Shown here: piece after piece, positions 1 to 34,795 of the stretch | How the letters are laid out: each line of letters starts with the position of its first letter | Numbering within the stretch: the stretch's first letter is position 1 | NCBI GenBank assembly: GCA_000747625.2 | Contig: JQDQ01000200.1 | Coordinates: forward strand, 1 to 34,795 | Direction of reading: 5' to 3' | Source of the DNA: Smithella sp. SCADC | Lineage (GTDB): Bacteria > Desulfobacterota > Syntrophia > Syntrophales > Smithellaceae | Length of the DNA: 34,795 bases | Made by a program: the position numbers and the translations under genes | The notes under the pieces: generated by a model | Database searches by the model: none | Seen by the model: the letters and a program-made list of their open reading frames with translations, nothing else | What the model was told of the DNA's origin: nothing

Positions 1-21
1 GATCCTCCTTATTATTATTAT

Positions 22-360
22 TTAGTGATCGCAAAGATTTTCGCCCGCTTGCAGTGTCCCCGCGAAATAATCAGCAATCAGTTTTTCAGGTGTTTCAACC
101 GGTGCGCCGACCACGACCTGGATGCCCTGCTGGGCAAAAAGCTGTTGGGCGCGTTGACCCATACCACCCGCGATGATCATATTTGCGCCGCGCTCGGCCA
201 ACCAGGGCGGCAATAGACCCGGTTCATGAGGCGGAGAAGTAATGTCCTCGCGTTTGATGATTTTTCTTGTCTGGTCCTCAACTTCAACAATGGCGAAACT
301 CTCGCAGTGACCAAAATGCATGGTTAGTTTACCTTGGGCTAATGGTATTGCAATTTTCAT
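22..360 (-). CDS. NifX/NifB-type dinitrogenase iron-molybdenum cofactor domain protein
   Basis: This is a 112-aa single-domain protein of the NifX/NafY/NifB C-terminal family (Fe-Mo-Co binding fold). It opens with MKIAIPLAQG and shows the family hallmark HFGHCESFAIVEV, then GANMIIAGGMGQRAQQLF and a C-terminal helix. Such small proteins are thought to bind or carry iron-sulfur or molybdenum-iron clusters outside nitrogen fixation; no nif genes are visible here. The start is the ATG at 360, preceded by AAGGAG about 6 nt upstream; a longer frame reading into the upstream gene is not needed. It is the last complete gene of the minus-strand cluster, 13 nt after the Mrp ATPase. An AAGGAGG at the window edge suggests that the cluster continues. 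The family call is firm; the cargo is unknown. Confidence 0.9.
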   Translation of the reverse strand: MKIAIPLAQGKLTMHFGHCESFAIVEVEDQTRKIIKREDITSPPHEPGLLPPWLAERGANMIIAGGMGQRAQQLFAQQGIQVVVGAPVETPEKLIADYFAGTLQAGENLCDH

Positions 361-373
361 GGTATTTTTCTCC

Positions 374-1270
374 TTATGAATTAAGTTTTTTTGTTTTATC
401 CAAGTCTGCTGTAATCTGATCGATGATGTCCTGCATGATTTTCCCCGTTGGTGTTTTGGAAGAATGGTAAATGAATACTTTACCGGTGTCGCCGGATTGA
501 GCAATTGCCGGGTCCATCGGAATAGCGCCAAGGTATGGCACTTTCATATCCGAGGCAATTATTTTGCCACCACCCGCGGGTAGAATCTGGGTGATTTCTC
601 CACATTTCGGACAAACGAATCCGCTCATGTTTTCGACCACGCCTAATACAGGAACATCAAGTCTCCGGCAGAAACTGATGGATTTGCGGACATCTATTGC
701 CGCCACTCTTTGTGGTGTTGTGACGATGATCGCGCCGTCCAGTGGTTGAATCAACTGGCAAATTGATAAAGGTTCGTCACCCGTGCCCGGAGGAGCGTCC
801 ACGATGAGATAATCCAGATCACCCCAATGCACATCTGTTAAAAACTGCTTGATAACACCCATCTTCATCGGACCGCGCCAGATGACCGCGTCATCTGGAT
901 TTTGCAACAAAAATCCCAAAGACATTATTTTTAACCCGCCAAACTCAACAGGGAAAAGTCCATCGGGACCGCCTTTGAGCGTTTCATTTTCCAATCCCAG
1001 CATCGTGGGTACACTAGGTCCGTGAATATCAACATCCAGTAATCCAACTCTTTGACCGTTGAGCGCCAGAGCCGTTGCCAAATTAACTGCAACGGTGCTT
1101 TTCCCGACACCGCCTTTGCCGGAGAGTACAACGATTTTTTTCTGAATACGGCATAATGTCGCCTGCAATTTGCGGCGATCAGCGTATTCTTCCTTGCTTT
1201 CATCCTTTTTCTGTTTTTGAGCCGAGCAACTGGAATCGCCGCACGTATCACATGTTTTCTTGTTTTCCAA
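374..1270 (-). CDS. mrp: Mrp/NBP35-family iron-sulfur cluster carrier ATPase
   Basis: This 298-aa P-loop ATPase belongs to the Mrp/ApbC/NBP35 group, dimeric carriers that bind and transfer Fe-S clusters using a deviant Walker A motif. Seen here: a Cys-rich N-terminus (CDTCGDSSC), GKGGVGKST near residue 55, DVDIHGPS, the family signature DAPPGTGDEP, and a C-terminal CPKC pair that in this family bridges a cluster at the dimer interface. I place the start at a TTG (1268-1270): a strong AAAGGAGG lies about 8 nt upstream, and the sequence from there begins MENKKTCDTC. Starting further upstream would only read through the previous gene. The start overlaps the end of the upstream MinD-type gene by 23 nt, so the two are probably translationally coupled. 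Confidence 0.93.
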   Translation of the reverse strand: MENKKTCDTCGDSSCSAQKQKKDESKEEYADRRKLQATLCRIQKKIVVLSGKGGVGKSTVAVNLATALALNGQRVGLLDVDIHGPSVPTMLGLENETLKGGPDGLFPVEFGGLKIMSLGFLLQNPDDAVIWRGPMKMGVIKQFLTDVHWGDLDYLIVDAPPGTGDEPLSICQLIQPLDGAIIVTTPQRVAAIDVRKSISFCRRLDVPVLGVVENMSGFVCPKCGEITQILPAGGGKIIASDMKVPYLGAIPMDPAIAQSGDTGKVFIYHSSKTPTGKIMQDIIDQITADLDKTKKLNS

Positions 1271-2180
1271 TTTTTTTATCCTCCTTTTTACTTTTCTTTT
1301 GAACCTCCTGAAGATGTAAATTATTCCAAAGTTGCCGGATATCGTCGGCACTGGGCGCGTCGATTTCCACAACGGCCTTTTGTTGAATCTGAGCGCGAGT
1401 TACGGCGCTGTCGTAGCAAATGCGACCTGCAATCTTCGCACCCCGGGCAACCGCTTTTTCTTCAATGCGAGCCGTCATTTCCTGATTAATGTCCCACTTA
1501 TTGACGCAAATCGACGCGGGGATCTGAAAATGGCGCGCCAGAGAAAGCACTCTTTCCAGATCGTGTTCACCCGAAACGGTGGGTTCGGTAACAATCAAAA
1601 CCTGTGTGGCGCCGGTCAGCGAGGCGATAACAGGACAACCAATCCCCGGCGGACCATCCACAATAACGATTTTGTAATCTTCTTTCTCCGCCAATTGCCT
1701 TGCCTCGCGACGCACGGTCGAAACAAGCTTGCCGGAATTTTCGGCGGCGATGCCGAGACGCGCGTGAACCATCGGACCACAGCGCGTGTCGGATATAAAC
1801 CACTGACCGCAATGACATTCCGGAAAATCAATGGCCTCAGCCGGACAAAACCGCACACAAACGCCGCAGCCTTCGCAGGAAACATGATCGATAAAATACT
1901 CCATACTTCCCTTATTGTTTTGCCTGGTTTTTACCGCGCCGAAACGGCACAGTTCAGCGCATACGCCACAGGCCGTGCAGTCCGCCGGTCTGATGATCGC
2001 CTCATAACCGCTTTCAAATTCGTGGCGCTCGCGGATACTAGGTTCCAAAACCAGATGTAAATCAGCCGCATCCACATCACAGTCGCAGATAACAGGGCGA
2101 TTCGCCAGTACGGCAAAGGACGCCGTCACGCTGGTTTTCCCTGTTCCTCCCTTACCGCTGATAATCACGAGTTCTTTCAA
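1248..2180 (-). CDS. MinD-superfamily ATPase with inserted 2[4Fe-4S] ferredoxin domain
   Basis: This is a 310-aa P-loop ATPase of the COG1149 type, in which a bacterial ferredoxin is inserted into a MinD/NifH-like fold. The deviant Walker A (SGKGGTGKTS) is at residues 8-17. Two CxxCxxCxxxC clusters lie at Cys68/71/74/78 and Cys102/105/108/112, followed by a further Cys pair (ECHCG) near 122-124. VDGPPGIGCPV and VTEPTVSGEHD match the family's switch regions. The Lys-rich tail after about residue 290 is probably disordered. The start is TTG at 2180 with GGGAGA upstream. The paralogue at 5153-6019 has the same architecture. In other genomes such pairs occur with NifX-like proteins; a role in ATP-driven cluster or electron transfer is inference. 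Confidence 0.9.
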   Translation of the reverse strand: MKELVIISGKGGTGKTSVTASFAVLANRPVICDCDVDAADLHLVLEPSIRERHEFESGYEAIIRPADCTACGVCAELCRFGAVKTRQNNKGSMEYFIDHVSCEGCGVCVRFCPAEAIDFPECHCGQWFISDTRCGPMVHARLGIAAENSGKLVSTVRREARQLAEKEDYKIVIVDGPPGIGCPVIASLTGATQVLIVTEPTVSGEHDLERVLSLARHFQIPASICVNKWDINQEMTARIEEKAVARGAKIAGRICYDSAVTRAQIQQKAVVEIDAPSADDIRQLWNNLHLQEVQKKSKKEDKKIGKQENM

Positions 2181-2183
2181 GAT

Positions 2184-2636
2184 TTATTTCTCCCTCTGCT
2201 GCTGTGTGTTTTTGTCTATGAAATTATTATTTATGGTTCCATAAATGACATATAAAGCCGCCTCGCTGGGGTTATTACTCTTGAAAATACGATCACCTTC
2301 CACTCCCAAAATATATTCCGTTTGCACAGTATAGAATTCTTCAACGGCATCAAAAGAAGATTCTGCGAAAGGCATACTTTCAGCGCTTCCCGCGAACGTT
2401 CTGATAGAATCCGGCGCACATTTGAGAGCTTCAGCAGAAACATCAAGGCCGGTTACGTTAAACCCATAACCGCTTAATCTGCCTTCAATGATGGCTGGAC
2501 CGCAACCAACGCTCAGAATATCGCGACAACCTTGCAAACGCTCAATAAGGCATTCCGTCTCGAATTGGAAAATATTTTGCCAGAACTTCTCCTGGCATAT
2601 TTCCACATACCTTTTTACATCTTCTGCAACGTTCAT
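2184..2636 (-). CDS. Class I SAM methyltransferase, C-terminally truncated
   Basis: This 150-aa product starts like a class I SAM-dependent methyltransferase: motif I is ILSVGCGPAIIEG (about residues 40-52), the acidic end of strand 2 is VTGLDVSAEA, and motif II is SAESMPFAESSFDAV (about 84-98). After that point it stops resembling the fold. The last 50 residues lack the expected LKPGG-type motif and strands 5-7, and usual family members exceed 200 aa. No other frame downstream supplies the missing half. It lies 1 nt after another methyltransferase and 3 nt before the MinD-type ATPase, with normal operon spacing, so it may still be translated. It is probably a decayed or fused gene and unlikely to be catalytically normal. 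Confidence 0.65.
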   Translation of the reverse strand: MNVAEDVKRYVEICQEKFWQNIFQFETECLIERLQGCRDILSVGCGPAIIEGRLSGYGFNVTGLDVSAEALKCAPDSIRTFAGSAESMPFAESSFDAVEEFYTVQTEYILGVEGDRIFKSNNPSEAALYVIYGTINNNFIDKNTQQQREK

Positions 2637-2637
2637 C

Positions 2638-3264
2638 TTATGTGATTAACCTCCTGTGACCTATCAGCACATCTTGAGCCGGGCTATGGAATTCTTCCAG
2701 ATTGAGTCCCAGTTCGATGAATACATCTTTTGCGTCTGTCATTGTCCCCGAATTCACTTCGTGTTTTCGTCCTTCGAGCGCGTGAATCTTATCTAATATT
2801 GCCAGGCCGTTAGCATTGAAATCACTCAGTATGATTTTACCATGGGGAGATAATATTCTGACTAACTCACAGCAGGATTTGCGCACTGCTGATAAATGGT
2901 GAATGATATTGACGGCAAAGATCACATCGAAGAAGACATCGTCACAGGGTATACACTCAACGTTAGCTATAACGAAAGAAACTTGTTTTTGCAATTCATA
3001 GTACTTAAGATTAAGCAGAGCGTATCTTTGTTCCGACGCTGCAATGTCAAAAGAAAAGAAGTTAAACCCAGCTCTTGCCAGAGCCAGCGTAAAATATCCC
3101 TTGCCCGTACCCACTTCCAGAATATTTCCGGCAAGGGGTTGTGCTTTTTCAATAATGAAAGATCCCTCTTTTTCAATATCATAGCCGAATTTACTATAAA
3201 GTTCGACTCGTTTTAAATAGCGCTGATGATTTTCAATAACTTCATTTTCCATAATCGCAAACAA
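2638..3264 (-). CDS. Class I SAM-dependent methyltransferase
   Basis: This 208-aa methyltransferase has motif I ILEVGTGKGYFTLALA (about residues 49-64), FFSFDIA at strand 2, NVECIPCDDVFFDVIFAVNIIHHL at motif II and strand 4, and ILSPHGKIILSDF as the post-motif segment with strand 5. This is the UbiE/arsenite methyltransferase-like layout, but the substrate is unknown and no AdoMet-independent specificity motif is visible. The start is a TTG at 3264 preceded by AGGA; an internal ATG four codons later (3252) is an alternative with poorer ribosome-binding spacing. It sits between psd and the truncated methyltransferase. It could modify a metal, a sulfur compound or a lipid, and context alone does not decide. 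Confidence 0.85.
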   Translation of the reverse strand: MFAIMENEVIENHQRYLKRVELYSKFGYDIEKEGSFIIEKAQPLAGNILEVGTGKGYFTLALARAGFNFFSFDIAASEQRYALLNLKYYELQKQVSFVIANVECIPCDDVFFDVIFAVNIIHHLSAVRKSCCELVRILSPHGKIILSDFNANGLAILDKIHALEGRKHEVNSGTMTDAKDVFIELGLNLEEFHSPAQDVLIGHRRLIT

Positions 3265-3292
3265 TGCCTTTTCCTGAAATCTAACAGATTGT

Positions 3293-3937
3293 TTATTTTA
3301 AAATTGCAATAATATCTTTTGCCCCTTTTACATGATCTCCGAGCTTGACTTTGATTTCGGAGTTTTCAGGCAAAAATATATCCACCCGTGAACCAAAGCA
3401 TATCAATCCATAACGTTCACCTTTTTTAATGACATCGCCTGGTTTTACGTAACAAATGATGCGCCGTGCAATAAATCCGGCAATTTGTTTTACAAGTATT
3501 TTTGTGCTGCCGCTGCCAATGACCATCGAAGTTTGTTCGTTTTCCAGTGAGGCCTTGGCGACGGCTGCAATGTGAAATTTACCCGGGTTGTATTTGATTA
3601 TTTCAACCTTTCCGCCTACGGGAACTCTGTTTACGTGTACGTTAAATATTGAGAGGAAAATACTAATTTGACAGACAGGTTGGTCAAGATAATCCTTTTC
3701 GTGAATTTTAGTGACCACCACCACCTTGCCGTCGGCCGGGGAAACCACAAGCCCGTCGTCTGAAGGAATAATTCTCTGGGGATCGCGGAAAAAAAACGCA
3801 ACAAACAAAGTAAATATTAATATTATAAATCCCGCAATGATCCATTGCCATAAAAAAAATAATCCCGTAAGAACAGCCAAAGGAATAATTAGTTTAAATC
3901 CTTCAACGGCTATGGGAAATCTTCTTTTGTCATCCAC
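3293..3937 (-). CDS. psd: Phosphatidylserine decarboxylase proenzyme, short (PSD-B/archaeal-like) form
   Basis: This 214-aa proenzyme decarboxylates phosphatidylserine to phosphatidylethanolamine with a pyruvoyl group made by self-cleavage. The signature at the C-terminus is YGLICFGSRVDIFLP; cleavage is expected between Gly182 and Ser183 (numbered from this start), giving a large beta and a small alpha chain. Also seen are a hydrophobic N-terminal segment (about residues 16-50), FFRDPQR, SPADGKV, FLSIFNVHVNRVP and NPGKFHIAA. I chose the GTG at 3937: AAGGAG lies 7 nt upstream and the length then matches the roughly 215-aa family. A longer frame would overlap the radical SAM gene. No pssA is present nearby, so its place in a metal-cluster operon is unexplained. 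Confidence 0.93.
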   Translation of the reverse strand: MDDKRRFPIAVEGFKLIIPLAVLTGLFFLWQWIIAGFIILIFTLFVAFFFRDPQRIIPSDDGLVVSPADGKVVVVTKIHEKDYLDQPVCQISIFLSIFNVHVNRVPVGGKVEIIKYNPGKFHIAAVAKASLENEQTSMVIGSGSTKILVKQIAGFIARRIICYVKPGDVIKKGERYGLICFGSRVDIFLPENSEIKVKLGDHVKGAKDIIAILK

Positions 3938-3956
3938 GGAAGAACTCCTTTCTTTG

Positions 3957-4907
3957 TCAGTGTTTATCACATATCTTATAAAACACTTCGCTTTTAGAAC
4001 GTATGGCCACAATACGTTTTTCATCAATGAGCCGCATCAGTATTTTAGCCGTTTCGTGAACGTGTAAGTTTAATCCGGATGAAATTCCGGTCAACGTGCA
4101 GGGGCGTCTTGTCAGCAGATTAATTATTTCTGAATCGGTCACTTCTGTCGTTGAAGTAATATTAATGTTATGGGATTCATCTCCACTGATAACTTCCACA
4201 TCCCCTGGAAAAAATAACGCCAGTTTCTCCATTTGTCTTTTATTTACAGCGCTGATGTAATCTTCTTCCACTGGCCGGCAAACCGTGTTGAGTTGTATCT
4301 TATCAGCGCCTATTTCTTTTGTGTAAGCGGCAATTTTCTGCACTTCCGCGTTCATGCCGGTTATGCCGGAGAGAACGAAAACCTCCAGCCATACTTTACC
4401 CGGGAAATTTCGGGTAAATTCAATCAGACCGTTTATCATTTTTTCAAAAGATATATCCGGATGCGGACGGTTGACATAACCAAACAGGTTTTCATCTCCA
4501 GCATCCAGTGAAGGAATTACCAGATCGGCCGGTTCCAGGGCTTTGCGGACTTCCGGCAGATAAAGCAAAGATCCGTTTGTTATAACAGCGACGGGAATAT
4601 TTGTTATTTTCTTGATTTGTTCAATTAAATCGCCAATCCCTGAATGCAGCGTCGGTTCACCGGAACCGGCAACACTTATATAATCGGGAAATTCGCCCAT
4701 TGCCAATTTTATTTCCAACTCATTTAAAATATCCTTGACGGGAACGTAGGGAAGTCGCGCCATTGTTTTGTTCGTCGTCCTTCCTAATTGACAATAGATG
4801 CAATCGTAGGTGCAGGTTTTAAACGGCACCAGATCAATACCCAGAGAGCGTCCTAATCTTCGCGACGGAACCGGTCCATAAATATATTTATATACGCCAG
4901 TACTCAT
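3957..4907 (-). CDS. Radical SAM protein (COG0731-type) with C-terminal winged-helix-like region
   Basis: This is a 316-aa radical SAM enzyme. The opening YIYGPVPSRRLGRSLGIDLVP and the cluster motif CTYDCIYC (Cys32, Cys36, Cys39) are characteristic of the COG0731 Fe-S oxidoreductase group. SVAGSGEPTLHSGI and VAVITNGSLL are the GEP-type and strand motifs for SAM binding. The last 60-70 residues (TDSEIINLLTRRPCTLTGI onward) resemble a small winged helix. The start is the ATG at 4907, preceded by GGAG and one base after the FmdB gene; a longer frame would run into that gene. The substrate is unknown. Related genes often lie next to MinD-type ATPases and NifX-like proteins, which fits a maturation role here (inference). 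Confidence 0.87.
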   Translation of the reverse strand: MSTGVYKYIYGPVPSRRLGRSLGIDLVPFKTCTYDCIYCQLGRTTNKTMARLPYVPVKDILNELEIKLAMGEFPDYISVAGSGEPTLHSGIGDLIEQIKKITNIPVAVITNGSLLYLPEVRKALEPADLVIPSLDAGDENLFGYVNRPHPDISFEKMINGLIEFTRNFPGKVWLEVFVLSGITGMNAEVQKIAAYTKEIGADKIQLNTVCRPVEEDYISAVNKRQMEKLALFFPGDVEVISGDESHNINITSTTEVTDSEIINLLTRRPCTLTGISSGLNLHVHETAKILMRLIDEKRIVAIRSKSEVFYKICDKH

Positions 4908-4908
4908 C

Positions 4909-5166
4909 TTAATCTCCGCAAGGGGATTGCCCGCATTTTCTATTCGCGCCGCAGCAAGTTTTCCCGGTTTCTTCGAAGGAACAGCTTTTGGCAGAGTCGC
5001 GCATACTGACACCAGATGATTTCATAATAAAACCGCTGCCACCGCTAACCAGTCTCTGGACTTCTGCCCCGCATTCGGGGCAGACCTTGATGGGCGCATC
5101 TTTCATGCCTTGTTGTCTTTCAAAGTGCGTGCCGCAGTGGCTGCATGCATATTCATACGTGGGCAT
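4909..5166 (-). CDS. FmdB-type zinc ribbon protein
   Basis: This 85-aa protein starts MPTYEYACSHCG and has the FmdB putative regulatory fold: CSHC at Cys8/11 and CPEC at Cys29/32 form one zinc ribbon, followed by the usual SGGSGFIMKSSG segment. It has an extra Cys-rich tail (CCGANRKCGQSPCGD) that could bind a second metal. The start is the ATG at 5166 behind AGGAGG; the upstream in-frame codons lie inside the preceding ATPase gene and lack a ribosome site. It overlaps that ATPase gene by 14 nt and is followed one base later by the radical SAM gene. A regulatory, scaffold or metal-delivery role is possible; none is proven for the family. Confidence 0.88.
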   Translation of the reverse strand: MPTYEYACSHCGTHFERQQGMKDAPIKVCPECGAEVQRLVSGGSGFIMKSSGVSMRDSAKSCSFEETGKTCCGANRKCGQSPCGD

Positions 5167-6019
5167 AATTTGTATTTCCTCCTGTTTTTTCAAAAGATGT
5201 CATTTCCCCTATCAAACTATGAAAAAGACCCTGATATTCCGGAAGCGCATCCACCATAAGAATACCCCGGGAATAGCTTTCAGCGATCCGCCGGTCATCA
5301 GGTATTTCCAGCAAAATAGGGATGCCTTTTTTTTCGCAATAATAGTGCACACGCTCATCCCCGCTGCCCATGCGATTGACGATGACGCCAAAAGGAACTT
5401 TAAGTTCGTTAACCATATCCACTGCCAGCGAAAGATCGTTCAGACCGAACGGCGTTGGTTCCGTGACGAGTAAAACCATATCAGTATCCCGAATTGCAGC
5501 AATGACCGGACACGATGTTCCCGGAGGCGCATCCAGGATGGCCGGCATATCATTTTGCAAACGTTCTCTAACCGCCCTGATCAATGGAGGAGCCATGGCT
5601 ACGCCCACATCCAACCTTCCACTAATGAGCGTGATGTTGTCTGATTTTGTAGTTTCAATTACGCCTATTCGCCTGCCGGCTTCCTGAATGGCTTTGGTGG
5701 GACAAACCATCGCGCATCCGCCACATCCGTGACACAACTCAGGAAATATCAGCGGGGCAGTTCCAAATGTTACAATCGCATGATATTTGCAGAATTTGCC
5801 GCATTCTCCACAACCGTTACAAAGCGCTTCATCAACTTGAGGAACAGGAATAGTTACAATTTCCTCTTTGAGTTTGTTGCCCCTGATAAACAAATGCGCA
5901 TTGGGCTCTTCTACGTCACAGTCCAGAAGTTGCACGGGAACGCCAAACGTTCGTGCCAGGTTTACGGATACAGTAGTCTTACCGGTTCCGCCTTTACCGG
6001 AGGCGATAGCTATTTTCAT
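5153..6019 (-). CDS. MinD-superfamily ATPase with inserted 2[4Fe-4S] ferredoxin domain (paralogue)
   Basis: This 288-aa ATPase has the same architecture as 1248-2180. The deviant Walker A (SGKGGTGKTT) is at residues 7-16, DCDVEEPN at 33-40, and the inserted ferredoxin has Cys67/70/73/77 and Cys96/99/102/106. LDAPPGTSCPV and VTEPTPFGLNDL are the switch segments. The start ATG at 6019 overlaps the stop of the membrane protein gene in an ATGA, with GGAGGTG upstream. Two adjacent but diverged ferredoxin-ATPases probably act as a heteropair or at two steps of one pathway, as is often seen for these genes. Function beyond ATPase and Fe-S binding is inference. Confidence 0.9.
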   Translation of the reverse strand: MKIAIASGKGGTGKTTVSVNLARTFGVPVQLLDCDVEEPNAHLFIRGNKLKEEIVTIPVPQVDEALCNGCGECGKFCKYHAIVTFGTAPLIFPELCHGCGGCAMVCPTKAIQEAGRRIGVIETTKSDNITLISGRLDVGVAMAPPLIRAVRERLQNDMPAILDAPPGTSCPVIAAIRDTDMVLLVTEPTPFGLNDLSLAVDMVNELKVPFGVIVNRMGSGDERVHYYCEKKGIPILLEIPDDRRIAESYSRGILMVDALPEYQGLFHSLIGEMTSFEKTGGNTNYAHV

Positions 6020-6657
6020 CGCGCACCTCCATGAGTAACAGGAGAGACGATTTCTGCATCATTCTTTTTTATCCACAAGAGCGGAAAAACGATATCGCTG
6101 GTACAGCAGGGAACCCATACCGCTAAAAATAGAAAGACCGCTACTAAAATGGCGGTTACAACATCGATGGATGTGCCCATTGCCATCATAATGTGAAACA
6201 ATGACGCCCAAGTGCTTAAAAACACATGAATCGTATGAGAAAATTTCGTTTTTGGATTTATGTACCCTATTGCTATTCCGGCAAAAGCCAGCGGATTTAC
6301 CAGCCACCATTTTTCGATAAAGCCCAGATGAATGCCGCGATGAGGCATATTGAGCAGCCATTCGCCGACAAAAGGAATCAGCGAGTCACTGAGTGTGGCG
6401 ATGCCTACGGAGCCAATATATCCGATGATGATTGTGGGCCAGAACCTGCCGTTAGAATGCAACCGGTACATGGCGGTGGTCACTAAAGCGCTCACCAGCA
6501 CGTGCAGAGGATGGAGGGTCCAGAAAAGCGTGGACGAAATTTCCCTTGATATCTGGAATTGGATAAAAGCGGCCATGATGACAATGCCCGTTACGGTTCC
6601 AAACGCCGTAAAGGGGGCGTGCGCTTTGAGTTCGGTGGCAATCACGACAGCTTTCAT
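6016..6657 (-). CDS. Multi-pass membrane protein with conserved-looking His and Cys residues
   Basis: I do not recognise a named family. The 213-aa product has about five membrane segments (roughly residues 17-35, 47-63, 75-92, 120-133 and 145-195). Unusually many His residues lie in or next to them: TLHPLHVLVSALVTTAMYRLH, MPHRGIHLGF, and SHTIHVFLSTWASLFHIM. A CC pair lies in WVPCCTSDIVFPLLW near the C-terminus. These could be metal or heme ligands. It is locked between trmO and the ferredoxin-MinD ATPase by ATGA overlaps at both ends, so it is co-translated with them. A membrane partner, such as a metal permease or electron carrier, for the ATPase next to it is inference. Confidence 0.75.
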   Translation of the reverse strand: MKAVVIATELKAHAPFTAFGTVTGIVIMAAFIQFQISREISSTLFWTLHPLHVLVSALVTTAMYRLHSNGRFWPTIIIGYIGSVGIATLSDSLIPFVGEWLLNMPHRGIHLGFIEKWWLVNPLAFAGIAIGYINPKTKFSHTIHVFLSTWASLFHIMMAMGTSIDVVTAILVAVFLFLAVWVPCCTSDIVFPLLWIKKNDAEIVSPVTHGGAR

Positions 6658-7145
6658 GAACGATATCCTCTTTTTCCTCTTTTTATTGCCGTTTCATGGT
6701 CAACTTCATCCTGCCAGCCATTTTTCGTGACATTGCGAAGATCAAACTTGGCCGTGTAAGGTTTGATGTCCAGAAGCGGCGTTCCGTCCAGTATATCCAC
6801 ACCGTCCAGATGCAAAATATTGCCTTCAATGCCGAGTAATTCCACTACACTCAATCCGATAGGGTTGGGGCGGCAGGGCGCGCGCGTCGAAAAAATGCCG
6901 CGATCAACATCCTGCAAAAATGGCTTAACGATTAGCTTAACCTCTCGCGATTTGTGAAAATGATAAATAAGGTAGCTATGCGAAAAATCGCTAAGATCAC
7001 GCAAGCCACCTACAAACTCCGGAAGCAGTTCAACGTACCCCTTGCAGCCTTTAGCGTAAACAGGCTGGATGGGAGTTTTTTCAGCTATCGTGTGCTCACT
7101 ATGGATGATACCGATAGTCCAATAAAGAATTTCGCATTTGTTCAT
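6654..7145 (-). CDS. trmO: TrmO/TsaA family tRNA N6-threonylcarbamoyladenosine methyltransferase
   Basis: This 163-aa protein is of the UPF0066/TsaA/VirR family. In E. coli, TrmO transfers a methyl group from SAM to t6A37 of tRNA-Thr. The family core IFSTRAPCRPNPIGLSVVELL (about residues 84-104) and VDILDGTPLLDIKPY (about 117-131) are intact, as is DLSDFSHSYLIYHFHKS in the first half. It is the short version without the extra C-terminal domain of the E. coli protein. The start ATG overlaps the stop of the NifX-like gene and the end overlaps the membrane protein gene. Short archaeal and bacterial homologues occur next to metal genes, so a function other than tRNA methylation is conceivable. 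Confidence 0.88.
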   Translation of the reverse strand: MNKCEILYWTIGIIHSEHTIAEKTPIQPVYAKGCKGYVELLPEFVGGLRDLSDFSHSYLIYHFHKSREVKLIVKPFLQDVDRGIFSTRAPCRPNPIGLSVVELLGIEGNILHLDGVDILDGTPLLDIKPYTAKFDLRNVTKNGWQDEVDHETAIKRGKRGYRS

Positions 7146-7504
7146 GCCCAGTGTCCTTCAACATCTGCCGATTTGGATTCATCTAATTTTCCGGCAAGGT
7201 AAAGTTCCAGCGCTTCTTTTACGGTGGAGGCGGAAGTATTGTAGATTTTGATGCCTGCCGCTTCCAATACACGAAACGCTTTCGGACCGCAATGCCCTGT
7301 AACAAGAGCCTTTACACCAAGCCGGGCGATATTTTGCGCCGACTGAATCCCCGCGCCCTGTGCCGCGTTTAAATTCTGTTCGTTATCGATGATCTCGAAT
7401 GTTTTAGCTTCCAGATCGTAGATAAGAAATTTTGGCGCCCGCCCGAATCTACTGTCCAACGGAGCATTCAGATCATTACCGGATGTTGTAATTGCAATTT
7501 TCAT
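7142..7504 (-). CDS. NifX/NifB-type dinitrogenase iron-molybdenum cofactor domain protein
   Basis: This 120-aa member of the NifX-like family begins MKIAITTSGNDLNAPLDSRFGRAPKFLIYD. That is the form with RFGRA rather than the HFGHC found in the copies at 22-360 and 21243-21605. VKALVTGHCGPKAFRVLEAAGIKIYN carries the conserved Gly and a single Cys/His pair that may be a ligand. The ATG at 7504 has GAGGA upstream. It overlaps trmO by 4 nt and follows the CGGC gene by 13 nt. It is probably a small carrier for an Fe-S or mixed-metal cluster; the lack of the HFGHC ligands suggests a cargo or partner different from its paralogues. Confidence 0.9.
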   Translation of the reverse strand: MKIAITTSGNDLNAPLDSRFGRAPKFLIYDLEAKTFEIIDNEQNLNAAQGAGIQSAQNIARLGVKALVTGHCGPKAFRVLEAAGIKIYNTSASTVKEALELYLAGKLDESKSADVEGHWA

Positions 7505-7517
7505 TTTTTTATCCTCT

Positions 7518-7961
7518 TCAATCGTATGTTTTTTTTATTTCTTCCGGTTCCTGCAAAAGATATGCAGCCACTTCACTCATATTGCTATCATTCCAAAAGG
7601 AAAGTCGTGCATGCGCCTCCAAGTATTTTTGAGGAATGGGATGGGTCCCTACAACTACGGATAATCCATAGATTGTTTCGATAAATGTCTGGAAATATCG
7701 AATGTTCGGACACGGCGGATAACCGACCACCAAACCAGTCGCGAGATGAATGATTTCTGCGCCGTTTTTCTTCATTTCTGCCGGGACATACTCAATATTT
7801 CCACCAGGACAACCGCCGCAATTAGAATAGCCTACGATTTCCACCAATTCTGTAAGCGGATAGTGAGAAAAGGCGCCTACACGTTCCCGTAACGCCCGAA
7901 AACACTTTCCCCCTCCACAATTTTTATAACGTGCACAGATGATAATGCCAATTTTGATCAT
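7518..7961 (-). CDS. CGGC-domain protein (putative metal-binding)
   Basis: This 147-aa protein is of the CGGC family (PF08821-like). Its first residues MIKIGIIICARYKNCGGGKCFRAL give a Cys-rich loop, and the naming motif CGGC is at Cys48-Cys51 in VGYSNCGGCPGGN. HLATGLVVGYPPCPN and VVGTHPIP further down add Cys and His residues. The family is predicted to bind a metal through its many Cys residues, with no proven activity. The ATG at 7961 follows AAGGAA. Upstream lies 169 nt with two strong hairpins, and downstream a NifX-like gene. Its position between DUF5320 and a NifX-like gene fits a metal-handling unit. Confidence 0.88.
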   Translation of the reverse strand: MIKIGIIICARYKNCGGGKCFRALRERVGAFSHYPLTELVEIVGYSNCGGCPGGNIEYVPAEMKKNGAEIIHLATGLVVGYPPCPNIRYFQTFIETIYGLSVVVGTHPIPQKYLEAHARLSFWNDSNMSEVAAYLLQEPEEIKKTYD

Positions 7962-8048
7962 AATAAGATTCCTTTTTATAACTTACCGGAATCGGTATTT
8001 CCAATTAGAGCAGTGTTGCTGTCTGCATCTTTTTACAAATATTTTATT

Positions 8049-8114
8049 GCGGTGACAGCGCGAAGCGGCGACTTACGCGCCATCACCGCGCTGCATGGAT
8101 TAAATCCGTGCAGC
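8049..8114. repeat. Two tandem inverted repeats in the DUF5320-CGGC gap
   Basis: The first inverted repeat pairs GCGGTGA (8049-8055) with TCACCGC (8083-8089). After a CA/CA mismatch, GCGCG (8058-8062) pairs with CGCGC (8076-8080) around a 13-nt loop. Directly next to it, GCTGCA-T-GGAT (8090-8100) pairs with ATCC-G-TGCAGC (8104-8114) around a three-base loop. No T-run follows on either strand, so these are not intrinsic terminators. They could be a REP/BIME-like repeat, a processing or mRNA-stability element, or a regulatory leader for the CGGC gene. Confidence 0.6.
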
Positions 8115-8130
8115 TATGGGGCAGAAGAGG

Positions 8131-8505
8131 CTATTTATTCTGCGCTTTAATGTTTAATTCATCCAGACGTTTTTTAATGGCATCCAACTCGGTCTGTAGT
8201 ATTTCCGCCTGATTATTAAGCGCCTGTTTCTCTGCCTCCGGATCGGTATTTTGATATGAAGCGGCCATTCCACCACCGAACCAAAAACTTCGCGGTACGC
8301 CTGTGGCAAAGCGATTGCGAAACCCAAAACCTCCGCCGCGTGCGCCTCGACCACCAAAACCGGCGCCTCTTCCGGAGCCCCTTCCAAAACCACGTCCTCC
8401 AACGTTATTCATATAACCGGGCACTCCAAAACCAGCACAATACCCGGCTCCTCTACCAGTCATCGGTCTCATTCCCATGGGGCCTGTTGCATCTCCTCTT
8501 GGCAT
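8131..8505 (-). CDS. DUF5320 family Gly/Arg-rich protein
   Basis: This 124-aa protein is of the DUF5320 type: it opens MPRGDATGPMGMRPMTGRGAG, continues with YCAGFGVPGYMN and a long stretch of GRG/GFG repeats (about residues 35-70), and closes with a predicted coiled coil (EAEKQALNNQAEILQTELDAIKKRLDEL, about 92-118). Family members are small proteins found next to NifX-like and MinD/Mrp genes; their function is unknown. AAAGGAGG precedes the ATG at 8505. The Gly-rich body is probably flexible and the coiled coil probably mediates oligomerisation. A single Cys near residue 23 is the only obvious thiol. Confidence 0.88.
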   Translation of the reverse strand: MPRGDATGPMGMRPMTGRGAGYCAGFGVPGYMNNVGGRGFGRGSGRGAGFGGRGARGGGFGFRNRFATGVPRSFWFGGGMAASYQNTDPEAEKQALNNQAEILQTELDAIKKRLDELNIKAQNK

Positions 8506-8531
8506 AATAAAATCCTCCTTTTCCAGATTTT

Positions 8532-8732
8532 TTATTCTCTAATTAAAGTTGTTCCGCACTGCGGACACTTTTTTTGCAAACAGGGAACTCCGCGCTCGTG
8601 TGGTTCGCGATGACCGCATTTAGTACACACACAATCACCTCCTGCTCCCGCGGCACGGGCTCCGCCCATTCGACCTGCACCCTGGCCACGGCCCTGTCCC
8701 ATTCCTCTGCCGTCCCGATTATTACTATTCAT
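8532..8732 (-). CDS. Small Gly-rich zinc-ribbon protein
   Basis: This 66-aa protein has an N-terminal half rich in Gly, Arg and Met (DGRGMGQGRGQGAGRMGG) and a C-terminal zinc ribbon: CVCTKCGHREPHERGVPC then CPQCGTTLIRE, giving two CxxC knuckles plus extra Cys and His. The layout resembles rubredoxin-like or ferredoxin-associated ribbons encoded next to DUF5320. AGGAGG precedes the ATG at 8732. The shared Gly-rich character with the following DUF5320 gene, 26 nt away, suggests that the two proteins act together, perhaps in one assembly. No enzymatic motif is seen. Confidence 0.82.
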   Translation of the reverse strand: MNSNNRDGRGMGQGRGQGAGRMGGARAAGAGGDCVCTKCGHREPHERGVPCLQKKCPQCGTTLIRE

Positions 8733-8764
8733 AAAAAATTCCTCCTGTACTATTTACGCAATCT

Positions 8765-9313
8765 TCAAAAAACAAAGACAGCCGCTGCCAGCACTGTTGT
8801 ATATTTACCGCTCTTTAGCACGCTCGATTGTGTCGTATTACGTGTGCCGACTATTTTGCCGCTAATCTTGAACAACTTCTTTTTTTCGTCCCAACTTTCA
8901 TCTACATTGAAATCAATGCCCAGCGTCGAAGCCAGCATAGCTGCTGCCAGATCCTCGGCGTAATCTCCTGTTTGTCTTTCCGTGTATCCGAAAGCGTGGT
9001 GCTCGCTGATGTAACCGTAAGTTCTTTTATCGACGGGAATCGCGCAACCGGCGGACGCGGAAATCAGCCGGTGCGGTTCGTTGCTGCAGCAGCGGCTCAT
9101 CACGCAAAAAGTAATGGCGCCCGGCAAAAGTTTTTTCAGGCCTTCCGTTCTGGAGATAATCTTGCAGTGAGGAGGTAAAATACTCGAAACCTGGACAAGA
9201 TTACATTTTTCGATACCGGCATCACGCAGCGCCAATTCGAAAGAATGAAGTTGCTCTTTGTGCGTGCCTACGCCTTTGGTGAAAAAAAGTTTTTTAGGGA
9301 TGGACTGATTCAA
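8765..9313 (-). CDS. pdaD: Pyruvoyl-dependent arginine decarboxylase
   Basis: This 182-aa protein is of the PvlArgDC family, which decarboxylates arginine to agmatine using a pyruvoyl group from self-cleavage. The processing site LVQVSSILPP places the Ser43-Ser44 bond as the cleavage point. Also seen are FFTKGVGTHKEQLHSFELAL at the N-terminus, ISRTEGLKKLLPGAITFCVMSR, and YGYISEHHAFGYTERQTGDYAEDLAA with the conserved catalytic-region Glu. The start is TTG at 9313, with AAGGAGG 8 nt upstream. No agmatinase or agmatine deiminase lies in the window. The usual role is polyamine synthesis; its place in this cluster is unexplained. It is the second pyruvoyl enzyme of the same cluster, besides psd. 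Confidence 0.92.
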   Translation of the reverse strand: MNQSIPKKLFFTKGVGTHKEQLHSFELALRDAGIEKCNLVQVSSILPPHCKIISRTEGLKKLLPGAITFCVMSRCCSNEPHRLISASAGCAIPVDKRTYGYISEHHAFGYTERQTGDYAEDLAAAMLASTLGIDFNVDESWDEKKKLFKISGKIVGTRNTTQSSVLKSGKYTTVLAAAVFVF

Positions 9314-9358
9314 TGTATTTTCCTCCTTAATCTTTTTCCTGAAACAAGATCTCTAAAG

Positions 9359-10402
9359 TCATTTTTTTATTTTGGCCAAATTCTTTTTTAATTCCGTTAA
9401 TCCATTCCAGATTTCTTCATCGCCAATGAATGTTTTAATGTCCTTTCCAGGATACCTAATCACGCAGGTTGGTGTAGCTTTAATATTATTTTCTCTGATT
9501 TTCGCACTGAGCAATAAAAAAACTGATTTTTCATCCATCGATTTCCATGAAATATTGTTATCTTTCATATATGAGAGAAGGGTCTTTTCTTCTCTGATAT
9601 TTTTATCCTGTGCGGCATCAAAAAATTTTTTTCTAACATGCAATAAATTGCTTGCGTCGGAATTTGCGTTTGTCGAGTAAAGATAATACTTGGCATATAT
9701 CGGTGTGACCCTGGAAATAGGCACATCAACAAAAGTTATTTTGACATTGCCGTCTGCCAGCCATTCCTTCAACAAAGGTTCGGCTTTTATATCAATACGC
9801 CGGCACGGTGAACAAAAATAGTCAGTAAATAATGTAATTTCATAAGCGCCCTTGCCTAGCGAAGGAATTTCATTGATCGGATTCTGCCCATAGGCAGGCG
9901 CAACTGAACCGGAAAAAGTCACTAAAATTGTCAAATATCCTAATAAGCTAAACAGCAGTAAAGGTAGCTTGTTTAATTTAAACATCGGGAAACTTACCTC
10001 CCCAGGAAAATACAGCCACATTCGACTGCGTTTTTCCCGCCATGCTGAAGGTATCTCATAATTAATCAAGAAAGACAGAATCAACGTTGCCGAAAATGCC
10101 AGACAGAAAGGACAATAAACTTCGTTTTGCACTTGAAATGCATACAGGTGAATTTCAACTCCCAATCCAAAAGCCAACAGTGCCCGCATAAAAGAAGACT
10201 GATTAAATACCGCAAATGCGATAACGACTGACACATAAAAGATTCCAACCCATTTAAGATCGATCCCGAAAATATCACCTTTAAGATAACTGCATGTCGT
10301 GTCACAGTAATCATAATAAGCCATCAACCCTATACCGATCAGCGAAAGAGCAATCGTAAGGATGTTGCGATATCTTTTTATGCTTTCTAATATCTTCAGC
10401 AT
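9359..10402 (-). CDS. Vitamin K epoxide reductase (VKOR)-DsbA-like fusion protein
   Basis: This 347-aa membrane protein fuses a bacterial VKOR domain to a periplasmic thioredoxin-fold domain. The VKOR half (about residues 15-165) has the loop pair Cys33/Cys37 and the active site YCPFC (Cys97/Cys100), with about four membrane segments and a fifth near 146-164. The C-terminal half carries FCSPC (Cys197/Cys200), then KATPTCVIR with the cis-Pro loop. Such fusions oxidise cysteines of exported proteins, passing electrons to quinone. The ATG at 10402 has AAGG about 12 nt upstream. As second gene of the cluster it may control thiol status of an exported or membrane component. Confidence 0.9.
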   Translation of the reverse strand: MLKILESIKRYRNILTIALSLIGIGLMAYYDYCDTTCSYLKGDIFGIDLKWVGIFYVSVVIAFAVFNQSSFMRALLAFGLGVEIHLYAFQVQNEVYCPFCLAFSATLILSFLINYEIPSAWREKRSRMWLYFPGEVSFPMFKLNKLPLLLFSLLGYLTILVTFSGSVAPAYGQNPINEIPSLGKGAYEITLFTDYFCSPCRRIDIKAEPLLKEWLADGNVKITFVDVPISRVTPIYAKYYLYSTNANSDASNLLHVRKKFFDAAQDKNIREEKTLLSYMKDNNISWKSMDEKSVFLLLSAKIRENNIKATPTCVIRYPGKDIKTFIGDEEIWNGLTELKKNLAKIKK

Positions 10403-10440
10403 TTAACATGTAACCTTAGAATATTTGTTTCACTATATTT

Positions 10441-10833
10441 TTATCTCCAGGGGCAACGCGATCCGCGCATTCTGTTGCGGCCGGCTCCCGCCATTCGCCC
10501 CCGGCAACCGGGCAGGGTAAAAACAGCCTGCTCCAAGCTGTTGCTTTTATAGGCAGCCAATACTTCTTCAACCTGACCCCGGACAAAAGCAAAAACCCGT
10601 ATGTCCAAAGAAATGAGCAGTGTTTCAAGGGGACGCGAAATTGCTCCGCAAATCAAAACATCAATTTGCTGCTCTTTCAATTCGTTGGCCCGTTCCTTCA
10701 CATCGGTAGAGATCAATTTGATGGTTGTTCTCTTGTATCCGCTTGTTCCGTCAGGTTCAAAAATCAATAATTGATCCGCCGCATCAAAAACAGTGGAGAT
10801 ACAATCTTTCCATATTGACAGAGCAATCTTCAT
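10441..10833 (-). CDS. NifX/NifB-type domain protein, divergent, with Arg/Gly-rich tail
   Basis: This 130-aa first gene of the minus-strand cluster has the MKIALSIWKDCISTVFDAADQLLIFEPD opening and the IDVLICGAISRPLETLLISLDIRVFAFVRG core of the NifX-like family, but lacks the HFGH motif. The tail (about residues 105-130) is PGCRGRMAGAGRNRMRGSRCPWR, resembling the Gly/Arg-rich DUF5320 proteins. The start is the ATG at 10833, with AAAGG 10 nt upstream; the GTG three codons earlier sits on top of that ribosome site. A -24/-12 promoter lies about 60 nt upstream. It is probably a cluster-binding carrier; the tail is unusual. Confidence 0.8.
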   Translation of the reverse strand: MKIALSIWKDCISTVFDAADQLLIFEPDGTSGYKRTTIKLISTDVKERANELKEQQIDVLICGAISRPLETLLISLDIRVFAFVRGQVEEVLAAYKSNSLEQAVFTLPGCRGRMAGAGRNRMRGSRCPWR

Positions 10834-10894
10834 GCTGTTCACACCTTTCTAAACGGTCTGCGTAAATCACTTGGTTTCATGATTATAATATGTT

Positions 10895-10910
10895 GCAAGG
10901 AGAGTGCCAA
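10895..10910 (-). promoter_or_regulatory. Sigma-54 (-24/-12) promoter of the large minus-strand cluster
   Basis: Read on the minus strand, TTGGCAC (10904-10910) and TTGC (10895-10898) give the invariant GG-N10-GC spacing of sigma-54 promoters, with TGGCAC matching the consensus exactly. Transcription would start near 10883, about 50 nt before the ATG of the first gene. Sigma-54 promoters need an AAA+ activator; one is encoded at 19857-21215. Confidence 0.85.
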
Positions 10911-10984
10911 ATGCTTTTTGTTTTTATTTTCATCAATAATCACTGTTAATTGCATAATAAGGAGATATCCCTGGAGCTGAAGAT

Positions 10985-11002
10985 AGTTGCATATATGCAA
11001 CT
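10985..11002. promoter_or_regulatory. 18-bp perfect palindrome, likely activator (enhancer) or repressor site
   Basis: AGTTGCATATATGCAACT reads identically on both strands. Its centre is about 110 bp upstream of the predicted sigma-54 transcription start, the usual distance for an enhancer-binding protein. A further half-site TTGCAT lies at 10950-10955. It also lies upstream of the divergent IscU-like gene, so it could serve both directions. The binding protein is unknown; the Fis-type HTH activator at 19857-21215 is the best candidate. Confidence 0.65.
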
Positions 11003-11050
11003 CTAATTGCGACCAAGTAGATATTTTGCGACTATTAAACTTGTTTTTTA

Positions 11051-11242
11051 TTGAAAGACAAGGATGGTTTTCAGATTAAGGCTGATATTACGATTCACAC
11101 AGATGATGATATCTTCAGAGAAAATGTCCGATGGGTGAAAAGCATCAAAGATACTTTGAATCCGAAATCGGCCATCGTGGCAAAAATAACCGCCGTTTAT
11201 GCGGTTAAAAGCGGAGCGGATGCCGGTAAACAGATTGTTTAA
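11051..11242 (+). CDS. Small hypothetical protein or gene remnant
   Basis: This is a 63-codon frame starting at a TTG with no visible ribosome site; the frame is open a few codons further upstream to a TAA at 11036. The product (MKDKDGFQIKADITIHTDDD onward) is acidic then basic, with the sensible composition IFRENVRWVKSIKDTLNP and IVAKITAVYAVKSG, and no recognised domain. It precedes the IscU-like gene by 56 nt on the same strand. It may be a true small gene starting at a rare codon, or the 3' remnant of a longer gene cut off by the regulatory region. The call is weak. Confidence 0.35.
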   Translation: MKDKDGFQIKADITIHTDDDIFRENVRWVKSIKDTLNPKSAIVAKITAVYAVKSGADAGKQIV

Positions 11243-11298
11243 AAAAAATAAAATAGCAAGAATGCCGATTCGACAATGAACGATGAGGAGTTACAAAA

Positions 11299-11745
11299 AT
11301 GAGCGAGGAACAAGTCAAAACTGAAGAACAAATCAAACAGGAAATGATTGATCTGCTTATGGAAAAAATAACGGGCGGCCTTTCCGAAAAAGTTATTGAT
11401 TACGGAAACGATCCGAGAAATTACGGAACGCTTGAAAAACCGGACGGCTACGCCAAAATAAAAGGACCATGTGGGGATACCATAGAGATGTTCCTCAAAA
11501 TCAGAAACGACAAAATCGTGGACATTTCCTATACGACTGACGGATGCATAACATCTCACGCCGCAGGTTCGGCGGCGACCGTGATGGCGAAGGGGCAACC
11601 TGTCAGAGAGTGCATAAAAATAAACCAGAGTTCCATTCTGGAACATCTCGGCGGCATGCCCAAGGATTCAGAGCATTGCGCTCTGCTGGCCGCCAAGACC
11701 TTTCATAAAGCCTTGCGCGACTATGCGATAGGCAAGAAAAAATGA
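11299..11745 (+). CDS. IscU/NifU-N-type iron-sulfur cluster scaffold
   Basis: This 148-aa scaffold is of the IscU/NifU N-terminal family. All three cluster-binding cysteines are present: GPCGDTIEMF (Cys58, with the Asp that aids release two residues later), TTDGCITSHAAGSAA (Cys83), and SEHCALLAAKTFHKAL (Cys127). The first 30 residues form an extra helix not found in housekeeping IscU. GAGGAG precedes the ATG at 11299. No cysteine desulfurase is adjacent. It is divergent from the Fe-S/NifX cluster and shares its upstream region, so it probably supplies clusters to that system (inference). Confidence 0.92.
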   Translation: MSEEQVKTEEQIKQEMIDLLMEKITGGLSEKVIDYGNDPRNYGTLEKPDGYAKIKGPCGDTIEMFLKIRNDKIVDISYTTDGCITSHAAGSAATVMAKGQPVRECIKINQSSILEHLGGMPKDSEHCALLAAKTFHKALRDYAIGKKK

Positions 11746-11758
11746 GTGCCGCTACTCA
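11737..11758 (-). terminator. Possible intrinsic terminator of feoB, overlapping the end of the scaffold gene
   Basis: On the minus strand TGAGT and ACTCA (11743-11758) form a five-base-pair stem with a six-base loop, followed by six T (11737-11742). The stem is short, so termination may be weak. It lies about 100 nt beyond the feoB stop and overlaps the stop codon of the convergent scaffold gene. Confidence 0.4.
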
Positions 11759-11860
11759 TATATAATTTTGAATTAAAAATTTGGCAGGAATTTCGGGAAC
11801 AGGTCAATCGTAAAAATTTTATACAAGATAACAAACGGTTAAGCTTGTTAAAATAAGAAT

Positions 11861-13570
11861 TTACGATAGTATCAGATTTAACAATCCTCCCACAACCAAA
11901 GCCGTTGTAACCATTATCGCGGTTGATTTGAGCATGTTCACCAATCCCAGTTCTCTCAGGAGAACAACAAATGTAGCAATGCAGGGGAAAAACATTGCCA
12001 AAACCACACAACCTACCACAAGTTGTTCAGCGGTGAGCGCCAGAGGCGCCAGCATACCCACAGCCACATCCTTGCGCAGAAAACCAATGACCAAAGCGGT
12101 CACCGCTTCTTTGGGAAGGCCAAGAACCCCATTAACCACCGGCGCCGTAAAATTGGCAATGGTTTCAAAGATACCCATGTAAAATAATACATTTATAACG
12201 ATGATAGCACCGAGAATCATGGGAACAGCCTCCATTAAAAATCCATACGTTCTCATCCATAGCTTCTGCAATGTCGCTTTCCACGGTGGCAGACGGTAAG
12301 GCGGTATCTCAATTAGCAATTCCGGTGTAAATCCTTTGACTGCCTGACGCAGTATTACCCCGAGAACAATCCAAACCGCGAAAAGTGTACCGTAAACAAT
12401 AGCCACATATTTCCACCCGTGTGGGCCAAGCAAACCGAAAATCATTGCCTGCAGGGCAGCGCAGGGTACGGCAATCGAGATGAGAGTAGCAGCGATAAAC
12501 CGTTCTCGGTTGCTTTCCAAAATTCTTGTTGCCAAAACCGCCGGCACATTACAGCCAAATCCGAGCAAAGTTGGAATGATCGCATAACCGTGTAATCCCA
12601 GCCTGTGCATAATGATATCCGCAAGTATGGCCAGACGCGGCAAATAACCGGTATCTTCAAGCAGACCGAGAACCAGATAAAAAGAAATTATATAGGGAAG
12701 AACCATGGCAAAGGGAACATAGAGACCACTGGAGAGCAGCCCGAAGGACTGCACAAAATCTACGTTACCTTCAATCAGTGTACCGATTAGAATATTATGG
12801 AGAAATCCGCCACCTCCAAGCGAAGCACTTAATCCGGCCAACACAGGCACCCAGAAATTGGTAAACAAAGGATCAAACACATAGCCAATCAATGCCTCAC
12901 CGATGAAACGAATCACCAAAAAGGCGGTGACAAGCACAACCAATGCAATGAGTCCTCCGGAAAAAGAGCGGACGCTGGCATCAGACAGACGCTCAAACCA
13001 GGTATGATGGCGATGCGTGACCTGTTGAACCTGCTCGATAATGTTGCCGACAGCAGCCCAGCGTTCTTCATGGCTGCAAATTGGTATTGCCGGTGAAACG
13101 GCTTTAGGTAAATTATCTACCAGCGTTTTGATTCCCTCTCCTGTTTTTGCTACTGTCGGAAATACCGGAACACCCAATATCTTTCGTAGTTTGTCCAAAT
13201 CAATGTTTATTCCCAGATGCCGGGTGTCATCCCACATGTTCAAAGCAACAACCAACGGAATCTTTCTCTCAAGCAATTGTAAAGTCAGATACAGGTTTCT
13301 TTCCAGATTTGTAGCGTTGACAACATTTATCACCATATCTCCGGAGTCCAGCATGCGTAAGGCAACTTCTTCAGCTTCACAGGTCGGTTCCAGGGTATAG
13401 GTGCCGGGAACATCGATAATTTCGACCTGGTTTTCACCAAGCTTCATAGAACCTTTTGTGTAATTTACTGTTGTACCGGGATAATTGGAAGTAAGGACAT
13501 GAATACCGGTTAACCGTGAGAAAATTACGCTCTTCCCCACGTTGGGATTCCCTATCAACAGGATCTTCAT
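11861..13570 (-). CDS. feoB: Ferrous iron transport protein B
   Basis: This 569-aa Fe(II) transporter has an N-terminal GTPase-like domain. G1 is GNPNVGKS (residues 7-14), switch I contains NYPGTTVNYTKG, G3 is DVPGTY and G4 is NMWD. The membrane part contains the two inverted Gate motifs, seen as LLGFGCNVPAVLATR (with the conserved Cys) and VIGFLRKDVAVGML. It is shorter than the roughly 650-770-aa forms because the cytosolic linker and C-terminal tail are reduced. Its ATG overlaps the feoA stop. It belongs to the fur-feoA-feoB operon and should be repressed by Fur with iron. Confidence 0.96.
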   Translation of the reverse strand: MKILLIGNPNVGKSVIFSRLTGIHVLTSNYPGTTVNYTKGSMKLGENQVEIIDVPGTYTLEPTCEAEEVALRMLDSGDMVINVVNATNLERNLYLTLQLLERKIPLVVALNMWDDTRHLGINIDLDKLRKILGVPVFPTVAKTGEGIKTLVDNLPKAVSPAIPICSHEERWAAVGNIIEQVQQVTHRHHTWFERLSDASVRSFSGGLIALVVLVTAFLVIRFIGEALIGYVFDPLFTNFWVPVLAGLSASLGGGGFLHNILIGTLIEGNVDFVQSFGLLSSGLYVPFAMVLPYIISFYLVLGLLEDTGYLPRLAILADIIMHRLGLHGYAIIPTLLGFGCNVPAVLATRILESNRERFIAATLISIAVPCAALQAMIFGLLGPHGWKYVAIVYGTLFAVWIVLGVILRQAVKGFTPELLIEIPPYRLPPWKATLQKLWMRTYGFLMEAVPMILGAIIVINVLFYMGIFETIANFTAPVVNGVLGLPKEAVTALVIGFLRKDVAVGMLAPLALTAEQLVVGCVVLAMFFPCIATFVVLLRELGLVNMLKSTAIMVTTALVVGGLLNLILS

Positions 13571-13812
13571 TTGCTGGAATCCTCAAACGCAACCAATATT
13601 TTTCTAGCCATGCCGAAACCGATGGCTATCTGAGTTCTATTGACCTCAATCGTTACCGGACCGCCCATCACACCGGCACTGAGCTTTTTGATGCTACTTC
13701 CCAGTCTTATGTCCAGAGCCGCCAAACGGCTAACCATGTTATGCCCGCCATCAATTTGAGTTATCTTCCCGCTATCACCGGATTTAAGGTCTTTTAAAAT
13801 CTTTATTTCCAT
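13567..13812 (-). CDS. feoA: Ferrous iron transport protein A
   Basis: This 81-aa SH3-like protein partners FeoB at the cytosolic face. Diagnostic segments are LKSGDSGKITQIDGGHNMVSRLAALDIRLGS and the C-terminal GGPVTIEVNRTQIAIGFGMARKILV. The ATG has AAAGGA upstream, lies 52 nt after fur and overlaps feoB by four bases. The length is typical of stand-alone FeoA. Confidence 0.94.
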   Translation of the reverse strand: MEIKILKDLKSGDSGKITQIDGGHNMVSRLAALDIRLGSSIKKLSAGVMGGPVTIEVNRTQIAIGFGMARKILVAFEDSSK

Positions 13813-13864
13813 ATCTATCCTTTATTATAACTAATTAAATTTTCTCGTATTGAATGTAACAAAA

Positions 13865-14290
13865 TCATTCCTTTTTCTGTTTGCACTTTGGACAATAGCC
13901 TTCCATCTTCAACTGGATAGAAGTAATATAAAAACCATTCTCCCGTTGAATCTTTGCTGTGGCTTTGGCAATAGACGGACTGTCAAATTCGATAATCTGT
14001 CCACATCCCAGACAGACAAGATGGTGGTGTTCTGCCGCACTTTTAATTTCATAGTGGGAGTGTGTATCTCCCAGATTGCTTTCGGCAATGAGACCAAGTT
14101 CCTTGAATAGCTTCAGATTACGGTACACCGTTGCCAGACTGATGCGAGGTGCTTTGCTTTTGGCCATACGGTACAATTCATCGGCATCCAGATGTCGATT
14201 AGCACGGCGAATAATATCAAGTAGTAGGCTACGCTGAGTGGTTACCGGTCGACCTGCTATTTGTTTCACATTTTTGCGAATGATTATCAT
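13865..14290 (-). CDS. fur: Fur-family metal-responsive repressor
   Basis: This is a 141-aa Fur-family regulator. The winged helix spans about residues 10-80 (TTQRSLLLDII, ISLATVYRNLKLFKELGLI), followed by the metal-binding dimer domain with HSHYEIKSAAEHHHLVCLGCGQIIEF and a second CPKC near the C-terminus. These supply the two CxxC pairs of a structural zinc site and the His ligands of the sensing site. Gene order with feoAB indicates iron as signal. The start is uncertain: the ATG at 14290 lies at the expected transcription start inside the Fur box, so the message would be leaderless. A GTG at 14269 or the longer TTG frame from 14329 are alternatives, and none has a good ribosome site. Confidence 0.9.
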   Translation of the reverse strand: MIIIRKNVKQIAGRPVTTQRSLLLDIIRRANRHLDADELYRMAKSKAPRISLATVYRNLKLFKELGLIAESNLGDTHSHYEIKSAAEHHHLVCLGCGQIIEFDSPSIAKATAKIQRENGFYITSIQLKMEGYCPKCKQKKE

Positions 14291-14292
14291 TC
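14278..14292. promoter_or_regulatory. Fur box (perfect 7-1-7 inverted repeat)
   Basis: GAATGATTATCATTC is a perfect 7-1-7 palindrome matching the Fur box half-site pattern. It begins about six bases downstream of the -10 element of the fur promoter and overlaps the predicted start of transcription and start codon, so bound Fur would block its own operon and feoAB. Confidence 0.82.
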
Positions 14293-14297
14293 TTATT

Positions 14298-14326
14298 TTT
14301 ATAACATTAGACCTTCTCTTTGTCAA
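14298..14326 (-). promoter_or_regulatory. Sigma-70-type promoter of fur-feoA-feoB
   Basis: On the minus strand TTGACA (14321-14326) and TATAAA (14298-14303) are separated by 17 bases, a near-perfect consensus promoter. The Fur box starts just downstream. Confidence 0.82.
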
Positions 14327-14572
14327 CAATCAAGTTATGTAAGTTAATAACAACATTTTTGATAAAAATCGGCAATGATAAAACTTTATGGTTCACCATT
14401 ATTATCTTGAAAAATATTTTCCCAAATGTTTGCATCTTTCAAAGTTGTGATGTATCAATAAGCGGAAAGATAAATATTGAAAGCATATCTTAATCATTGC
14501 GATATATGATGAACAACCAACAATAAATAAAGCACAAAGCTATTCCGAACAACCAAGATACGAGACGAGAAA

Positions 14573-15157
14573 ATGACAAAAAAGGAACATGATTCCCTGC
14601 AAATTTGGTTTGAACGTTACGTGAACCGGTATCGTAATGCCGACGGCGTCTTGCCCGCCGCACTGGAACTGAAATATCATCACAGCCGGCGCGTGGCTGA
14701 CAATGCTTGATTGATTGCTCAGATGCTCGGGTGGGGGCAGGCAGAAGTTTTTACAGCCGAAAGCTGCGGGCTTATACACGACATCGGACGTTTTCCCCAG
14801 CATTTCCGTTACGGTTCTTTTCATGACGCGGATACTATGGATCACGGCAGGGCAGGTCGTTTGCTCTTGCAAGAAGAAGGAATGCCTTCGCTTCTTAAAG
14901 ATAATGAGTGGCAAAAAATATCCTGCGCCGTGGAATATCACAATAAAAAAGTTTCCGATATCCCCGGTAATCTGCCGGATGATGCGGTGTTGCTGTTAAA
15001 GCTAATACGGGACGCCGATAAGATGGATATTATGGATCTGGTGATAAATTCAGTTAGCGATAACGGATTTAAAGAACTTCCCGATATGCTCCCCCACATT
15101 ACCCCCGGGCGCGAACTGACACCGGAAGTCATCTCTCAAACTCCGTTTTGCCATTAA
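14573..15157 (+). pseudogene. HD-domain phosphohydrolase-like gene interrupted by an in-frame TGA
   Basis: Translating from ATG 14573 gives an HD-superfamily protein that hits a TGA at 14708-14710 (codon 46) and then continues in the same frame with LIAQMLGWGQAEVF. Seen motifs are YHHSRRVADNA before the stop and GLIHDIGRFPQHFR with the metal-binding HD, then AVEYHNKK and IRDADKMDIMDL after it. The position of the stop normally holds a residue such as Arg, and CGA to TGA is a one-step change. The C-terminus also ends early (at 15157), with loosely related codons in another frame. The gene is probably dead; a selenocysteine reading is unlikely, as no redox context is present. Confidence 0.75.
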
Positions 15158-15345
15158 CGAAATACTCCGGGCATTTGGCGAAAATACTGCCCGCTGAGCA
15201 AACGATTTGAAAAATTTATGACCTCTGAATTCCGCACTCTGGTTGCCGCAGTTCTCTTTGCACATTGTTTCCTATTCCTAATCCGTGATAACTGTGAGCA
15301 GTCAACAAAGAACGGTTATTCCTGTGACTAGCCAACGATTTATTC

Positions 15346-16762
15346 TTGCAATATTTACAAGAAGTTGTATTATTTTCCGCAATTAGTCTTATTTGCTTTC
15401 AGGAAATCAATACGGAATTCAAAAAACTTAAAGGCAGCCGCCACGAACGGCCCATTGATGAAATCGCTATTGAGAAATGTGGCTTCTATCTGCCGCCGGA
15501 AGCACGTTACGACTATCTCTTGAATCTGCCCGAAAAAGTAGAGATTGCCCGGCCTTGAAAAGGGCTATGCAACTCATCGAGGAATACAAACCGGAACTCA
15601 AAGACACGCTGCCGCAAGATGAATACTTTCGCTTAGTCCGCAAGCCTGAATATCGTGGTATTCCCAAACAGCTTCTGAAAAACTTTGCCGATATTCCGAA
15701 AGACGCTTCCGGCGATATGTTCGGGCAGATTTATGAATACTTTCTTGGTAAATTTGCCATGGCTGAAGGACAGGGCTGTGGTGAATTCTTTACCCCGCGT
15801 TCCGTTGTCCGCCTGATGGTACAAATCATTGAACCTCACAAGGGAACCGTTTTTGATCCCGCCTGCGGTTCCGGCGGCATGTTTGTGCAATCCGCGCTAT
15901 TCATCGAAGGTCGCAAAACACCCGGCGAGGACACCAGCCTTTTTGTCTATGGACAAGAAAAAACATTGGAAATGGTCAAACTTGCCAAGATGAACATAGC
16001 CGTCAACGGCTTGCGCGGCGATATTCGACAGGCCAACACCTATCGCCTGCATCGGGGCAACCGCCGGGCGTTTGTTGAATTGGTGGATGGCTATTACAAC
16101 AAAGGATTTGCCCGCCTGACCGAAAACCGCCCCAATCTTTATGCCGTATCCAAAAATGTCATCAGTTTTCTAAAAGAAAATAACGGCAAAGATATTCCTG
16201 ATTTTGCGCCGGTTTTAAAAGATACAGATAAATTATTAAAAGCTTAGCCGATTACAGAAAGTCAATGAATGTTGATCTGATCGACAAAGCCAATAAAGCC
16301 CAAAGGAAACTTGCTGAAACTATCGCACCTTTTTTTGCGGCGCTTCATGAACTTTTAAGAGAAGTGGATAAAAAAGTACGGCATATTGAAAAGGACTTGA
16401 AGATGAACAAAGATTTGAAAGCCCTCAAAGTCGAACTTGAAAATTTGCATAAAGAGGCCAAAGCTACCGAATACTTCTTCGGTCATATTGCCTGGTTGCA
16501 TGAGCGCTTTCCCGAAGCGCAATACGAAGACGTCACGGGACTGTGTAAACTGGCCGGACTTGATGAAGTCAAAGAACAGGAATACTCTCTTAACCCCGGT
16601 CGTTATGTCGGTGTCGTCATTGAAGAAGACGGCAAGACCGAGGAAGAATTTATCGAAGAAATGATTGCATTGAACGACGAACTCAATAAACTGAACAAAG
16701 AAGCAAAAGCGCTGGAAGGCGTTATAAATCATAATATTAGACAGATTGCCGGAGACGTATGA
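15346..16762 (+). pseudogene. hsdM: Type I restriction-modification DNA methyltransferase subunit, decayed
   Basis: Segments of HsdM appear in order but in changing frames: HERPIDEIAIEKCGFYLPPEARYDYLL, a frame change near 15555, GQIYEYFLGKFAMAEGQGCGEFFTPRSVV and the SAM-binding DPACGSGGMF (near 15860). Coding sequence then jumps from IRQANTY directly to HRGNRRAFVELV near 16045, so the catalytic NPPF/Y segment is missing. A one-base frameshift at about 16245 separates this from the C-terminal coiled-coil and specificity-contact part (ERFPEAQYEDVTGLCK, YSLNPGRYVGV; 16265-16762). The N-terminal domain is also absent or unrecognisable. The gene cannot make an active methylase. Confidence 0.88.
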
Positions 16763-17951
16763 GACGGTTTGAAGAATCCGCCACAATTGAATACAAAAGA
16801 GAACTGACGGAAAAATTTGAAAGGGAGGTCGTTGCCTTTCTGAACAGCAGTGAAGGTGGAGTAATCTTTTTGGGAATTGACGCGGATCGCCAGAGTGTCA
16901 TTGGTCTGAAAAATGCCGACGCCATGCAGCTTGCCGTCAAAGACCGCATTAGAAACAACATCCTCCCCTCCGCTCTTGGTCTTTACCGATGAACTCAAAA
17001 CAAATTGAAGATTTCTTTTTCAAGCGTTCCCGCAACACCATCGGTCTGATCTGTTCCCCGCAGCAAAAGCTGTCTTTCCAGCAGTTGAAAATCTTTTATC
17101 AGGAAGCCGGGTTTGAACTCAATGACAATTTCGCGCAAACTCTGGAATTGCTCACCCCTGATGGCCTTTACAATTATGCCGCCTATCTCCTTGCCGACGC
17201 CAATGGCACATCCATCAAGGTCGCCAAATACAGCGGCACGGACAGAGTGGATTTGACCGAAAACAATGAGTACGGTTACTGCTGTCTGATCAAAGCTACC
17301 CAGCGGGTTCTCGACAAGCTGGAAGTGGAAAACCGCACCTTCACAAAAATTACCTCAAAGCGCCGCTTGCAGAAACGCATGATCGAAGCCAACGCCCTGC
17401 GCGAAGCCGTCATCAACGCCATTATCCATAATGACTACTCCTATGAGGCGCCGCCCAAGTTCGAACTCTTCTCCAACCGGATGGAAATTACCTCAACCGG
17501 CGGGCTGCCTTTCGGCTTAAACAGAGATGATTTCTATACGGGTGTTTCGGTGCCGCGCAACAAAGAATTGATGCGGGTATTTCGGGATATGGAACTGGTG
17601 GAATATCTCGGGTCCGGCATTCCCCGCATTCTTCGGAAATACGACGCCTCCGTATTTCATCTCTCGGACAACTTTACGAGAATTGTTTTCCCCTACGAAA
17701 CGGGGTATCCGGAAAGCCTGGAGATTACCCCCCAAGTCATTGCAGATGAGGGAGTAAGTGAGGGAGTAAGAAAAGTGTATGCATTCATAAGCAAAACCCC
17801 CTTATGCCGGGTTCCGGCTATTTCTAAAGGCACGGGAATACCGGTAAAAACCGTCGAGCGTTATATCCGAAAATTGAAGGCAGAGGGCAAAATTGAATTT
17901 ACCGGCGCGCCCAAAACCGGAGGATACAGGCAGATTGCGGGAGAAGAATGA
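16759..17951 (+). pseudogene. AlbA_2/Schlafen-type ATPase-like gene, split by an internal deletion
   Basis: The first frame (16759-16992) gives the AlbA_2 domain start (EESATIEYKRELTEKFEREVVAFLNSSEGGVIFLGID) and ends at SALGL. The second frame (16989-17951) resumes at KQIEDFFFKRSRNTIGL and carries a GHKL-like C-terminal module (ALREAVINAIIHNDYS, GSGIPRILRKY) and a terminal HTH (VPAISKGTGIPVKTVERYIRKLKAEG). The roughly 40-50 residues that normally join these parts are missing, with loss of frame. It overlaps both hsdM and hsdS in ATGA junctions, so it was part of the restriction operon. The C-terminal frame alone could still be made from the ATG at 16989. Confidence 0.8.
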
Positions 17952-18991
17952 AGATAAGAGATGTTGTGAAAATTAATGAGCTAAACATTAATTCAAAATA
18001 TCCTTATTCTGAAATTGAATATATTGATACATCTTCTGTAACAGAAGGTCGTTTTGAGAAACTTCAATATACTCAGCTTAAAGATGCACCCTCAAGAGCA
18101 AAAAGAATAGTTCGCCATAAAGACATATTAATATCAACTGTACGTCCAAATTTAAAACACTACGGAATAGCAAGAAATCCAAGTAACAACACGATAGCTT
18201 CAACTGGTTTTGCAGTAATTACTTGCAAGAAGGTATGTCCAGATTATCTTTATAGGATTTTAACAACGAATTGGTACACAGATTTCTTATCGGGAATTGC
18301 AGAAAGTCAGCAATCAAATTATCCAGCTTTTAATCCCTCGCTTATTGAAAATACTAATATCGAACTTCCTCTTATACCTGTTCAGCGTAAGATTGCCGCA
18401 GTGCTTTCGGCGTATGATGATCTTATTGAAAACAACAATCGCCGTATTGCCATTCTGGAGCGGATGGCCGAGGAACTCTACCGCGAATGGTTCGTGCGCC
18501 TTCGCTTCCCTGGACATGAGAAGGCAAAGATCGTCAAAGGCGTGCCGGAAGGTTGGGAAGTAAAGCGCATGGGGGAAGTCTTATCATTTTAATTTGGCTA
18601 TACTGAGTCCGCTATTGAAGATGATCAATATCCGAAATTTTTGCGTGTCATGGATATAAATAAAGCAAGCTATGTAAAATGGTCAGAAGTACCAAACTGT
18701 AAGATTGATGAAAACGAAAAAGAAAAATATCTTCTAAATAAATTAGATTTGGTTATAGCAAGGATGGCAAGTCCCGGCAAAGTTGCTATTATTGAACGCG
18801 ATATCAATGCTGTGTTTGCTTCTTATTTGATCAAGATGACATTAAATAAGAAAATTATTTTGCCATATTACGCGTTCTATACTCTTACAAATGACTATTA
18901 CCAAGGATTGTTTTCAAATACAGATACTTCGGCTACACGTGGAAATATAAATGGCAAAATAATTTCAAACTTTCAAATAATTATTCGTTGA
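17948..18991 (+). pseudogene. hsdS: Type I restriction-modification specificity subunit, interrupted
   Basis: The first 214 codons give a target-recognition domain ([15 protein letters not shown]-like segment [28 protein letters not shown]) and the central conserved helices ([40 protein letters not shown]). An in-frame TAA at 18590-18592 interrupts the beginning of the second domain, which continues in the same frame with GYTESAIEDDQYPKFLRVMDI. The frame then ends at SNFQIIIR (18991), without the second conserved helix. The gene thus has a nonsense codon and a lost 3' end. The first half is AT-richer than the neighbouring hsdM, as usual for exchanged recognition domains. Confidence 0.86.
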
Positions 18992-19371
18992 AATCACGCA
19001 TTACTCAAACTCCTTGAATGGCGAGATTTATAGGCAATAAAATATTATCTGTCAATGTTATTACACTATATGCCGGAGGAACTGCTACAGGCCTATGGTG
19101 ATAAGATAACGAAACCCTTGTCCAAAAGGATTCCTCTTTTTATGCTGGCTTTTATGAAACACCCAGACATTCCCTTTCAAACATGTGGACGCGGAAATAT
19201 CCATTGGTTAATTTAAGGAAGATTGCGCGAAATAGACTTTTTATTCGTGAGACTCACATTTCAGGAGTGAGCGAACTGAAATTTGTTAGTCGAACAATCC
19301 CGACGAAGTCGGAGGGTATGATATCTCGCAACTCTGCTGCGGAATAAGTTTCCAAAGCTTGCTTTGGGGTT
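18992..19371. other. Gene-free stretch with degraded sequence
   Basis: No convincing gene is seen in these 380 bases. A plus-strand frame from about 19018 is open except for a TGA and TAA near 19102-19107 and reads through to 19347, but resembles nothing I recognise. The inverted repeat GGGTATGA (19314-19321)/TCATACCC (19372-19379) spans the convergent end of the next gene. The stretch probably contains leftover sequence of the decayed restriction locus (3' hsdS or a following gene). Confidence 0.4.
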
Positions 19372-19857
19372 TCATACCCGTGATTTAGTGCCTTTAGTTT
19401 TTTCCTGCCGGATCATTTCTTCCAGTATTCCGGCGGCGTCACCGACCAGTTGAACACAGGGACGTTTTCTGTAATAGCCAGCTGTTCTTGATTCCGGGAT
19501 GGGATTATCCTGCTTTACAGCTAGACCCAGCAAATCCCTGCAAATAATGGAGCCATGGATTTCTTTAAACTGATTGGCGAGCTTTTGTATCCTTCGATAA
19601 TGTTCGGTCTTGGCGCGATTGTCGTCCGGTTCGGTATAGCCCCAAAACATTCCCGCGACCATGAACATGCCACTGACCGCTCCGCAGACCTCGCGGAGCC
19701 TTCCCATTCCGCCGCCGAATGAGGAGGTCAGTTTTATGGCGGTGTTTTTATCCATTTTGAAATCATCGGCAAATGCCAGAAACACGGCCTGAGCGCAATT
19801 GTAGCCTTCTTTGAAAAATGCTTTGGCTTTTTCCTCTTTTGTCATCATTTCCGTCAT
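19372..19857 (-). CDS. C_GCAxxG_C_C family redox-type protein
   Basis: This 161-aa protein is of the C_GCAxxG_C_C family, identified by GYNCAQAVFLAFADD (near residue 20), SSFGGGMGRLREVCGAVSGMFMVAG (near 45-69), and later single cysteines (GSIICRDLLGL and RPCVQLV). The family is thought to bind an Fe-S cluster or undergo thiol redox chemistry, and is often encoded near transporters and redox regulators. The start ATG at 19857 shares a base with the stop of the upstream sigma-54 activator gene (TAATG), so the two are probably translationally coupled. An ATG three codons later is an alternative. Confidence 0.88.
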   Translation of the reverse strand: MTEMMTKEEKAKAFFKEGYNCAQAVFLAFADDFKMDKNTAIKLTSSFGGGMGRLREVCGAVSGMFMVAGMFWGYTEPDDNRAKTEHYRRIQKLANQFKEIHGSIICRDLLGLAVKQDNPIPESRTAGYYRKRPCVQLVGDAAGILEEMIRQEKTKGTKSRV

Positions 19858-21215
19858 TATCCGGGCAGCGTGATGTGGAGGGATTTTATCTTTCGATAAA
19901 GCGTGCTTTTGTGAATGCCCAGTTGTTTGGCTGTTTTTAAGCAATCCCAACTGTTTTGCTCAAGAGCTTTAACAAGATATGTTTTTTCCATATTCTTCAA
20001 AGATATGTCATTAGTAGGGGAAATATCTGCCGATACGAGAAAAAGAGATTCCGGCAGATGCTTCTTTTCAATAAGACCTGTCTTGCAAAGAATAAAGGCC
20101 CTTTCAATAATATTGGCCAGTTCACGGATATTGCCCGGATAGGTATATCCCATTAAAACAGCCATTGCCTCATCACTAATACCGGAGATGTCATTCTTCT
20201 GCATCGTGTTGAAACGGCCGATAAAATGTTCGCACAGTAAAGGAATATCTTCCATGCGCTCGCGTAGCGGCGGTAGTGTTATTTTAAACACATTAATCCG
20301 ATAAAACAAATCTTCCCGGAATCGTTCCTGCCGCACCAGTTCCTCAAGTCTCTTGTTGGTGGCGACAATAATACGGACATGATGTTCAACACTTTGCGTA
20401 GCGCCTAGAGGTTCGAAAGTTTTTTCCTGTATGACCCGCAACAACTTGACCTGCATAGCTGGTGTGATATCAGCGATTTCATCAAGAAACAGCGTGCCGT
20501 TCTCAGCCAACTGGAATCTTCCAGGTTTGTCCTTTTTGGCATCGGTAAACGCACCTGCTTTATAACCGAATAGTTCCGATTCCAGCAGCGTATCCGGCAG
20601 TGCGCCGCAATTGACGGCTATGAATGGTTGTTTCTTCCTCGCGCTGAGAGTATGAATGGCACGGGCGAAAAGTTCTTTGCCTGTTCCGCTTTCTCCTTCG
20701 ATGAGCACGGTGCTGGCGCTGTCTGCGATGTCGGGCAGGATATCAAAAAGCTGCAGCATCTGATGATTCTTTGAAATGATATCGGAAAAAGAATACTTCT
20801 CCTTGATGGCCTTTCGCAGATCTTCTTCCACGCTGATGTCGCGGAAAGTTTCCACCGCGCCCAGCAGTAAGCCTTTTTTGTCGCGCAGTAAAGCGGTGGA
20901 AATACTGATGGGAAACCTGTGGCCATCGGCGTCAATAATCTGCACCTTTTTATTGACAATCGGTTCACCGGTTTTCATGGTGGCGCGCAGGCAGCAGCTT
21001 TTCTCGCAAATGTCGGCTTTGAGAACGTCCTTGCACAGTTGGCCGATGGCTTCCTCTTTGGGAACGCCGGTTATTTTTTCCGCTGCCCGGTTGAACGAGG
21101 TTATTTGCCAATCCTTATTGACCGTGAAAACACCATCGGCAATAGAATCGAGGATAATATTTTGCCCGTCAATAAGATTGAGGGGCAAAGAATTAAGGGT
21201 ATTTTTTAATTTCAT
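19857..21215 (-). CDS. Sigma-54-dependent transcriptional activator with PAS sensor
   Basis: This 452-aa NtrC-family enhancer-binding protein has a PAS domain at about residues 18-130, an AAA+ domain at about 148-375 with Walker A GESGTGKE (174-181), a GAFTDA variant of the sigma-54-contacting GAFTGA loop (221-226) and Walker B TLFLDE (241-246). A Fis-type HTH closes the protein (NSWDCLKTAKQLGIHKSTLYRKIKSL). The PAS domain carries Cys61, Cys70, Cys74 and Cys75 (ADICEKSCCLR), suggesting a metal, Fe-S or thiol signal. It has no receiver domain. There is no clear ribosome site before the ATG at 21215. It is the likely driver of the -24/-12 promoter at 10895-10910. Confidence 0.94.
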   Translation of the reverse strand: MKLKNTLNSLPLNLIDGQNIILDSIADGVFTVNKDWQITSFNRAAEKITGVPKEEAIGQLCKDVLKADICEKSCCLRATMKTGEPIVNKKVQIIDADGHRFPISISTALLRDKKGLLLGAVETFRDISVEEDLRKAIKEKYSFSDIISKNHQMLQLFDILPDIADSASTVLIEGESGTGKELFARAIHTLSARKKQPFIAVNCGALPDTLLESELFGYKAGAFTDAKKDKPGRFQLAENGTLFLDEIADITPAMQVKLLRVIQEKTFEPLGATQSVEHHVRIIVATNKRLEELVRQERFREDLFYRINVFKITLPPLRERMEDIPLLCEHFIGRFNTMQKNDISGISDEAMAVLMGYTYPGNIRELANIIERAFILCKTGLIEKKHLPESLFLVSADISPTNDISLKNMEKTYLVKALEQNSWDCLKTAKQLGIHKSTLYRKIKSLHITLPG

Positions 21216-21242
21216 TTCATATCATTAAATTAAATTGTGATT

Positions 21243-21605
21243 TCAGCCTTCATGGCAGCCATGCTCATGCTGTGAGCAGGCAATACCGGAATCTTTCAGG
21301 TTGCCGGCAAGCCATCTTTCAACGACATCTTTTACATTACCGGAACAGCCGCGCAAAACCTGGATTCCGTTGTTTCCCAAAACGTTTACGGCTCCTTGTC
21401 CCATATTTCCGGCAAGCATATGCGTCACGCCCATTTGCGCCAGTATCGAGGCAATATCCGATTTGCAGCCACAACCAGCGGGCGGCGTGATGGTTTCCTG
21501 TGAAAGTATTTTGTTTTTGTCGTCGATCGTGAATACGGCAAAATATTCACAGTGGCCGAAATGTTCGTCCACCTGATTCTGATTGGATGGTAATGCGATT
21601 TTCAT
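21243..21605 (-). CDS. NifX/NifB-type domain protein with Cys/His-rich ends
   Basis: This 120-aa protein is of the NifX-like family. Its opening MKIALPSNQNQVDEHFGHCEYFAVF carries the HFGHC ligand motif, followed by PPAGCGCKSDIASILAQMGVTHMLAGNMGQGAVNVLG. The C-terminus adds CSQHEHGCHEG, so Cys and His lie in three places and could form a metal site. AAAGGAG precedes the ATG. It lies 21 nt after the DUF134 regulator and 27 nt before the sigma-54 activator, so it may report cluster status to one of them, as NifX-like proteins next to DUF134 often do (inference). Confidence 0.92.
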   Translation of the reverse strand: MKIALPSNQNQVDEHFGHCEYFAVFTIDDKNKILSQETITPPAGCGCKSDIASILAQMGVTHMLAGNMGQGAVNVLGNNGIQVLRGCSGNVKDVVERWLAGNLKDSGIACSQHEHGCHEG

Positions 21606-21626
21606 AAATTTCTCCTTTAAAAAATA

Positions 21627-21971
21627 TTAATTATTCTTATCCGCCCTGCGGCCTTTTCCATGGCCGCAAGATTTATTTTCGTCTAAATTAACTTCTTCGC
21701 CTTCGATCTTCAGCGCTTTCCCGTTCAGAAGAACGTCCGCTATTTTTTTGTGCGCCGCTTCAATTATCCTGCCGAACGTCTGGCGGGAAATGTTCATTTT
21801 TGCCGCCGCTTCTTCCTGATATAACTGTTCGTAATCCGCTAGACGAATCGCTTCAAATTCATCCAGGTTAAGAACAATCTCTTCCAAATCCACAGTAGGT
21901 ATTCCCCGTGGCTTGAAATAATTTTTGTCAGGAATTCCACAGACATTACGGTGACATTTAGGACGGGGCAT
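21627..21971 (-). CDS. DUF134 (UPF0251) family HTH DNA-binding regulator
   Basis: This 114-aa protein begins MPRPKCHRNVCGIPDKNYFKPRGIP, the conserved Cys-containing arm of DUF134, and contains a sigma-factor-like HTH (LDEFEAIRLADYEQLYQEEAAAKMNISRQTFGRIIEAAHKKIADVLL, about residues 35-81). The tail carries CGHGKGRR. AAGGAG lies 12 nt upstream of the ATG. It heads the operon with the NifX-like, sigma-54 activator and C_GCAxxG genes. A palindrome inside its own promoter suggests autoregulation. The Cys residues in the arm may sense metal or redox; this is inference. Confidence 0.9.
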   Translation of the reverse strand: MPRPKCHRNVCGIPDKNYFKPRGIPTVDLEEIVLNLDEFEAIRLADYEQLYQEEAAAKMNISRQTFGRIIEAAHKKIADVLLNGKALKIEGEEVNLDENKSCGHGKGRRADKNN

Positions 21972-21996
21972 ATGTCTTTATTACTCCTTTTGAACT

Positions 21997-22025
21997 ATTA
22001 TAGGCATATGCCCATAACTTGTCAA
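21997..22025 (-). promoter_or_regulatory. Consensus sigma-70-type promoter of the DUF134 operon
   Basis: On the minus strand TTGACA (22020-22025) and TATAAT (21997-22002) are exact consensus hexamers separated by exactly 17 bases. Such a strong promoter normally implies repression, matching the operator in its spacer. Confidence 0.88.
22003..22012. promoter_or_regulatory. Palindromic operator in the promoter spacer
   Basis: GGCATATGCC is a perfect 10-bp palindrome directly upstream of the -10 hexamer, inside the 17-bp spacer. A protein bound here would exclude RNA polymerase. A related GGGGCATATG occurs at the DUF134 start codon. DUF134 itself is the most likely ligand, but this is inference. 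Confidence 0.6.
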
Positions 22026-22168
22026 GGGTTTATTTTGTTTTTATTTTGTTTTTTGCTTTGGAAAATGTCAGGTGAATTATCAGGCCAATACATCCAATAA
22101 TTTTCGTTTGAAATCTTGTAATTTAGTCGAGATTGACGATTTGCTGCTTTGATGTGACCATAAGATGG

Positions 22169-22915
22169 TTATTTTCCTAATTCATTACTTCTCTGTGTAA
22201 TGTAGCAAAATTGTTTAAGCCCCAGCAGACTGGCAACGCCGGTGATGGTCACACCATAAAAATAGGTATCCCTGTCCGCTTCTATTATTTCATCAATTGT
22301 ACCATTTACAACCGTGCTTCCTGTTGCAAATATTGTCCCGGCCCATTTAGCGTTTTCAGAAAAACGCTCCGGCCCGTCAATTACAACACCGCATTTAGAC
22401 TTTCCAATGTTATCAGGGTTCAGGTCGCAGACCCTTACATTATTCAGCGCCGTCAACTTCTCTAAAAGGCGCGGCTGCAAACCGACGAGCAGAACATTAT
22501 CCGTTTTAAAAGACTGATTCTTGACGAAATTGAGGAAGTGATCGGCACATCTCATAAGATCATCATCCTTGCAGTGAAGCGTTTGGGATATTCTGCCCAA
22601 ATAGGCCATTATCGCGTTCAGGGATGAAATAAAAATGGCTCTCCTTGCGTTGGTTCCCAGATTCAGAGCAAGAATGTCGCTTACCTTCCCGCTGTAATTA
22701 AAATAGGAATCTGAAAAAGCCTGTCCTTTTTTGCCCATAAAATCCGCCTCGATAATCCTCTCTTTACCCAGTTGAATGGGGTAGTCGTCATGAAGCGGAT
22801 TGCCAATAGCTTCTTCAGGGGTCAGTGTCTTGCAGGTTATGTTAATTTCCTTGTCATGAATATTTTGTTTGTCTATCGTTTCTATAAGTCGTTTTCTGGC
22901 TTGTTCTAAAATCAA
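22169..22915 (-). CDS. DUF4213/DUF364 putative metal-chelation protein
   Basis: This 248-aa protein is of the DUF364 family: an N-terminal enolase-like DUF4213 part (about residues 1-90, EEAIGNPLHDDYPIQLGKERIIEADFMGKKGQAFSD) and a Rossmann-like DUF364 part (about 130-240, VLLVGLQPRLLEKL, FATGSTVVNGTIDEII, YFYGVTITGVASLLGL). Structural work suggests heavy-metal or anion chelation, with unknown substrate. The start is a TTG at 22915 with AAAGGAG upstream. It follows modA on the same strand with 118 nt between, so it may handle molybdate or tungstate (inference). Confidence 0.85.
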   Translation of the reverse strand: MILEQARKRLIETIDKQNIHDKEINITCKTLTPEEAIGNPLHDDYPIQLGKERIIEADFMGKKGQAFSDSYFNYSGKVSDILALNLGTNARRAIFISSLNAIMAYLGRISQTLHCKDDDLMRCADHFLNFVKNQSFKTDNVLLVGLQPRLLEKLTALNNVRVCDLNPDNIGKSKCGVVIDGPERFSENAKWAGTIFATGSTVVNGTIDEIIEADRDTYFYGVTITGVASLLGLKQFCYITQRSNELGK

Positions 22916-23033
22916 ACAAATTCTCCTTTGTTACCTTAATAAATCATTTCCAGATGAATAAAAACTTTTCCCCCTAACAGCTGGCAAACGTCTCTCGAAC
23001 CATCAAGCACCATGTCAGCATAAGGTATATCAA

Positions 23034-23825
23034 TCAGTGTTTGTTTGGTGTCTGTTTGTAACCGTATTTCTTTTTAATTTTATCAGCCTCTGGCGAATTC
23101 AGAAACGCGGCAAAACGGTGGGCAAGTTCACGGTTTTTAGAACTCTTTAACACACATGCCGAGTAAACGACATCGGGGGCTTCTTTCATTTCATAATAAC
23201 AACCTTTTTTCCCCTTCTCGGTATATGCATGGGCGTGAGAACAAAAAGCGGCATCCACGGCACCTTCCGTGGCCCACTGGAACACCTGTGCCAAATCTGG
23301 TGCGTAAACGAGCTTTGTTGCTATCAAATCCCAGAGACCGACATCCTGAAGTGCTTTTTTGGCTCTTTCTCCATGAACTGCTGTTTCTGGATTCGCTATG
23401 GCTATTTTTTTTACGCCGTCTTTTTTGAGCGCTGAAAACCAGTTATCAGAGGAGCAGAAATTTTTATTCGATGACCAGAGGACAGTCTCGCCTATCGCAT
23501 AAATAAATGGTTTTTCAGAAAAAGCTTTTCCAAAAAGAAGATCTGGTCTCTCCTTATCAGCAGAAAGAAAGATATCATAGGGAGCGCCGTTGATTATCTG
23601 ACTGTAGAGTTTGCCAGCTGACGAAAAAGTTACCTCAACTTTTACACCGGTTTTCGCTTCGTAGGTTGAGGAAATCTCCTGAAACGTCTGAATGAATCCG
23701 GCGACAACCGCCGCACTAATCTTTTCATTGGCAACAGCCTGATTTGGCGTGAATATGAAAGCCACAACGCCAATTATCATAATGAAAACGTCTACAACAA
23801 TCCATTTGAATTTTGATCGTTTCAT
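23034..23825 (-). CDS. modA: Molybdate ABC transporter substrate-binding protein
   Basis: This is a periplasmic solute-binding protein of about 263 aa with an N-terminal membrane or signal segment (about residues 8-33), then the ModA fold: ISAAVVAGFIQTFQEISSTYEAKTGVKVEVTFSSAGKLYSQI, GAPYDIFLSADKERPDLL, IANPETAVHGERAKKAL, and EGAVDAAFCSHAHAY. The oxyanion-binding Ser positions appear to be present. I prefer the ATG at 23825; another at 23834 lies only two bases from GAGAGG. No modB or modC permease or ATPase lies in the window, so it depends on others or is an orphan. Specificity for molybdate over tungstate cannot be told. Confidence 0.87.
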   Translation of the reverse strand: MKRSKFKWIVVDVFIMIIGVVAFIFTPNQAVANEKISAAVVAGFIQTFQEISSTYEAKTGVKVEVTFSSAGKLYSQIINGAPYDIFLSADKERPDLLFGKAFSEKPFIYAIGETVLWSSNKNFCSSDNWFSALKKDGVKKIAIANPETAVHGERAKKALQDVGLWDLIATKLVYAPDLAQVFQWATEGAVDAAFCSHAHAYTEKGKKGCYYEMKEAPDVVYSACVLKSSKNRELAHRFAAFLNSPEADKIKKKYGYKQTPNKH

Positions 23826-23869
23826 AAATAACATGTCCTCTCTTTTCCGAAATTAAATAATGCCGTAGC

Positions 23870-23898
23870 TATGTATGTTATAATTAGCACTATGTCAA
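23870..23898 (-). promoter_or_regulatory. Likely promoter of modA
   Basis: On the minus strand TTGACA (23893-23898) and TACATA (23870-23875) are 17 bases apart. The -35 is consensus and the -10 has four of six matches. It lies about 45-70 bases upstream of the modA start. Confidence 0.55.
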
Positions 23899-24125
23899 GA
23901 ATAACTTAATGACAGGTGATTTCTGTAGAAAGTTAGGCTTCCATTCAAAGCCCCCGTCAAGCAAAATATATCTTATTGCCAATGAATTTTATTTTTGCCG
24001 ACGGATGATGCCATCGCCTTAGTATTTCTTTAAGTTATAATACCAATCATTATATTGCTATTATGAATTTGCTTTTCGTTTTTTATGTCGCTATAAACCC
24101 ACAACTTATCTCAAGGGGAGGTTTT

Positions 24126-25202
24126 ATGAAGAACATTTTTTCAACCCGCACAGGTATTATTATTGTCGGCGCCATTATCGGCATTGGCGCAGCAGTACTG
24201 CAGTATTTCGGCAATCCGCCAAACATGGGCATTTGTGTGGCCTGCTTTGAACGGGATATTGCCGGTGCTTTAGGTTTGCACCGGGCTGATGTTGTCCAGT
24301 ATCTGCGACCGGAAATTATGGGGTTTGTTCTGGGCGCTTTTATCGCGGCGGCTTTGGCCGGCGAGTATAAACCGCGCGGCGGTTCATCTCCTTTAATCCG
24401 TTTTTTTCTGGGATTATTTGCCATGATCGGCGCTCTGATATTTCTAGGCTGTCCATGGCGGGCGCTCTTGCGTCTGGCCGGCGGTGACGGAAACGCTATT
24501 CTGGGAATACTGGGCTTGATAACGGGAATATTTATCGGCATTATGTTTTTAAAAAACGGCTTCAGCCTTGGACGTTCCTATTCTCAGGCAAGAACCAGTG
24601 GATGGATTATGCTTGGCCTGATGCTTGGATTACTTTTTTTACTAACATTCCATGTATTATTTGCTCCAGGCGGGCCCATCTTTTTCAGTGCCAAAGGTCC
24701 TGGTTCAATGCACGCCTCTATCGTAATTAGTCTTGCCGCCGGTCTTATAATTGGCGTCCTTGCTCAGCGCAGCCGTTTCTGCACAATGGGGGCATTCAGG
24801 GATGTTATGCTTACCAAAGATTTTCATCTGATCAGTGGCGTAATTTCTTTGCTGGTTTTCGCCTTTGTGGCAAACCTCATTTTGGGACAGTTCCATCCCG
24901 GCTTTGAAGGCCAGCCTGTAGCCCATACAAATCATGTGTGGAACTTCATGGGAATGTCTCTCTCCGGCCTTGCTTTCGCGCTGGCAGGGGGTTGTCCCGG
25001 CAGACAGCTTTTTCTTTCCGGCGAAGGTGACGCGGATGCGGGAGTCTTCGTTCTGGGAATGATTGTGGGCGCTGGTATCTCGCATAATTTCGCTATGGCC
25101 AGTTCTCCCAAAGGCGTTGCCGCCTTCGGACCCATTGCTGTTATTGTCGGAATTATATTTTGCCTGATTATCGGTTTTTCAATGATGCAGAAAGCGAAAT
25201 AG
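24126..25202 (+). CDS. yedE: YedE-related membrane protein (YeeE/YedE family, selenium-metabolism type)
   Basis: This 358-aa membrane protein has about nine to ten hydrophobic segments. YeeE/YedE-type half-repeats are seen: GCPWRALLRLAGGDGNA near residue 105 and GCPGRQLFLSGEGDADA near 300, plus SRFCTMGAFRDVM near 220 and NMGICVACFERDIAG near 37. YeeE homologues import thiosulfate through conserved Cys. The present subtype (TIGR04112-like) is tied to selenium metabolism by co-occurrence. AGGGGAGG precedes the ATG at 24126; an earlier in-frame ATG has no ribosome site. It heads an operon with DUF3343, a kinase-like gene and yedF. It may import a selenium or sulfur compound. Confidence 0.88.
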   Translation: MKNIFSTRTGIIIVGAIIGIGAAVLQYFGNPPNMGICVACFERDIAGALGLHRADVVQYLRPEIMGFVLGAFIAAALAGEYKPRGGSSPLIRFFLGLFAMIGALIFLGCPWRALLRLAGGDGNAILGILGLITGIFIGIMFLKNGFSLGRSYSQARTSGWIMLGLMLGLLFLLTFHVLFAPGGPIFFSAKGPGSMHASIVISLAAGLIIGVLAQRSRFCTMGAFRDVMLTKDFHLISGVISLLVFAFVANLILGQFHPGFEGQPVAHTNHVWNFMGMSLSGLAFALAGGCPGRQLFLSGEGDADAGVFVLGMIVGAGISHNFAMASSPKGVAAFGPIAVIVGIIFCLIIGFSMMQKAK

Positions 25203-25214
25203 GAAAATAAACTG

Positions 25215-25748
25215 ATGTTGTTCGGCAAAAAAAATAAAAATGTTTTTGAAGGTGGCGGGCTCGTTCTTTTTCAAGCCGTTGAGGAAGCGATAGCGGCGGA
25301 AAAAATTCTTAAAACTGAAAATTACGAAGTTAAATTGGTTGCACCTCCGCCTCAGTTGCGCAAAGGCTGTGATTTAGCCGTGGAAATTAATATTGTGGAA
25401 AAGGCGGGCGTGGAAAGATTACTCCGTCAAAAGGAAACTTGTTTTGTGGAAATACTTCCGTTGAAAGGCGCGGGAGAGCTGCTGGATATTGTCAAAATAA
25501 AATGTTTTGATAATGCCTGTATGGTCAAAGCGGGAAACATGAAGCTTTCTTTTGATAAAAAAACCGGCGTGATTTTGAACATCTCAGGAGGAGGCTGTCC
25601 CGATATACCTTTTTTGCATATCAGTATGCTGGATAAGAAATTAACTGAAGTATCCAGTCCAAAAGAAAAAGGCTACACTCTTTGCGCGCTGATGCTGGAT
25701 CGGGCTTTTACCGAAGCTCTGGATATCTGGAATAAGGAGGGCAACTGA
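25215..25748 (+). CDS. DUF3343-containing protein
   Basis: This 177-aa protein has an N-terminal DUF3343 region (about residues 14-75: GGLVLFQAVEEAIAAEKILKTENYEVKLVAPPPQLRKGCDLAVEI), found with YedE/YedF in selenium-associated operons. The second half (about 85-170) is unassigned and has FDNACMVKAGNMKLSF and LNISGGGCPDIPFLHISML. The Cys in RKGCDLA is the typical family Cys, and GGGCPD adds another. The start ATG follows AGGAAAA and lies 12 nt after yedE. The next gene follows by one base. A sulfur or selenium relay role with YedF is inference. Confidence 0.82.
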   Translation: MLFGKKNKNVFEGGGLVLFQAVEEAIAAEKILKTENYEVKLVAPPPQLRKGCDLAVEINIVEKAGVERLLRQKETCFVEILPLKGAGELLDIVKIKCFDNACMVKAGNMKLSFDKKTGVILNISGGGCPDIPFLHISMLDKKLTEVSSPKEKGYTLCALMLDRAFTEALDIWNKEGN

Positions 25749-25749
25749 A

Positions 25750-26601
25750 ATGCTCCTTATTTGCGGAACAATTCCTCAGGAAAACATATCAGTCATAACC
25801 GGCGAAGCACAATTCGACGGGAATAAGTTATTTATCCAGAATACGGAAATACCATGCACTCAAGGAACAGCCGCATTGATCAGCGCAGCCTGTGTTACGG
25901 CTCAACATTTTAAAAGCCCTCCACCACGTGTTATTCTTGCTGGTGATATCGGCAAAGGCAAGGGCAGTCACCTTCTTTATGACTACATCATTAAGAATAT
26001 TGCTCAGATCAACCCTGATATTCTCCTTATGCATTATATTCTTCCGGTAATGGGCCTGATGAAGAAGGTCAATGCCGCGGCATCTAAATGCAAAAAAAAG
26101 CCGGTGATGATCGCGGACGCTTCCTCAATGTACGCAGCCAAAGCCGCCGGACTGGCCCCTCAATTCGATATCTTCACGCCGGATATTTGCGAGATGGCCT
26201 TTCTGGCCGACCCGGACGCTATTCATCCTGCTTATATCAGCCATCATTTATTCAGCGCGGAATCCGCCCAGGCGCAGGAGTTAATCACCGCCGCTAGCAG
26301 GCAGACAAGTGCGGCAAAAATTCTAATTGTCAAAGGCGCAACTGATTACGTTGTTAAGGACGGTAAAATTGTTTTTACAATCTCCGAACCGGACATACCG
26401 GCGCTGGAAGCTATCGGCGGGACCGGAGACACAATAAGCGGCATGGTTGGCGCCATGATTAATGCGGGATTGACTCATAATAACGCCGCCATCACGGCAC
26501 TTAAAGCCAACCGTAAGGCCGGCGAATATGTTCAGGCGACACCAGCCACTAAAATTCGCCAAATTGTTGCCGCTATTCCCACGGCATTAAAAACTCTATA
26601 A
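25750..26601 (+). CDS. Ribokinase-superfamily/NAD(P)HX-dehydratase-like protein
   Basis: This 283-aa protein has the ribokinase-like fold of sugar kinases and ADP-dependent NAD(P)H-hydrate dehydratase. Near the C-terminus EAIGGTGDTISGMVGAMINAG is the anion hole with catalytic Asp; KILIVKGATDYVVKDGKIVF precedes it and DIFTPDICEMAFLAD sits mid-protein. The N-terminus (LLICGTIPQENISVITG) is not a typical sugar-kinase start. It lies one base after the DUF3343 gene. The substrate is unknown; in yedE-type operons such a protein is sometimes found, perhaps for a selenium-containing or pyridine-nucleotide substrate. Confidence 0.72.
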   Translation: MLLICGTIPQENISVITGEAQFDGNKLFIQNTEIPCTQGTAALISAACVTAQHFKSPPPRVILAGDIGKGKGSHLLYDYIIKNIAQINPDILLMHYILPVMGLMKKVNAAASKCKKKPVMIADASSMYAAKAAGLAPQFDIFTPDICEMAFLADPDAIHPAYISHHLFSAESAQAQELITAASRQTSAAKILIVKGATDYVVKDGKIVFTISEPDIPALEAIGGTGDTISGMVGAMINAGLTHNNAAITALKANRKAGEYVQATPATKIRQIVAAIPTALKTL

Positions 26602-26623
26602 TTTAAAAGAAAGGATGGAAATT

Positions 26624-26842
26624 ATGATCGAAGTAGATGTGAAAGGCTTAAGTTGCCCGATACCGGTTGTAAGAACAAAACAGGCTATGGAAAAAAATCC
26701 GGTCGAGATAATTACTGTTTTTGCGGACAGCACGGTTTCCAAAGAAAATGTCTCAAGACTGGCGGAATCGAAAAAATATTCGGTAAAGGTGGAGACCATT
26801 GCCGAGGAAGAATACAAACTGGTTTTGACGCCATCAGCCTGA
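26624..26842 (+). CDS. yedF: TusA/YedF-type sulfur (selenium) carrier protein
   Basis: This 72-aa TusA-fold protein starts MIEVDVKGLSCPIPVVRTKQAM, with the carrier Cys at Cys11 in the CPxP motif. It corresponds to the N-terminal domain of YedF and lacks the roughly 110-aa C-terminal domain of the selenium-metabolism YedF proteins; the DUF3343-type unit is encoded separately upstream. AAAGGA lies 8 nt before the ATG at 26624; the ATG at 26615 lies inside that ribosome site. It is the last gene of the yedE operon and the likely carrier of persulfide or selenide from the YedE importer. Confidence 0.9.
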   Translation: MIEVDVKGLSCPIPVVRTKQAMEKNPVEIITVFADSTVSKENVSRLAESKKYSVKVETIAEEEYKLVLTPSA

Positions 26843-27036
26843 TAACGCTTTTAAAAATGTCAGATGTAATTTTTGCTACAGGGTTAATATACAACTGCTT
26901 TGCGGGATGAATTCAACTAATAAATGTTATTGCACTGCGTTTGTAATATTTGAGTTTTATCCATTTGACCTGCAAACTTTAGCACACTCTGTTTCTGAAG
27001 ATTGGGTTTCATTAATACTTGAATATATTCAAACTG

Positions 27037-27080
27037 AAAAACCGTCAGGAAATAAAATCCTTGACGGTTTTTCTTTTTTT
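27037..27080 (+). terminator. Intrinsic terminator after the yedE-yedF group
   Basis: AAAAACCGTCA (27037-27047) pairs with TGACGGTTTTT (27062-27072) around an A/T-rich loop and is followed by a T-rich run to 27080, a strong rho-independent terminator. It lies 195 nt beyond yedF and only 18 nt before the next ATG. Confidence 0.88.
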
Positions 27081-27097
27081 CGTCAACCTGTCAAGTA

Positions 27098-27355
27098 ATG
27101 GAAAAGGAAATAACCAGTAAGCAAATACGCTGTCCGCGCTTAGGAGATGAAATTGCCCTTTCTTATTGCCTGAAAGAATCCGGTGATCTGCCCTGTTCAC
27201 TGGTTGTGCGTTGCTGGTCGCCTTATTTTGATATAAACGCTTTCCTAAAAGAAAATTTGACTCCTGAACAATGGAATAAATTTACAAGTTGCCGACCGAA
27301 CGATAAAATTACAAGCCTTATCGAATTAATTGAAGCAGCAAAGGCAAAAATATGA
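27098..27355 (+). CDS. Small Cys-containing protein coupled to a flavoprotein reductase
   Basis: I do not recognise a family for this 85-aa protein. It begins MEKEITSKQIRCPRLGDEIALSYCLKESGDLPC, with four Cys before residue 40 (CPRLG, YC, PC, RCW) and another in KFTSCRPN. The spacing could bind zinc or an Fe-S cluster. The last four bases overlap the start of the following flavoprotein gene (ATGA), so both are surely made together. A ribosome site is not clear at 27098, and the strong terminator immediately upstream leaves only 18 bases for a leader. It may be a redox partner of the reductase. Confidence 0.7.
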   Translation: MEKEITSKQIRCPRLGDEIALSYCLKESGDLPCSLVVRCWSPYFDINAFLKENLTPEQWNKFTSCRPNDKITSLIELIEAAKAKI

Positions 27356-28680
27356 AGAATTTAGTGATTATAGGTGGCGGTGCGGGAGGGGCATCCACAG
27401 CCGCCGAAGCAAAGCGCAACGACTCTTCTTTGAAAGTTACAATTCTGCAGGAAGGCCAGTTTGTTTCATACGCATCATGTCCGACTCCTTATTATATCGG
27501 CGATCTCATCAGAGATGTTAACAAACTGGTTGCCCGTACGCCGGAGAGGTTCAGCCAGGATGGCATCGATGTCCAGCTTAATACTCAGGTCATAAATATA
27601 GATGCTAAAGCAGGTTTCGTTGAAACAAAAGAGAGTCGCCGGGTCCCTTATGATTTTCTAATGATGAGCACCGGAACATCTGCGATTGTGCCGGACATGC
27701 CCGGCATCGATCTGCCCGGTGTCTTTTCGCTAAGGAATCTGGAAGATGCAATTAATATCAAAACCTGGTTACGGGAGAAAAAGGCAAAGCGGGTTGTGAT
27801 CATCGGTGGCGGTTTTATCGGCCTGGAAATGAGCGAAGCACTGCATGCTGCAAACATTAAAACAACTATCATCCATAAGGATTCGCTGCCAGCCAATCGC
27901 TGGGACGCAGCCCTGTCTGCAATTATGCTCGAAGAACTACAGGCGCATGGCGTGGAATTCTTAGGCAATGCACAAGCAAATGCCATTGAAAAAGGAACGA
28001 GTGCGCCGCTTAAAGTAACAACAGATAAAGGCTTGTGGGAAGGGGATCTGGTTTTATTGGCTGTCGGTGTTCGTCCGGACGCGCGATTGGCAAAATCCAT
28101 CGGTCTCGATATAGGCAAAACCGGCGCGATTGCCGTAAATTTCGCTCAACAAACATCTTTGGAAAGTATATATGCGGCTGGTGACTGCTGTGAGTCATTT
28201 CATAAGGTCAGCCGCCGCTGGGTAAATATCCCTCTCGGTGATATTGCCAACAAACAGGGACGCGTCGCTGGACGCAACATCGCTGGCAAACCTTTAACTT
28301 TTGACGGCATTGTCGGCGCTCAGTCTTTCCGACTGTTTGATCTGGAATGCGCAGCAACAGGCCTATCGGAGAAAGAAGCTCTCGCCGTTGGGTATGTGCC
28401 GGTCAGTAACATTACGTGGGGCAGTGCAATGGCGCCTGCATTAGGTATGAGAAAAATCGGCCTGAAACTTATAGCCGATAAATCATCAGGCAAACTGCTG
28501 GGAGCGCAGGCTGTCGGTGTAGCCGGCGCGGTGGGCAGAATAAACACTCTTTCCGTTGCGCTTTGGACAGGGCTTGACATCGATCAGATCAGTTATCTGG
28601 ATCTGGCTTACGCACCGCCCTTCAGCGCCGCTTGGGACATCATTCATAATGCTGCGCAGGCGTTGCGCCGTATAATATGA
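27352..28680 (+). CDS. FAD-dependent pyridine-nucleotide disulfide oxidoreductase (CoA-disulfide reductase/NADH oxidase-like)
   Basis: This 442-aa flavoprotein has the FAD-binding Rossmann motif VIIGGGAGGASTAAEA (residues 5-20), the single active Cys43 in SCPTPYYIGD as in CoA-disulfide reductases and NADH oxidases (usual SCGLPYYIGG), the NAD-binding VVIIGGGFIGLEMSEAL (about 147-163), and IYAAGDCCE (about 266-274). A C-terminal dimerisation domain contains FDLECAATGLSEKEA and LDLAYAPPFSAAWD. It probably reduces CoA-disulfide, persulfide or O2 with NAD(P)H. It follows the small Cys protein by overlap. Confidence 0.92.
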   Translation: MKNLVIIGGGAGGASTAAEAKRNDSSLKVTILQEGQFVSYASCPTPYYIGDLIRDVNKLVARTPERFSQDGIDVQLNTQVINIDAKAGFVETKESRRVPYDFLMMSTGTSAIVPDMPGIDLPGVFSLRNLEDAINIKTWLREKKAKRVVIIGGGFIGLEMSEALHAANIKTTIIHKDSLPANRWDAALSAIMLEELQAHGVEFLGNAQANAIEKGTSAPLKVTTDKGLWEGDLVLLAVGVRPDARLAKSIGLDIGKTGAIAVNFAQQTSLESIYAAGDCCESFHKVSRRWVNIPLGDIANKQGRVAGRNIAGKPLTFDGIVGAQSFRLFDLECAATGLSEKEALAVGYVPVSNITWGSAMAPALGMRKIGLKLIADKSSGKLLGAQAVGVAGAVGRINTLSVALWTGLDIDQISYLDLAYAPPFSAAWDIIHNAAQALRRII

Positions 28681-28695
28681 TATTTTGTTTATTGG

Positions 28696-29098
28696 TTAAT
28701 CGCCTTCGGCCAGTTGTTCCAGCGCTTTGTGATCCCGAATGGTGATGACACGGCCTGCTGTGGAGAGGATACCGTCATTGGCCATTTTTCTTAAGGCGCT
28801 GGGATAATATCTGAATGATGTTGAAAAGAAGAGGCGGTTCCTGCCTTGCTATCGCCTCCATGACCGTGCCGGGTATTAGAAGAACGGCGCTTTCTTCTAT
28901 GGCCATGGCAGATGCCGGAAAGGATTCGGTTGCAAATGCCGTGCAAAGGCCGAAAGGATCCCCCGGGCCGAGCAGTTGCAGGGTCTGTTCTTTGCCTTCC
29001 GCTGAACTCCTATAAAGTTTCAACTGACCGGAGATGACCACATAAAAAGACCGGATGGGATCCGACTTGCCGATAACCATTTCACCCGGTTTAAACTT
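28696..29098 (-). pseudogene. Crp/Fnr-type regulator remnant
   Basis: The minus strand encodes most of a cyclic-nucleotide-binding domain from KFKPGEMVIGKSDPIRSFYVVISGQLKLYR to FNIIQILSQRLKK (28778-29098). It then runs straight into another frame giving the last residues of a Crp/Fnr protein (NDGILSTAGRVITIRDHKALEQLAEGD, stop at 28696). The HTH recognition segment, about 60-70 residues, is missing and the frame is lost. The N-terminus is also lost, with a TAG just upstream of KKFKPGE. The gene cannot make a functional regulator. Confidence 0.82.
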
Positions 29099-29105
29099 CT
29101 TCTAC

Positions 29106-29354
29106 GTTGCCTGCGCTATCAGTGAGCTTAATTTTAGTACAGTGGTATTAAAAGAAGAAACGCCGACTTTGGTGGATTTCTGGGCGCCCTGGTGCGGTCC
29201 ATGCAGGGTAATCGGCCCGATTTTAGAAGAGCTTGCGGCCGAATACGGCGAACGGATCAATATAGTCAAAGTGAATGTAGATGATAATCCGGCAACCGCT
29301 TCTCAGTATGGAGTTCGGAGCATACCGACATTGATTTTATTTACAACTGTATAG
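29106..29354 (+). pseudogene. Thioredoxin gene fragment
   Basis: The frame gives ISELNFSTVVLKEETPTLVDFWAPWCGPCRVIGPILEEL and VNVDDNPATASQYGVRSIPTLILF, with a complete WCGPC active site and the cis-Pro. It ends at FTTV, so the final strand and helix (about 25 residues) are missing. The N-terminus begins in the overlap with the crp remnant on the other strand, and no proper start or ribosome site is visible. The frame is open from an ATG at 29055, but those first codons are the antisense of the crp remnant. It is probably inactive. Confidence 0.75.
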
Positions 29355-29530
29355 GCAGGTAAGAAAGTATGAAAACATACCCAGGTGTTGCAGTAAATTG
29401 TACTTGAACAGACCTTGTTTTTATAAAATAGATGGTTAAACTATATTAAATAATTTCTTCCCTACGTGGGAAGCCGAATCAAAATTGAAAAGATTAACGA
29501 TTAGATAAAATTAGAGAGGAGCCAAAGATA

Positions 29531-29845
29531 ATGAAAAAAATATTTTTCTTTATTCTTTTATTATTTACGCCAGTATTAGCCATGGGTTGTCTTCCCTGTG
29601 GGCCAATGCGAGGATTGGAAAACGGGTATATGATGAATTACGGCTTTGGATACGGAGGTATGTTTATGTGGTTACTATTTTTAATCGTTTTCGGTGTGGC
29701 GATTTATTTTATCATTCAGGTTTCAAAATCAAAGGATGTTGTTGGTCGGTCTCAAGATACGCCTCTTGATATTCTCAAAAAACGCTATGCAAAAGGTGAG
29801 ATTACCAAAGAAGAATTTGACCGGATGAAAAAAGATTTGGAATAG
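29531..29845 (+). CDS. Membrane-anchored SHOCT-domain protein
   Basis: This 104-aa protein has an N-terminal signal or membrane segment (KKIFFFILLLFTPVLAMGC, Cys at about residue 20, possibly a lipobox), a short CLPCGP Cys pair, a Met/Gly-rich stretch, a second membrane segment (MWLLFLIVFGVAIYFII, about 46-62) and a C-terminal SHOCT motif (PLDILKKRYAKGEITKEEFDRMKKDL, 78-103). SHOCT proteins bind oligomeric partners; the role is unknown. GAGAGGAG precedes the ATG. The MITE-like element begins two bases after its stop. Confidence 0.85.
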   Translation: MKKIFFFILLLFTPVLAMGCLPCGPMRGLENGYMMNYGFGYGGMFMWLLFLIVFGVAIYFIIQVSKSKDVVGRSQDTPLDILKKRYAKGEITKEEFDRMKKDLE

Positions 29846-29847
29846 CG

Positions 29848-29978
29848 CTAGTACCTACTTGCAGAAAAACGATGTCATCTCGAAGGAACGGAGTGACTGA
29901 GAAATATGCGAGATCACTAAATAGATTTCTCCCTGCGGTCGAAATGACAAATCACGAACTTCTGCAAGTAGGTACTAG
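29848..29978. mobile_element. 131-bp MITE-like element with 19-bp perfect terminal inverted repeats
   Basis: CTAGTACCTACTTGCAGAA (29848-29866) is the exact reverse complement of 29960-29978. The interior holds further nested pairs: GTCAT near 29873 with ATGAC near 29943, and GAGAAAT with ATTTCTC. It encodes nothing. CTAG at both outer ends would be a 4-bp target duplication of the type IS5-family elements make. The interior resembles palindromic repeats common in some environmental bacterial genomes. Confidence 0.78.
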
Positions 29979-30063
29979 TGTCGTTGCTTGATAAGAACTT
30001 GAACTAACCGTTAAAATGGGAGACTGGCTAACCGTCTTCCCGTATAAAAAAAGAAGGCAAAAA

Positions 30064-30219
30064 ATGAACGATACACTAATTTTACTTTTGGTACTGGCTG
30101 TGTGGATTTTTTTGCAGGGGTGGCTATTGCCGCGCATGGGCGTCTCCACCTGAGTGAGGCAAGCTTGTCCGGTGGACAAGAAGGAAAGAACTGTGGCGGA
30201 AAGCGATCAGAAACACTGA
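30064..30219 (+). CDS. Candidate selenocysteine-containing small membrane protein (in-frame TGA)
   Basis: From ATG 30064, preceded by AGAAGG, the frame gives MNDTLILLLVLAVWIFLQGW plus LLPRMGVST and hits TGA at 30151-30153. The same frame continues with VRQACPVDKKERTVAESDQKH to a TGA at 30217-30219, giving 51 residues plus the TGA-encoded one. One membrane segment (residues 4-22) is followed by ST-[TGA]-VRQAC, so a Sec would sit five residues before a Cys, as in redox-active pairs. A 7-bp hairpin with a GG-starting loop lies 17 nt after TGA, as bacterial SECIS elements require. The downstream codons look protein-like. The alternative is a 29-aa peptide ending at TGA. Confidence 0.6.
30154..30180 (+). 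promoter_or_regulatory. SECIS-like hairpin downstream of TGA
   Basis: CTTGTCC (30164-30170) and GGACAAG (30174-30180) form seven perfect base pairs with loop GGT. The loop begins 17 nt after TGA and starts with GG, as reported for bacterial SECIS elements. No T-run follows, so it is not a terminator. Confidence 0.55.
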
Positions 30220-30256
30220 TAGCATTATTTTATCAAATTAAAGAAAGGATAAACAT

Positions 30257-30463
30257 ATGAAAAAGAACATGGGAACAATAGACCGGGTTATTAGAATATT
30301 ACTGGCCATTGTGGTAATTGTCCTTTACTTAAACGGCAGTATTACAGGTGTTGCTGCGATTATTCTGGGCATTGTGGCCTTTATTTTTATAGTAACGAGC
30401 CTGATCGGTTTTTGCCCTTTATATGTACCTCTTAACATTTCCACGATCGGTAAACCAAAGTGA
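30257..30463 (+). CDS. DUF2892 family membrane protein
   Basis: This 68-aa protein has the DUF2892 pattern: MKKNMGTIDRVIRILLAIVVIVLYL, then two membrane segments and FIVTSLIGFCPLYVPLNI with the conserved Cys-Pro. In E. coli YgaP the same domain anchors a rhodanese. AAAGGA precedes the ATG. It follows the candidate selenoprotein by 37 nt and overlaps the following methyltransferase. Sulfur or selenium transfer near the membrane would fit but is inference. Confidence 0.9.
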   Translation: MKKNMGTIDRVIRILLAIVVIVLYLNGSITGVAAIILGIVAFIFIVTSLIGFCPLYVPLNISTIGKPK

Positions 30464-31110
30464 AGCGAGGGGGAGATGAAATAAATACTAAAAAACGTAA
30501 TTTCGATCAGGATGCCGCTAACTGGGATCAGGTTCCCGACCGTGTAAAAGTGGCTCAAGATATTGCTCAGAGCATGATTCGGGAAATAACCTTAACGCCC
30601 GATATGGACATTCTGGATTTCGGTTGCGGTACAGGACTGCTGACGCTTGCCTTGCAGCCTTTTGTCCATTCCATAACCGGCGTGGATAGCTCCCCGGCGA
30701 TGCTTGATGTTTTTAAAACAAAGATCAGAGAACAAAACCTGAAAAAAGTAAAAGCCGAATACGTTAACCTGGACAAGGGTGATGTTCTGACTGATTCTTA
30801 TCATCTGATTGTCAGTAGCATGACCTTGCATCACGTTAAAAACACACCCGCTTTGTTAAAACAATTTAATTCGGTTTTACTCCCGGCCGGCCTACTTGCC
30901 ATTGCTGATCTGGATCTGGATGACGGCCAGTTTCACAGCAATAATGAAGGTGTATTCCACTTCGGGTTTGATCGGGAAGCTTTGCGCCTTATATTGATGG
31001 ATTCAGGATTCCGAAATATTCGATCACTTAAGGCGGCCGAAATTGAAAAACCGGTTGGTAATGGTAAAAACCGGCTGTTTACAATATTCTTGATGACAGC
31101 CTGCAAATAA
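30460..31110 (+). CDS. Class I SAM-dependent methyltransferase
   Basis: This methyltransferase of about 216 aa has NFDQDAANWDQVPDRV at its start, motif I ILDFGCGTGLLTLALQPF (about residues 50-67), ITGVDSSPAMLD, DLIVSSMTLHHV-type motif (HLIVSSMTLHHVKN) and LLPAGLLAIADLDLDDG. It is UbiE-like, with similar proteins acting on quinones, metalloids or small thiols. The start is uncertain: the GTG at 30460 overlaps the previous stop. A strong GAGGGGGAG sits further on but is followed in this frame only by ATA/AAT codons, not a usual start. Confidence 0.85.
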   Translation: MKRGGDEINTKKRNFDQDAANWDQVPDRVKVAQDIAQSMIREITLTPDMDILDFGCGTGLLTLALQPFVHSITGVDSSPAMLDVFKTKIREQNLKKVKAEYVNLDKGDVLTDSYHLIVSSMTLHHVKNTPALLKQFNSVLLPAGLLAIADLDLDDGQFHSNNEGVFHFGFDREALRLILMDSGFRNIRSLKAAEIEKPVGNGKNRLFTIFLMTACK

Positions 31111-31257
31111 AAATTAGTCAAATCCAATCCTGCTGTATGGAATTCTCTGGCTTCAGCCGTGGGAGACTCCGCTAAAATATTTTTGATTGTTGTGAAAAGA
31201 ATATAGCTGTGCTAACAAATTGCCTTATCTAATTAATATAATATTAAGGATTTTGTG

Positions 31258-32046
31258 ATGCAGAGTATCATAAGCAAAGTTCACGCTCATATGCCGTATC
31301 ATCTTCTGCCTAAGTATCTGAAGTTTGTTCTTCAACAGAAGCTTAATCTGGAAATATATTTTCATCATTGGATTTTGCAGGATTTGGATAAATCAAAATG
31401 CTTGGAAACGGCAAAACTTTTGGCTGGGAACGGTTTAAAAGTAACTTTCCATGCTCCTTTTTTAGATCTGCGTCCGGCGGCGCTGGATGATAAAATCCGG
31501 CAAACAAGTCTTGACCGGATTAAGCAGGTATTCGATTTAGCACCTTATTTCCATCCTTTAAAAATCGTCTGTCATCCGTCTTTTGACGACCGTTATTATG
31601 TATCGGCAGATGATTTGTGGCTGGAGAACAGCGTTAAAACATGGACAGAGTTGATTGCGCGGGCTAAAGACGCTAAAACAATTATTGCCCTGGAAAATGT
31701 ATATGAAAAAAATCCGTATATTTTACGTCGTCTTTTCGATGCGCTGTCTTCAGATAAAATTTGTTTTTGTTTTGATACCGGCCATTTTAATGTATTTTCA
31801 CATGAGCCGCTTGATATTTGGTTGCGGGAATTGGGAAAATATTTAGGGCATCTTCATTTGCATGATAATTTCGGACGGTTGGATGAGCACCTTCCTGTAG
31901 GCAATGGTACATTTCCTTTTGCAAAATTTTTTCAAAAGCTAAAAAAAATAAAAGTAAAACCGACTATAACACTGGAAGCTCATAATCCCGATACTTTCTT
32001 GCAGTCGGTAAAGAATGTCAAAGATATGAAGCTGTTGTTTTTCTAA
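31258..32046 (+). CDS. Xylose-isomerase-like TIM barrel protein (sugar phosphate isomerase/epimerase type)
   Basis: This 262-aa protein is of the AP-endonuclease-2/IolE superfamily. Metal-binding motifs are seen: VTFHAPFLDLRP, IVCHPSFDD, IIALENVYEK with catalytic Glu, CFDTGHFNVF, HLHLHDNFGRLDEHLPVGNGTFPF, and TITLEAHN at the end. AAGGA lies 7 nt before the ATG at 31258. It is likely a metal-dependent isomerase, epimerase or endonuclease-like hydrolase; the substrate is unknown. It stands 34 nt before a pair of ABC permeases and may belong to the same operon. Confidence 0.88.
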   Translation: MQSIISKVHAHMPYHLLPKYLKFVLQQKLNLEIYFHHWILQDLDKSKCLETAKLLAGNGLKVTFHAPFLDLRPAALDDKIRQTSLDRIKQVFDLAPYFHPLKIVCHPSFDDRYYVSADDLWLENSVKTWTELIARAKDAKTIIALENVYEKNPYILRRLFDALSSDKICFCFDTGHFNVFSHEPLDIWLRELGKYLGHLHLHDNFGRLDEHLPVGNGTFPFAKFFQKLKKIKVKPTITLEAHNPDTFLQSVKNVKDMKLLFF

Positions 32047-32080
32047 AAAGAGATGAATTGATTATTTTCAGAGGGAAAGA

Positions 32081-33055
32081 TTGTTAAAGTACATTGTAAA
32101 AAGAATATTATTTATGATTCCGCTTCTGCTGGGGATTACGATAATTTGTTTTTTCGTTATGCACCTGGCTCCCGGTTCTCCCACAGACTTGCAGACTCAA
32201 ATGAATCCCAAGGCTTCTGCACAGATGAAGGAGCGTCTTCAGGCTTTATATGAACTGGATAAGCCGATTCATATTCAATATTGGTCCTGGCTGAAAAAAA
32301 TCAGCCGTGGAGATCTGGGTGTTTCGTTTTCGTCGGACCACCGGCCGGTTAACGCAAAGATTATGGAACGTCTACCCATTACCATCATTATAGAATTTTT
32401 GTCTCTTCTCATTATTATAGCTGTTGCCATACCGATAGGAGTGCTTTCCGCTGTCCATCAGAATTCGCTTTTTGATAAGATCGCCGGAGTGTTCGTTTTT
32501 ATTGGATTTGCGATTCCGACTTTCTGGCTGGCTTTATTATTAATGATATTTTTCGGCATCAATCTGGGATGGCTGCCCATTTCCGGATTGCGTTCTTTAA
32601 ATTATGAGTACCTTACACCCGGGGCGCGGTTTATTGATTTAGCCAAACATTTAATTCTGCCTTTATTTATTTCTTCCTTTGGGGGATTGGCCGGTCTTTC
32701 CCGTTACATGCGTGCAAACATGCTGGAAGTTATCAGGCAGGATTATATAATGACTGCCCGCGCCAAGGGATTGAGCGAAAGAGATGTAATTTACAAACAC
32801 GCGCTGCGCAACGCGCTTCTGCCGGCTATTACAATTTTGGGGCTCTCCATTCCCGGTCTTATCGGCGGAAGTGTTATTTTTGAAACAATTTTTGCTATTC
32901 CGGGCATGGGACAGCTTTTTTATATGTCGGTTATGGCCAGAGATTACCCGACCATTATGGGTATTTTGCTCATTGGCGCAATATTAACACTTTTAGGCAA
33001 TTTGATTGCTGATGTGTCGTATGCTGCTGCGGATCCTCGCATCCGCGTTTCTTGA
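32081..33055 (+). CDS. ABC transporter permease, oligopeptide type (DppB/OppB-like)
   Basis: This 324-aa inner-membrane permease has the DppB pattern: [49 protein letters not shown], and the ATPase-contact loop [29 protein letters not shown] (EAA motif, about residues 224-252), then [21 protein letters not shown]. The start is a TTG at 32081 following GAGGGAAAG. Partner ATPases and a binding protein are not in the window. The likely substrate is a peptide or nickel, which sequence alone cannot tell. Confidence 0.92.
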
Positions 33056-33068
33056 AGGTTTTGGAAAA

Positions 33069-33896
33069 ATGAATTTATGGGAAGCGTTGCGCAAAAATAA
33101 ATTGATGCTTGCCGGCAGCGGGCTTGTTTTATTGCTGTTATTTGTTTCGCTTTTGGCGCCGTGGCTGGCTCCTTATGATCCCGGTCAAATTGATTTGACC
33201 AATGTGTTAGCGTCACCATCCTTTAAACATTTATTCGGAACGGATCAGTTGGGGCGTGATGTATTGTCCCGTATGATCTGGGGCGCGAGAATATCATTGA
33301 AAGTCGGATTCGTGGCTACCGGTGTGGCCATCATTATCGGAACGATTCTGGGGGCTGTAGCCGGATATTATGGCGGTTGGGTGGATTCAGTGATAATGCG
33401 GTTTGTAGATATCATGCTTTGCTTTCCCACTTTTTTCCTGATTCTGGCGGTAATCGCTTTTCTGGAACCTTCTATCTGGAATATCATGATCATTATCGGT
33501 TTGACAGGTTGGATGGGCGTAACAAGGCTGGTAAGGGCTGATTTCATTTCATTGCGGGAAAGGGACTTTGTTAAGGCGGCAAGAGCCATAGGAGCCGGCG
33601 ACTTGCGGATTATTTTCCTGCATATCCTTCCTAACGCCATGGCTTCGATTCTGGTTGCGGCGACATTGGGTATTGCCGGGGCGATACTTACCGAGTCGGC
33701 CTTGAGTTTTTTAGGCATTGGTGTGCAACCTCCTACGCCCAGTTGGGGCAATATTTTGACTGCGGGTAAAGACAATATCGATATTGCCTGGTGGCTTTCT
33801 TTTTATCCGGGCCTGGCTATATTGATTACTGTTGTAGGTTACAATCTCCTGGGAGAGGGAATAAGAGATTTGCTCGATCCGCGCCTGAAAAAATGA
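33069..33896 (+). CDS. ABC transporter permease, oligopeptide type (DppC/OppC-like)
   Basis: This 275-aa second permease of the pair has the N-terminal LAPWLAPYDPGQIDLTN, HLFGTDQLGRDVLSRMIWGARISL and the ATPase-contact loop DFVKAARAIGAGDLRIIFLHILPNAMASILV (about residues 159-189), then SALSFLGIGVQPPTPSWGNIL. The ATG at 33069 lies 13 nt after the DppB stop; a longer frame begins within dppB. It forms a heterodimeric channel with the previous protein. Confidence 0.92.
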   Translation: MNLWEALRKNKLMLAGSGLVLLLLFVSLLAPWLAPYDPGQIDLTNVLASPSFKHLFGTDQLGRDVLSRMIWGARISLKVGFVATGVAIIIGTILGAVAGYYGGWVDSVIMRFVDIMLCFPTFFLILAVIAFLEPSIWNIMIIIGLTGWMGVTRLVRADFISLRERDFVKAARAIGAGDLRIIFLHILPNAMASILVAATLGIAGAILTESALSFLGIGVQPPTPSWGNILTAGKDNIDIAWWLSFYPGLAILITVVGYNLLGEGIRDLLDPRLKK

Positions 33897-33989
33897 CGTC
33901 TTCCTTCTGGTTTTTGTTCAGGCTTGATTAAATTGCAAAAGTGTATTAGTAGTCGGCTCGTTCAATTCACGCAAGGAGAAGAGATTAAC

Positions 33990-34196
33990 ATGCCCCAAAA
34001 ATTTGATGCAGAATTACTTGACCTTGATAAACGTATTGCTTCACGCAAGGTTTTGCTCGGCGAGGTTTCCGAAAAAGAATTACAAAACCTTTTGAAAAAA
34101 CTTCCTGACGTTGCGGATAATGCCGAGGAAGTTAGTCTGGATGAAAACGAAAATAGTTTCCTATGCTTATTGATTCCCACGCCCATTTGGAAATGA
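33990..34196 (+). CDS. Small hypothetical protein upstream of tatD
   Basis: This 68-aa acidic protein with a helical middle begins MPQKFDAELLDLDKRIASRKVLLGEVSEKELQNLLKKLPDV. No family name is recognised. CAAGGAGAAG precedes the ATG at 33990. Its last 11 codons (LCLLIPTPIWK) overlap the start of tatD by 34 bases, an unusually long overlap; the natural end may lie near SLDENEN, in which case a frameshift has extended it. A coding call is supported by the ribosome site and composition. Confidence 0.7.
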   Translation: MPQKFDAELLDLDKRIASRKVLLGEVSEKELQNLLKKLPDVADNAEEVSLDENENSFLCLLIPTPIWK

Positions 34197-34795
34197 GAGA
34201 GTTTGATTCTGACCGCGAGGAAGTGATCAAACGATCCGGAGAAGGGGGGTTGATTTTATTATCACTGTGGGAATAAATTTAGAATTCAGCCTCAAAGCTG
34301 TTAACCTTGCCCAAAAACATGAAAATATTTATGCAGCAATAGGCGTGCATCCCCATGATGTCGCGAACGCTGATAATAGTACCTACGTTGCTCTTAATGA
34401 GCTTGCGCACAGGCAAAAAGTTGTTGCCTATGGCGAAATCGGGTTGGATTTTTTCCGTAATCTTTCACCTCAAGAAAAACAATTAGAAGCATTTGGCCGG
34501 CAACTGGAATTGGCGCAGGAACTTAATCTTCCTGTCATTATCCATGATCGTGAAGCTCATAAGCAGTCTATCGAAATCGTGAAATCATCAAGGGTGCGCC
34601 GCGGAGTATTTCACTGTTTTTCCGGAGATTACGAAATGGCTAAAAAATGCATTGATCTTGGATTTTACATCTCAATTCCAGGCGTGGTGACATTTGATAA
34701 ATCGAAAACACTTCAGGAAGTCGCCCAGCGCGTTCCTCTTGCTAATTTATTGCTGGAAACGGATTGTCCCTATCTCGCCCCTGTTCCGCACCGCG
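34163..34795 (+). pseudogene. tatD: TatD-family DNase/hydrolase, frameshifted and cut by the window end
   Basis: The ATG at 34163 gives MLIDSHAHLEMREFDSDREEVIKRSGEGG, then the frame must shift to read VDFIITVGINLEFSLKAV, because a run of six G at 34244-34249 is one base off. After the shift the TatD metal-site motifs are intact: AAIGVHPHDV, AYGEIGLDFFRN, PVIIHDREAH, GVFHCFSGD and LLETDCPYLAP. The gene continues beyond the window. A real loss of one G, or a sequencing error in a homopolymer, are both possible. Confidence 0.82.

Follow-up and report, generated by a model that had tools for sequence, protein, structure and literature searches.

A predicted 51-residue membrane selenoprotein in Smithella sp. 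SCADC and its apparently uncatalogued family

The window, a 34,795-nucleotide stretch of DNA from Smithella sp. SCADC, very probably contains a gene for a small membrane selenoprotein, in which the UGA at codon 30 would be read as selenocysteine (Sec) by means of a downstream SECIS hairpin. The sequence-only reading had proposed such a gene, and the proposal is upheld by a TGA that is invariant over a wide phylogeny, a SECIS hairpin conserved beyond the demands of the protein, and the presence of selB, selD, and tRNA-Sec in the genome (selA was not found). With the first TGA translated as Sec, the gene gives a 51-residue product, MNDTLILLLVLAVWIFLQGWLLPRMGVSTUVRQACPVDKKERTVAESDQKH (30064-30216), from 29 codons, the TGA, 21 further codons, and a second TGA as the stop (Table 1). 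The translation agrees with the 29-residue membrane segment ending in ST-TGA, followed by 21 in-frame codons with a Cys at U+5, that had been described before. By inspection, AAGAAGG precedes the ATG as a ribosome site. Gene annotation would truncate the protein at the TGA of codon 30.

Table 1 Features of the predicted selenoprotein gene and its neighbors in the window.
Feature	Position	Strand	Evidence
Predicted small membrane selenoprotein gene, 51 residues with Sec30, second TGA as stop	30064..30219	+	Translation, homologues
N-terminal transmembrane helix (predicted), residues ~2-25, running into LP[RK]xG[IV]xT before Sec	30064..30138	+	Hydropathy, AlphaFold
Putative Sec-encoding TGA	30151..30153	+	TGA in 177/177 distinct homologues
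Putative SECIS hairpin, 7-bp stem, loop GGT beginning 17 nt after TGA	30164..30180	+	
Cys35 codon (U-x4-C)	30166..30168	+	Cys here in 165/177 homologues
Terminating TGA	30217..30219	+	Relatives use TGA, TAA, or TAG
Thioredoxin gene, C-terminal part lost (match to residues 3-83 of 111)	29094..29339	+	Intact directly upstream in relatives
Remnant of divergent Crp-family regulator (residues 15-136 and 194-226, different frames)	28699..29164	-	
DUF2892/YgaP-like transmembrane protein, 37 bp downstream	30257..30463	+	Downstream neighbor in 15/177 loci
SAM-dependent methyltransferase	30460..31110	+	Relative nearby in 6/177 loci

The family is large and is found in many sulfate-reducing and syntrophic bacteria; if our reading is right, it is a widespread selenoprotein of the phylum. 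Within the window's class, 78 of 155 genomes contain a match (E 0.01 or better). Exactly one TGA is present in 87 of the 89 matches, and the other two, one with two TGAs and one with a TAA, look like chance hits. A 20-row profile run over 395 genomes of the phylum matched 170, three of which (G157, G226, and G368) are probably chance. Matches were listed down to about E 1e-9, and the 20 genomes with weaker matches were searched again and their letters read; TGA stands at the site in 17 of these, including the probably decayed L249, the rest being the three probable chance genomes. Letters were read for the phylum matches L128-L155 and L236-L255, and most other listed matches were judged from a listing of in-frame stops, where the TAA or TAG that several of them also show was taken for the true stop. 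Named genomes were scanned with a single degenerate pattern that stops short of the Sec codon. From the 342 relatives that it returned, 80 loci were kept, and all 80 have TGA at the site. Carriers include Desulfonema magnum, Desulfosarcina widdelii, Desulfosarcina alkanivorans, Desulfoluna limicola, and Desulfobotulus alkaliphilus, and the record titles of the kept loci name mostly Desulfobacterales, Desulfobacteraceae, and Deltaproteobacteria, with some Smithella/Syntrophaceae. Single MAGs labelled Margulisbacteria (L216) and Eisenbacteria (L232) also carry the family, possibly through mis-binning. No relative was found in the viral contigs, plasmids, or phages searched. After removal of the chance hits L098 and L106 and of identical copies, 177 distinct sequences remain. 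L049, with a run of N in its tail, and L142, missed by a position filter, were also dropped, both with the TGA present, and one of two overlapping readings of L093 was dropped before the counts. L073, which is counted among the 177, has another stop upstream of the site and is probably decayed.

The site codon is TGA in all 177 distinct sequences, and their final stops are divided among TGA (82), TAA (70), and TAG (25). A set of 88 less-related representatives likewise ends in TGA (41), TAA (33), or TAG (14). A codon that is always TGA while the final stops are mixed is not behaving as a terminator. The sequence-only reading had named relatives with Cys or TGA at the site as support, and had counted a lack of Cys homologues in this column against a selenoprotein. 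The TGA is conserved throughout; no Cys form was seen at the Sec column among the matches read in the class, the phylum, and the named genomes, other phyla being reached through the pattern scan of named genomes. The search profiles carried Cys at this column and so favored Cys forms. We believe that the absence of Cys homologues is better understood as a trait of a Sec-only family than as evidence against a selenoprotein.

Conservation extends to both sides of the TGA, as had been anticipated for a codon that is read through. The ratio pN/pS is 0.28 upstream of the TGA and 0.52 over codons +1 to +9; farther on it is 0.74, a weak signal when compared with 0.80 and 0.98 in the shifted frames and 0.95 after the stop. 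Part of the conservation right after Sec is explained by the RNA hairpin. Upstream, every sequence has P at -7 and G at -4, and 174 of 177 have T at -1. Cys at +5 is absent in 12, so U-x4-C is not essential to all members. The residues after Sec number 21 in the window protein and 11-46 in relatives, and the downstream frame never closes before 11 codons in the 177 sequences. Beyond codon +9, the tail contains 22.7% Lys vs 6.4% past the stop, and it is poor in hydrophobic residues, unlike the post-stop sequence. Four members (L243, L245, L246, and L247) have two in-frame TGAs in the arrangement PSU...PTUDGxxC. By their folds alone, a hairpin follows each of their TGAs, and after the second TGA come a Cys and a basic tail like that of the other members.

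The hairpin of the window has a perfect 7-bp stem (30164-30170/30174-30180) and the loop GGT (30171-30173). The perfect stem and the GG-starting loop had been noted before and are confirmed; the distance of 17 nt after the TGA that had been given for the hairpin belongs to the apical loop, and the stem begins at 10 nt. Taken alone, this fold is mildly better than chance (z -1.48, with 17 of 200 shuffles equally good), and the question therefore had to be settled by comparing relatives. According to the available text of PMC13188914, the published bacterial SECIS model calls for a loop of 3-9 nt that lies 16-37 nt from the UGA and has G in its first two positions. We coded this model without its energy limit and applied it to the whole family. 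The SECIS geometry that the sequence-only reading had recognized in the window recurs in 154 of the 177 distinct sequences, compared with a mean of 53.0 (sd 4.7, max 62) in 20 synonymous recodings, and 23 sequences do not fit the model. Among the 88 less-related representatives, 74 fit, compared with 26.8 (sd 4.1, max 35) in 100 synonymous recodings. The mean folding energy of the 177 sequences is -12.8 kcal/mol vs -9.4 kcal/mol after recoding, and 130 of the 154 positive sequences have a loop that begins 16 or 17 nt past the TGA. The commonest fixed stem register is that of 88 of the 177 sequences; each of its five inner pairs can form in 83 to 88 of them and each of the next three in 51 to 70, and several pairs show C-G/T-A exchanges. 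A second fixed register fits 15 of the 177 sequences, and 74 fit neither register ungapped. Synonymous differences are also lower in the hairpin zone (pS 0.40 vs 0.61 upstream). These comparisons support an RNA hairpin that is conserved beyond what the protein sequence demands. Rfam gave no match for the window at the gathering threshold.

The selA, selB, selC, and selD genes had been pointed to as the machinery that the window's genome should possess. We found selB (377 bits), a tRNA-Sec with a TCA anticodon (73.8 bits), and selD with an in-frame TGA, so the genome appears able to make Sec. selA was not found in the window's own MAG, perhaps owing to an assembly gap, as selB lies near a contig end. 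Across the phylum sample, 162 of the 170 genomes with the family have selB, as do 191 of the 225 without it (Fisher p 0.0008 with relatedness ignored, from a two-by-two count made by eye that includes the three chance genomes). Of the eight family-positive genomes without selB, seven contain selA, so that 169 of the 170 have selB or selA. Taken as an ordinary stop, the TGA would end a 29-residue membrane peptide and leave the hairpin in untranslated RNA, which would suit the mildly unusual window hairpin, the weak constraint on the tail past it, and a decayed-looking member (L249, from G363) with TAG three codons after the TGA, but this is hardly tenable given the invariant TGA with mixed later stops, the open Lys-rich and hydrophobe-poor tail, the Sec genes of family-positive genomes, and the four members with a second in-frame TGA.

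Regarding the Sec genes themselves, the selD gene of the window's genome (C225:3308-4237) is itself a predicted selenoprotein gene. Three tRNA-Sec-like genes with a TCA anticodon (L002, L003, and L004, on contigs C191 and C241) occur in the window's own MAG, two of them on one contig; they may be either paralogues or contamination, which is estimated at 8%.

Hydropathy and an AlphaFold model (pLDDT 66, pTM 0.33) give the Sec-containing protein one helix, at residues ~2-26, and a loose tail. On average, the segment before the helix has a net charge of -0.3 and the 20 residues that follow the helix one of +2.3. By the positive-inside rule, the positively charged flank of a membrane helix is cytoplasmic. 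A neutral-to-acidic N-terminus and a basic tail therefore place Sec on the cytoplasmic face, and the protein is likely to be a cytoplasm-facing membrane anchor with its N-terminus out and its C-terminus in.

No single conserved partner gene is found in 158 loci, nor in the full set of 177, and the neighbors differ by lineage. All neighbor counts are lower bounds, since 1 kb of upstream sequence is available in 169 of the 177 loci, 2.5 kb in 127, and 5.5 kb in 57, and 2.5 kb on both sides in 109. In 33 loci, there is a thioredoxin gene no more than 1 kb away, upstream on the same strand in 32 and on the other strand in the Margulisbacteria-labelled MAG. The 32 same-strand loci comprise 29 from the window's class together with L131, L136, and L137. 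Thioredoxin also adjoins a distant member (L252), and a flavoprotein that looks TrxB-like (Pfam Pyr_redox_2) adjoins L146 and L150. A Crp-family regulator is near the gene in 24 of 177 loci and is divergent in 23 of them. In the window, the thioredoxin and Crp genes (28699-29339) look decayed, and both are full-length in several related genomes.

Thioredoxin genes nearby in separate lineages, a U-x4-C motif at the membrane, and the absence of a catalytic domain suggest a selenol reduced by thioredoxin, acting as a relay or a reductase. In the mechanism that we propose, the protein would consist of a single transmembrane helix and a short positive tail, with Sec just after the helix in LP[RK]xG[IV]xTU and Cys five residues on. 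Sec30 and Cys35 might form a selenenylsulfide that is reduced by thioredoxin, and the membrane-tethered selenol might then hand the electrons of thioredoxin to a substrate at the membrane surface, which may be a peroxide, a disulfide, or a partner redox protein. We put forward the thioredoxin-linked redox role as a tentative assignment. More tentative as a whole is the combined picture of a Sec-only, minimal membrane selenoprotein family in about two in five genomes of the phylum and a few others, serving as a thioredoxin-fed selenol relay at the inner face and including a double-Sec branch.

Several other functions may be considered for the same protein. It might be a membrane-bound, thioredoxin-fed selenoperoxidase that detoxifies peroxides, in a layout comparable to that of eukaryotic SELENOS/SELENOK. 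The thioredoxin and TrxB-like neighbors fit such an enzyme, as does the redox role common among selenoproteins, but the protein has no peroxidase fold and no resolving partner beyond the Cys, no neighbor specific to peroxides was seen, and the family hosts are presumably anaerobes. We regard this function as conceivable but unlikely. The thioredoxin system is also named as the electron donor for SELENOS in the available text of PMC10650576, which is in line with a thioredoxin-fed enzyme.

It is quite unlikely that the protein is an accessory subunit of a membrane electron-transfer complex, in which Sec would couple an HmcB/FdhB-like Fe-S protein and a cytochrome b to thiols. Of the 177 loci, 19 have an HmcB-like Fe-S gene within 2.5 kb and 17 have its cytochrome b partner, in the window's class and Desulfobacterales, and one locus (L050) has the order of a molybdoenzyme (by its look), thioredoxin, selenoprotein, Fe-S protein, and cytochrome b. 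However, most loci lack this pair, although just 109 of the 177 have 2.5 kb on both sides. The Fe-S protein also carries RRSFLKGG, which we take to be a Tat-type signal, so its probable location is the periplasm, across the membrane from the predicted side of Sec.

A role in handling selenium or metal(loid)s, as a Se carrier or a binder of Hg or As working with YedE/YedF-like genes, appears improbable. Its basis lies mainly in the window, where YedE (TIGR04112, 504 bits), Se_S_carrier (presumably of the DUF3343 type), NAD(P)H-hydrate dehydratase-like, and TusA (of the YedF type) genes stand in a row at 24063-26842 and likely form a selenium-trafficking cluster; ArsR-type regulators, named by their look, also adjoin L131 and L252. 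The sequence-only reading had listed these neighbors correctly, with YedE/YedF/DUF3343 genes 3-6 kb away and the DUF2892 and methyltransferase genes directly following, and had suggested a selenium or sulfur redox unit; YedE, Se_S_carrier, and the TusA-domain protein lie 3.2-6 kb upstream. Among the 177 loci, YedE is near the gene in at least 4, TusA in at least 3, and Se_S_carrier in at least 2, which is a weak test of the link because just 57 loci have 5.5 kb of upstream sequence. The linkage to YedE/YedF looks local to the window, with flanks that are often too short for a judgment. Of the suggested unit, the DUF2892 gene, which in the window is likely in the same transcript as the selenoprotein gene, recurs in a subset of the loci; YedE/YedF and the methyltransferase are not regular neighbors.

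Returning to the family as a membrane selenoprotein, we compared it with known systems. NCBIfam release 20 gave no match for the window protein (E up to 0.1) or for seven relatives (E up to 1, two of the queries having a one-residue slip). Family members match Pfam weakly, through their helix (best E 0.0035, PF04602), and none of these matches is credible. By name and motif as given there, none of the 119 families and subfamilies in Table 1 of Zhang et al. 2026 (PMC13188914) corresponds to the present one, and the families of Haft and Tolstoy 2025 and of Zhang and Gladyshev 2007 were compared through this table and NCBIfam. Our literature searches returned no description of the family, and work beyond them may exist. 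With no match in NCBIfam, Pfam, the 2026 catalogue, or the literature, we take it as an apparently uncatalogued selenoprotein family of unusual form. It shares with the catalogued bacterial selenoproteins a UGA for Sec, a SECIS of the published model, and a Cys near Sec, whereas none of those is given, in the available text of PMC13188914, as a bare single-pass membrane anchor with PxxGxxTU and U-x4-C.

SELENOK and SELENOS resemble the window protein in having a single transmembrane segment near the N-terminus and an unstructured cytoplasmic C-terminal part with Sec, as far as the available text of PMC10650576 describes them. In these proteins, Sec is second or third from the C-terminus and the tail is Gly-rich, whereas 21 residues follow Sec in the window protein and the family tail has 6.1% G against 22.7% K beyond codon +9. 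Cys forms also exist in the eukaryotic family, in contrast to the present one. Since two defining features are lacking, we consider the likeness an analogy and not a membership. The adjacent DUF2892/YgaP-like protein (PF11127) is likewise a small membrane protein, but it is encoded by a separate gene without Sec, and Pfam does not place the selenoprotein in PF11127.

Searches for bacterial selenoproteins published so far depend largely on Sec/Cys pairs, and the GOS and deep-Sep papers, in their accessible parts, report new families with Cys homologues, unlike the family described here. It was missed, we believe, because its members have about 50 residues, lack Cys relatives, and end at the UGA in ordinary gene calling. 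If the selenoprotein reading is true, other short, Sec-only families may still be hidden. That Cys was not seen in place of Sec points to a chemistry for which sulfur is poorly suited, and the protein is small enough to be made and studied easily.

Other neighbors are more scattered. An ECF sigma factor is encoded directly downstream in 25 of 177 loci (for example L161, L168, and L172), and in 22 of the 25 the region of sigma factor homology overlaps the selenoprotein gene at its 3' end, so Sec readthrough could couple to translation of the sigma factor. A small anti-sigma-like gene, of zinc-finger type by its look, often follows. A 4Fe-4S protein is found in 12 of the 177 loci and Hcp/prismane in 4. 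Just upstream of the double-TGA members L243, L245, and L247 is an ORF with CxxCH-type motifs that look heme-like. In the window, a 131-bp MITE-like element with perfect 19-bp terminal inverted repeats (29848-29978) lies between the upstream genes and the selenoprotein gene. The element has 46 matches in its own genome, many of them partial or ~80% alike.
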